IMG/VR virus record: IMGVR_UViG_3300029309_000090
Location: 314 to 37,903 of that record
DNA: 37,590 bases
Strand: one strand, 5' to 3'
Origin: a virus
In this document: positions 1 to 37,590 of the stretch, one piece after another
Position numbering within the stretch: the first letter of the stretch is position 1
How the letters are laid out: each line of letters begins with the position of its first letter
The notes under the pieces: model-generated
What the model saw: the letters and a program-made list of their open reading frames with translations, nothing else
What the model was told of the DNA's origin: nothing
The model's database searches: none
Program-made: the position numbers and the translations under genes

Positions 1-1
1 G

Positions 2-346
2 ACTATCTCTAGTGGTGCTATAACTTCAAGTGGAGATATAACAGCATTTTCAGATGAAAGACTAAAAGACAACATACAAACATTAGATGGCAAAAAAGCT
101 CTACAGATGCGAGGTGTAAGTTACATAAGAGATGGCAAAGAAGGAAGTGGTGTCATTGCTCAAGAAATAGAAAAGATCGCACCAGAGCTAGTCTTAACAG
201 CAGACGATGAGCAAGGTACAAAGTCTGTAGCTTATGGCAATCTAGTCGGTTATCTAATAGAAGCTATCAAAGATCAACAAGATCAGATAGAATATATGAA
301 GTCAGAAATTAAAGTTTTAAAGGAGGCTAATAATGGCAATAAGTAA
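2..346 (+). CDS. Tail fibre/spike C-terminal end with peptidase S74 (intramolecular chaperone) domain, partial
   Basis: The reading frame is open from the window edge, so this is the 3' end of a longer tail-fibre or tail-spike gene. It carries the S74 signature SDERLK, with the candidate catalytic Ser codon at 50-52 and Lys five residues later, followed by GVIAQEIEKIAPELV and a C-terminal helix likely to form a coiled coil. In this family the domain drives trimer folding of the upstream fibre and then cuts itself off before the Ser. The Ser/Lys pair is intact, so cleavage is likely. The internal ATG at 107 would remove the catalytic Ser and is not the true start. The gene ends inside the start region of the next gene (14-nt overlap). 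Confidence 0.88.
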   Translation, partial: TISSGAITSSGDITAFSDERLKDNIQTLDGKKALQMRGVSYIRDGKEGSGVIAQEIEKIAPELVLTADDEQGTKSVAYGNLVGYLIEAIKDQQDQIEYMKSEIKVLKEANNGNK

Positions 347-605
347 TACTAAAACTGTTCAAAGGGTAGAGGTTTATCCTTTAGCAGACAGTTCAGCAGA
401 TGCAACAGCAAATGCAAAACACCCTACTGTTATGGTAGTTTATAACAACACCTTAGGTGGAACTGGTGCAGACGCAGCTCTTGATGGATCTGTAAGCACA
501 CAGGTTGTACATCTATCTAAGTTTGTAGAAGACGGTGGTGCAGCAACTGATGTTTCAGGTGAAGATGCTTTAGTGCAAACTATTTGCGGTGCTGTCTGGT
601 CATAA
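333..605 (+). CDS. Small phage protein, unknown function
   Basis: A 90-residue protein with no signal peptide or membrane segment. The start is well supported by AAAGGAGG about 7 nt upstream of the ATG, and it overlaps the end of the fibre gene. The composition (Ala, Thr, Val, Asp, one Cys near the end) suits a small compact beta-rich structural protein. Lying between two tail-related genes suggests a virion accessory role, but no family was recognised. Confidence 0.6.
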   Translation: MAISNTKTVQRVEVYPLADSSADATANAKHPTVMVVYNNTLGGTGADAALDGSVSTQVVHLSKFVEDGGAATDVSGEDALVQTICGAVWS

Positions 606-608
606 TAA

Positions 609-1433
609 ATGGCAATAGAATCTAGCGGTGCAATATCATTAGGATCAGCCGCTGGAACTAACAGAAGCATAGCAGGAGAGTTTGGCGGTAGCACACCACA
701 CTCATTATCAGAATACTACAGAGATGGTAACTACTCTGACGGCATAAGTATTCCGTCAGGCGAAACAGATATACCTGCATCAGGTGCAATATCTTTTTCA
801 GATTTCTATGGCACGGCAGCTGCAACCTTTACCTGGGGGTCAATAATATCAATACCTCAGCAGTGGGGAGATATTACAGGATCTAACACAGGTTTTGGGG
901 GAGCTTTTGCAAGCTGTCAACTGGGCTTTGCTTTCCAACCAAATGATAACAGGATAAGGATAAGACACGCAAACTCAAGCAACTCACAAGGCACATCTTT
1001 TAGTTATGTAAACATGACATACTCTGGTGGCTTAACGCCTACCGATGTGCAGGTACAGCTTAACTGGTCTGGTAGTTTTAGCGGATCAAGTGGATCAGGA
1101 ACTGGCGGAGCAGAGCCCAGTGATGGCACATCTGGAGGAAGTTCTTTTACCTGGACTTCAGGCACTTACCACACGATTGCAGAACAATCTACTTCTAGCG
1201 ATAGTGGAAGTTTTTCAGATGCAGTTTGGAATGTTTCAGTATCAAACACAAATCAGTCAAGGAGCTATACAGCTGGCGGTTTGAGTGGAACTAGCCTAAC
1301 AATTCGTTTTAAGGCTATAGGTATAAGTGGCACACCAACAGTAGGTCCTTCTACTGCTAACAGTATAGGTCTAACTGCAAGCAAGACTAGCGGATTTGGT
1401 GGCGGTGGCGGCTTTGGTGGGGGTGGACCGTAA
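609..1433 (+). CDS. Putative tail/adhesin protein with glycine-rich C-terminus
   Basis: A 274-residue protein. The N-terminal 70 residues contain two copies of a (S)GAIS(F/L) phrase, with ISFSDFYGT near residue 66, a pattern I associate with marine phage structural proteins. The middle is Ser/Gly/Thr-rich and probably beta-structured. The protein ends in a GGGGGFGGGG tail, which recalls glycine-rich phage adhesins that decorate fibre tips. No enzymatic motif is visible. It sits directly after the fibre end and the 90-residue protein, so a role in host contact is plausible but inferred. Confidence 0.55.
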   Translation: MAIESSGAISLGSAAGTNRSIAGEFGGSTPHSLSEYYRDGNYSDGISIPSGETDIPASGAISFSDFYGTAAATFTWGSIISIPQQWGDITGSNTGFGGAFASCQLGFAFQPNDNRIRIRHANSSNSQGTSFSYVNMTYSGGLTPTDVQVQLNWSGSFSGSSGSGTGGAEPSDGTSGGSSFTWTSGTYHTIAEQSTSSDSGSFSDAVWNVSVSNTNQSRSYTAGGLSGTSLTIRFKAIGISGTPTVGPSTANSIGLTASKTSGFGGGGGFGGGGP

Positions 1434-1439
1434 GCGAAT

Positions 1440-1790
1440 ATGAACGATATAGTAACAATAATTCAACAAGTAGGATTCCCCATTGCAGCAGCTCTTGGAT
1501 TAGGGTGGTTCATATACAAATTAATAATGCGTATTGTTGATGGCATGGAAACAAAGTTAGATATTGTAGATGATAAGGTTGCTCAACAAATAAGTGCGAT
1601 AGAAGAAAGGCTTGGTACAAAATTAGACTCACAACATGGTATTTTGGTAGCATTGATAGATAGAATTAGAAGCCTTGATAATGAGATTATTAGACAAGAC
1701 ACATTAATAAAAACTATACTAGGAGTACCACAATTAATTGATAGCAATAAGATTGCTAAGGCGGACAGAGATGACCAAAGAAAAGATTAA
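1440..1790 (+). CDS. Holin-like / membrane-anchored coiled-coil protein (BhlA/UviB-like architecture)
   Basis: A 116-residue protein with one transmembrane segment at about residues 10-33 (GFPIAAALGLGWFIYKLIM), followed by a charged helix likely to form a coiled coil. This single-TM plus charged-helix layout is typical of BhlA/UviB/XhlA-type phage holin-like proteins. The call rests on architecture, not on a diagnostic motif. Its 3' end overlaps the csgF start by 20 nt, which ties it to the curli cassette. It could instead be a membrane partner of that cassette. Confidence 0.5.
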   Translation: MNDIVTIIQQVGFPIAAALGLGWFIYKLIMRIVDGMETKLDIVDDKVAQQISAIEERLGTKLDSQHGILVALIDRIRSLDNEIIRQDTLIKTILGVPQLIDSNKIAKADRDDQRKD

Positions 1791-2274
1791 ATATAAAACT
1801 GACTGGTTTAAGTTATCAGCATGGTCTGGGATATTATTATTCTGTCTTTTGTTTTGGGTCTCAATATTTAGCCTGTCTTTAAAAGCTGATGAAATGGTGC
1901 ACAAGTTTAAGTCTCCATCTTTCAGTGGGATCGGCACCTCAGCACATTATCTAACTATTGAGAACCAGCAATACACTAGAAAAATGACTATCAAGGAAGA
2001 GATCAAGGCTCTTCAAGAACAACTTAAAAGAGATAAAGAAAATACAACACTAGCCCGATTTATTAGAAACTTAGAAAGCCGTATATACGCTCAGATATCA
2101 AGACAGATTGTTGAGAATATGTTTGGCGAAACACCATCTACAGAAGGTATATTTGAACTAGAAGGTAATACAATTTCTTACACTATTGAAGACGGCATTA
2201 TAACTTTGACTATAACCCAAGCAGATGGCACAGAAACTATTATTCAACTTCCTTTCGGTGATTTTACTTTCTAG
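1771..2274 (+). CDS. csgF: CsgF-like curli assembly/transport protein
   Basis: A 167-residue protein with a charged N-terminus, a hydrophobic segment at about residues 15-37 ending in LKADE (signal peptide or anchor), and then HKFKSPSFSGIG. That phrase matches the mature CsgF N-terminus of the FxFRNPNFGG type, which inserts into the CsgG channel. The C-terminal half (FELEGNTISYTIEDG, ITQADGTETIIQLPFG) fits the CsgF beta-rich end, which binds nucleator or substrate. The central charged helix (KEEIKALQEQLKRDKEN) is longer than in enteric CsgF. The start is the ATG at 1771, since an upstream in-frame ATG at 1738 would lie deep inside the previous gene. csgG overlaps its 3' end by 50 nt. Confidence 0.82.
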   Translation: MTKEKIKYKTDWFKLSAWSGILLFCLLFWVSIFSLSLKADEMVHKFKSPSFSGIGTSAHYLTIENQQYTRKMTIKEEIKALQEQLKRDKENTTLARFIRNLESRIYAQISRQIVENMFGETPSTEGIFELEGNTISYTIEDGIITLTITQADGTETIIQLPFGDFTF

Positions 2275-3100
2275 TTGTGCGTTAAGTTTTGACCCAATAG
2301 AAAATAATTTACCTCCACTAGAAAGAGTAGAACGAGCAAAAATAGGCACCCTTTTAGTGCCAGCACTAGCTGATGTGAAGCTTTCAAGCAATCAAAAGCC
2401 AGTTGTTGCTATCTATACAGGATCCTTTGCAGATCAAACTGGTCAAAGAAGAAGCAACTCATCATATGCAACCTTTAGTTCTGCTGTAACCCAAGCCCCC
2501 GATGCATACCTAATAAGAGCACTCAAGCACGCAGGATCTAGACATGGAGGCTTCTTTGAAGTTGTTGAGCGTGTAGGTCTAGACAATGTTACTAAAGAAC
2601 GCCAGATTATTCGTAGCACACGCCAGGACTTCGGGGAGGAACAGAAATTACCAGCTCTAGTCTTCGCTGGTTTAATAATGCATGGCGGTGTGATATCTTA
2701 TGAGAGTAATATTGAAAGTGGTGGTGCTGGTGCCAGATATCTTGGAATTGGCATGTCCAGACAGTTTCGTAGAGACACCGTTACAGTATCTCTTAGAACA
2801 GTTTCTGTTACCACAGGCAAAGTATTACTAGAGGTACTTGTTACAAAGACTATACTTAGTGCTTCTTTAGATCAGGATGTATTTCGCTTTGTAAGTGATG
2901 AGACTGAGCTAGTGGAGATAGAGAATGGTTTAGTAAGAAATGAATCAATAGACATTGCTTTGCAGACGGCAATAGAGACAGCGGTATTACAAACTATAAA
3001 AGAAGGAAACCTAAAAGGTTATTGGAGTATAAATGAATTTGAAAAGATTGAAATTGATAAGCCTTGTGATGCTGATGAGTGCATCAACATACGGGGCTGA
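2225..3100 (+). CDS. csgG: CsgG-like outer-membrane curli secretion lipoprotein
   Basis: A 291-residue protein close to the usual CsgG length. It has a lipoprotein signal with lipobox LLSSC (Cys18). Family landmarks appear in order: VAIYTGSFADQTGQ, FSSAVTQAPDAYLIRALKHAG (constriction-loop region and first helix), ERQIIRSTRQ, GGVISYESNIESGG, ARYLGIG, VSLRTVSVTTGKVL, KTILS and VFRFV, then a helix corresponding to the C-terminal helix. CsgG forms a nonameric outer-membrane pore that exports curlins. Aligned by eye with E. coli, the pore Phe56 equivalent is kept, while Tyr51 and Asn55 positions appear to be Ser and Thr, with a Tyr two residues on. It overlaps csgF (50 nt) and the curlin gene (68 nt). 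Confidence 0.93.
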   Translation: MAQKLLFNFLSVILLSSCALSFDPIENNLPPLERVERAKIGTLLVPALADVKLSSNQKPVVAIYTGSFADQTGQRRSNSSYATFSSAVTQAPDAYLIRALKHAGSRHGGFFEVVERVGLDNVTKERQIIRSTRQDFGEEQKLPALVFAGLIMHGGVISYESNIESGGAGARYLGIGMSRQFRRDTVTVSLRTVSVTTGKVLLEVLVTKTILSASLDQDVFRFVSDETELVEIENGLVRNESIDIALQTAIETAVLQTIKEGNLKGYWSINEFEKIEIDKPCDADECINIRG

Positions 3101-3752
3101 TAACGAAATCTATGTCAGCCAGGCTGGTGCAAATGCAAATATTGATCTGGAGCAACTAGGCTCATCAAACATTATTGGTGGCTTAGATTCAGTAGCAGGT
3201 ACTCTGACCCCGTTAGATCTTGATGGCTTAAATCTTACGCTTGATATAAATCAAATCGGTAATAGCAATAAATTCTTAGGCGATATCTATGGTGACAATG
3301 TAACTGGATTTTTTGAGTTTGATGGTGATAGTAACACCTTCACAATACAAGCAGATCCTAATGACACCTATGGAATATCTAGCTCTAACTACAATGTTGA
3401 TGTTACTGGTAGTAGCAACACCTTTACACTTGATACAGGAACCTCAGCCTTATCAGAGACTTTGGATCTTGACTGGATAGTGCAAGGCGACAGCAATACA
3501 TTTGATTTTGATATAAACTATGATGGAGCAACCAACTATGTAGATGTTGATGGTGATTCAAACACAGTCAACTTTACAGGAAGCGGATACGCTGGTGGTT
3601 ATTTTTATTTAGATCAAACAGGAAGCAGTAGAACATTTGATATTACGCAATCATCAACTTTGGCAGCAGATTGGCTTAAGATACTTAGCACTGGTTCTAA
3701 TGGCACCGTGTGCATCGTACAAGACGATAGCGGAACCGCAACAAGCTGTTGA
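3033..3752 (+). CDS. Curlin-repeat secreted protein, candidate CsgG substrate (CsgA/CsgB-like)
   Basis: A 239-residue protein with a Sec signal peptide (MNLKRLKLISLVMLMSASTYG, likely cut near residue 21). The mature part is built of about eight repeats of roughly 22-33 residues around a (Q)xGxSN(T/x)F core: SN or SR at residues 45, 78, 100, 128, 154, 176, 199 and 222. Early repeats keep the curlin Q-x-G-x-x-N phrase (SQAGANAN, QLGSSN, NQIGNSN, DQTGSS). Later ones use D/T in place of Gln. It is Asp/Ser/Thr/Asn-rich and ends with two Cys (227 and 239). Curlins are amyloid fibre subunits exported by CsgG. GGAG lies 7 nt before the ATG. The gene overlaps csgG and the FecR gene. Confidence 0.78.
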   Translation: MNLKRLKLISLVMLMSASTYGADNEIYVSQAGANANIDLEQLGSSNIIGGLDSVAGTLTPLDLDGLNLTLDINQIGNSNKFLGDIYGDNVTGFFEFDGDSNTFTIQADPNDTYGISSSNYNVDVTGSSNTFTLDTGTSALSETLDLDWIVQGDSNTFDFDINYDGATNYVDVDGDSNTVNFTGSGYAGGYFYLDQTGSSRTFDITQSSTLAADWLKILSTGSNGTVCIVQDDSGTATSC

Positions 3753-4782
3753 TGTAGGAAATGTTTCGGAGCTCAATGGCTCTGCTCAGGTGGTTAGAGA
3801 TGAACCATTTGTGGCGGAGCTTGACTTCCAAGTAAAACAAGACGATCAAGCCGTAACCTCTAACGGCAGGATGGCTATTACTTTTTTAGATGATTCCATC
3901 GTTAGACTAACTGAACACTCAAGACTTACTATAAATGAATATGTTTTTGACCCCAATCCTTCTAAATCTAAGATGGCTATATCTTTTGGGCTTGGTACGG
4001 TCAGATTTGTTTCTGGTGCTTTAAATAAAATTGATAAACAGAATATTCAACTATCAACCCCAACTGCTAATATTGCTATTAGAGGTACAGACTTTACTTG
4101 CACGGTTGATGAGCTGGGGCGTTCTCTCATTATTCTATTGCCTGGTCTTGATGGTTTATCTAGCGGTGAGATTGTCGTTACTACGGCTGCGGGTTCTGTG
4201 GTCCTTAACCAACCCTACGAAGCAACGACAGTATCAGTTTTTGAAAATGAGCCATCAAAACCAGTAATACTAGATTTAGATTTAGCCCAAATAGACAATA
4301 TGCTTATTGTCAGCCCACCGAAACAAACTGCTTTATCTGCTGAAGAAAATACTACTGAGAAATCTAGCAATATATTAGATGTAGATTATCTAGAGTTTGA
4401 AGAGCTAGACATAGATTATCTGGATGAAGATGCCTTAGAGTTTTCAGAATTAGATATAAACTATCTTGATGTAAACTTTCTTGAAGATTTACTAGATGTT
4501 ATTGATGCTCTAGCTATTGCGGATGAAGAAGATCAGCTAGCAGCTAATATAGGTGCTGTGAATATTACAGGCACACAGTTTGGGCAAGATACAGATACGC
4601 AGGTAACAACATTTCTTACTGGTCAAACCCTTACTCTTATGCGTAGTGTAAGTGAGACTGCTAGAGTAGATATAGATTCTAGCAGCAGTTATACTGTAAT
4701 CTTTATACAAGATGGCATATCAAGAGTCATTAAGATAAACGGAGGATCTGGCGGTGTTATTAAAATAACCCAGAGTAATTAA
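3637..4782 (+). CDS. FecR-domain secreted/periplasmic protein with acidic LDxDYL repeats
   Basis: A 381-residue protein. The N-terminal half has a FecR-domain pattern: VSELNGSAQVVRD, LTEHSRLTINEYVFDP, ISFGLGTVRFVSG, IQLSTPTANIAIRGTDF. Free-standing FecR-domain proteins are often encoded next to CHASE2 cyclases, as here. The second half is very acidic, with four L-D-(V/I)-(D/N)-(Y/F)-L units coded at about 4375-4481, then a beta-rich tail. The start is uncertain. TTG 3637 gives a signal-peptide-like stretch (RYLALVLMAPCASY) and a 116-nt overlap with the curlin gene. ATG 3700 gives 360 residues, a 53-nt overlap and no clear signal peptide. I prefer TTG. No FecI-type sigma factor is nearby. Confidence 0.78.
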   Translation: MILRNHQLWQQIGLRYLALVLMAPCASYKTIAEPQQAVDVGNVSELNGSAQVVRDEPFVAELDFQVKQDDQAVTSNGRMAITFLDDSIVRLTEHSRLTINEYVFDPNPSKSKMAISFGLGTVRFVSGALNKIDKQNIQLSTPTANIAIRGTDFTCTVDELGRSLIILLPGLDGLSSGEIVVTTAAGSVVLNQPYEATTVSVFENEPSKPVILDLDLAQIDNMLIVSPPKQTALSAEENTTEKSSNILDVDYLEFEELDIDYLDEDALEFSELDINYLDVNFLEDLLDVIDALAIADEEDQLAANIGAVNITGTQFGQDTDTQVTTFLTGQTLTLMRSVSETARVDIDSSSSYTVIFIQDGISRVIKINGGSGGVIKITQSN

Positions 4783-6533
4783 TGAACAGGGTACTATTCA
4801 TATTACTTATAGTTCTAGGACTACCGCTTGTCTTTCAAAGCACACCAACAGAAATACTTAAGTTAAAAGTTTTTGACTACTTAGTACCAGAAAAAGAAGA
4901 GTCTGGTTTTTTTACTATACTAAACATAACTGAAGAGGATGTAGCAAGGGAGGGTGGTTATCCTTTACCAAGACAAAGATTAGCTGAAATACATATAGAG
5001 CTTTTACAAAAAGGTGCTTTAGGTGTGGGCTGGGTTCTTTCTTTCCCCCAACCAGACAGGCTAGGTGGTGATGAAGTATTTGCAGAAGCTCTTTGCTACG
5101 GTGGATCTGTTATAGGAATGTTTGAGGATGGTAGTGGTAACTATCCAGATACTTCTGGAACTGTAGTGCTTGGCAATAATAACAATGCAGGTATTTATTC
5201 TACAGGCGTTGTGCAAAACATAGACATTCTTAAAAACTGTTCTAATCAAGGTATAGCCGTTGCACCAACAGAAGTTGATAATCTAGTAAGAAGAGTTCCC
5301 TTAATGATGAAAACACCAGATGGTTTTGTTTCTGCTTACGGAACTGAAGTGATGAAAGTATTAGCAGGCAATAGCACATATATTATAAAAACTAATGATA
5401 ATGGTATAGAAGAAATAACTGTCCAGGGACTAGCTCCAGCAAAAACAGATACGCTTGGCAGAAAGTGGATATCTTGGGTAGACACCAAACAAACTACTCT
5501 AGAAGAAATGGATGTAAAAGGTAGATATGTTTTTGTTGGTTTTACTGCTAGTGGGATCATGCCACAAGTGGCAACACCAGTTGGATTATTAGAGCCACAT
5601 AAAATTCAAGCAGCATTATCTGAGTCAATTTTGATTCAAGACTCACCATATATCCCAGATTGGCACTTAGCAGCCGAAATTTTGATTTTCGCAATTTTTG
5701 TCGCTTCAGTTTGGCTTGTAATCAATTTTCTGACTATAACGAAGGGTCTAGGTATGCTTGGAGTTTTACTGCTCTCTACGGGCTTCTTAGGAGCTTTTAG
5801 CGTTCAGAAAGGCATTTTACTGGATTTTTCATGGACTTTTGTCTCAGAAATCATAACTTCTACGGTTGCCTTCTATTTAAACTACCAAAAACAATATAAA
5901 TTGCGTCAACAGATCAAAAAACAGTTTGAACATTATTTAGATCCAAGACAAGTAAAACAACTACAAGATAATCCTGACCTGCTGAGACTCGGGGGAGAAA
6001 AAAAATATTGCACATTTTTATTTACAGATGTCAGAGGATTTACAAATCTATCTGAAAAACTAGAACCAGAACAAGTAACAGAGATAATGAACAAAGTTCT
6101 AACAGCTCAAGTAACTTGCATACAAGCACATGGAGGTATGGTAGATAAGTTTATAGGTGATGCTTGTATGGCAATATTTAACGCACCGCTAGATTTAGAT
6201 AACCATGAAGCAAGAGCTGTAGCTTGTGCCCAGGATATGCGTACCGCTATCAAACAACTACAAAAAGAGTTACCAGAGCCAATAGCTATAGGCATAGGCG
6301 TAAACTCTGGTGAGGCTGTTATTGGCAACATGGGATCAGATACTAGGTTTGATTTTTCTGGTATAGGTGATGCGATTAATGTTGCAGCAAGACTAGAGTC
6401 TGCAACCAAAGAAGTTGGTGAAGACATACTGATAGGGCATGAGACTGCAAAAAGTGTTGATTTTAGTTTAAAATTACTTAAACCCATAAGAGTTAAGGGT
6501 AAAAGCAAACCTTTAGCTATTTATACAATATAA
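4782..6533 (+). CDS. CHASE2-domain class III adenylate cyclase (transmembrane)
   Basis: A 583-residue protein. An N-terminal membrane segment (about 1-20) is followed by a CHASE2-type extracytoplasmic sensor domain (about 21-290), three membrane segments (about 296-315, 322-340 and 347-367), a linker helix, and a class III nucleotide cyclase domain (about 405-583). Catalytic residues look complete: metal-binding D416 (FTDVRGFT) and D460 (KFIGDACMAIFNAP), purine-selecting K456 and D530 (SGIGDAINVAARLE), and N533 and R537. The Lys/Asp pair indicates ATP, hence cAMP. The domain order matches full-length bacterial CHASE2 cyclases, so this is not a remnant. The start overlaps the FecR stop by one base (TAATG), implying coupled translation. 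Confidence 0.93.
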   Translation: MNRVLFILLIVLGLPLVFQSTPTEILKLKVFDYLVPEKEESGFFTILNITEEDVAREGGYPLPRQRLAEIHIELLQKGALGVGWVLSFPQPDRLGGDEVFAEALCYGGSVIGMFEDGSGNYPDTSGTVVLGNNNNAGIYSTGVVQNIDILKNCSNQGIAVAPTEVDNLVRRVPLMMKTPDGFVSAYGTEVMKVLAGNSTYIIKTNDNGIEEITVQGLAPAKTDTLGRKWISWVDTKQTTLEEMDVKGRYVFVGFTASGIMPQVATPVGLLEPHKIQAALSESILIQDSPYIPDWHLAAEILIFAIFVASVWLVINFLTITKGLGMLGVLLLSTGFLGAFSVQKGILLDFSWTFVSEIITSTVAFYLNYQKQYKLRQQIKKQFEHYLDPRQVKQLQDNPDLLRLGGEKKYCTFLFTDVRGFTNLSEKLEPEQVTEIMNKVLTAQVTCIQAHGGMVDKFIGDACMAIFNAPLDLDNHEARAVACAQDMRTAIKQLQKELPEPIAIGIGVNSGEAVIGNMGSDTRFDFSGIGDAINVAARLESATKEVGEDILIGHETAKSVDFSLKLLKPIRVKGKSKPLAIYTI

Positions 6534-6541
6534 GGATAATT

Positions 6542-7024
6542 ATGGCATTAAAAAATTTACTCAAAAATGTAGTCGGTGCAGTAGCTCCAACACTAGGTAC
6601 AGCAATCGGTGGACCTATGGGTGGTATGGCAGCTAATTTAATAGCTGAGACACTTGGGGTACCAAACAACCCGAAGTCGATAGAAAAAGCTATTGCTGAA
6701 GCAACACCAGAACAAATGTTACAACTTAAAAAAGCAGAACAAGACTTTGAAAAACAAATGAAAGAGCTTGATGTTGATGTTTACAAGCTTGAAGCACAAG
6801 AAAAACAAGATGCAAGAAAACATTTTTCAAAAGATTGGACAACAAGAATTATGGGCATAGCTACACTAGGAGGCTTCCTTGGTTACATATTTTTAGTAAC
6901 TTTGCAGCCACCAGAACAAAATAGTGAAGCTTTAATTAATTTAGTTCTAGGATATTTAGGTGGATTGGCTAGTGCTGTGATATCTTTTTATTTTGGAGCT
7001 TCTAAATCTAAGGAGGACAAATGA
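6542..7024 (+). CDS. Phage holin (3-TM type)
   Basis: A 160-residue protein. A Gly/Ala-rich N-terminal helix (GAVAPTLGTAIGGPMGGMAA) is followed by a long charged helix, then two clear membrane segments (about 100-120, MGIATLGGFLGYIFLV; and 131-153, LINLVLGYLGGLASAVISFYFG). This matches the phage '3TM holin' architecture. Holins form inner-membrane lesions that let endolysin reach the wall. It starts 8 nt after the cyclase. The lysozyme is not adjacent but about 25 kb away at 31888. Confidence 0.72.
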   Translation: MALKNLLKNVVGAVAPTLGTAIGGPMGGMAANLIAETLGVPNNPKSIEKAIAEATPEQMLQLKKAEQDFEKQMKELDVDVYKLEAQEKQDARKHFSKDWTTRIMGIATLGGFLGYIFLVTLQPPEQNSEALINLVLGYLGGLASAVISFYFGASKSKEDK

Positions 7025-7173
7025 GCTGGTTTGGTAATATGTTAGCAAAAATGGGCTTGGTTGAATCTGAAGTAGTTAGAACAAGGGATAAAAAAGGCAG
7101 ATACATTGCTGATGATCCTACAACTGCTAAGAATGAAGCTTACAAAACTGTTAAAAAAAGAAAAAAGAAATAA
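7021..7173 (+). CDS. Small basic phage protein (50 aa), unknown function
   Basis: A 50-residue ORF starting with MSWFGNMLAKMGL and ending in a Lys/Arg cluster (KKRKKK). Its ATG overlaps the holin stop codon (ATGA at 7021-7024), and the GGAGG 4-8 nt before the ATG is a good ribosome-binding site. The overlap at one end and close spacing to the next gene at the other make it a real member of the operon. No domain was recognised. The basic tail may contact nucleic acid or membrane lipids. Confidence 0.6.
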   Translation: MSWFGNMLAKMGLVESEVVRTRDKKGRYIADDPTTAKNEAYKTVKKRKKK

Positions 7174-7176
7174 ATA

Positions 7177-7599
7177 ATGTATGAATATAGATGCACTGTC
7201 ACCAGAGTTGTTGACGGAGATACGGTAGATGCTGAAATAGATTTAGGTTTTGATATTGTATTTAAATCTAGAATAAGACTTTTTGGAGTAGATACTCCAG
7301 AATCTAGAACCAGAGATCTTGATGAAAAAGCTAGAGGCAAGCTAGCTTCAGCATTTTTGTCTGAAAAAATTGAGCAAGCTGAATTTGTAAAGGTACAAAC
7401 CAAGTTAGATAAAAAAGGTAAGTTTGGCAGAGTGTTAGGAGTTATTGTTGCAGATGACCTAGATCTCAATCAAGAGATGATAAGACAAAACCTTGCTGTA
7501 GCTTACAGTGGTCAATCAAAAGATGATATAGAAGCAGCACACATGCTCAACAGGGAGAAGCTTATAGAGGCAGGTATATTCACACCAACAGAGGGTTAG
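7177..7599 (+). CDS. Thermonuclease-like (staphylococcal nuclease family, SNase) protein
   Basis: A 140-residue single-domain SNase homologue without a signal peptide, so cytoplasmic unless released by lysis. The family pattern is intact: VVDGDTVDAEID with calcium-binding Asp13/Asp15, RLFGVDTPESR giving Arg34, Asp39 and Glu42, and KKGKFGRVLG giving Arg85, equivalent to Arg35, Asp40, Glu43 and Arg87 of micrococcal nuclease. The family cuts DNA and RNA in a calcium-dependent manner. Its place between holin and tail genes leaves its role open: host DNA breakdown, an ejected protein, or exclusion of competing DNA. Confidence 0.9.
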   Translation: MYEYRCTVTRVVDGDTVDAEIDLGFDIVFKSRIRLFGVDTPESRTRDLDEKARGKLASAFLSEKIEQAEFVKVQTKLDKKGKFGRVLGVIVADDLDLNQEMIRQNLAVAYSGQSKDDIEAAHMLNREKLIEAGIFTPTEG

Positions 7600-7600
7600 A

Positions 7601-9277
7601 GTGGCTGGATTTAAACTTACAACATTTACGGGACTTAATAAAAAAGTATCACCTAGGCTCTTGCCAGATGATATGGCACAAAACGCACAAAATGTTTTTT
7701 TAGATTCAGGCAGAATAGAAGGCATACCAACAGATGTGAATGATCCCTCTGAATCAGGCAACACTCATCCAGCATCACACATATCAACAACTACAAGAAC
7801 TATATTCAAAGCTACCTCATCTTCTTGGTTTACTTTTACAGATGATGTAGATGTTATAAAAAGTCCTATCAAAGAAGACACACATGGAAGATTTTACTTT
7901 ACAGGGTCTGGTAACTTTCCTAAGTACACATCTTTATCTTCTGGAGTTTCTGGGTCTGGACCATTTCCAACAGCGTCATTCAGGCTTGGATTACCTACCC
8001 CAGGAGCCTTTACAGCAGCCCCAAGTGTTAATAACGCCACAGCGGATGATGGTGCTGCAATAAGTTCTAGGGCATATTTATATACAGAAATAACGACTTT
8101 TGGTGAAGAAGGACCACCATCCGAGGTAACATCAGCAGACATTGTTGATGCACAGAATGGATCTACAGTAACACTTACTCTACCAGCTGCATCATCAGGA
8201 AATCTATCCATAGCAAAAAGAAGAATCTATAGAACTGATATTAATGGTGTATTTAGGTTTGTAAAGGATGTTAGCGGAACATCTGCTGGGACAACAACAG
8301 AGGCAGTTACAGACGACCTTCTCGGGGAAGAAATAGAATCAGCAGACAACTTAGCACCACCAGACGAAACTACTTCAGATCACCCAGATGGACCAATGCT
8401 TGGTATTACAACAATGCCTAATGGTATTACAGCAGGATTCTCAGGGAACACATTACTGTTTAGTGAATCTTATTTACCGCATTCTTACCCTTTAGCAAAC
8501 CAGCTAACGACTCAGGATGACATAGTAGCAATAGCATCTATTGCTTCTGGTCTGTTAGTAACAACTAAAGGTAAACCGCTTATGGCTTCTGGTACAGACC
8601 CAAGTGCTATGGCTATGGTTGAAATAGATGCAAATTTACCATGCGTCAACAAAAGATCATTAGTTGATATGGGTGAGTATGCTATTTACTCATCGCCAGA
8701 TGGCTTAGTGTTAGCATCTAATTCAGGCATACAGCTTATAACAGAGCAGTTGCTTACTAGAGATCAGTGGCAAACAGAATATTATCCAAGCAATATAGAA
8801 GCATATGAATACGAAGGTAAGTATGTTGCATTTACTTTTGACGGATCTGACAACTCAACCAAGAAGGGTTTTATATTTGATCCTAGGGGCGGCAAAAATG
8901 CTTTAGTAAACCTCAACTTCTATGCAACAGCAGGATTCAACGATAGAGAAAATGATGAGCTTTATTTAGTGATTGATGGCACTTTGAAAAAGTTTGCTAG
9001 AGGTACAACCAAAAGGTCATATCTATGGAAATCAAAAGAGTTTTTTAGCAACAGACCTTTGTCCCCAGGTGTAGCTAAAGTAAATGCAGAGGCATATAAC
9101 GCACTTACATTTAAACTATTTGCAGATGGTTCTCTCAAGCATACGCAGACTGTAGCTAATTCAGACCCCTTTAGACTGCCAGGAGGCTACAGAGGTAAAG
9201 TTTTTGAAATACAGCTGGAGGGAACAGATATCATTAACGAAGTTTGCGTTTATGAAAGTCCACAGGAGATAGTCTAG
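7601..9277 (+). CDS. Putative tail structural protein (tail hub/tube-associated)
   Basis: A 558-residue protein starting with GTG one base after the nuclease stop. The opening (FTGLNKKVSPRLLPDDMAQNAQNVFLDSGRIEG) is typical of phage tail-tube or stabilisation proteins that begin by describing loading of virion data-like beta-propeller folds. Residues around 160-245 form a fibronectin-like beta segment (ITTFGEEGPPSEVTSADI). The rest is beta-rich, with phrases such as YAIYSSPDGLVLAS. There is no enzyme motif. A role comparable to podovirus tail-hub proteins (P22 gp10-like) is inferred from position before the large fibre gene and from overall character. Confidence 0.55.
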   Translation: MAGFKLTTFTGLNKKVSPRLLPDDMAQNAQNVFLDSGRIEGIPTDVNDPSESGNTHPASHISTTTRTIFKATSSSWFTFTDDVDVIKSPIKEDTHGRFYFTGSGNFPKYTSLSSGVSGSGPFPTASFRLGLPTPGAFTAAPSVNNATADDGAAISSRAYLYTEITTFGEEGPPSEVTSADIVDAQNGSTVTLTLPAASSGNLSIAKRRIYRTDINGVFRFVKDVSGTSAGTTTEAVTDDLLGEEIESADNLAPPDETTSDHPDGPMLGITTMPNGITAGFSGNTLLFSESYLPHSYPLANQLTTQDDIVAIASIASGLLVTTKGKPLMASGTDPSAMAMVEIDANLPCVNKRSLVDMGEYAIYSSPDGLVLASNSGIQLITEQLLTRDQWQTEYYPSNIEAYEYEGKYVAFTFDGSDNSTKKGFIFDPRGGKNALVNLNFYATAGFNDRENDELYLVIDGTLKKFARGTTKRSYLWKSKEFFSNRPLSPGVAKVNAEAYNALTFKLFADGSLKHTQTVANSDPFRLPGGYRGKVFEIQLEGTDIINEVCVYESPQEIV

Positions 9278-12200
9278 TGGCAAATGAATTTCTCAAAAAG
9301 AAAAAGAAAAATCTAACAGCCCGTGGGAGCTTTCCAATACCAAGAGATTTCAGTATTGAAGGTAAAAGATTCGCACAATCGGTACAAGATACACTGCAAC
9401 AACTAAAAGGTGAAAAGGGAAATATTCTTGATAGAGCAGTAACCTTTCAAGACCTTATAGATACTGGCATAGCAAAACAAACTTTTAGTGTAACAGGCGG
9501 TGGCTCTGACTTTGTTATTGATGACAATGACAAGAAAGACGGAGTTGCTAATGCTACAGCACCAACGGGTTTCACAGCTTCAGGTGCCTTTCAAAATATA
9601 TTATTGTCTTGGGATTTTCCTGACTATGCTGGTCATTCGCACACAGAGATATTTGTTAGCAACTCTAATTCTTTTGCCTCAAGAACCTTTTTAGCACAAA
9701 CCACTGCTTCAGTATTTAGTCATCAAGTAGGCAATGCAGCAACTAAATATTATTGGATTCGTCATGTAAACCAGAACGATGAGGCTGGTCCTTTCAACAG
9801 TGAAACTGGCACATCTGCAAGTACAGCTGTAGATGTGGGTGCGGTGATGACACAGCTATCAGAAGAAATAAAACTACTGCCAGGCTTCAACACTCTAAAC
9901 ACCGACATGAATATAACTATTAGTGGCACCCAAAGAACCTTACAAGCTACCTTAGAAAATATTAATACACTTGCTGCAACAGCTTCAACAAATGTTTCAA
10001 ACCTCACTTCAAACACACCAAGAGTCATCAGATCAGATAGTGAGCCCACACAAAGATCTGACGGTACATCTTTGCAAGCTGGAGATATATGGATTGACAC
10101 GGACTCAAGCCCAAACCAAAACGAATTATTTGTTTATACAGGAAGCACTTTTGCAGCTACTACAGCTGGCTCAACATCTTCTTCAGATCAAACCTTGTCA
10201 ACATCGATTGCATCAAATGGTACAGCTATATCACAAAATGCATCTGACATATTGTTGGTAGCTGGTGTCAGCGATAATGCTGACATATCAACATCTATAA
10301 ATATAACATCTCTTAATGCCTCTATAACAAATTCTACTACTGGTTTGCAGGCAAACGCTAATGCTATAAGCACATTGTCTGGAACAGTAACAAGTCAGGG
10401 CAATACCATTAGTACACTATCAAATAATGTAACAGAGCTACAAAACACCCTTACTGGTTTTAACTCATCATCCACGGTAGCAACTGCAATATCAGGTTTA
10501 CAAACCTCTATAAACCAAAACGGTGCAAATATAACAACGGTATCGCAAAGCGTTAGTGCTTTGAACAACGAAGTAGATTTGAAAGCCACAACATTTATAC
10601 AAGATAATCCACCAACTGCAACAGCCATAGGAGATCTCTGGATTGATTCTAACGACAGCAACAAGCTTTATCGTGCTACAGCTACAACAAACTCAAACTG
10701 GGTTGCTGTAGGAGATACAAGCGGTCTTCATGTTTTTGCTCAAGATAATGAACCTACAGCAAGACCAGATAGTTCAACCTTGCAAGAGGGAGATATTTGG
10801 TTTGATACAAGTGATAATAAAAAACAATATAGATACAACGGCAGTGCTTTTGTTTTAGTAGATGATTCTAGAATATCAGCAAACTCAAGTGCAATAAGCA
10901 CTCTAGATAGTGAAGTTACAGCTCTAGATGGAGTGGTAACATCAAACTCAAGCAAAATTCTTGCATTAGAAAACACTGTAGATGATAGCTCAACAGGGGT
11001 AAATGCTACAGCAAGTGCTTTGTCAACACTGTCAAATCAAGTCACATCAATACCTGTAAACTTCATACAGGCAAACGCTCCTACAGGAACTCTTACAACA
11101 GGAGACCTGTGGATAGATTCAGATGATAATCAGCTGTATAGATATGATGGCAACAATTGGGTATCAGTAAGAGACTCTGTTATTACATCTAACTCAGAAG
11201 CAATCACATCCTTACAAAATGTTGTTAACAATGGCTCAACAGGTGTTTCAGCTAATGCTTCTGCAATATCAACATTGCAGACAGAGGTATTTGGTTCTGG
11301 TTCTGCAAGTGCTTCAAGAATAGATGCACTTGAATCAACAGTAAACAACGGGACTTCTGGTGTTACTGCAAACGCAAGTGCGATTTCAGCTTTGAGTACA
11401 AAAGTTGATACTAAAAATAAATCTTTTGTTGGTACAGATCAGCCAGCTAACAACACAGCTAATGACTTGCGTACAGGAGATTTGTGGATAGAAACAGATG
11501 ATAACAATAAACTTTATAGATGGAGCGGTAGTGCTTGGGTGCCTCTGGCTCCCACAGGACTACAAACTTTTGCTCAAAGCACTACGCCAACAGCTACATC
11601 TATTGGAGATATTTGGATAGATACAGGAGATCAAAACAAAATATACCGTTGGAACGGCAGTACATGGCAACTCCTAAGAGATGGTCTTATAACTGCAAAT
11701 GCAAGCTCTATAACTGCTATATCATCTGAGCTTGGTATTTCTTTTGATGCTAGAGTTACAACTAACAACGGCACTAAAAATCTAGATGTGCAAACGATGT
11801 CTTCTGGATCATCAACTGCACACAATATAACAAATGCAGATATCACTAATGGTGTATTTTTATCACTGAAAGGGTTTTCAAGCACTGGAGGTTTGAGTGC
11901 TGAACAACTTAACAGAACATTTAAAGTTGTATCAAGGCTGACATCAACTACTTTGCGTGTTGAGGTAGCTGGCACCAATGCTAATGCTAGTGCTACATCT
12001 TCAATAGTTACAAATGGAGCAACTATAGGAACCAATGCTGGGGTTCTACAACTTGCTGAAACTACAACCAATACACTAGGACAAGCAGATGCTTCCTATG
12101 TTTTACAAGTTAATAGTAACGGTCATATAGCTGGTTTTGTAGTACAAAGCAGTACAAGCCCAAGCGGTCAACAAACAAGCAATGTAGTATTCCAAGCAGA

Positions 12201-13530
12201 TAGATTTGCCATAGTGCCTTCATCTGGTAGCGGACAAGTGTCGCCATTTACTGTGCTTACAAGTACAGACGCTGATGGTAACGCAGCTGGTGTTTATATA
12301 GATACAGCCCTTATTAAAAATGCTTCTATACAAGCAGCCCAAATAGGAGCTCTTAATGCTGATTTAGTAAATGCTGTTGATATAGATGCAGACTCGATAA
12401 CAGTAGGAACTCTTGGTGCAGATTTTATTGATGTTAGTGGTGTTATTACTGCTGGCAGTTTAGTTTCACAAGGTAATCTATCTACAGACGGACAAACTAC
12501 TATACATGGTGGCAACATTGAAACGAATACTATTGCTGCCAACAAGCTAACTATTACGCCACTAGAATCTGGGGGTGCAGCAGCAGATATAAATGCTAAT
12601 GCTACAACTATTGACGGTGGCAAAATCACAGCAAATTCCATTACTGTAGATCAAATTAATACTCAAAACTTTCTTTTGCCCTCAGAAGGTGGCTTAACTT
12701 CTGGATCTGTAATAGGAAACTTTAACAACAACAGTATGAGATATGCATTTGTAACATCTATTGGCTCTGGTGCTGGCTTTTATACTGGTTTCGTTAGAGC
12801 GGTAGGAGGCACAGGACAGGTCAAAACTATAAGATTTTTATTTGGTGATGGTACTCATGGACCAAGCTCTTCTAACAACATAAACACTACTGTTACTACA
12901 AATGGCGATGACACACCAAGTCTTATTGAAAGTAGTGCTGGCGTGATTCACATAACGCCTTTACTAGAAAATATGCATGGTCATATATCTCAGTCTAGAC
13001 TTGTTTCAAGTTCTGACACTGCAAACATTCCTTTAGCATTTAGATATACAGGATCTGGTACTGTAAAGTTATTTATACAAGCACAAGGCGATAGTAATAA
13101 TGTGCAAGTAGGATCAGTAGAAGCTAGATTTATTAAGTTTGGTATTGATACTCCAGATCAATTTACATTCCAAGATGTAAGTGGGGCTACTACAAGCACT
13201 TTACATACATCAAATACCATAACTCTAGGCGGTCAATTTACATCAGCTACAGCTGTGCTTACTGGAACTGGATCACCTGAAATGAGCAAAAATGGAGGAA
13301 CTTTTTCATCATCTTCAGTTACCGTTAGCTCTGGTGATACTCTACAAGTTAGACTTACAAGTGCTGCTGGAGCTGGTTTATCAAGATTTGCAACAGTTAC
13401 AATAGCAGAAACATCTGATACTTATTCAGTTCAAACAACACCATCTAATCAAGGAGGCAACCCAGGCAACCAAGGAGGCAATCAAGGTGGCAATCAAGGC
13501 GGCAACCAAGGTCAAGGACAGGCACCATAA
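9277..13530 (+). CDS. Large tail fibre / host-specificity protein (gpJ-like), with repeat modules
   Basis: A 1417-residue protein starting with GTG that overlaps the previous stop by one base. Domains in order: a basic N-terminus (FLKKKKKN); a fibronectin-III-like region at about 90-180; a long zone of alternating coiled coil (NASAISTLxxxV) and six modules with a GD(L/I)W(I/F)(D/E)(T/S) core followed by (L/I/Q)YR-type beta strands (about 270-810); a gpJ/DUF1983-like region (GVYIDTALIKNASIQAAQIGALNADLV, about 1010-1040); beta-rich domains; and a GGNQ repeat tail. It is probably the main adsorption fibre. The modular repeats are prone to recombination, which can alter host range. Confidence 0.8.
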   Translation: MANEFLKKKKKNLTARGSFPIPRDFSIEGKRFAQSVQDTLQQLKGEKGNILDRAVTFQDLIDTGIAKQTFSVTGGGSDFVIDDNDKKDGVANATAPTGFTASGAFQNILLSWDFPDYAGHSHTEIFVSNSNSFASRTFLAQTTASVFSHQVGNAATKYYWIRHVNQNDEAGPFNSETGTSASTAVDVGAVMTQLSEEIKLLPGFNTLNTDMNITISGTQRTLQATLENINTLAATASTNVSNLTSNTPRVIRSDSEPTQRSDGTSLQAGDIWIDTDSSPNQNELFVYTGSTFAATTAGSTSSSDQTLSTSIASNGTAISQNASDILLVAGVSDNADISTSINITSLNASITNSTTGLQANANAISTLSGTVTSQGNTISTLSNNVTELQNTLTGFNSSSTVATAISGLQTSINQNGANITTVSQSVSALNNEVDLKATTFIQDNPPTATAIGDLWIDSNDSNKLYRATATTNSNWVAVGDTSGLHVFAQDNEPTARPDSSTLQEGDIWFDTSDNKKQYRYNGSAFVLVDDSRISANSSAISTLDSEVTALDGVVTSNSSKILALENTVDDSSTGVNATASALSTLSNQVTSIPVNFIQANAPTGTLTTGDLWIDSDDNQLYRYDGNNWVSVRDSVITSNSEAITSLQNVVNNGSTGVSANASAISTLQTEVFGSGSASASRIDALESTVNNGTSGVTANASAISALSTKVDTKNKSFVGTDQPANNTANDLRTGDLWIETDDNNKLYRWSGSAWVPLAPTGLQTFAQSTTPTATSIGDIWIDTGDQNKIYRWNGSTWQLLRDGLITANASSITAISSELGISFDARVTTNNGTKNLDVQTMSSGSSTAHNITNADITNGVFLSLKGFSSTGGLSAEQLNRTFKVVSRLTSTTLRVEVAGTNANASATSSIVTNGATIGTNAGVLQLAETTTNTLGQADASYVLQVNSNGHIAGFVVQSSTSPSGQQTSNVVFQADRFAIVPSSGSGQVSPFTVLTSTDADGNAAGVYIDTALIKNASIQAAQIGALNADLVNAVDIDADSITVGTLGADFIDVSGVITAGSLVSQGNLSTDGQTTIHGGNIETNTIAANKLTITPLESGGAAADINANATTIDGGKITANSITVDQINTQNFLLPSEGGLTSGSVIGNFNNNSMRYAFVTSIGSGAGFYTGFVRAVGGTGQVKTIRFLFGDGTHGPSSSNNINTTVTTNGDDTPSLIESSAGVIHITPLLENMHGHISQSRLVSSSDTANIPLAFRYTGSGTVKLFIQAQGDSNNVQVGSVEARFIKFGIDTPDQFTFQDVSGATTSTLHTSNTITLGGQFTSATAVLTGTGSPEMSKNGGTFSSSSVTVSSGDTLQVRLTSAAGAGLSRFATVTIAETSDTYSVQTTPSNQGGNPGNQGGNQGGNQGGNQGQGQAP
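13449..13516 (+). repeat. 12-bp-type tandem repeats encoding GGN(Q/P) tail of the fibre
   Basis: Imperfect tandem copies of GGNGGCAAYCAA encode a Gly-Gly-Asn-Gln tail at the C-terminus of the large fibre protein. The copies differ at third codon positions, as expected if the protein repeat is selected. Copy number may vary between relatives. Confidence 0.75.
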
Positions 13531-13871
13531 TGGCAGTACATAATTTCAATTACACATTTGAATTTGTTTCTTTAAAAGCAGTTCTTATAGATGATACAAA
13601 GATAGTCAATCAGGCTACTTGCAAGATATCAGCAGTAGATCAAACTGATTCAAGTAAAACAGGATCTTCTTTGGAAACAGTATATTTTTGCCCATATGAC
13701 AGAGCAAAAAGCTTGCCAGACAGCAGCTTTATAGACCTAGATTCTTTAACAGAGTCAAATGTTGTTGAGTGGGTTAAAAAAGTTTACGAAGATAATTCTA
13801 GTTTAGATGCATTATTTACATTTTTAGTTTATGGTGCAGATGTATTAAACCCACCAGAAGAAGGCGGATAA
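13530..13871 (+). CDS. Small phage protein downstream of tail fibre, unknown function
   Basis: A 113-residue protein whose ATG overlaps the fibre stop by one base (TAATG), implying translational coupling. The sequence reads as a mixed alpha/beta domain: FNYTFEFVSLKAVLI, then YFCPYDRAKSLPDSSFIDLDSLTESNVVEWVKKVYED. Short proteins of this type, with a strand-rich start and a helix beginning LTESNVVEWVK, recur beside phage tail fibre genes, but their function is unknown to me. It could be a fibre chaperone or a minor virion protein. Confidence 0.6.
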   Translation: MAVHNFNYTFEFVSLKAVLIDDTKIVNQATCKISAVDQTDSSKTGSSLETVYFCPYDRAKSLPDSSFIDLDSLTESNVVEWVKKVYEDNSSLDALFTFLVYGADVLNPPEEGG

Positions 13872-13912
13872 GCTTTGATAGATATAATAAAAAGTGATAT
13901 CTTACAAGAAAA

Positions 13913-14317
13913 ATGTTAGCTCAGGTTGATGTAAGAGTTTACTGGGATTTCATAGCCCCTGGTTTGCGGGAAATAAAAGAAGAAGCAAATCCCGAGTGGC
14001 GACCAGAAGACATTTACGGAGCTTTGGTAAATAACATTGCAGAGCTTTATGTAGATATAGAGCAAGAACCATGTGAAAGCTTTATCATTCTACAAGAAAA
14101 GCCCAGCATGTTTCAGCCAACTAAGTCCTTATTAATCTGGGTGGCATATGATAAACGAGGCGAGGCAGCTGATAAATACATGGATTATATAGAAGACATG
14201 GCAAGAGAAAGAGGTTGTAATAAAATAGAATTTTGGACAGCTTGGAAAGGATTAGCAGATGCTTTATCTCATAGAGGTTATCAAATAAAACTTTATTTAT
14301 CGGAGAAAGAACTATAA
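13913..14317 (+). CDS. GNAT-like acetyltransferase-fold phage protein
   Basis: A 134-residue protein. The C-terminal half has a GNAT-like layout: strand SLLIWVAYDKRGEAADKYMDYIEDMARERGCNKIEFWTAWKGLADALSHRGYQIK, with the helix-strand-helix order of the family's acetyl-CoA side. A clear Q/RxxGxG/A pyrophosphate loop is lacking, so catalysis is uncertain. Similar proteins occur among podovirus internal-protein genes. The start is doubtful. A second frame from TTG 13874 encodes LIDIIKSDILQEK and would join this ORF if the A run at 13909-13913 were one base longer, suggesting a frameshift or sequence error at the true N-terminus. Confidence 0.6.
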   Translation: MLAQVDVRVYWDFIAPGLREIKEEANPEWRPEDIYGALVNNIAELYVDIEQEPCESFIILQEKPSMFQPTKSLLIWVAYDKRGEAADKYMDYIEDMARERGCNKIEFWTAWKGLADALSHRGYQIKLYLSEKEL

Positions 14318-14886
14318 TGGGCGGTGGCGGATCAACAAAGATAAAAGACACAGCAGCACAAAAAGCTTTAGCTTCAATAGCTGCACAAAGATTTAATCTT
14401 TATCAACAATATTATGTTCCTTTAGAAAATGAATTTATAGCAAGTGTAGCTGCTATGAAAGACCCAGAAGCATTTAAAAATGTTGAAGGTTTTGTAAATG
14501 CAGTGCAGCAACCACAATATCAAGCTTCAAGAAAAGCATTAGAAAGACAAGCCTTTGCACGGGGCATGGATCCTACAAGCGGACAGTTTCAAGCAGCAGC
14601 TGGTCTGGCACAAGAGGCACAAGCAAGAGGTATGAGCACTGGAACCACACAAGCGTTGTCTGGTCAATTAGATAGATACTATCAAGGAATGCAGAACATA
14701 GTTGCTATGGGTCAAGGTCAGGCTGGACAGGCAATTGCTGGTCTTGGTGATGTTGGTGAACTAGCACAGAAAAGAGGAATTGCTGCCGCACAACAAACTT
14801 TCCAAAGAGGTCAAGGCACAGCTAATATTTTTGGTACAGCCCTAGGTGCTGGTGCTGGTTTATATTTTGGATCAAGAGGAGATTAA
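14317..14886 (+). CDS. Putative internal virion / DNA ejection protein
   Basis: A 189-residue protein overlapping the previous stop (TAATGG). It starts with a Gly-rich segment (MGGGGSTK), then has a helical Gln/Ala-rich body (QYQASRKALERQAFARGMDPTSGQFQAAAGLAQEAQARG) and ends in a Gly/Ala hydrophobic stretch (IFGTALGAGAGLYFG). This composition is usual for podovirus internal core or ejection proteins, which enter the cell envelope with the DNA. Position at the head of a run of similar proteins supports the call. There is no catalytic motif. Confidence 0.6.
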   Translation: MGGGGSTKIKDTAAQKALASIAAQRFNLYQQYYVPLENEFIASVAAMKDPEAFKNVEGFVNAVQQPQYQASRKALERQAFARGMDPTSGQFQAAAGLAQEAQARGMSTGTTQALSGQLDRYYQGMQNIVAMGQGQAGQAIAGLGDVGELAQKRGIAAAQQTFQRGQGTANIFGTALGAGAGLYFGSRGD

Positions 14887-15059
14887 TGGAAGCGGCTAGA
14901 ACAAGAATAGATCAACACGAAGAAATATGTGCTCTTCGTTATAAAAACATTGAAGCTCGTCTAGATTCTGGCTCAAAGAGATTTGTTAGATTAGAGTCTA
15001 TGATTTGGGGACTATATGTTCTTATCATTGGCTCACAAGTTATAGGAGCACTCTTGTAA
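14886..15059 (+). CDS. Small membrane protein (57 aa), XhlA/BhlA-like layout
   Basis: A 57-residue ORF whose ATG overlaps the preceding stop (TAATG). A charged N-terminal helix (RTRIDQHEEICALRYKNIEARLDSGSKRF) is followed by one transmembrane helix (SMIWGLYVLIIGSQVIGALL). This is the layout of XhlA/BhlA-type holin accessory proteins, but it lies among virion genes and could equally be a membrane-inserting ejection component. It ends with TAATGG shared with the next gene. Confidence 0.65.
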   Translation: MEAARTRIDQHEEICALRYKNIEARLDSGSKRFVRLESMIWGLYVLIIGSQVIGALL

Positions 15060-15592
15060 TGGCATTTTATACTGGAGGACTACCTATCTTTCAACCACAA
15101 GACATGGGTATAGGTGGAAACTTTGGCAATAATAATGGAAATATGGCTGGTAATTTTGGTCAATCTGGTGGCAATCTTTATGTCAACCCATTTAGGCAAG
15201 GCGATCAATCTGCTCAAGATACTTTGGCTGACCTATATGAAGCTGAGTTCCAAGATTACCTAAATAGATTCTTTCCAGTGGAGCAAGACCTAATCAGACA
15301 AATGACTACGGGTTTTGGTGAGTTACAACAAGAAGAGATAAACAGAGCACAAGGAGCTGTAGCTAGACAGTTTGCCAATACAAGAGGACAAGAAATGAGA
15401 CGACAGTCTGGTTTTGGTGTATCTTTAAGACCAGAGACGCAAGCAGATTTCCAAAGAGCTGAAGCATCTTCTTTAGTTGCAGCAAGAAACTTTGCTAGAA
15501 TGAGATCAGAAGAAAGAAGAATGCAAATACTTTCTGGAGGCGGAGGAGCGATGCAACAAAGAGCAGTAACACAAGGAGGTTTAGGTGGCTAA
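15059..15592 (+). CDS. Putative internal virion protein
   Basis: A 177-residue protein. ATG 15059 is chosen because it overlaps the stop of the 57-residue gene, while an in-frame TTG at 15005 would lie within that gene. The N-terminus is Gly/Asn/Phe-rich and probably disordered (NFGNNNGNMAGNFG). The rest is helical and Gln/Arg-rich (FGELQQEEINRAQGAVARQFANTRGQEMRRQSGF), like ejection proteins. No enzymatic motif is seen. It overlaps the next gene by 8 nt. Confidence 0.6.
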   Translation: MAFYTGGLPIFQPQDMGIGGNFGNNNGNMAGNFGQSGGNLYVNPFRQGDQSAQDTLADLYEAEFQDYLNRFFPVEQDLIRQMTTGFGELQQEEINRAQGAVARQFANTRGQEMRRQSGFGVSLRPETQADFQRAEASSLVAARNFARMRSEERRMQILSGGGGAMQQRAVTQGGLGG

Positions 15593-15887
15593 GTTGGGAT
15601 TGGGTGGTTTGTTAGCAACAGGTCAAGAAACAAAAAAACAAGCAACAGCTGGTTTATTAGGAGCAGCTAGACTGGAAGCACAAAAAGATATTGCTGAAAG
15701 ACAGCTTGAGATGCAAAAAGAAACTGCAATCCAGGGTGCACAAGGAACCATCGTAGGAATTGGTGCAGCCGCTGGAGCAGCAGAAGCAGCTGGAGCAGCG
15801 ACATTTAAAGCTGGTTTAACAGCAGCAGCTCCACCAGTAGCAATAGCCTTAGCAGCAGCATTTTTGTTTAAAAAACTATTTGGTTAA
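15585..15887 (+). CDS. Small Ala/Gly-rich membrane-active virion protein
   Basis: A 100-residue protein with a GTG start after GGAGG-type sequence inside the previous gene. The central helix is charged (LEAQKDIAERQLEMQKETAIQ). The C-terminal 45 residues are Ala/Gly-rich and hydrophobic (GTIVGIGAAAGAAEAAGAA, APPVAIALAAAFLFKKLFG), suggesting one or two membrane-inserting segments. With its neighbours it probably forms part of an ejection channel. That role is inferred from context. Confidence 0.55.
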   Translation: MAKLGLGGLLATGQETKKQATAGLLGAARLEAQKDIAERQLEMQKETAIQGAQGTIVGIGAAAGAAEAAGAATFKAGLTAAAPPVAIALAAAFLFKKLFG

Positions 15888-15892
15888 TTATT

Positions 15893-17500
15893 ATGGCAAG
15901 TGATTTAGGAATTTCAGCAGGAGCAAGTTTAGCTCTTAACTTTATGAAATATAAAGAGGATGAAGAGTTAAGAAAGCTACGCAAACAAGAGCTTCAAATG
16001 ACTATTGATAAAAGAGAAAAAACTGACCCTTTGGATATTGAAAGAGCACAGGCTGAGACAGACAGACAAAAAGAAGCACTAAAAACCGATAAATTTAACA
16101 GAAAAATGCAAGATCTTTATGGAGAAGATCAGATAAACAGCGAAATAGCTTATAAACAAGCAACTACTGATTTTGCAAACTCAAGGACTTCATACTATGA
16201 CACCCTAACACAAGGTCAAATAGATGAACAAACAAGAACTGCTATGGGTTTAGATTCTGCAAAATTTAGTGATGTTTTAGAAATTTTAGGCACACCAAAC
16301 CTTAGCAATTTTGAGCTTGGCACTGTTGCAACTTTAGTAGATTCTATTGAAAGTCCTCAACTCAAAGCATTATTACAAAACCTAAATGCACCATATGCAG
16401 CTTCAGCTCAACAGCTGTTACCTGTTTTACAAAATATATCTCAAGGTGGGGATATAGATGAGTTACCACCTGGCTTCAATGAAGCACTGACATCAATTAT
16501 GAGACCACAAACAGATACCGCTTATTTGGGTGCTGAGTTTATTGAGAAAATAGATGAACAAACAGAAAGAAAAGGTGTTGTAGAAGGTATTGAATATGAT
16601 GGACAGTTGATTGCTAAAGGCAGAGGAGACAAAATGATTTTGGGTGCCAAAGTTACTGTAAATTTTGGTGATACCACAGAAGTATTCTCAACATTCTTAC
16701 CAGACAGAGACACTAATAATAGGTTTGTTTTCAGATCTGATTTACCAGAAGATGATGCAAAAGCAGTATCAGTAGCAGATGCAATGGACATCATAAGCTC
16801 AAACCTTCCTGTTATTCAACAACTATATTCTAATCCAGCAATATTACAGAACATGGAAAAGGTAAATAATGTTTTGCTGGACACATATTATCCTGCAAGC
16901 AGAGTCAATGAACAACAAGATCAAGTAACTTTTAGAACAATCTATAACGCTGAAAGAGATCAATTTAACCTTTTACTAGCTTCTATTGGTTTGGGTGATA
17001 TGTTATCTGATCCATCGTTTGGAGAGGATAATAATTCTGAAAAAATGCAAGCAGCAGCAAATCTTTTCTATTCTGCATATGGAGATAGATCTGGAATTAC
17101 AATAGGTGATGATGGTAAATTTATACCAGTAGACAAAGACAAAAATCTTTTACAGGCTATATTTAGCAATGCCCCCAACCCAACAGCTATAATGACATCA
17201 TTTGATGGTCGAAGCATATCACAATTAAATAAAGATAAACAAGATGATCCAGATGCAACTGCACCAGTCATAACAAGTGTTTATGGTGTAAAGCTACCTT
17301 TTGATGCTTCTCCGCAACAAGCTTACGAAGCCATGAGAGAAAACTTTAAAGGCAACCAAGCTGTTTTAGATGAGTTAGATAACTTTCATCAGGGTTTTAT
17401 AAATGGGTTACAAGAAAGAGATGATCTTAGTGAAGAACAATATGCATTTTATTTGAGTGTACACTTGAAGGATTATTTTAATAGTATTGTTGGAGATTAA
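15893..17500 (+). CDS. Putative internal virion protein (535 aa)
   Basis: A 535-residue protein. The first 20 residues are mildly hydrophobic (GISAGASLALNFMKY), followed by a long charged coiled-coil zone (about 20-110) and a mostly helical globular part with an acidic, Asn/Gln-rich composition. No signal peptide or catalytic motif was recognised. Its size and place between small membrane-active proteins and the giant 1891-residue protein match the middle member of a podovirus ejectosome set. The next gene starts 2 nt after its stop. Confidence 0.55.
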   Translation: MASDLGISAGASLALNFMKYKEDEELRKLRKQELQMTIDKREKTDPLDIERAQAETDRQKEALKTDKFNRKMQDLYGEDQINSEIAYKQATTDFANSRTSYYDTLTQGQIDEQTRTAMGLDSAKFSDVLEILGTPNLSNFELGTVATLVDSIESPQLKALLQNLNAPYAASAQQLLPVLQNISQGGDIDELPPGFNEALTSIMRPQTDTAYLGAEFIEKIDEQTERKGVVEGIEYDGQLIAKGRGDKMILGAKVTVNFGDTTEVFSTFLPDRDTNNRFVFRSDLPEDDAKAVSVADAMDIISSNLPVIQQLYSNPAILQNMEKVNNVLLDTYYPASRVNEQQDQVTFRTIYNAERDQFNLLLASIGLGDMLSDPSFGEDNNSEKMQAAANLFYSAYGDRSGITIGDDGKFIPVDKDKNLLQAIFSNAPNPTAIMTSFDGRSISQLNKDKQDDPDATAPVITSVYGVKLPFDASPQQAYEAMRENFKGNQAVLDELDNFHQGFINGLQERDDLSEEQYAFYLSVHLKDYFNSIVGD

Positions 17501-17502
17501 TA

Positions 17503-20500
17503 ATGGCAACAGAGTTTTCCGTTCCATTACTAAGCGAAGAAGAAGAGCAAGAGCAAGCACAAGAACAACCTGGCTTTAGCGTTCCTCTATTATCAGAGAC
17601 TGATCCTGAAAAAATAAAAAAAGATGCACTACAACAAGCTGGTGCTGCAAGATCTGACCAATTCAGCGTTCCTTTACTACAAGACCAAGAAGGCAATTAT
17701 TTAAGTGCTTTTCAACCCCGCTCAATAGGATTTCTACCATTCGGAGCAAAGTTTTATGATGGCTTGGTTATGTCAGCTGAACAAGGAGCACAACTACCAG
17801 GCAGGATGCTAAGATCAGCAGAAAATGCTGCCATGCAAGATCTAATTGATGACCTAGACAGGTCTCTAGGAGAGGGAAATAGATCATTTGTAGATCAGCT
17901 CTTACTAAGAGGAGGCGGTTTTAAATATAACTACGAAAAAATTATGCTAGAAAATAAGCTTGGTTTAGCAGACAGAGGTAATCTAGGCATTCTTTATGGC
18001 ACTATTTTTGGCACAGACGATACTAAAAGACAACTAAACTATTCAAAACTATCAAGACAAGAAAAGATAGATCTCAGAAATCAAATAGAAGCAGAGGCAA
18101 TGGAGCACGCTAACAAAACTATTGAGATTAATAAAAAATATAATGAAAAAAAACAAAAACTTTGGCAGGAAAGAGGTTATAACCAAGAAGAAATATCAGC
18201 AATAGGAGGGGTCTCTTCTTTAGCAGTATCCCTAACATCTATGGGTGCGGCAGTATTTACCAAAAAACCACAGGTTGCATACGGAACTCTTCCCTACTTT
18301 GGGTTAGTTACTCAACAAGAAAGCTATGAGAATGGTATTGCCAAAGGTTTATCTGATGAAGATGCAAGGAAAAACTCATACTTACAGGGAGGGTCTGAGG
18401 TCGCTTCAGAACTCTTAACACAATTTACTGTGGTAAAAAGTTTGAATAAGTATCTAAAAGGACAAAAGCAAACAGGTAAACAATTAGTAAAAGAAGGTGG
18501 TGTTATATTTCTTGCTGAGGGTGCTGGTGAGCAAATGAATACAGTAGCACAATCAACATTTGATGCTATGTATGATAACCAAGATGAGCTAAAAATAGCA
18601 TGGGACAATAGAGAAAATCCTCTATACACTGGTCCAGACTGGAGAGATATCATGTACGAAAGAGCAAGGTTGACCTCCATAGCTTCACTTGTTGCTGGTG
18701 GTGGTATTGTTACCACAAACGGAGTCATAAAGTATAACGCCTCAAAAAACTGGATAGCCAACAGCACAAACCCAGAAGCAACAAAAGAGTCAGTTGATAA
18801 TCTCATACTGGCTAAAGATTTAGAGAAGGTAGCATTTGAACAAGCAGCAGCCAAATCTCTTACAGAAGATGCTATTAATGATCCTACGGTTGACCCCATG
18901 GAAAACTTAGCAGAAGAAATTCTTAAGATTGAGTATCCAGATGCTAGATCTGATATCCAAGAAGATGCTTTAGCAGAAGATTCTTTTGAAGCACGAAATG
19001 AAGCTGGAGACATAGAAACAGCATTAGTTAATATTGAAGAGATTCTAAAAGGTAAAAACTATGATCCAGTTAAGCTAGGTATTACAGTAGGCAAAAGTCC
19101 AGCAGCAGAAATAAGAAATGAGCCACCAGACCAAATTAAGGTAATGGGCAGAATTGGTTTTAATGTAGATCTAAATAACCTAGAGGCTACAGCAGAGAGG
19201 ATAGATCAGTTTATGCTTGACCAAGGTGCTAAGAAAAACTTTATTGCTGATAAGCCAAAAGAGATCAAAGGCAAGCTTGATCTACCTAAAAAGTTTGTGC
19301 CTAGCAGAGCTCAAAGTTTACTTAGAAAGAGAATACCAATGAACGCAGCTGATATTGCAGATTTTGCCGCAGCACTTGGATTAGAGCCAAAAAACATACC
19401 TTTAGCTTATAGGAGAAAAAATGGACCAACAGATCAGTTTGGTAATGGTACTTATAGCATTGGCGACAACATGGTGGAGTTATTGTTTGAAAATGGTTTT
19501 GGTCAAGAGCTAAACGAAGAGGGAAGACCAAGTGAGTTTGGCGCAAATGAAGCTTTTGAAATATTGGCAGAAAATCCTATTTATCCAGATCAAGTAGATA
19601 TGTATAACAATTATCTCAATGAAATGGATGTGGGTGTAGCAAGATTTATCGAAGCTAATCCTGGTGTTACCTTTGAAGAAATCAAAAAAGCAGCTGGCAG
19701 GAGAAGTCCAGACGAAATATTACAAACACTTCAAAGGCTAGAAAATGGTGAATCAATATCTGGAGTTTCTATTGTTGAAGACACAAGATCTGGTGAGGGA
19801 CAGTATTTTATTGAAAAACAGAGTAATCAAGACATATTTGATGAAAAAGCACAAGACGATATACCTAGCGAATATGAAGACTATATGGCAATGCTTGAGT
19901 ATGATAAGTATTTTGACCAACAACAAGGTGCACCAGTAGTTCCAGAGCTTGAAAGGTATGTTCCGTCTAAGCCCGCACTAAAGCCTAACAAATCTAAAAA
20001 GCCACTTGTCGTAGATGATGGTGATGGTGGTAAAAAGAATCTTGATGGGGGTAGCAATATAACAGATGACAGTTGGGGCATAGGCTATGAATCAGCAGCA
20101 AGAGAAAGAAAAAATGACTTGGAGTTTTACTTTCAAAATGTTGTTGGCAGAGTAAAAGATGTTGAAAAAGCCAGAGACAGAAGAGCAGAAGAGATAGGGG
20201 GAGAAAAACTAACCATAGCAGAAAAACCATCTGAAGCGTTTGCTAGATTGCCTGGAGTTAGAAACGAAATGTACAAAGAGTCCTTACAAGAGTCAGAGGC
20301 AATAATTAATTTAATTAAGGAATCAGGTTTGTATGGAAATGATGTTGATCTGGTTGCCAGAGCCATGCACGCACCAGAGAGAAACAGAAAAATTTATAAA
20401 GATAAAACAGAAGCTGTTGACAATTACATAGATTCTTTGGAGTCTGAAAAGGCTAAAAGAGAAAAGACTGGTGAACAAAGATTCGATCCAGAAACAGGAG

Positions 20501-23178
20501 AGGCTATTGTTGGCTATACAAAAGCAGAACAAGACAATATAAATAGACTACAACAAGAAGCAGCAAAGTTCCAAAACAACGGATCAGGAATACAAACAGA
20601 CGAAGCTTACATAACATTGGGCAAGTATGGTATTGAGTATAGAAATAATGAATTCGTAGCAGTAGAAGGATCTAATTCTGGTCAGGCTTATTTAGATATA
20701 GTTTCTGAATATCATAAATATATAAAACGAACAGTAGATCTTTATGACAAATCTGGTCTTATAGACGAAGCAGTAGCTGAGGACTACAGATCAAACGCTA
20801 ATTACAAATACTATGTGCCCTTATCTGGTTTCGCAGCAGACACAAATGTAAATGGTTTGCCTAATAAAAAAGGTAAAGGTGTATCTATTGTTGGCAAAGA
20901 AAACGAAAAAGCATTAGGTAGAACAAGCTTATCAGATTCACCTTTATTGCAAATGACTTTACAAAGACAAAGAGCTATTGATAGATCAACCAAAAACGAT
21001 GTTTTAATAGATTTAGCAAATCTTGTTAGAGATGAGTATGATAATAGTGATATTGCTTCCGTTGGCACTTTAAGACCAAAAAATATGGAAATGACCTTTG
21101 GTTTCAAAGAAAACGGTGAACAAAAATATCTTAATGTTAATGACGAAAGACTTGCTAGAAGTTTAAATGCATATGATGCACAATTTCTTGACCCATTTTC
21201 AAAAGCAATAAGACCATTTTCCCGACTACAGTCTGCACTATACACAACACTATCCCCAGCTTTCGTATTCTTTAACTTTTTTAGGGATTATATAGCTGGC
21301 GGTCTTGCCCTTAAGACTGAACAAATGTTGCCTGGAGGCAGAGCCGAGGGCAAGGCAATGATAGATAAGGTATTGTTTAATACACCAAAAAGATTAGCAC
21401 AGTTCAAGAGAGGAATAACTGGAAAAGTTAAAATAAAAGAAGAGGGGATACAGGAAGCTTATGAGCTATTTAATAAATACGGTGCTGGCTCTGGTTTTGT
21501 TACAGCTTTAAAACAAGAAACAATATCTGAGTTTTATGACAATGTACAAAAGCAACATGACGACATCAATGTTAAAGAGGTAAATAATGTACCCATATTA
21601 ACTGGGCTTGGTGGTGTCGCAAAAGCAACTTGGAATGGCTATGCAAATTTTATGGGAGACATTAACAGTGCTGTTGAAAATGGTATAAGATTCTCTTCTT
21701 TTGTAGAGTTTGTTAAGGCTGAAAACAATGGAAAGATAAGCGGAGCTAAAGAAAGCACACTTAAACAAGCAGCATCCTTGGCAAAACAATTAACAATAGA
21801 CTATACAACCAAAGGTTATATAGGTGCCGCTGCAAACTCACACTTTATATTTTTTAATGCAGCTGTGCAAAGTAACATTCCCCTATATAGAGCTTTGGGC
21901 AAAAGCCCAAAAGTTGCAGCACAGATAGGTGGAGGCATAGCCACTAGCGCAGCACTTATAACTATTTACAACTTTTTAGTATCAGATGAAGATGAGACAG
22001 GAAGGTCAATGTATCAAAATATTTCAGATAGGTTTGGCAATAGATATATGATTATTATGTTGCCGAATGTAGCAGCATCTGATGGTGAAGCAACAATAGC
22101 TAAAAGAGGTGTTGGTGGTGGTGGACCAATACAAGTTGATGGCAGAACAGTAGCTTTTGCAATACCGCAACCACTTGGATTTAACATACCTTATAACATT
22201 GCTAGAAATGCTGTTGAAACTTCGGCACATGAGATATTTGATTTTAACAGACCGCAAAAAACAGTAGGTAGAGCTGCTTTAGATACTTTTGATAACTTCA
22301 GCACTGGTGTTTTTCCTATAGGTGTAAATATATCTAGAGAGACTGGTGCAGAGGGTTTTGCAAAAACAGCGATAAGAACTATAACACCAACTTATGCTAA
22401 ACCATTAGCAGAAATTGCAGTCAATGAAAACTTCTTTGGGGCACCAATAACGAAGGAGTATTTGGGGGGGAAAAAAGATTTTCCAAACTCTAGTGTAGTA
22501 ACACCATATGACAAGACTCTATATATAAACATTGCTAGATTTTTAAACAATATGACTGGTGGAGATAGTGACAAACTTGAATCTGGTTTTATAGATCTAC
22601 AGCCAGGACAGATAGATTACATAGTAAATTACTATGGGGGCGGACCAATGAGTGTTATAACTGGTGCTTATAACCAAGTGCACAGAGCAATTTATGACGA
22701 AGTAAGAGATGTATCAAAAACACCCATAGCCAATACTCTTATTGTTCAAGAGCAAGATGGTGTTTATGCAAGAAGATTCTATGATGCAATACAAGACATA
22801 GAAGGAAAAGTTACAAGATATAAAGTTATTAAGGAGACAAACCCAACCCTAGCACAAGAGTATCTTAATGAAAATAAAAGTGTTATTAAGTTAGACTATC
22901 TAAGTGAATTTGATGAAGAGTTGCGAAGAAACTTGCCACCAGAAGCAAGAGGCACGATTAGTAAAAAAATGACAGAAATAAGAAACTTAAGAAAATCTAT
23001 CAAAGAGTCAGAACAAACTTTAGTTGCTTTAAATTTATATAAAAAAGATCCAACAAGATGGTATGAAAGATCTAATGCTATCAAAGAACAAAAGAGAGAT
23101 TTATATATAGACTTGCTCAAAGAGTATGAAAAAGCTATGACTGAAGATCGCAACAGAAAAAAAGAAGAGCAGGACTAA
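17503..23178 (+). CDS. Giant internal virion protein / large polyvalent protein (LPD38-like C-terminal region)
   Basis: A 1891-residue protein. The N-terminus holds three copies of FSVPLL (residues 5-10, 25-30 and 54-59) in an acidic, Gln-rich disordered segment. A hydrophobic Gly/Ser region follows (about 230-310). The middle is long and charged, with a likely linker near residues 815-850 (Pro/Lys then GDGGKKN). The C-terminal third has phrases of large polyvalent proteins: LARAMHAPERN-like (VARAMHAPERNRK), LSPAFVFFNFFRDYIAGG, and SHFIFFNAAVQSNIPLYRALGKSP, with membrane-prone helices. The family is injected with phage DNA. It is probably the main ejection protein. No lytic transglycosylase or polymerase motif was found. 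Confidence 0.7.
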   Translation: MATEFSVPLLSEEEEQEQAQEQPGFSVPLLSETDPEKIKKDALQQAGAARSDQFSVPLLQDQEGNYLSAFQPRSIGFLPFGAKFYDGLVMSAEQGAQLPGRMLRSAENAAMQDLIDDLDRSLGEGNRSFVDQLLLRGGGFKYNYEKIMLENKLGLADRGNLGILYGTIFGTDDTKRQLNYSKLSRQEKIDLRNQIEAEAMEHANKTIEINKKYNEKKQKLWQERGYNQEEISAIGGVSSLAVSLTSMGAAVFTKKPQVAYGTLPYFGLVTQQESYENGIAKGLSDEDARKNSYLQGGSEVASELLTQFTVVKSLNKYLKGQKQTGKQLVKEGGVIFLAEGAGEQMNTVAQSTFDAMYDNQDELKIAWDNRENPLYTGPDWRDIMYERARLTSIASLVAGGGIVTTNGVIKYNASKNWIANSTNPEATKESVDNLILAKDLEKVAFEQAAAKSLTEDAINDPTVDPMENLAEEILKIEYPDARSDIQEDALAEDSFEARNEAGDIETALVNIEEILKGKNYDPVKLGITVGKSPAAEIRNEPPDQIKVMGRIGFNVDLNNLEATAERIDQFMLDQGAKKNFIADKPKEIKGKLDLPKKFVPSRAQSLLRKRIPMNAADIADFAAALGLEPKNIPLAYRRKNGPTDQFGNGTYSIGDNMVELLFENGFGQELNEEGRPSEFGANEAFEILAENPIYPDQVDMYNNYLNEMDVGVARFIEANPGVTFEEIKKAAGRRSPDEILQTLQRLENGESISGVSIVEDTRSGEGQYFIEKQSNQDIFDEKAQDDIPSEYEDYMAMLEYDKYFDQQQGAPVVPELERYVPSKPALKPNKSKKPLVVDDGDGGKKNLDGGSNITDDSWGIGYESAARERKNDLEFYFQNVVGRVKDVEKARDRRAEEIGGEKLTIAEKPSEAFARLPGVRNEMYKESLQESEAIINLIKESGLYGNDVDLVARAMHAPERNRKIYKDKTEAVDNYIDSLESEKAKREKTGEQRFDPETGEAIVGYTKAEQDNINRLQQEAAKFQNNGSGIQTDEAYITLGKYGIEYRNNEFVAVEGSNSGQAYLDIVSEYHKYIKRTVDLYDKSGLIDEAVAEDYRSNANYKYYVPLSGFAADTNVNGLPNKKGKGVSIVGKENEKALGRTSLSDSPLLQMTLQRQRAIDRSTKNDVLIDLANLVRDEYDNSDIASVGTLRPKNMEMTFGFKENGEQKYLNVNDERLARSLNAYDAQFLDPFSKAIRPFSRLQSALYTTLSPAFVFFNFFRDYIAGGLALKTEQMLPGGRAEGKAMIDKVLFNTPKRLAQFKRGITGKVKIKEEGIQEAYELFNKYGAGSGFVTALKQETISEFYDNVQKQHDDINVKEVNNVPILTGLGGVAKATWNGYANFMGDINSAVENGIRFSSFVEFVKAENNGKISGAKESTLKQAASLAKQLTIDYTTKGYIGAAANSHFIFFNAAVQSNIPLYRALGKSPKVAAQIGGGIATSAALITIYNFLVSDEDETGRSMYQNISDRFGNRYMIIMLPNVAASDGEATIAKRGVGGGGPIQVDGRTVAFAIPQPLGFNIPYNIARNAVETSAHEIFDFNRPQKTVGRAALDTFDNFSTGVFPIGVNISRETGAEGFAKTAIRTITPTYAKPLAEIAVNENFFGAPITKEYLGGKKDFPNSSVVTPYDKTLYINIARFLNNMTGGDSDKLESGFIDLQPGQIDYIVNYYGGGPMSVITGAYNQVHRAIYDEVRDVSKTPIANTLIVQEQDGVYARRFYDAIQDIEGKVTRYKVIKETNPTLAQEYLNENKSVIKLDYLSEFDEELRRNLPPEARGTISKKMTEIRNLRKSIKESEQTLVALNLYKKDPTRWYERSNAIKEQKRDLYIDLLKEYEKAMTEDRNRKKEEQD

Positions 23179-23236
23179 GAATATGAATACACTATATCTT
23201 TGAGGAAAAATTGAATAAAAAATTAGCCCTGCAAGA

Positions 23237-24049
23237 TTAAGATAGCAAAGTATTTACATTCTCACAAGCTTCACTCAGATGGTCTTCTGACAAGTGTGCG
23301 TATCTATTTACAATATTCGGACTAGACCAGCCACCTAAATGTTGAAGTGTGTAAAGAGGTGTGCCATTTTGCACATGATACGAAGCCCAGGTGTGTCTAA
23401 TGTCGTGCCATCTAAATCCCTCCAGTCCAGCTTTCTTTAATGCGTTATACCAGCCCGTGTTAGACGCTCTGCTGATCTTTCTGCCAGCATAGGTAAAAAC
23501 ATAAGGGCTTTTCTTTTCAATCGATTCTAAGAGCTCTCTGCACTTCTGATTTATTGGCACGCATAAAGATCTACCATTCTTGGTTTCAACACCATCTATG
23601 GCTATTTGATTTTCTTTAACATCTTCCCATTTTAAATTGAAGCAGTTGGACATGCGAACCCCAGTTAGGAGGGAAAAGACAAAAGGCTTCTGGAGGTGTT
23701 TGGGTAGAACCCTATGAAGCTTTTTGATGTCTTCCACAGTAAAGTATTTTGTTCGCATAGCTTGAACCTTCACCTGTTTTATAATGGGCTTGTTATCCAA
23801 CCACCCCAACTCTTCATAAGCGTACATAAGCACAGCTCTGAAGAAACTTAAATATCTGTTTACTGTTCCTGGAGATCCTTTGATGCCAGACTTAATCTTT
23901 GCAATATCGCTTTTCTCTAAAGCATTTATATCTTTATCTTCTAACAGTGGATCAAAATATTTTCTGTAGGTAAAATCATTCTTACCCATGTTATTGAATC
24001 TGTAATACTCTTTAACTGCTTTCTTCCATGTCTTCATTGCTTTTCTCAA
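23237..24049 (-). CDS. int: Tyrosine-recombinase phage integrase
   Basis: A 270-residue integrase with an N-terminal core-binding domain and a complete catalytic set: R132 (LLTGVRMSN), K157 (ETKNGR), H215 and R218 (WHDIRH), W241 in the second His/Trp position (LGGWSS), and nucleophile Y250 (VNRYAHL). This enzyme integrates and excises the phage at att sites, so the phage is probably temperate. The start is TTG 24049 or ATG 24037. It is convergent with the giant virion gene across a 58-bp gap and ends the leftward recombination operon. No repressor or excisionase could be identified in the window. Confidence 0.95.
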   Translation of the reverse strand: MRKAMKTWKKAVKEYYRFNNMGKNDFTYRKYFDPLLEDKDINALEKSDIAKIKSGIKGSPGTVNRYLSFFRAVLMYAYEELGWLDNKPIIKQVKVQAMRTKYFTVEDIKKLHRVLPKHLQKPFVFSLLTGVRMSNCFNLKWEDVKENQIAIDGVETKNGRSLCVPINQKCRELLESIEKKSPYVFTYAGRKISRASNTGWYNALKKAGLEGFRWHDIRHTWASYHVQNGTPLYTLQHLGGWSSPNIVNRYAHLSEDHLSEACENVNTLLS

Positions 24050-24122
24050 ATAATTTGTTTGATTGTTTTTGTAGCGATCTCTCTACGCATTTGTCTATTA
24101 GGTTCCAAAACCAATCAATCAT
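24012..24122 (-). CDS. Tiny ORF (36 aa) between membrane protein and integrase
   Basis: A 36-residue ORF (begins MIDWFWNLIDKC) whose ATG overlaps the end of the 48-residue gene (ATGATTGA, start and stop interleaved) and whose 3' end overlaps the integrase start. The tight coupling is the main support. It has an amphipathic, Trp-containing start and a charged Ser/Glu-rich end. Small basic excisionases sit in this place in some phages, but this one is too short and acidic at its end to call. Confidence 0.4.
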   Translation of the reverse strand: MIDWFWNLIDKCVERSLQKQSNKLFEKSNEDMEESS

Positions 24123-24261
24123 CTTTGTTTTTTTTCTCCCACGGAAACGGTATGTGCTTTCCTTGTCTTTTCTCCTCCGCCATGTGCACAGCTATATAGC
24201 AAAGAAAGCCCATACCAGCTAACATCATTAATCCAAATATATGACTTAGTATTTCTGTCAT
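24115..24261 (-). CDS. Small membrane protein (48 aa)
   Basis: A 48-residue ORF with one transmembrane helix (residues 3-26, including IFGLMMLAGMGFLCYIAVHMA) and a basic cytoplasmic tail ending PFPWEKKNKDD. The ATG overlaps the nuclease stop (ATGA at 24258-24261), so it is very likely translated with it. Function unknown. A superinfection-exclusion or membrane-anchor role is possible but not shown. Confidence 0.6.
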   Translation of the reverse strand: MTEILSHIFGLMMLAGMGFLCYIAVHMAEEKRQGKHIPFPWEKKNKDD

Positions 24262-24710
24262 ATGTATGTTGTTGTTAAATACTTTTTAAATATGTCAATG
24301 GGTATAAGACAAGCGTCTTTAGTTACCTCATCTCCTTTACCTAAAATTTTTTGTGAAGGTATATTGTTTATCATTATGCACTCTAATATCATTCTAGGCT
24401 CTGTCCAAAGATATTCTGTACCAGTGTAGATAATCCAGAAGTCTGCCTCTGTAGTTAAAAGCCCAGATGGTTTGTTAAACATCCTTAACTCTATAAGAAT
24501 ATTACCAGTTTCTTGACTTTTGAGATCTACTTTTACCTCAACCTTTAAATCTTTTTCTGGGACAAAAATGTCGTAAGGTTTAAACTTACCAGGCACCAAT
24601 ACCGCAGTAGGGTATTTATCTCGAATCTTTTCTAGTATTTCTTCTTCGGACTCATGCCCCACAGAAAAATCTCTTTGGAATGCATCAGATTGATCTGTGG
24701 GTAATGACAT
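24258..24710 (-). CDS. Putative PD-(D/E)XK-fold nuclease
   Basis: A 150-residue protein with the restriction-endonuclease-like core: PGKFKPYDIFVPEKDLKVEVKVD gives the D...ExK signature (Asp in YDIFVPE, then EVK on the next strand), followed by a helix-strand pattern. There is an N-terminal helix with Glu (EEEILEKIRDKYP), usual for the fold. Such small phage nucleases often act as Holliday-junction resolvases or recombination endonucleases. Its place among erf, exo and an SSB-like gene supports a recombination role. The subfamily was not determined. Confidence 0.6.
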   Translation of the reverse strand: MSLPTDQSDAFQRDFSVGHESEEEILEKIRDKYPTAVLVPGKFKPYDIFVPEKDLKVEVKVDLKSQETGNILIELRMFNKPSGLLTTEADFWIIYTGTEYLWTEPRMILECIMINNIPSQKILGKGDEVTKDACLIPIDIFKKYLTTTYI

Positions 24711-24712
24711 GA

Positions 24713-25033
24713 CTATTTATCAGCAGCTTTGCCGTTTGGTTGCTCTGGAGCTTCTTCTTCAGCCTCTGGTTGTTTTACAACTTCATACTTATTAGGTAAT
24801 GATTGTTCCATAGCTTCAGCTTCAACTCTTGCACCCAAGGCTGCTAAAGTAAATATTCTTTGTATCAAAGGCAACACTTGAACCTCATCCTGATTCACTC
24901 TTGCAAGCTTATTTTTAGCATCATCAGATAGATGTTCAACCTGATAGTTTCTGATCTCTCCACCAATACTTAAATTAATATTATCTACTGGTTGAGGTTG
25001 TGCACTTTCGTTATTAGTTTTTTCTTTTTCCAT
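24713..25033 (-). CDS. DUF6447-like small phage protein
   Basis: A 106-residue protein. The core (SIGGEIRNYQVEHLSDDAKNKLARVNQDEVQVL) has the 'xGxxYxxxxLSDEAKxxL' phrase I associate with DUF6447-type phage proteins, then a helix that ends in RVEAEAMEQSLP. Flanks are low-complexity and acidic or Gln-rich. It lies between the SSB-like gene and the nuclease, so a part in recombination or replication is possible, but function is unknown. Confidence 0.55.
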   Translation of the reverse strand: MEKEKTNNESAQPQPVDNINLSIGGEIRNYQVEHLSDDAKNKLARVNQDEVQVLPLIQRIFTLAALGARVEAEAMEQSLPNKYEVVKQPEAEEEAPEQPNGKAADK

Positions 25034-25046
25034 TTTTACTCCTTAT

Positions 25047-25466
25047 CTAGAATGGGATATCTTCGTCAGATATATTATCATTTTTTACCTCTTCTTTTGG
25101 AAAAGGTATTTGGTTTTCGTTGCCACTATTAACATTCGGCTCTGCTTCAAATGTAAGAACTGGAGCACTATCTGATCCCCCCTCTTTTCTTTTCCATGAC
25201 TTCATGTTCATACAGAGCTGTATCCCAGTAACCTTGCCTTCATTGTTCTTAATAAAAAATGGGTAATGATTTCCATCTTTATCATAAGTTACTAAGCTTC
25301 CAAGATCTTCAACAAGAACTTCATTTCTCCAATTAGAAAGACCATTTTCAATTTTAAGAAAAAATCCTGAGCCCTTGCCTCCTGTAAAGTCTGGTTGCCC
25401 GTCTTTTGTTTTAAATCTGTTTTTCCAAACAGCTCCTTTATTAGTTTTATCAAACTTTTCTTCCAT
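25047..25466 (-). CDS. SSB-like protein with acidic DEDIPF tail
   Basis: A 139-residue protein. The N-terminal half resembles the DUF736-type beta domain seen beside phage recombination genes (NKGAVWKNRFKTKDGQPDFTGG). The last residues are SDEDIPF, which matches the acidic C-terminal tail through which bacterial SSB proteins recruit partners. A disordered, Asn-rich stretch links the two, as in SSB. It probably coats single-stranded DNA for the Exo/Erf pair. It is not a classical OB-fold SSB by sequence. Confidence 0.6.
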   Translation of the reverse strand: MEEKFDKTNKGAVWKNRFKTKDGQPDFTGGKGSGFFLKIENGLSNWRNEVLVEDLGSLVTYDKDGNHYPFFIKNNEGKVTGIQLCMNMKSWKRKEGGSDSAPVLTFEAEPNVNSGNENQIPFPKEEVKNDNISDEDIPF

Positions 25467-25467
25467 T

Positions 25468-25623
25468 TTATTTCTCCTTTTTAGCCCAATCGCCTAACAC
25501 TTTTTTTATGATATAAGCGTTAGCTCTATCATAATATTTGTGCCCCTTGGTTTTCCTTGCCTTTTCAAAAGCATCTACGACCTCTTGGGTAACTCTTGCA
25601 CTTATAGATCTATTATTCTTCAT
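25468..25623 (-). CDS. Ribbon-helix-helix-like small protein (51 aa), putative regulator
   Basis: A 51-residue ORF that overlaps the exonuclease stop by 11 nt. The sequence NRSISARVTQEVVDAFEKAR followed by a second helix (YYDRANAYIIKKVLGDW) matches the strand-helix-helix pattern of Arc/CopG-type DNA-binding proteins. These act as dimers on operator DNA. It is the best candidate in the window for a small transcriptional regulator of the leftward operon or the divergent promoters near 27200, but no target is known. Confidence 0.6.
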   Translation of the reverse strand: MKNNRSISARVTQEVVDAFEKARKTKGHKYYDRANAYIIKKVLGDWAKKEK

Positions 25624-26572
25624 TATTATTCTCCACTAATTTAGCATAGACTCTGGCTGTTCCTTTCCCCCTATATTTTTCAATAGTTTCATATGGAATA
25701 CCCTCATCCTTTACTAGGCTGGTGTAGTTTATTCGACCTTGAGCTTCAGTAATATGACACTTTACGCTCTCGGTACTAAATGCTCCTTGGTGTTTGTCTA
25801 TCAACACCTCTGTCAGTTCCTTCTTTCTCGCATCAAGAAGGCTTTTCCTTTCAGATAGCTCACTTAGTTCTTTTAATATATCTGTTAACTCAGAGCTTTT
25901 ATCGTCTTCATCAACATCTTTATAATCTATTCCTGGTGTTTCTTTATCCTTTGACCATCTATCAATACAGCTTTGATCTTGAGACTTTTCTTTATACCAA
26001 TCTAAAAATTGTTTTGCTTGAGGTATATATGTCTCAGCCCATTCTGGATCTCTGTCAACCCATTCTTCGTAGTATTCTTCGTCTGAATACCACTGAAAGA
26101 AAAGCATCTCATCTACATCCATGCATTCCATAGCAAGTTGCATTTGGTGATAATAAGATCTTCTTTCATTCTTAACATCTTTTACTGGTTTGCCAATCGG
26201 ACATTTAATTTCTAAACCGCACATGCTGTCTTTTCTGCCTTTTAACATCATGCCATCTGGTGATACGCCTAGCCAATCATGGTCTTTGTGAGTAACAAAA
26301 GATGTGTTTCTTATGGTGTGCCCAAGATTTTTAAGGGTTTGTTGGGCGTTTTTTTCGTTATCAGTTCCGTGTTTCATGGCATAAATAGCAAAAGATGTAT
26401 GCGGATCTTGTGATAAACCATTGTCAGCTCGATACATTTCTCTTGCCAACGCTTCTCTTTGATCTCCCTTTGTAAAATCATGTTCTCCTATTGCTTTAGA
26501 AAATCTAGTGCCAGTAATCTTGCCTTTTCTTTGTGCGTGCCACTCTGGTGAGCCTTGTTTAATTTTTGTCAT
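25613..26572 (-). CDS. YqaJ / lambda-exonuclease family recombination nuclease
   Basis: A 319-residue protein. The N-terminus QGSPEWHAQRKGKITGTRFSKAIG is the usual opening of YqaJ-type viral exonucleases. The catalytic core is present: D106 in GVSPDGM, E121 and K123 in GLEIKCP, and the Gln pair in YYHQMQLAM (143/145). The family degrades one strand of duplex DNA 5' to 3', producing 3' tails for the annealing protein. The C-terminal 90 residues add a coiled coil (ILKELSELSERKSLLDARKKEL). Its start overlaps the erf stop (ATGA), showing the expected Exo/Erf pairing. Confidence 0.92.
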   Translation of the reverse strand: MTKIKQGSPEWHAQRKGKITGTRFSKAIGEHDFTKGDQREALAREMYRADNGLSQDPHTSFAIYAMKHGTDNEKNAQQTLKNLGHTIRNTSFVTHKDHDWLGVSPDGMMLKGRKDSMCGLEIKCPIGKPVKDVKNERRSYYHQMQLAMECMDVDEMLFFQWYSDEEYYEEWVDRDPEWAETYIPQAKQFLDWYKEKSQDQSCIDRWSKDKETPGIDYKDVDEDDKSSELTDILKELSELSERKSLLDARKKELTEVLIDKHQGAFSTESVKCHITEAQGRINYTSLVKDEGIPYETIEKYRGKGTARVYAKLVENNNEE

Positions 26573-27156
26573 TTGCTTGAAGCCTTTTGAAGCTGTGCAT
26601 CAAACCAGTCGTCAAAGCTTGCTGTAAGTCTTGATGCTAGTTCGTGGTCTTCTGCCATTTCAGCAAGTTTAAAATGATTTTCATATATGTTTCTTGCAGA
26701 TTTTTGTCCCTTTCCGTTGGCTTCTAAGTCATCTAACATATTTTGCACATGATCTTCCTCTGTTTCTGTTTCGGTTGCAGCATCGGTTGAGGCTTGACCA
26801 TCATCATCAACAGCACCTAACCCCAATACAGCTGACAGTGAATATCTACGCCCATAGGTGATGCAACTACCCATGTCCTGGGCTGTATTGTTTTTTGCTG
26901 GTATAGGTAGGATGCCAGAGCTTATTTCAGATCCATGTCCCATGAGGACTGTTTCAACGGCAATACCGTGATTACCGCTTGGATGAGCGTGCAGTCTTTG
27001 TATGAAGACAATACCTTCATTATTAAGGGGTTCCTTTACTGCATCAATAACAGAATTAACTGTTGTATACTCACCAAACTGTGCTCTAGCATCCTTGATT
27101 GCGTGTTGTATATTTCTTTGTGCTTTGAGTAAAGCTTCTACTAAATTATTATTCAT
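26569..27156 (-). CDS. erf: Erf-family single-strand annealing recombinase
   Basis: A 195-residue protein. The Erf signature is clear: an N-terminal AQRNIQHAIKDARAQFGEYTTVNSVIDAVKEPLNNEGI, then SCITYGRRYSLSAVLGLGAVDDDG. This family anneals complementary single strands and works with a partner exonuclease, here the adjacent exo gene. It is the first gene of the leftward recombination/integration operon. Transcription probably starts in the divergent region at about 27160-27215. Confidence 0.93.
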   Translation of the reverse strand: MNNNLVEALLKAQRNIQHAIKDARAQFGEYTTVNSVIDAVKEPLNNEGIVFIQRLHAHPSGNHGIAVETVLMGHGSEISSGILPIPAKNNTAQDMGSCITYGRRYSLSAVLGLGAVDDDGQASTDAATETETEEDHVQNMLDDLEANGKGQKSARNIYENHFKLAEMAEDHELASRLTASFDDWFDAQLQKASSK

Positions 27157-27176
27157 TGATTTCCTCTTTGTGTTTC

Positions 27177-27197
27177 ATAGTATACAAATATAGTATA
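27177..27197. repeat. Direct repeat ATAGTATA x2, candidate operator
   Basis: ATAGTATA occurs at 27177-27184 and 27190-27197, 13 bp apart start to start, between the erf start and the divergent replication gene. The second copy overlaps the proposed leftward -10 box (27187-27192). Repeats placed over a promoter in a divergent phage control region often bind a repressor. Confidence 0.4.
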
Positions 27198-27215
27198 AAA
27201 ATAAATTGAAAACAA
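27187..27215 (-). promoter_or_regulatory. Candidate leftward sigma70-type promoter (erf operon)
   Basis: Read leftward, TTGTTT (27210-27215) is followed after 17 bp by TATATT (27187-27192), and a ribosome-binding site (AGAGGAAA) precedes the erf ATG. The region is AT-rich, so chance matches are likely. Position in a divergent gap supports it. Confidence 0.4.
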
Positions 27216-27234
27216 GTATTTACATAAATATATT
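27206..27234 (+). promoter_or_regulatory. Candidate rightward sigma70-type promoter (replication operon)
   Basis: TTGAAA (27206-27211) and TATATT (27229-27234) are separated by exactly 17 bp, and the chosen start ATG of the replication gene lies about 22 bp further on. Its -35 box overlaps the -35 box of the leftward promoter, so the two may compete or share a regulator. Confidence 0.45.
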
Positions 27235-27256
27235 TTTAATGTTAATCTGTTGCTCT

Positions 27257-27889
27257 ATGTCTGTAGAAAACATCACAAAGATTATTTACCTTAAAGTTAC
27301 ACCAACACAAAAACTAATTCTTTTTACTTTGGCTAATTGGTCAGACCAATATGGTCAAGCCTATCCATCACATGAGACACTAACCAAGGTTACTTGTTTG
27401 TCTTTGACTGCTGTCAAAGATAATTTAAAAAAGTTAAAAGATGCTGGCTATATTGATTGGGAAAAACGAAACAATACAAGCAATCTTTATACTCTAAAGG
27501 TGGGGTCGGCAGACGGCTATAGGGGGTCGGCAGACGGCTACAATACTAAAGCTAATACTAAAAAGGTATATATATTAGAGTTGGATAAAATAAATAACAT
27601 CTTCAAAGAAAAAACTGACAAGGTTTTTTATCAGCACTCAGTTAATACATTCAAGGCTGTGCCAAGATGGAAAGAGCTTAGGGAGCTGGGGAGAAAAGGA
27701 ATAACCTCACCAAAAACAAATAATAAAATAGATCTTACCAAAGAATCTTTTTGGGAGGCTTACTTTAGTATTGCAAATAGTGATGGTCATAGAAAATGGA
27801 TTAGGTCTTATTGGGACAAAAAGCCAACACTTATGACAATGTTAGGTATGAATCAATTTGATGCAATTATTGAGAGAAGATATGGATAA
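27257..27889 (+). CDS. Winged-helix replication protein (phage replication initiator / helicase-loader type)
   Basis: A 210-residue protein. The ATG at 27257 is preferred to an in-frame TTG at 27206, which would overlap the promoter and add a non-homologous hydrophobic start. Residues about 15-80 form a helix-turn-helix unit common in phage replication initiators (TQKLILFTLANWSDQYGQAYPSHETLTKVTCLSLTAVKDNLKKLKDAGYI). The C-terminal part is basic and ends WDKKPTLMTMLGMNQF, possibly a helicase-contact segment. The gene contains two GSADGY repeats (27502-27540) that may be the replication origin, as with lambda O. It overlaps dnaB by 8 nt. Confidence 0.75.
   Translation: MSVENITKIIYLKVTPTQKLILFTLANWSDQYGQAYPSHETLTKVTCLSLTAVKDNLKKLKDAGYIDWEKRNNTSNLYTLKVGSADGYRGSADGYNTKANTKKVYILELDKINNIFKEKTDKVFYQHSVNTFKAVPRWKELRELGRKGITSPKTNNKIDLTKESFWEAYFSIANSDGHRKWIRSYWDKKPTLMTMLGMNQFDAIIERRYG
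27502..27540. repeat. Iteron-like tandem repeat inside the replication gene
   Basis: An exact 18-bp repeat, GGGGTCGGCAGACGGCTA, occurs at 27502-27519 and 27523-27540 (period 21 bp). It is strikingly GC-rich compared with the surrounding AT-rich sequence. A direct repeat inside a replication-initiator gene is the classic place for a phage origin. It encodes GSADGY twice in frame. Confidence 0.6.
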
Positions 27890-29189
27890 GGAAATATTAG
27901 ATCTTGAAGCTAATGTGATTGGCTCTATGTTGTTGAGCAGTAAGGCTTTCTTGCTTTCACAAGAAGATGGTCTTCTGCCAGAGCACTTCGATAATAAATC
28001 ATATCAGAAAGCTTACGAGATAATGATAGATCAGCAAGCATCAGATATTGTAACGATCACACACAATCTCAAGAATAAAAACATGATAGCTGACATCAAA
28101 GAAGCTGGAGCTTACTGTATTTCTTCAGCTGGGATCAGAAGCTGGTTGAAACTTATGCATAAAAAAACAGCAAACAAAAAGTTATTAGTACTGGCAAAAA
28201 AAATACCGCAGATTGTAGAGCAAAACCTTACTACTGAAGAGAAGGTTGAAGAGGTCAACAACCTATTAGTAAATAACAAAATAACAAAAAATATCGGAGC
28301 ACCTAGAGAAATTGGTGATGTGCTTGATTCAGTAAAAAAAGAACTACAAGATGCTGAAATGATATCTAAAAACCTTATACAAACAGGCTTTAAAAACATA
28401 GACAAAAGAATTAAAGGCTTTAAGTCTGGCGATCTTGTTGTTGTTGCTGGTCGCCCAGGCATGGGTAAAACCACATGGGCACTTAACATAGCAACAGCAA
28501 ATGTCTTAAAAGGCAAAACGGTTCTGATATTTAGTCTTGAAATGACAAATGAACAGCTAATTAAAAAGATTATTAGTAGCCAATCAGACCTAACAATGGA
28601 TGTTTTGATAGCTGGAGGGCTATCAGATAAGGAATGGAAAGAATTTGATCTGGTTAACAAAGAACTTAAAGAATCAAGCCTTTATGTGTATGACAGATCA
28701 CCAATTACCATAGAAACACTTATAAACAAAACAAAAGCAATACAATCGGTAAAAGATATAGATCTCATTGTTGTTGATTACTTACAGCTTTTAATGACTA
28801 CAAACAAAGCACCAAGTAATTCAGACAGTAGAACAGCATCAATGACATATATATCCAATCTTCTGAAGGGGCTGGCTAAAGATATAGGCTGTCCGTTAAT
28901 CTCGTTATCTCAATTAAATCGGGGTGTGGAGGCGAGAACGGACAAGCGACCAGTCCTTTCAGATCTGCGTGATAGTGGCTCTATTGAACAAGATGCTGAT
29001 ATGGTAATTATGTTGTATAGACAAGAATATTATGATTCCATAGATACTGGGTCAGCAGAGGTTATAATTAGAAAGAATAGACTTGGAGAAATGGGAGAGT
29101 TTGAACTTGGTTTTGATGGGGCAAAATCAAAGTTTTACGATCCAGAGGATCACGCCTTCGGGGGGAGGAAAGAATATGGACAAATCTGA
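27882..29189 (+). CDS. dnaB: Replicative DNA helicase, DnaB family
   Basis: A 435-residue protein with the usual DnaB layout: an N-terminal helical domain (EANVIGSMLLSS), a linker, and a RecA-like motor domain with Walker A GRPGMGKT (190-197), Walker B LIVVDYLQLL, the SLSQLNRGVE motif with LSDLRDSGSIEQDAD, and VIIRKNRLGE. It unwinds DNA at the fork. The ATG at 27882 is used because it overlaps the stop of the preceding replication gene and removes eight non-homologous residues. No phage primase or DNA polymerase is visible in the window, so the host probably supplies them. Confidence 0.93.
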   Translation: MDKEILDLEANVIGSMLLSSKAFLLSQEDGLLPEHFDNKSYQKAYEIMIDQQASDIVTITHNLKNKNMIADIKEAGAYCISSAGIRSWLKLMHKKTANKKLLVLAKKIPQIVEQNLTTEEKVEEVNNLLVNNKITKNIGAPREIGDVLDSVKKELQDAEMISKNLIQTGFKNIDKRIKGFKSGDLVVVAGRPGMGKTTWALNIATANVLKGKTVLIFSLEMTNEQLIKKIISSQSDLTMDVLIAGGLSDKEWKEFDLVNKELKESSLYVYDRSPITIETLINKTKAIQSVKDIDLIVVDYLQLLMTTNKAPSNSDSRTASMTYISNLLKGLAKDIGCPLISLSQLNRGVEARTDKRPVLSDLRDSGSIEQDADMVIMLYRQEYYDSIDTGSAEVIIRKNRLGEMGEFELGFDGAKSKFYDPEDHAFGGRKEYGQI

Positions 29190-29511
29190 AAACTTTCATC
29201 AACAGCTCAGAGATATTATTCCTGATATTGCAGAAGCTAGAATTAAGATTGGTCAGTTTGAGTCCAACTTAAAAAAAGTTTTTTGGAAAGAGTTGTGTAA
29301 GGCTAAAGAAGATGGAGAGCGTAGCTATAATGCTCAAAAATCTAAAGCAGAAGCGTCTGAGGACTATTCTAAGGCGTTTTATCAGCTTGTTAGTGCTAAG
29401 GCTAGGCTCGACCAATTAAACACTGAGAAGACCGCTGTTGATATGCAGTTTGAGGAGTGGAGAACTAAAATGGCAAACTTAAGAATGGAGAGGAGTAGAT
29501 ATGGAGCGTGA
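29176..29511 (+). CDS. Helical phage protein, unknown function
   Basis: A 111-residue, highly charged, almost wholly helical protein, probably a coiled coil (AEARIKIGQFESNLKKVFWKELCKAKEDGE, SAKARLDQLNTEK). ATG 29176 follows a strong GGGAGGAAAG ribosome-binding site and overlaps the helicase stop. An upstream in-frame ATG at 29083 would lie inside dnaB. Position suggests a replication accessory, but no family was recognised. Confidence 0.6.
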   Translation: MDKSENFHQQLRDIIPDIAEARIKIGQFESNLKKVFWKELCKAKEDGERSYNAQKSKAEASEDYSKAFYQLVSAKARLDQLNTEKTAVDMQFEEWRTKMANLRMERSRYGA

Positions 29512-29722
29512 TAAATTTAGTGAATTTGTTTCGCATATGCACATGAGACATATGCAAGAAACACCAAAAGAAACAAACTATAAAGAGTTTGGAAAACCTT
29601 ATGAAGAATATGTATTATCTAATTTAGATTTTTTACAACAAGAATATGAAAGGCAGAAATCCAACCAAGCAAGAAAAAGACTGGATGAATTTAATATCCC
29701 AGGAGGGTTGCGTAGTATGTAG
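29501..29722 (+). CDS. Small phage protein, unknown function
   Basis: A 73-residue ORF with an ATG after GGAGAGGAG, overlapping the previous gene by 11 nt and the next by 77 nt. The N-terminus is Met/His-rich (MHMRHMQE), with a C-terminal charged helix. The long 3' overlap with the Ref gene means one of the two may be shorter than drawn. Function unknown. Confidence 0.5.
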   Translation: MERDKFSEFVSHMHMRHMQETPKETNYKEFGKPYEEYVLSNLDFLQQEYERQKSNQARKRLDEFNIPGGLRSM

Positions 29723-29954
29723 ACTGTACTACGACTGCTACACACCATGCGAAATTCACCATATCAATGGCAAAACCAAACCAGATGCACATCTAGAAAC
29801 AATAGGATTGTGCTTTCCACACCACCGACAAGGAGAAAATAATGAAAGATTCGTTTCGAGACATCCTTTCAAAGCAGAGTTCATCAGAAGATATGGAACA
29901 GAAGAAGAGCTCCTCAGAAAGCTTAGAGAGATCGTCCAAGACAGCACTACATAA
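29646..29954 (+). CDS. Ref-family (recombination enhancement) HNH-type nuclease
   Basis: A 102-residue protein matching the phage Ref-like domain: GRNPTKQEKDWMNLISQEGCVVCR, CEIHHINGKTKP, and TIGLCFPHHRQG, giving a Cys-x2-Cys, an HH pair and an H-H-R group for zinc or magnesium binding. P1 Ref is a RecA-dependent nuclease that cuts recombination intermediates. The early start (29646) is kept because GRNPTKQEKDW is itself part of the family pattern. It overlaps the preceding gene by 77 nt and the DUF3310 gene by 113 nt. Confidence 0.82.
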   Translation: MKGRNPTKQEKDWMNLISQEGCVVCRLYYDCYTPCEIHHINGKTKPDAHLETIGLCFPHHRQGENNERFVSRHPFKAEFIRRYGTEEELLRKLREIVQDSTT

Positions 29955-30174
29955 ACAGGTAGGTGGCAGTCATTACAAAAATATGCCTATACAGGTTGTT
30001 GAGTTCTGTCAGTTAAATAACTTAAACACCTGTGAGTCTAATGTTATAAAATATATTGTAAGACACAGGCTCAAGGGTGGTGTTGAAGATGTAAATAAGG
30101 CAATACACTATGCAGAGCTACTAAAACAGTTAGAGTATTCCGCAGATGAAACACAAGAAGAATGGACAGATTGA
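29842..30174 (+). CDS. DUF3310-family phage protein
   Basis: A 110-residue protein. The conserved DUF3310 core is KQVGGSHYKNMPIQVVEFC...CESNVIKYIVRHRLKGGVEDVNKAIHYAELLK. The family is frequent near phage nucleotide or replication genes and its function is unknown. The start has an AAGGAGAAAATA ribosome-binding site. The Ser/Glu-rich N-terminal 35 residues are read from the region that also encodes the C-terminus of Ref in another frame (113-nt overlap), so a later start such as 29893 is possible. Confidence 0.82.
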   Translation: MKDSFRDILSKQSSSEDMEQKKSSSESLERSSKTALHKQVGGSHYKNMPIQVVEFCQLNNLNTCESNVIKYIVRHRLKGGVEDVNKAIHYAELLKQLEYSADETQEEWTD

Positions 30175-30451
30175 TAATCTTAGATACTCACACAACATAA
30201 GCCTACTTAAAACCCATAAAGAACGCATGGATTATATGTCTGACATAGATCCAAAGTGGCATGATCTTATCTATTTAACTGCTATGCAGATGGGTTTAGC
30301 CAAGACTATTGCCAGCCTGCCCACTCGGGAGGAAAGAAAAAAGGCATGGCAAGAGCTACCAGATCACAACAAAACATTGGAAGGCATGAAAAATATGGTA
30401 TATCATAGGGTAGTTAAACTTTTTGGAGGACATAATGGCAAAAGGAGTTAA
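30146..30451 (+). CDS. Small phage protein, unknown function
   Basis: A 101-residue protein overlapping the DUF3310 gene by 29 nt. The first 27 residues are Lys/His-rich and may not be translated: an internal ATG at 30230 (MDYMSDIDPKWHDLIY) begins the better-ordered part, which is helical (AMQMGLAKTIASLP, KKAWQELPDHNKTLEGMKNMVY). No family recognised. Confidence 0.5.
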   Translation: MKHKKNGQIDNLRYSHNISLLKTHKERMDYMSDIDPKWHDLIYLTAMQMGLAKTIASLPTREERKKAWQELPDHNKTLEGMKNMVYHRVVKLFGGHNGKRS

Positions 30452-30617
30452 ACACTACAAGAAAGATGGCAGTCTTCATAAAGGGGCATCACACAAAATG
30501 TCCAACGGTCATCTGCACTCTGGTAAAACACACACCAAATCTAGCGTAAGGCTCTTTCATTACGGTCAACTATCCAAAAAAGCACAAATGAAAGCAAAAT
30601 CTCAATGGAGGAAATAA
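30435..30617 (+). CDS. Small basic His/Lys-rich phage protein
   Basis: A 60-residue protein with ATG after GGAGGACATA. It contains many Lys and His residues (KHYKKDGSLHKGASHKM, HLHSGKTHTKSSVRLFHYGQLSKKAQ), consistent with a nucleic-acid-binding or virion DNA-associated role, which is only inferred. It is the first of a run of very small basic proteins. Confidence 0.65.
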   Translation: MAKGVKHYKKDGSLHKGASHKMSNGHLHSGKTHTKSSVRLFHYGQLSKKAQMKAKSQWRK

Positions 30618-30618
30618 T

Positions 30619-30717
30619 ATGCCAAGTGGTAAAGGAACTTACGGAAGCAAAATGGGGAGACCCGCAAAGAAAAAAAAGAAAAAGCCAAGCAAAAAAGGCA
30701 AAATGAAGAGATATTAA
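30619..30717 (+). CDS. Very small basic protein (32 aa)
   Basis: A 32-residue ORF (MPSGKGTYGSKMGRPAKKKK...) ending in RY, starting 1 nt after the previous stop with a GGAGG-type site upstream. The GKGTYGSKxGRPxKK phrase is one I recall from other marine phages. It is over half Lys/Arg/Gly and is probably nucleic-acid binding. Confidence 0.6.
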   Translation: MPSGKGTYGSKMGRPAKKKKKKPSKKGKMKRY

Positions 30718-30718
30718 A

Positions 30719-30844
30719 ATGCCTGGTAAACATAAGTTAACACCAAAGCAACTCTTTATAGCTAGAATGGCACCGCCTTTTAACAAGATCACAGGTGCTG
30801 ACTTTAAAAAGCTTAGGAGTCAAAAGCGTGGCAAAAAAAAGTAA
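30719..30844 (+). CDS. Very small basic protein (41 aa)
   Basis: A 41-residue ORF (begins MPGKHKLTPKQLFIARMAPPF) starting 1 nt after the previous stop and overlapping the next start by 17 nt. It has a short helix followed by a basic end (KKLRSQKRGKKK). No family was identified. Operon spacing and composition support a real gene. Confidence 0.55.
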   Translation: MPGKHKLTPKQLFIARMAPPFNKITGADFKKLRSQKRGKKK

Positions 30845-31007
30845 AAAGAAATCTACTAAGTCAAAGATACCTAGTAATGTAGTCAACAAGGCACTATATT
30901 CTAGGGTCAAAGCTGAAGCCAAAAGAAAGTTTAAGGTCTTTCCTTCTGCTTATGCTTCAGGATGGCTGGTGCGAACTTATAAAAAAAGGGGGGGAACATA
31001 CAGATGA
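30828..31007 (+). CDS. Small basic conserved-type phage protein (59 aa)
   Basis: A 59-residue protein from GTG 30828 (AKKSKKKSTKSK...). After a Lys-rich start comes NKALYSRVKAEAKRKFKVFPSAYASGWLVRTYKKRGGTYR, a compact helix-loop unit seen in several phage basic proteins. The GTG is preferred over an in-frame TTG/ATG-like start at 30795 that would extend into the previous gene. Its stop overlaps the start of the Trp-repeat peptide (ATGA). Confidence 0.6.
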   Translation: MAKKSKKKSTKSKIPSNVVNKALYSRVKAEAKRKFKVFPSAYASGWLVRTYKKRGGTYR

Positions 31008-31117
31008 AATACTTACACAAACTATGGGACTGGCTTAAATCAGCTTGTTTATGGGTATGGCATAAGCTTGTAGCTGTTTGGCATTGGCTTGTTGGTCTAG
31101 TTAACAAAGATGGCTAA
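31004..31117 (+). CDS. 37-residue Trp-repeat membrane-active peptide
   Basis: A 37-residue ORF whose ATG overlaps the preceding stop (ATGA) and whose stop overlaps the next start (ATGGCTAA), so it is coupled on both sides. The hydrophobic core has three WxW pairs at residues 8/10, 17/19 and 26/28, an exact nine-residue period (27 bp in DNA). The peptide would be an amphipathic Trp-rich membrane helix. A pinholin-like, toxin or membrane-remodelling role is possible but unproven. Confidence 0.6.
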   Translation: MKYLHKLWDWLKSACLWVWHKLVAVWHWLVGLVNKDG

Positions 31118-31415
31118 ACCTACTGGAGGTCTCACCGCTTGGTTCGGGAAAGGAAAGAAAGGAGACTGGGTAGACATATCTGCACCCAAAAAGAAAGGTC
31201 GTTTTCAACCATGCGGTAGAAAGTCTGCATCTAAAAGCAAAAGAGGATATCCAAAGTGTGTCCCAAGATCCAAAGCAAACTCTATGACCAAAGCACAAAT
31301 CAAGTCTGCTGTGCGTAGAAAAAGAGCTGTCAAGCAAGGTGTAGGTGGAAAACCAACAAATGTTCGGACTATAATTAGAAAGAAAAGGAAGACCCGTGGC
31401 AAGAAAAAAAGCTAA
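31110..31415 (+). CDS. Basic Cys-containing phage protein (101 aa)
   Basis: A 101-residue, very basic protein. Phrases: GGLTAWFGKGKKGDWVDISAPKKKG, PCGRKSASKSKRGYPKCVPRSKANSMTKAQIKSAVRRKRA. The paired C...C (PCGR and YPKCVP) may bind a metal. The Lys/Arg content (about one third) suggests nucleic-acid binding. Proteins with the same GYPKCVP...SMTKAQ order occur in marine phages and giant viruses, by recollection. Function unknown. Confidence 0.7.
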   Translation: MAKPTGGLTAWFGKGKKGDWVDISAPKKKGRFQPCGRKSASKSKRGYPKCVPRSKANSMTKAQIKSAVRRKRAVKQGVGGKPTNVRTIIRKKRKTRGKKKS

Positions 31416-31692
31416 ATCTATACCTAGAACCACCAAAGGCAAAGGTGCTAACTACAGACCCACTAAGTCTGGTGCTGGCATGACTGCTAAAGGTGTGCGT
31501 GCTTATCGTAAGGCAAACCCAGGATCTAAGCTCAAGACTGCTGTCACGGGGAAAGTAAAAAAAGGGAGCAAGGCTGCAAAAAGGCGTAAGTCATTCTGTG
31601 CTAGATCTGCTGGACAAATGAAGAAGTTTCCCAAGGCAGCAAAGAACCCTAACTCAAGACTAAGACAAGCAAGGAGAAGGTGGAAATGTTAA
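31396..31692 (+). CDS. DUF6321-like basic phage protein (98 aa)
   Basis: A 98-residue protein with a GTG start, overlapping its neighbour by 20 nt. The C-terminal half (GMTAKGVRAYRKANPGSKLKTAV, KSFCARSAGQM, AKNPNSRLRQARRRWKC) matches the pattern I associate with DUF6321, including the KSFCAR and RRWKC Cys residues. It is about one third Lys/Arg and is likely to bind nucleic acid. It follows the GYPKCVP-type gene, a pairing that recurs in phages I recall. Confidence 0.72.
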   Translation: MARKKAKSIPRTTKGKGANYRPTKSGAGMTAKGVRAYRKANPGSKLKTAVTGKVKKGSKAAKRRKSFCARSAGQMKKFPKAAKNPNSRLRQARRRWKC

Positions 31693-31886
31693 GCAAGAAA
31701 GAAGAACTTATGACTAGGTTTGTACAAAAAGGACATGATAGAGTCGTGCTTAAATGGATACCCAAGAACCCATATGGTAAACGCAACAAAAACAGTGGTT
31801 GGATCTACAAGCTTGCTGGTGATCTTGAATGGCACAAACTAGGCAACAATTTTGAAGATGCCTTAAAAGAAATTGAGTATATTTAA
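31686..31886 (+). CDS. Small phage protein, unknown function
   Basis: A 66-residue basic protein. ATG 31686 is used, though a GTG at 31680 would also fit. Phrases are RFVQKGHDRVVLKWIPKNPYGKRNKNSGWIYKLAG. It overlaps the preceding gene by 7 nt and ends one base before the lysozyme ATG. Nothing further recognised. Confidence 0.5.
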   Translation: MLSKKEELMTRFVQKGHDRVVLKWIPKNPYGKRNKNSGWIYKLAGDLEWHKLGNNFEDALKEIEYI

Positions 31887-31887
31887 A

Positions 31888-32391
31888 ATGTTTTTTAGAA
31901 AATCAGAGCCACAAATAACAAAAGAAGGTATTGAGCTTATAAAGTATTTCGAGGGATGTCCCACAGACTCTGAAGGTAATGCAGTTGCTTATCGTTGCCA
32001 GGCTAATAAAAAAACCATAGGGTTTGGCAGTTTATATCTTAAAGACGGCACTAAAGTAGAGGATGGCATGAAAATTACTATGCAAGAAGCAGAAGATCTG
32101 CTTGCACACGAACTCAAAAAGTATGAGAAATATGTAAACAGCTATGTGGAAGTAGACCTTAACTCAGATCAATTTTCGTCTTGTGTTGCTCTTTGTTTTA
32201 ACATAGGTGGAAATGCGTTTGCATCCTCCTCAGCCTTAAAAAGAATAAACGCCAAGGAGTGGGCTGATGTTCCAGAAAAAATAAAACTATGGAATAAAGT
32301 AACTGTTGATGGCGAAAAGGTGGTATCAGACGGCTTGGTGGCTAGAAGAGAAGCGGAGGCTCTGCTCTTCCAGTCCAAACCGTGGAGGTAA
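31888..32391 (+). CDS. Phage lysozyme, GH24 (T4-type), Cys variant
   Basis: A 167-residue endolysin. The GH24 active site reads E22 (KYFEGC), C37 (AYRCQANKKT) and T43 (KKTIGFGS). Cys replaces the usual Asp, a variant that is known and active in this family, and the Glu-Cys gap is 14 residues instead of about 8. Further support comes from SDQFSSCVALCFNIGGNAF and GLVARREAEALLF. It cleaves peptidoglycan after holin action. There is no signal peptide or SAR segment. An in-frame TTG at 31873 would add five residues. The holin genes are far away, near 1440 and 6542. Confidence 0.88.
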   Translation: MFFRKSEPQITKEGIELIKYFEGCPTDSEGNAVAYRCQANKKTIGFGSLYLKDGTKVEDGMKITMQEAEDLLAHELKKYEKYVNSYVEVDLNSDQFSSCVALCFNIGGNAFASSSALKRINAKEWADVPEKIKLWNKVTVDGEKVVSDGLVARREAEALLFQSKPWR

Positions 32392-32411
32392 CTGGGGGAA
32401 AAAGAAAAAAA

Positions 32412-33917
32412 TCACATATTCTTTAAAATGTGTGCAATAACATCTACTGTCCAACCATTACCCAACATCTTATATCTCTGTGTATTAGAAACACCATCAG
32501 TATAATTATCTGGAACAGTCTGAAGTCTCTCACACTCTAGAGGTGTAAGCTTTCTCCAATAGACATCATTTTTTGTCAGCACATTATCTTTCTGAACTGT
32601 GGATAAGTTGTTAGTCTTTTGGTCTCTTCTAAGTTCAAGCATCTGTGTAGTCTTACCAGCTACTGAACCTTTATGATCTTGTCTGACACCATCAACTTTA
32701 TATCTGCCAACCATTCTGCCACAAGCCACTTTTGGTTCTCTGTTGCCACCACCCATAGTATTTAGAGTTGGTGCTTTACCTTCTGGACTATAAACTCTTT
32801 TCAAAATGTCATGTCCATTGATATCAACAGCCGTGCCTATTTGAATTAGTTTATCTGCATTACCATGTGTAAGAGTGGGCGACTTTCCTTCATCACTATA
32901 AACCCTTTGTTTAGTTTCATAGACACCATCTTTGATCTCAAACTCCATGATCTGCTTATCAAAAGCATCTGTTGTTATTCCTAAAACTTCTTTTAATTTA
33001 TACCAAACATCATCACTTGGTATTGCAAAACTGCTATCAGTTCTAAACCAATGCTCTACTTTTGTAAGTGGCATGTCAGTTTCTATTGCTATCGTTTTGT
33101 TTGTTTTGCCAGAATAAGTTTTAAAAACCCTCAATAAATGCTGTAAGTTTGGTATATCAACTTTATGCTTTCTAACTTTTACTTTTTCAATAAGTTTTCC
33201 AACTTGTTGTGGTCTTCCTTTGTTATCACAAGCAAGATAATCTCCCTGTCTACCATTTTTGACATATTCCATTGCTGATAAATTACTAGCCTTTTCTTTA
33301 GTTTGATCTATCATGCAGTTTCTCTCCCCATTTCTTTTAACAAACTTGTCAGACATTTTTGTAAATTTCTGGGGTTCTTTCTCTAAAATATCTTTTAAAA
33401 CTATGCCCTTGTCTTTTGGTTGTGTTATGCCCTCAATGTTTGTCCAATAAAGCCTCTGCCTCGACTGGGCGGAAAGAAGAGAAGAATTAATCAAGATAGG
33501 CTCAATACCAAATAAAATCTCTGGATAACACTTTGACACTTGTTCTGATATCACATCAATAAACTCTTTCTTCATTCTTACATTTTCTAATAAGAAGTAT
33601 TTAGGTTTTATTTCTTTAAGTAGTCTAATAAACTCAAAGAACAATGCTGATCTAGGATCATCAAAAGCTAATTGTTTGCCAGCAAAACTAAAGCCCTGAC
33701 AAGGAGATCCAGCTAATATTAGATCGACATCTTTAAAATCTTCTGCTTTTAATTTGGTAATATCTCCTACCTGGACTGTTTCTGGATAGTTTTTTTGTGT
33801 GATTTCAATAGCATATTTATCAATCTCACTCGCATAATAAGTGTCGACAGATACTCCTAATTTATTAAGAGCAATCTGCCCACAACTCATACCATCAAAT
33901 AATGATAAGACCTTCAC
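32412..33917 (-). CDS. DNA (cytosine-5) methyltransferase
   Basis: A 501-residue C5 methyltransferase. Motif I LSLFDGMSCG, motif IV GSPCQGFS with catalytic C73, motif VI LLENV with E111, motif VIII QSRQRLYWTNI, motif IX LTPLECERLQTVPDNY and motif X MLGNGWTV are all present, so it should be active. The long target-recognition region (about 200-440) contains a helical segment (HWFRTDSSFAIPSDDVW) and a duplicated RVYSxEGKxPTL phrase. The target site cannot be read. No cognate restriction enzyme is visible, so it is probably an orphan that masks phage DNA. It is convergent with the lysozyme gene. Confidence 0.93.
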   Translation of the reverse strand: MKVLSLFDGMSCGQIALNKLGVSVDTYYASEIDKYAIEITQKNYPETVQVGDITKLKAEDFKDVDLILAGSPCQGFSFAGKQLAFDDPRSALFFEFIRLLKEIKPKYFLLENVRMKKEFIDVISEQVSKCYPEILFGIEPILINSSLLSAQSRQRLYWTNIEGITQPKDKGIVLKDILEKEPQKFTKMSDKFVKRNGERNCMIDQTKEKASNLSAMEYVKNGRQGDYLACDNKGRPQQVGKLIEKVKVRKHKVDIPNLQHLLRVFKTYSGKTNKTIAIETDMPLTKVEHWFRTDSSFAIPSDDVWYKLKEVLGITTDAFDKQIMEFEIKDGVYETKQRVYSDEGKSPTLTHGNADKLIQIGTAVDINGHDILKRVYSPEGKAPTLNTMGGGNREPKVACGRMVGRYKVDGVRQDHKGSVAGKTTQMLELRRDQKTNNLSTVQKDNVLTKNDVYWRKLTPLECERLQTVPDNYTDGVSNTQRYKMLGNGWTVDVIAHILKNM

Positions 33918-34060
33918 TTCTCAACAATTTCTGCTAAATTATCATCAGCGTTAATAAGATCATCTGTAAAGTTAGACACTAACTCTTTGATTTTAGGTGT
34001 CAATTCTCCTCCGTGATCTAAGATAGCGTTGTAAATTCTGTCCCTCAATGTGTCATTCAT
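33914..34060 (-). CDS. Small acidic phage protein (48 aa)
   Basis: A 48-residue ORF. The ATG at 34060 overlaps the stop of the upstream gene (ATGA), and its own stop overlaps the methyltransferase start (ATGA), so coupling favours it over the longer form from 34111. It is helical and acidic (NDTLRDRIYNAILDHGGELTPKIKELVSNFTDDL). Function unknown. Confidence 0.5.
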   Translation of the reverse strand: MNDTLRDRIYNAILDHGGELTPKIKELVSNFTDDLINADDNLAEIVEK

Positions 34061-34302
34061 AGTCCTAATATTTCTCCAGTTATACATTTTCTCATATAGT
34101 CTTTTGTCCATTTAAAATCTTTAAACAAAAAAGATTCCTGGATCTCACCATAGCTATCATACAGATCATATAAATCTACAGATGGCTCTCCTTTTTCTTT
34201 TACAAAAAGATAGTTTCCGATTTTCGCCACTTTGTTTATATCAGAACTTTCTAACATATGACCTCTGTTTCCTAACCATTGTACTGCATCATCAATTTTC
34301 AC
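34057..34302 (-). CDS. Small phage protein, unknown function (81 aa)
   Basis: An 81-residue protein from GTG 34302, chosen for the GGAGGTGG ribosome-binding site just upstream. An ATG at 34356 lies inside the neighbouring gene. It contains KIDDAVQWLGNRGHML and an Asp/Tyr-rich middle (DLYDLYDSYGE). No family recognised. Confidence 0.5.
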   Translation of the reverse strand: MKIDDAVQWLGNRGHMLESSDINKVAKIGNYLFVKEKGEPSVDLYDLYDSYGEIQESFLFKDFKWTKDYMRKCITGEILGL

Positions 34303-34312
34303 CTTCCACCTC

Positions 34313-34513
34313 CTATAATTGCCTTGATGAGTAGAAGTCATCCCAAAACTCATCAATACTAAGACGCATTTTTATTGGATCTTTATGTGTTGATAGTTTT
34401 ATTGATGGAACACCCTCATATTTATCTACTGCGACAAGATCGCACTTGTTAAATTTGTGCCAACCACCACCCCATTTAGGGATGGTTTGGGTTTTGTTTG
34501 TTTTCCAATTCAT
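34313..34513 (-). CDS. Small phage protein, unknown function (66 aa)
   Basis: A 66-residue protein with a start overlapping the preceding stop (ATGA). Phrases are IPKWGGGWHKFNKCDLVAVDKYEGVPSIKL and RLSIDEFWDDFY, reminiscent of compact regulatory or capping folds, but no family was recognised. Confidence 0.5.
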   Translation of the reverse strand: MNWKTNKTQTIPKWGGGWHKFNKCDLVAVDKYEGVPSIKLSTHKDPIKMRLSIDEFWDDFYSSRQL

Positions 34514-34983
34514 ACTTCCTCCGTGCCTATAACATTGCCGTCAATATCAGTTTCTATTAAAGTGCCGTAAGTTTTACTGCCAGCAATTCCAAAAAACTTT
34601 TCAGCTACATCTTCTGAGCAAAGTTGTAAATTATTGCCATCCTCTTTATCTAAGTTTTTGATAATAAAAGGATGTTTCTTAGCCCTTGGTCTATAACCAT
34701 ATAAAACAAAGTTATTGGCATTAATTTTAGCTACTTTTTCATTATCTAATGACATAACATAAGACTGAGTTTCTCTCCACTCCATCTCTCTCTTTAGTTC
34801 TTTTTCCTCAACAGATAAACTATTTTCAAAAGAAATTCTAAAGCCGTTAAATTTGACACTATCTTCATCATAAGTAGAACTTCCAAGTTCAAATTTGAAG
34901 CCCATATTTTTTAAAGGTTCTGTCAAAATAACTTCTAATTCTTCTCTTAACATTTTTATGTTTTTTTTGTTCATATTGCTCAT
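34510..34983 (-). CDS. Phage accessory protein, unknown function (157 aa)
   Basis: A 157-residue protein coupled by ATGA to the genes on both sides. It starts with a helix (KNIKMLREELEVILTEPLKNMGFKFELG), followed by a beta hairpin-rich domain (VKFNGFRISFENSLSVEEKELKREMEW) and a C-terminal mixed domain. A function could not be assigned. Confidence 0.55.
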   Translation of the reverse strand: MSNMNKKNIKMLREELEVILTEPLKNMGFKFELGSSTYDEDSVKFNGFRISFENSLSVEEKELKREMEWRETQSYVMSLDNEKVAKINANNFVLYGYRPRAKKHPFIIKNLDKEDGNNLQLCSEDVAEKFFGIAGSKTYGTLIETDIDGNVIGTEEV

Positions 34984-35354
34984 GCTGTCACCTCATAATA
35001 ATCATCATGTAGATCTATCGTAATGTTTCCACCTAATGCCATCCTTTCTAATTGGTCATTAGTAAGATTGACATTTATAGCAAAATCATCACGGCTGACA
35101 CAATAGGCATCTTCCCACACATTCTCGTTATGCTTGGGATTGTATCCACTCGCATAAACAACAGTTCCATTTGCTGTACCGCTTTTTTTAGAGTCGTAAG
35201 CCTCCATTAAATAGATACCATCATCTTTAACAAGATAAAAAGATTTATCTGTTGTGTATTTATCACGATAAGCAATTTTAAAATTACTATTGGTTATTGT
35301 TTCTTTAGCCAATTTGACTAAAGCCTTATTAGAATTAAATTTTAATTTAGACAT
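34980..35354 (-). CDS. DUF3085-like phage protein
   Basis: A 124-residue protein. The run FYLVKDDGIYLMEAYDSK...NGTVVYASGYNPKHNENVWEDA...RDDFAINV matches the DUF3085 pattern (VKDxGVYLM, YAxGYxP, VWE, DDF). The family occurs in phages and mobile elements and its function is unknown. It lies directly downstream of a strong intergenic hairpin (35383-35420), with AGGAGGGAAT before its ATG. Confidence 0.75.
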   Translation of the reverse strand: MSKLKFNSNKALVKLAKETITNSNFKIAYRDKYTTDKSFYLVKDDGIYLMEAYDSKKSGTANGTVVYASGYNPKHNENVWEDAYCVSRDDFAINVNLTNDQLERMALGGNITIDLHDDYYEVTA

Positions 35355-35382
35355 ATTCCCTCCTATTGTTTATATGTTCTAG

Positions 35383-35420
35383 ACTTTCTCAGCCCCCCCA
35401 TTTGGGGGGAAAAAGAAAGT
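35383..35420. other. Strong intergenic hairpin (not a classic terminator)
   Basis: A 38-nt inverted repeat: ACTTTCT (35383-35389) pairs with AGAAAGT (35414-35420), and inside it six C at 35394-35399 pair with six G at 35404-35409 across the loop ATTT. There is no U tract on either strand after the stem, so it is unlikely to be a simple rho-independent terminator. It may be an RNA-processing or stability element, or an attenuator, between the two leftward genes that flank it. Confidence 0.6.
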
Positions 35421-35429
35421 TTCGCAAAA

Positions 35430-35687
35430 TCATTGCTCATCAGTAGAACTATTATCATTCTGATCTAATATCTTGTTTTGTGCTTCTTCCACCGCATCAT
35501 AAAATCTCTGCAACAGAGATCCACATAAACGACCACCAGAGCCCCCATTCCTAACTCTAATAACATAGTCAATTAATTCATTATTAAGCTTTTTAGCTTT
35601 TCTTAATTGTTCACTAAGTCCATATATAAGCTCTCTAGCCGTTGCTGTGTCTGAGTAATCGTATTCAGTTGCTTTATCTAAATTCAT
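35430..35687 (-). CDS. Small phage protein, unknown function (85 aa)
   Basis: An 85-residue protein, helical (TARELIYGLSEQLRKAKKLNNELIDYVIRVR), with a Gly-rich turn (NGGSGGRLCGSLLQRFYDAVEEAQ) and an acidic tail. It ends about 10 nt before the hairpin. No family recognised. Confidence 0.55.
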   Translation of the reverse strand: MNLDKATEYDYSDTATARELIYGLSEQLRKAKKLNNELIDYVIRVRNGGSGGRLCGSLLQRFYDAVEEAQNKILDQNDNSSTDEQ

Positions 35688-35689
35688 AT

Positions 35690-36148
35690 TTAACCTCCCC
35701 CCAAAATGACATCATCAAACCATTTATATTGATGTTTATTTATCATAAGCCGTTCAAACTTTGTTCTATATGATAGGCAATGATAATAATTTTCATTTGG
35801 GTTATCTGTTACTATCAATTTAGACACATGCCATTGATCATCTTTAAATAAATATATATATTCAGCAAATATATCTTTTTGAAAGTATTTCATAAATGTA
35901 TATTCATTTGGAAAATGTTTTGATTTTGTGTCTTCTCCTCTCCATGAGTTATAAAAACGACTCTGTTTAATAGTAGGTTTTAAAACAGAACAATCGTTTT
36001 CATTAATTATTGATGATGCTTTGTCAAAGTTGTTGTAATGTTTTTTAAGCATTACACCAAGATATTTTATATAGCCATCTGAATGACAATAAACGCTTTT
36101 TATTGATCCGTCAGCGTTTTCAATTGCTATCTCTGATCTTGTAGCCAT
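35690..36148 (-). CDS. Conserved-type phage protein (MATRSEIAIE family), unknown function
   Basis: A 152-residue protein. The opening MATRSEIAIENADGSIKSVYCHSDGYIKYLGVMLKKHY matches a widespread phage protein type that begins (M)(A/S)TRSxIxIxxxDGSxxxVYCHxDGY. The family's role is unknown. The C-terminal half (KDIFAEYIYLFKDDQWHVSKL) is a mixed domain. It lies 2 nt from its neighbours on each side. Confidence 0.7.
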   Translation of the reverse strand: MATRSEIAIENADGSIKSVYCHSDGYIKYLGVMLKKHYNNFDKASSIINENDCSVLKPTIKQSRFYNSWRGEDTKSKHFPNEYTFMKYFQKDIFAEYIYLFKDDQWHVSKLIVTDNPNENYYHCLSYRTKFERLMINKHQYKWFDDVILGGG

Positions 36149-36150
36149 TT

Positions 36151-36489
36151 TTATATCCCTCCGTTGTATTGTGCGATCTCTTTAACAAACTCTTGATCTT
36201 CATGATGCATATCATCAATTTGATCTAAAAGCTCTTGATATGATCCCTCATATCCCTCGTATGGTGTCGTATAAAAGCTGTAAAGCTTCCCAGACTCCTC
36301 ATTAAGCATAGCTACTTGATACTCTGAATTTGTGAGGAATACATAACCAGAGTTCATATTGAACCCAACCTTAATTCCATCATCATCAAAGTCATCTGGT
36401 AAACCTTTGCCAATTGCTGTCAAAAGTTTACCCGCTTCTTTAAGTTCTCTATATCCGAACTTTCCTAAATCTTCTGTATAACCACTCAT
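36151..36489 (-). CDS. Conserved-type phage protein, unknown function (112 aa)
   Basis: A 112-residue protein. ATG 36489 follows a GGAGGTTAT ribosome-binding site and gives the usual family start (MSGYTEDLGKFGYRELKEAG). An in-frame ATG at 36525 would lie in the control region. Core phrases are GLPDDFDDDGIKVGFNMNSGYVFLTNSEYQVAM and TPYEGYEGSYQELLDQIDDMH. It is the first gene of the leftward accessory cluster. Function unknown. Confidence 0.7.
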   Translation of the reverse strand: MSGYTEDLGKFGYRELKEAGKLLTAIGKGLPDDFDDDGIKVGFNMNSGYVFLTNSEYQVAMLNEESGKLYSFYTTPYEGYEGSYQELLDQIDDMHHEDQEFVKEIAQYNGGI

Positions 36490-36722
36490 ATAACCTCCAT
36501 TAATTAAGTAATTAAATGTATACATTACATGACATATGAACAGAATGCAAGAATTAAATAGTAAAAAGATTTAATTAATTTAAGATCTCTAATTTATAAC
36601 AATTCCTGGATCCTACCTGGTCGAATTGGGGAAAAGAAAAAAGAAGGCAACAACCAAAGCAACTACACTTATAAAGCATAGATATATATAATAAGAAGAG
36701 ACATAAAGAGAGGTTATTAATT
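36490..36722. promoter_or_regulatory. Divergent control region between accessory cluster and terS
   Basis: This 233-bp AT-rich gap separates two diverging gene sets. It contains a perfect palindrome ATGTATACAT (36516-36525) near the leftward start, a possible rightward -10 box TATAAT (36687-36692) without a good -35, and a polypurine run GGGGAAAAGAAAAAAG (36628-36643). No repressor gene is adjacent. Confidence 0.5.
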
Positions 36723-37133
36723 ATGAGTATTAAAGGTAAACCATTAAATCAAAGATACGCTGAATTTGTTCAGCATTTTATGAGGACAAAGAACGCAACA
36801 GAGTCCGCCAAACTGTGCGGATATTCTGAAAGGTCGGCTTCTAATATTGCGTATCGATTGATGAGAAAAGATGAGATAAAAAAAATGATTGCATTTGAGC
36901 AAGAAAAGACCCAAGAAAGGCATTTAAAAGAGCATGAGGACATCATAGAACGCTTAAAAGAGGAAGCATTAGGTGATGTAGTCGGTCATACTGGTGGATC
37001 TCGTATAAAAGCACTAGAACTATTAATGAAATATTACGGAATGATTGACGAAAAACAAAAGCTTGAAGTAAATATGAAAGAAAGCGGATGGTTTGAAAGC
37101 TTAGATTTCCTGGATAAAGAATCACTTAATTAA
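36723..37133 (+). CDS. terS: Terminase small subunit
   Basis: A 136-residue protein of the Terminase_2 type: LNQRYAEFVQHFMRTKNATESAKLCGYSERSASNIAYRLMRKDEIKKMI is the N-terminal helix-turn-helix that binds the packaging site, followed by a coiled coil (FEQEKTQERHLKEHEDIIERLKEE) for oligomer assembly and a C-terminal tail ending WFESLDFLDKESLN that would contact TerL. It lies upstream of the large subunit across a 132-bp gap. Confidence 0.9.
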   Translation: MSIKGKPLNQRYAEFVQHFMRTKNATESAKLCGYSERSASNIAYRLMRKDEIKKMIAFEQEKTQERHLKEHEDIIERLKEEALGDVVGHTGGSRIKALELLMKYYGMIDEKQKLEVNMKESGWFESLDFLDKESLN

Positions 37134-37265
37134 CGTGATACTTTAAAAAGCTCAATATATGCATAAACAAAGGCACACAGACAAAAAGGGGGGAGTGCTG
37201 GACACGGCTACACCTATATATATATACCCTATATACCCCTATGACCTTAAGGGGGGTATGTAATT
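37134..37265. other. terS-terL intergenic region with repeats, candidate packaging (cos/pac) site
   Basis: A 132-bp gap unusual for this compact genome. It contains two runs of six G (around 37187 and 37251), a TATATA/ACCCCTA-type tandem stretch (37213-37241), and a hairpin CCCCT (37237-37241)/AGGGG around a nine-base loop, followed by GTATG. Packaging sites often lie within or next to terS. This is only positional evidence. Confidence 0.35.
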
Positions 37266-37590
37266 TTGGAAGTCCAAATTGAAAAAAATAAAATTTCAAA
37301 AATTATAAAAACCTTCAAAACGAATCTGCCTCTTTATGCAGAACATTGTTTAAAAATCATAGACAAACAAGGTAATTTAATTGACTTCAAATTCAACGAA
37401 GCACAAAGATTATTAGACGAGATGATTAATGAGCAATATTCTCATCATGGTAGGGTGAGAATGCTCATCTTAAAGAGTCGTCAGACGGGTATTTCTACCT
37501 ATTGTCAGGCACGAGGTTTTTGGAAGACAAATACTGAGCAGAATCAGAATGCTGTAGTAGTGTCGCACTTGAATGAATCAACCAAAGCTA
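37266..37590 (+). CDS. terL: Terminase large subunit, N-terminal part, partial
   Basis: An open frame of 108 codons running off the right edge. From TTG 37266 (a stop codon lies 18 bases upstream in frame, and no ATG fits) it encodes FKFNEAQRLLDEM, then the ATPase Walker-A-like LKSRQTGIST (residues 69-78) and AVVVSHLNESTKA, the adenine-binding and motor start of phage TerL proteins. Q-motif-like residues lie before it. TerL cuts and pumps DNA into the prohead. Confidence 0.88.
   Translation, partial: MEVQIEKNKISKIIKTFKTNLPLYAEHCLKIIDKQGNLIDFKFNEAQRLLDEMINEQYSHHGRVRMLILKSRQTGISTYCQARGFWKTNTEQNQNAVVVSHLNESTKA

Follow-up and report, generated by a model that had tools for sequence, protein, structure and literature searches.

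The window analysed here, the whole stretch of 37,590 nucleotides that corresponds to bases 314-37903 within a virus record of 42,380 bases (IMG/VR record IMGVR_UViG_3300029309_000090), carries a cassette of curli secretion and signalling genes on the plus strand. The gene families that surround the cassette are an integrase, DnaB, Erf, tail genes, a lysozyme, a terminase and a portal, and the window also includes a RecE-type recombination gene, a replication initiator, a methyltransferase and a terminase small subunit. Outside the window, the same record encodes a terminase large subunit, recognised by reading the sequence, and has a match to a portal/head-tail adaptor. The preliminary description of this locus had proposed five overlapping genes in a phage operon, fused into one set. 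The five ORFs, for a CsgF-like protein, a CsgG-like protein, a curlin-like protein, a FecR-domain protein and a CHASE2-cyclase, are open at 1771-6533, with overlaps between neighbours, and Pfam matches for CsgF, CsgG, FecR, CHASE2 and Guanylate_cyc are all above the curated cut-offs. The genes do form one operon, but they are not fused in any other sense, and the cassette comprises six genes rather than five, because the gene at 1440-1790 belongs to the set. A small membrane protein with a weak resemblance to holins (6542-7024; PF11351, E 0.029, below cut-off) adjoins the cassette.

The CsgF-like coupling factor (1771-2274, plus strand; Pfam CsgF 7.6e-17; phrog_35372) precedes the CsgG outer-membrane pore protein (2225-3100, plus strand; Pfam CsgG 1.6e-42), which has a lipoprotein signal, LSSC. 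CsgG aligns over nearly its full length with E. coli CsgG, whose structure has been solved (E 3e-38), in agreement with the identities first assigned to the pair; the CsgF profile found no match among solved structures. In the CsgG tree, a branch with support of 100/98 separates all viral sequences from 15 bacterial ones, and the window sequence is nested within other viral contigs, in a group that leaves two myophages outside.

The next gene (3033-3752, plus strand) codes for a curlin-like secreted protein with a C-terminal cysteine pair. The repeats that had been read in it as curlin repeats are weak by Pfam alone, being below the cut-off (Curlin_rpt E 0.0043; 17.4 bits versus 20.7), but the assignment finds support in the alignment with 25 phage relatives, where the G-x-x-N pairs and the two C-terminal cysteines are invariant, in an AlphaFold2 model that predicts a β-solenoid (pLDDT 85.5, pTM 0.81), and in a structure search with this model, which returns viral matches named 'Curlin associated'. 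The CsgA fibril structure 8enq is also among the structure matches, with a Z-score of 11.6 but an rmsd of 8.7, and other solenoids outscore it; the predicted fold therefore supports a solenoid, not a curlin specifically. When the curlin profile was compared with structure chains, no curlin chain was matched by sequence.

The FecR-domain protein (3637-4782, plus strand; start uncertain, TTG 3637 or ATG 3700) is predicted to be exported, and its FecR domain, as initially proposed, is above the Pfam cut-off (3.4e-9). Its model consists of an N-terminal helix, the FecR domain, an acidic linker of low confidence and a small β tail of moderate confidence. The modelled FecR domain superimposes on the signalling domain of PupR over 137 residues (Z 16.0, rmsd 2.5). 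Only a signal-type helix, residues 2-29, comes before this domain, which leaves no room for an anti-sigma part. Among the gene families found in the window there is no sigma factor, and a role of this protein as an iron anti-sigma regulator is unsupported, given that both the anti-sigma domain and such a factor are missing.

The last ~45 residues of the FecR protein show, in most relatives, a Q-x-G ... N-G-G ... I-x-I-x-Q pattern. When profiles are compared, this tail (residues ~335-381, 4639-4779, plus strand) resembles the C-terminus of the curlin-like protein (E 8.9e-5, probability 60%). A stricter scan gives 33.8% for the tail, whereas none of nine other FecR segments exceeds 0.8% and none of 30 column shuffles exceeds 7.7%. 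The likeness to curlin repeats is specific yet modest, and it could have arisen by convergence of short β strands. FecR matches occur in 139 of 385 alphaproteobacterial genomes; among the matches listed, they end no later than about position 240 in the 371 positions of the profile, without the C-terminal half of the phage protein. Many are located within proteins whose length ranges from several hundred to several thousand residues, and 4 of 20 such regions also match a cyclase/CHASE2 profile. As far as could be found, a FecR protein with a curlin-like tail at its end and no anti-sigma part has not been reported before.

The last gene of the cassette (4782-6533, plus strand) encodes a class III adenylate cyclase with a CHASE2 domain (Pfam CHASE2 3e-23, Guanylate_cyc 4.7e-21). 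Its catalytic residues are intact, as had been noted from the sequence: the metal-binding aspartates Asp416 and Asp460, the purine-selecting Lys456, and the Asn533-Arg537 pair are all present. At the second purine position the phage enzyme has Ser526, where P. aeruginosa CyaB has a threonine. Although Pycsar cyclase profiles match the cyclase domain (best 2.9e-28), this domain is widely shared, and membership of an anti-phage system was rejected; PADLOC found no match for any cassette member except the cyclase.

The sixth gene (1440-1790, plus strand) codes for a small protein of 116 residues, which by reading of its sequence is predicted to have one membrane segment and a coiled coil. A gene of this family stands before csgF in 110 of 110 loci, and in about 15 loci it is doubled; family members likewise precede csgF in HTVC008M and Melnitz. 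A search with this gene alone retrieved 80 loci, where csgF is next in all 75 with room for it, csgG follows in 64/64, and FecR and the cyclase in 48/48. These loci are 86-100% identical to the query, and the single-gene search therefore reaches no further than near relatives. In a set of 50,697 phage records, the gene is confined to cassette carriers, and its product is the best-conserved protein of the cassette (median identity 75%, versus 59-65% for the others). It is an obligate sixth partner. A small gene labelled histidine kinase precedes the phage curli module in published work (PMC9599517), and its position and copy pattern point to its being the gene described here. However, the 1440-1790 protein has no kinase profile match, and HATPase_c, detected in all 14 control genomes, is found in 0 of 14 carrier records; the assignment as a true histidine kinase was rejected on these grounds. 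Both the sixth gene and the doubt over its kinase label seem to be new, as far as could be found.

Relatives are numerous in IMG/VR contigs, with at least 303 for CsgG and at least 395 for FecR. The survey of phage sequences suggested by the preliminary description shows that the neighbourhood recurs widely in viral contigs: in each of the 98 loci that extend far enough downstream, the curlin gene and FecR come after csgG, and 79 of them also have the cyclase. The pore, its candidate substrate and the sensor are therefore kept together. CsgE was not found in the surveyed phage loci.

The claim that this combination of genes is undescribed fails, because the set has already been seen in PMC9599517, HTVC008M and Melnitz. 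The 2022 study (PMC9599517) reports CsgF-CsgG-CsgA/B-FecR-(CsgA/B)-adenylate cyclase in nine podoviruses and in myophages, as well as expression of the module in metatranscriptomes, and the pelagimyophage and Melnitz versions of the curli set are described in PMC7029224 and PMC9004378. The type VIII secretion/curli module of the pelagiphages (HTVC023P-type podoviruses and pelagimyophages) agrees with the window in its genes and in the order CsgF-CsgG-curlin-FecR-cyclase; the window phage differs from the carriers of that module in having an integrase and DnaB, and in lacking DNA polymerase A and a second curlin gene. The Pelagibacter phage HTVC008M and the Methylophilales phage Melnitz match the window in gene order and in all six gene families, with cassette proteins 29-46% identical to those of the window. 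Both are large myophages and, unlike the window, have a second curlin gene between FecR and the cyclase, which in HTVC008M carries a PA14 domain.

The tyrosine integrase of the window (23237-24049, minus strand; phrog_1 7.3e-52; PF00589) separates this phage from the other carriers. PF00589 is found in all four window-type records of at least 31.7 kb and is not found in the fifth, a 27.9-kb fragment, nor in any of 15 other carriers, among them the two myophages and eight records of 53-63 kb. Among four relatives the integrases are 76-77% identical, and replication genes are common to these phages as well. DNA polymerase A (PF00476), which together with related core genes serves as a defining trait of HTVC023P-type phages, is absent from the window record and three long relatives, whereas MW574966 and six other carriers have it; as the records may be fragments, these absences of integrase and polymerase are no proof. 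Only two window proteins match bases 1-50000 of MW574966, and assignment of the window to the HTVC023P type was rejected on account of this and of the missing polymerase. The presence of the integrase together with the absence of DNA polymerase A therefore points to a further, integrase-bearing lineage of carriers, which is new as far as could be found. The searches made identified no repressor, attachment site or prophage; searches for tRNAs and for attachment sites at tRNA ends found none, and an Rfam scan of the window gave no match.

Relatives of the structural protein at 7601-9277 are present in 168 phage records, mostly of Vibrio phages but also of Burkholderia, Escherichia and Stx phages, with a best identity of ~33%. 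The protein has no match in 385 Alphaproteobacteria, a search without a positive control, whose empty answer tells little; relatives of 30-40% identity occur in 4 of 369 Gammaproteobacteria, and the cassette was not found in the regions of these four genomes that were examined.

Bacterial curli operons (csgBAC/csgDEFG, and the alphaproteobacterial csgH-csgF-csgG) share CsgF, CsgG and curlin-repeat proteins with the window, and the curli loci of Limimaricola and Rhizobium have CsgH. Neither FecR nor a CHASE2-cyclase lies beside any of 19 distinct bacterial csgG loci (from Alphaproteobacteria, Bacteroidota and others, with uneven flanks that in some cases reach only 2-3 kb on one side). This is in agreement with a published statement that FecR and cyclase genes are absent from bacterial curli operons. 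The signalling half of the cassette also has bacterial counterparts: in FecR and CHASE2 clusters of Campylobacterota and in Burkholderia BiofilmReg an exported FecR-domain protein adjoins a CHASE2 sensor, as in the window, and curli genes are not reported alongside. CHASE2 cyclases cluster with FecR-domain outer-membrane proteins (PMC9239204), a FecR protein and a CHASE2 kinase occur in a biofilm operon (PMC5192318), and CHASE2 cyclases of S. meliloti respond to a protein via an outer-membrane barrel (PMC13001267).

It is possible, with about an even chance, that the locus is a phage curli (type VIII) cassette that makes an amyloid-like surface fibre and has its own FecR-CHASE2-cAMP signalling arm, a reading that draws on the observed genes, their order and co-conservation, the predicted folds, the catalytic residues, the phage context and analogy with the bacterial systems. 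In an infected cell or a lysogen, the pore in the outer membrane would be built by CsgG, with CsgF as its coupling factor. Sec would carry the curlin-like protein into the periplasm, from where it would exit by way of the pore and stack on the cell as a β-solenoid fibre. The FecR protein would reside in the periplasm, where its curlin-like tail, on the flexible acidic linker, may dock on curlin subunits or on the growing fibre; it would report docking to the CHASE2 domain and so set the production of cAMP for a CRP-type regulator of the host, with a presumed benefit to the phage. Since no cNMP-binding protein is encoded by the carrier phages, such an output would run through the host. Bacterial precedents for pairing FecR with CHASE2, and the curlin-like tail of FecR, lend some support to the idea of a secretion-sensing cAMP switch, and the conserved integrase lends support to the lysogen idea. 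Against the fibre and cAMP reading stand the failure to find CsgE, the cyclase missing from about a fifth of the loci, the modest likeness of the tail, the dependence of the output on the host, and the report that clumping was not seen in Melnitz-infected cultures (PMC9004378). A more elaborate version, in which an integrating phage carries a closed sensor of fibre assembly, the FecR tail docking, CHASE2 reading and cAMP reporting the progress of the phage-made coat, so that an infected cell or lysogen would change its surface and its gene expression together, is speculative and rather unlikely.

An alternative of some, though limited, likelihood is that the fibre or pore serves mainly to protect an infected cell or lysogen against other phages, or to clump hosts together ('sibling capture'), with the cAMP arm acting only in regulation. 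Protection and aggregation were put forward in PMC7029224 and PMC9599517, and the PA14 domain of the second curlin of HTVC008M would suit an adhesive fibre, but the missing clumping in Melnitz cultures weighs against this too; the proposal is compatible with the fibre and signalling reading and not exclusive of it. It is rather improbable that CsgG-CsgF has been turned into a regulated pore of the outer membrane that contributes to the timing of lysis, with the remaining genes as accessories. This was proposed for Melnitz with a structural argument (PMC9004378), and there are lineages that put the cassette next to the weakly holin-like membrane protein; the argument, however, leaned on missing curlin genes, whereas the deposited Melnitz record has two curlin-repeat genes annotated, the curlin gene follows csgG in every one of the 98 loci, and the lysozyme of the window is ~25 kb distant. 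The suggestion of PMC9599517 that the pore imports nutrients or iron, with FecR as an iron-citrate regulator, is very unlikely, since the phage FecR has no room for an anti-sigma part, the window families found include no sigma factor, and the curlin gene is always present in those loci. A chimeric assembly of bacterial curli DNA and phage DNA, which would have undone the original assignment of the segment to a phage, was ruled out and is hardly conceivable, because identical junctions recur in many independent contigs and the cassette in the other window-type records is flanked by the same phage genes. In addition, viral CsgG is set apart from the bacterial sequences in the tree, and no evidence for a chimera was found.

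The cassette is real and well conserved, but its kind has already been described. Phage curli modules have been on record since 2020-2022 with no function assigned, and three findings now ease testing. The curlin-like tail of the FecR protein is a concrete, deletable link that may connect the fibre to the cAMP signal; the cassette has an obligate sixth gene, seemingly labelled a histidine kinase, whose product is without a kinase domain; and the integrase-bearing lineage of carriers raises lysogenic conversion as a possibility.

In the deposited record of the Methylophilales phage Melnitz, two curlin associated repeat genes are annotated in its curli-cassette locus (L003:8854-9573 and 10632-11648), which is at odds with the statement that csgA and csgB are absent from this phage (PMC9004378). 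The second curlin gene of the Pelagibacter phage HTVC008M (L002:10558-11880, in the corresponding locus) encodes an N-terminal PA14 domain (2.7e-6) followed by curlin repeats, and this domain would suit an adhesive fibre end. A CsgG relative (match H7, 39.8%) is also encoded in OR851715.1, a record of 1,499 bases named Salmonella phage S.Kent 1-2-1; this short sequence may come from the host instead of the phage.

The cassette is adjoined, on one side or the other, by a small membrane protein of phrog_1544 in many lineages. In the window, this conserved protein is encoded at 6542-7024, and its likeness to a 3TM holin is weak. In the close relative G006 (51,979 bases), the cyclase gene is split into two pieces, one at each end of the record (L264 and L266), as expected if the genome, about 52 kb long, is circular or permuted.

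The DNA methyltransferase of 501 aa (window 32412-33917) matches phrog_116 over residues 1-501, versus only 282 profile positions, and this difference suggests that the enzyme has a long insertion. When compared with bases 1-50000 of MW574966, an HTVC023P-type phage having DNA polymerase A, the sole matching window proteins are those of two small genes at 31110-31692, one of them with 85% identity. These matches are a sign of recent exchange between this lineage and the integrase-bearing lineage of the window.

Follow-up and report, generated by a model that had tools for sequence, protein, structure and literature searches.

The cyclase gene and its cassette

The stretch of DNA analysed here (hereafter the window; 37,590 nucleotides, positions 314 to 37,903 of IMG/VR record IMGVR_UViG_3300029309_000090) comes from a 42-kb record of a marine phage of a podovirus-like lineage with an integrase. 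Its forward strand carries an intact, ATG-initiated open reading frame (4782–6533), coding for a protein of 583 aa in which a CHASE2 domain, three transmembrane (TM) segments and a class III adenylate cyclase domain follow one another. A full-length cyclase had been claimed in an earlier note on this DNA, and is borne out by this frame, which occupies exactly 4782–6533 and whose CHASE2 and Guanylate_cyc matches are both well over the Pfam cut-offs. The CHASE2 domain (aa 14–306, 4821–5699; PF05226, 3e-23) is a predicted periplasmic sensor flanked by helices in the structural model, and is followed by a transducer or linker (aa 371–404, 5892–5993; QQIKKQFEHYLDPRQV), the most conserved stretch of the protein, and by the catalytic domain (aa 408–577, 6003–6512; PF00211, 4.7e-21, 75.7 bits versus a cut-off of 21.9). 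An AlphaFold2 monomer model (mean pLDDT 86.5, pTM 0.65), from which the TM helices were read, predicts one N-terminal helix, CHASE2, helices at 295–316, 319–342 and 350–382, and then the cyclase. The modelled cyclase part superimposes on Pseudomonas aeruginosa CyaB (3r5g) with an rmsd of 1.7–1.8 Å and a target-normalised TM score of 0.82–0.83 (Foldseek). More generally, the catalytic fold resembles that of CyaB and of the Nostoc and Spirulina class III cyclases (3r5g, 6fht, 1wc1; rmsd 1.6–2.5 Å, 29–37% identity), whereas the sensor domains of those enzymes differ from CHASE2.

The gene is the last of a cassette encoded on the same strand in a strict order: a small TM protein of 116 aa (1440–1790), with an N-terminal hydrophobic stretch, a coiled-coil-like remainder and the motif L-I-D-R-x-R-x-x-D-N; CsgF (1738–2274; PF10614, 9.2e-17), whose start is probably the ATG at 1771; CsgG, the type VIII secretion outer-membrane pore (2225–3100; PF03783, 1.6e-42); a CsgA/B-like repeat protein of 239 aa (p239, 3033–3752); and a FecR-domain protein (3637–4782; PF04773, 3.4e-9; phrog_37870, 9e-72), predicted to be exported, and with a true start probably near 3700. 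The last base of the FecR gene (4782) is also the A of the cyclase ATG, so that the two overlap by one base. The mention of curli in the earlier note thus fits a neighbourhood in which CsgF, CsgG, a curlin-like protein and FecR stand directly upstream of the cyclase. The p239 protein is called curlin-like on the strength of weak scores: its Curlin_rpt match (0.0043, 17.4 bits) is below the Pfam cut-off of 20.7 bits, and its predicted structure is all-beta (pLDDT 76), with no match to PDB folds at E ≤ 0.001 (Foldseek). No match to CsgE was obtained among those window ORFs that were run against Pfam.

The same order is repeated in the IMG/VR loci L001–L080 and in the cultured phages HTVC008M (KC465899) and Melnitz (MZ577097), so that the place of the cyclase as last gene is fixed, and its tie to a surface-structure cassette is well supported. 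In every one of the 36 small-TM-protein loci that continue downstream for 7.5 kb or more, CsgF, CsgG, p239, FecR and the cyclase were all found. A scan with the CsgG protein of the window alone returned nine close loci, and was redone with an alignment as the query; among the CsgG loci for which 6 kb or more of sequence is present, FecR and p239 were found in 34/34, the cyclase being co-directional in 29, on the opposite strand in two (L202, L222) and missing from three (L195, L197, L206). The export cassette can therefore exist without a co-directional cyclase.

The small TM protein is cassette-specific, often more conserved than CsgG, and represented by pairs of 75–145 aa in other phages. 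In the phage collection it occurs in only six records, each also with a full-length cyclase; it was matched once among 289 alphaproteobacterial genomes, where its contig looks phage-like. It was considered as a possible cAMP effector and rejected, the presence of the two genes being uncoupled. Among 12 records searched, five carry a match to it, with the cyclase (G510, G511) or with no cyclase detected (G534, G535, G536), and it was not found in the seven other, cyclase-bearing records (G528–G533 and G515, the last of 117.8 kb). Since the two genes come apart, the effector idea is weak.

Catalytic residues and selection

The six residues named in the earlier note, i.e., D416, K456, D460, D530, N533 and R537, are all present in the window protein, which thus has an intact set of catalytic residues. 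Across the 84 aligned sequences, the metal-binding positions D416 and D460 are each Asp in 84/84, the purine-specifying positions are Lys (K456) in 84/84 and Asp (D530) in 81/84, and the transition-state positions are Asn (N533) in 83/84 and Arg (R537) in 84/84. Lys together with Asp or Thr at the purine-specifying sites distinguishes class III adenylate from guanylate cyclases, and judging from these residues ATP would be the substrate. The complete hexad DKDDNR was recovered in 83/85 ORFs of the main IMG/VR relative scan, in 75/75 of a further one and in 49/49 sampled alphaproteobacterial ORFs, counts that are not independent because the locus sets (the best 80 loci per scan) overlap and one contig may occur in several of them. 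Exceptions among the 84 aligned sequences include the Melnitz cyclase, with Ser at the N533 position, and the locus L086 (H7), with Arg at the D530 position, which is counted in that 84-row residue table but left out of both profile and tree. H7 and H8, labelled "Acinetobacter phage MD-2021a", resemble bacterial chromosome: in the H7 region, cyaA has mfd, hscA and iscS as neighbours.

Degraded catalytic residues are thus almost absent from the relatives, and purifying selection among the phage homologues, also put forward for checking, was detected: the median pairwise dN/dS is 0.22 over 1533 pairs and the highest value 0.35 (Nei-Gojobori, all-against-all comparisons at dS values of up to 1.2, at which saturation sets in). 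The linker (aa 371–404) has a median of 0.064, versus 0.21–0.28 in the other domains. The view that selection has kept catalysis is upheld by this purifying selection together with the near-invariant hexad. Both features also argue against the idea that the gene came in as a passenger of a bacterial adhesin operon and has no use in making cAMP. Neighbouring FecR and CHASE2-cyclase genes do occur in bacteria, and three CsgG loci do without the cyclase, as such a history would allow, but catalytic residues almost unchanged across a deep viral radiation make it very unlikely.

Relatives in phages and bacteria, and a second cassette

Cyclases of this type had been thought very rare in phages, which is wrong: at least 595 relatives are present in IMG/VR (among 600 stretches listed), in addition to those of the cultured HTVC008M and Melnitz. 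These two phages (Kyanoviridae, 141–147 kb) have full-length CHASE2-cyclase relatives (34.5% and 29.8%, respectively) at the end of a curli cassette, with two small TM proteins and with an additional curlin-repeat gene between FecR and the cyclase. A pelagiphage type VIII secretion module that includes the cyclase has been published by Wittmers et al. 2022 (PMC9599517), with the order found here (CsgF, CsgG, CsgA/B-like, FecR, adenylate cyclase), and is described there as having alphaproteobacterial affinity and as having moved between myo- and podoviruses. The "histidine kinase" that this source places before CsgF is probably the membrane protein of 93–116 aa seen in the present cassettes; unlike that label, the 116-aa protein has no kinase domain, HisKA and HATPase being absent in a Pfam search up to E = 5, with YvrJ at 0.27 as the sole match. 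The window record also differs from the phages of that study by its integrase, a word with no occurrence in the main text of the paper, and by a terminase, portal and IVP unlike theirs where these are comparable (PMC9599517).

In a second marine-phage cassette, the FecR/CHASE2-cyclase pair is associated with a type I exporter (T1SS) and a FecR-cadherin adhesin. Its genes code for the FecR-cadherin protein, a TolC-like OEP, a short ABC-transmembrane-like protein, HlyD, the CHASE2-cyclase and two small TM proteins, and it is complete in eight of the best 80 loci. T1SS or curli/FecR genes were found in 32/32 loci having at least 900 b ahead of the cyclase. No description of this type I cassette was found in the open-access literature searched, nor of the integrase-bearing podovirus-like carrier or of the missing receptor for cyclic nucleotides (cNMP) treated below. 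The two cassettes offer a direct comparison, in which FecR and the cyclase are common and the export machine differs. The earlier note had also raised nucleotide-based anti-phage defence, which the cyclase might counter, e.g., by swamping the defence messengers or by competing with them. The single point in its favour is that a phage makes a nucleotide cyclase; a fixed linkage to FecR and a secretion cassette, repeated in two unrelated cassette types, is unexpected for a stand-alone counter-defence gene, and a CHASE2 sensor has no obvious sense for a sponge, so this role seems highly improbable.

In a tree of 76 rows, a single branch (SH-aLRT 100) splits 20 bacterial sequences from all 56 viral ones, the bacterial rows being the top matches within one class, with CyaD1 not among them. 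FecR stands beside many of the bacterial relatives as well (9/20 alphaproteobacterial cyclase loci); among five alphaproteobacterial FecR proteins scanned, three are 1364–1450 aa long, with cadherin, Calx-beta or RTX domains. Around these 20 bacterial cyclase genes, profile searches found no CsgG, no CsgF and no counterpart of the small TM protein. Alphaproteobacterial cyclases such as Sinorhizobium meliloti CyaD1 likewise combine CHASE2 with a class III cyclase (PMC5498481). In the Burkholderia BiofilmReg operon, which is tied to biofilm formation, an exported FecR-domain protein (LysM-FecR) adjoins a CHASE2 membrane sensor, as here, but the output is a histidine kinase with a response regulator instead of a cyclase, and the available account of the operon reports no curli or T1SS genes (PMC5192318).

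Possible role and fate of cAMP

Taken together, the cyclase is best read, with a probability of roughly 60%, as the membrane enzyme of a phage surface-structure cassette, in which FecR and CHASE2 watch the exported structure and set the cyclase output. During infection or lysogeny, the cassette would place a CsgG/CsgF pore and the curlin-like protein in the host envelope; exported FecR and CHASE2 would jointly sense, on the periplasmic side, what state this structure is in; the conserved linker QIKKQFEHYLDP would relay this state to the cytoplasmic cyclase, which would then make cAMP. Sequence evidence in its favour comprises the intact catalytic site, the purifying selection, the constant last position in the cassette, the one-base overlap with FecR, the recurrence of the FecR/CHASE2-cyclase pair in the T1SS cassette and the FecR neighbours of many bacterial relatives; published precedents are the BiofilmReg operon (PMC5192318) and the constitutive cAMP production by CHASE2-deleted CyaD1 in S. 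meliloti (PMC5498481). Weighing against it are the five CsgG loci in which the cyclase is absent or inverted, the lack of a cNMP-binding domain in the phage records, the Ser of Melnitz and the weak curlin scores of p239. The contact between FecR and CHASE2, the signal sensed, everything downstream of cAMP and the benefit to the phage are inferred. On this view, phages that infect the ocean's most abundant bacteria appear to put fibres or adhesins on infected cells.

Could the cassette instead govern lysis timing or envelope permeability, with the pore and the small TM proteins acting in a holin-like manner and the cyclase setting the timing? Buchholz et al. have proposed that the CsgGF pore functions in lysis (PMC9004378), a 3TM-holin-like gene (6542–7024; GTA_holin_3TM, 0.029, below the cut-off) adjoins the cassette, and spanin- or lysozyme-like genes come next in the cassettes that have no cyclase. 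However, the endolysin of the window is far off (31873–32391), the seven cyclase-bearing records without a nearby TM gene have none anywhere, although one of them is 117.8 kb long, and L195, L197 and L206 carry the TM gene without the cyclase, all of which makes this explanation quite unlikely.

The cNMP-binding domain PF00027 is absent from the 23 phage records searched (0/3 and 0/20), and was matched in 9/118 SAR11-family genomes, the SAR11 family being taken here as the one to which the MAG G001 (labelled Candidatus Pelagibacter) belongs; this MAG carries a 67%-identical copy of the cyclase. Of the PF00027 matches, one falls in a CRP/FNR-type ORF of 246 aa whose N terminus is FNR-like, and the rest are parts of larger ORFs. 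There is therefore no obvious receptor, and the output is unexplained. This weighs on another reading, in which phage cAMP reprograms host transcription (metabolism, curli, lysogeny) through a CRP-type regulator. A precedent exists in S. meliloti, where CyaD1 deleted for CHASE2 produces cAMP constitutively and drives Clr-dependent succinoglycan production (PMC5498481). In addition, the host is unproven, and the GC content of the window (about 38%) is above that of two SAR11-family stretches (0.29–0.30), so the host could have CRP. With so few PF00027-bearing genomes in the family and no receptor in the phages, such reprogramming is unlikely and, should the host be SAR11, the reset of metabolism suggested in the earlier note is doubtful. 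For the note's suggestion of an effect on lysis-lysogeny decisions, as for that of anti-defence, the analysis yielded no positive evidence.

A bolder form of the surface-structure reading is that FecR and the CHASE2-cyclase make up an exchangeable surface-remodelling unit, mounted on at least two export machines and delivering cAMP into hosts that mostly have neither such a cyclase nor a recognised cNMP receptor, where it would act on a new target encoded by the host or the phage; this is fairly unlikely. The only two PF00211 matches in the SAR11-family set (G001 and G037) are both within phage cassettes, so the phage would supply a second-messenger enzyme that is otherwise missing from the SAR11 genomes sampled. 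Activity of the cyclase in SAR11 would imply either an unrecognised host receptor for cAMP or a phage-supplied one, and either outcome, if true, would change the view of cAMP signalling in streamlined bacteria.

As to further clues to the host, ARAGORN found no tRNA genes in the window, and no tRNA-like end was seen when the window and five related records were compared around their integrase genes. The window and L400 have 85 bases in common at 96% identity, just upstream of the integrase.

The cyclase and its curli cassette

The gene at window positions 4782-6533 (+ strand) is an intact ORF with an ATG start, encoding a 583-aa protein with a CHASE2 domain (Pfam, residues 14-306, 3e-23) and a class III cyclase domain (Guanylate_cyc, residues 408-577, 4.7e-21). 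The earlier note described a full-length cyclase with intact catalytic residues; the ORF, the Pfam matches and a residue check bear this out, D416, K456, D460, D530, N533 and R537 all being correctly placed. The best solved relatives by sequence are class III cyclases. In the AlphaFold2 model (pLDDT 86.5, pTM 0.65), an N-terminal helix precedes the CHASE2 domain, and three long helices separate this domain from the cyclase, on which P. aeruginosa CyaB superposes at 1.7-1.8 Å.

These six residues (DKDDNR) are found in 83/85 ORFs from the scan with the window cyclase, in 75/75 from the scan with the cyclase of L090 (a MAG contig), in 49/49 bacterial ORFs, in one of two isolates, in 4/6 MAG contigs (the other two holding an unknown letter), and in 80/89 ORFs from the CsgG and small TM scans (the rest being seven DKDSNR, one DKDNNR and one truncated). 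Against the nearest relatives of the window, dN/dS values are 0.004/0.074 and 0.003/0.133; the median for the cyclase gene is 0.22 over 1533 pairs (CHASE2 0.228, TM 0.276, linker 0.064, cyclase domain 0.209), with lower medians, from fewer pairs, for FecR (0.134), CsgG (0.106) and p239 (0.102).

Directly upstream, and in line with the cyclase on the + strand, lie genes for a small membrane-type protein of 116 aa (1440-1790), CsgF (1738-2274, by Pfam), CsgG (2225-3100, by Pfam), the curlin-like p239 of 239 aa (3033-3752) and a FecR protein (3637-4782), whose final base is the first of the cyclase. Wherever the contig reaches, the order small TM protein, CsgF, CsgG, curlin-like protein, FecR, (second curlin-like protein) and cyclase recurs in the IMG/VR loci found with the window cyclase (L001-L080) and in the cultured phages HTVC008M and Melnitz. 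Among 34 CsgG loci with at least 6 kb downstream, FecR and a curlin-like protein are present in 34/34 and a same-strand cyclase in 29/34; no cyclase was found in three (L195, L197, L206), and in L202 and L222 it lies on the strand opposite to the curli cassette, adjoining a gene for a small heat-shock-like protein. Where 7.5 kb or more follows the small TM protein, all five partners accompany it (36/36 loci). In the phages collection this protein occurs in six records, the same six that have a full-length cyclase, and in 1/289 alphaproteobacterial genomes, on a phage-like contig of a Candidatus Pelagibacter MAG (G001). These comparisons demonstrate, at the level of sequence, an active-looking cyclase that is under selection and whose linkage to FecR and to a surface-export cassette is fixed. 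The 1440-1790 protein shares 66-94% identity between phages whose CsgG shares only about 50-60%, and has a motif, LIDRxRxxDN, common to paired genes of other phages.

The curli-linked phage cyclase is already published: a module with FecR and adenylate cyclase was reported in pelagiphages, with Alphaproteobacteria named as its origin (Wittmers et al. 2022, PMC9599517). Curli genes were also described by Zaragoza-Solas et al. 2020 (PMC7029224) and Buchholz et al. 2022 (PMC9004378), in whose main texts the word cyclase does not occur. Wittmers et al. (PMC9599517) named the gene before CsgF a histidine kinase; as the 93-116 aa protein encoded there in our loci has no kinase domains, this label is probably wrong, if the gene is the same.

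A second cassette with type I export genes

The cyclase of L090, labelled Rickettsiales, is 33% identical to that of the window and lies among other genes, which encode a cadherin protein, a TolC-like OEP (5e-46), HlyD (1.7e-17) and a pair of small TM proteins. A scan with it returned 302 relatives from 303 stretches. In the best 80 of these 302, the complete cassette occurs in eight loci, or about six distinct ones, since L318, L319 and L356 coincide in coordinates and identities. Its giant protein, of 1005-1696 aa, is recognised by the phage FecR profile in 8/8, and Pfam places FecR and Cadherin in both giants scanned (L318, L358). Where at least 900 bases precede the cyclase (n=32), type I genes are present in 25 loci, curli or FecR-profile matches in 15, and neither in none; small TM genes follow within 2.5 kb in 65/77. 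No ATPase domain was found among the scanned proteins of this cassette, the ABC-like protein having about 250 aa. The contigs carrying L356 and L358 measure 148 and 138 kb. No description of the type I cassette was found in searches of open-access papers.

In L318, L330, L340, L353, L358 and also L090, the set, a marine phage cassette, comprises a FecR-cadherin giant, a TolC-like OEP, a short ABC-transmembrane-like protein, HlyD, the CHASE2-cyclase and two small membrane proteins. The viral contigs L314, L377 and L373 have two CHASE2-cyclases. One adjoins type I or unknown genes; next to the other, of about 548 aa, a CsgF-CsgG-curlin-FecR set lies inverted, and its CsgG (417 aa) and FecR (739 aa) ORFs are unusually long. 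In L314 and L377, the T1SS- or cyclase-linked and curli-linked parts are adjacent.

Prevalence, bacterial relatives and the receptor

The view that such cyclases are very rare in phages holds for cultured phages, with nine matches in 50,697 phage records, but fails for marine viral contigs, as IMG/VR holds at least 595 relatives among the 600 stretches listed. Six of the nine cover at least 80% of the window protein, namely two HTVC008M entries (34.5%) and four Melnitz strains (29.8%). CAKLQH020000011.1 (H7/H8, L086), labelled Acinetobacter phage, resembles a bacterial chromosome (mfd, hscA, iscA, iscU, iscS).

In the class of G001, a match with E ≤ 1e-40 was found in 203/385 genomes. Of 20 bacterial loci of this class fetched around top matches, nine have FecR-profile proteins close to the cyclase, and none has CsgG, CsgF or small TM proteins there; three of five bacterial FecR proteins scanned are of 1364-1450 aa, with cadherin, Calx-beta, Big or RTX domains. 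The phage type I cassette thus resembles, in predicted gene content, a bacterial neighbourhood of FecR adhesin and CHASE2-cyclase. In an unrooted tree of 76 rows (quick search, SH-aLRT only, bacteria from one class), one branch (SH-aLRT 100) parts the 20 bacterial rows from all 56 viral ones, which fits, without proving, a history in which the cyclase entered phages once, long ago, and the export part was later exchanged.

Two published cases offer analogies for the mechanism: FecR adjoins CHASE2 in a biofilm operon (PMC5192318), and CHASE2 restrains cyclase output (PMC5498481). In the proposed mechanism, FecR and CHASE2 would sense the fibre or adhesin that is exported and would gate cAMP. 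We give this sensor-pair reading, taken as a whole, a probability of roughly 0.6, and those of its parts that the sequence shows a higher one. Three points merit further work: the second cassette, the receptor that was not found, and the carrier with its integrase.

With regard to the receptor, PF00027 was found in none of three viruses (window record, HTVC008M, Melnitz) and in 0/20 long viral records, with 10/14 control genomes positive. It occurs in 9/118 genomes of the family of G001 (used here as SAR11), as one 246-aa CRP/FNR-type ORF with FNR-like N-terminal cysteines and otherwise as larger ORFs; PF00211 occurs in 2/118, both within phage cassettes. By these two profiles, the sampled SAR11-family genomes encode no class III cyclase outside phage cassettes and in most cases lack the usual cNMP receptor. 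The GC content of the window exceeds that of two SAR11-family stretches, and its host may not be SAR11.

The carrier virus

The window spans 314-37903 of its source record, a 42,380-base virus contig. The cyclase is followed 3' by genes for a 3TM-holin-like protein, a nuclease, and internal virion and tail proteins; integrase, Erf, RecE-like, O-like and DnaB-like proteins are also encoded, and terminase and portal genes sit near the end of the record. Compared by terminase, portal and internal virion protein, the virus is closest, at 29-36% identity, to phages of Roseobacter, Pelagibacter, Vibrio and Aeromonas and to Stx-type phages. An integrase domain is present in 6/15 records searched; among relatives by internal virion and tail proteins, L003, L018 and L032 have one, and none was found in L002, L005 and L015, all fragments of 14.7-29.4 kb. 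The virus is thus assigned by gene content to a podovirus-like lineage, which may be temperate.

Upstream of the integrase, 85 bases (24042-24126) are 96% identical to the related record L400, the integrase gene itself only about 78%; this is a possible attachment or regulatory site. A 113-aa protein (13530-13871) matches DUF7936 (3e-8) and, below threshold (4e-4), the Thoeris inhibitor Tad5. At 32412-33917, a 501-aa DNA methyltransferase ORF has an inserted middle part, its 282-position phrog_116 match being spread over all 501 residues.
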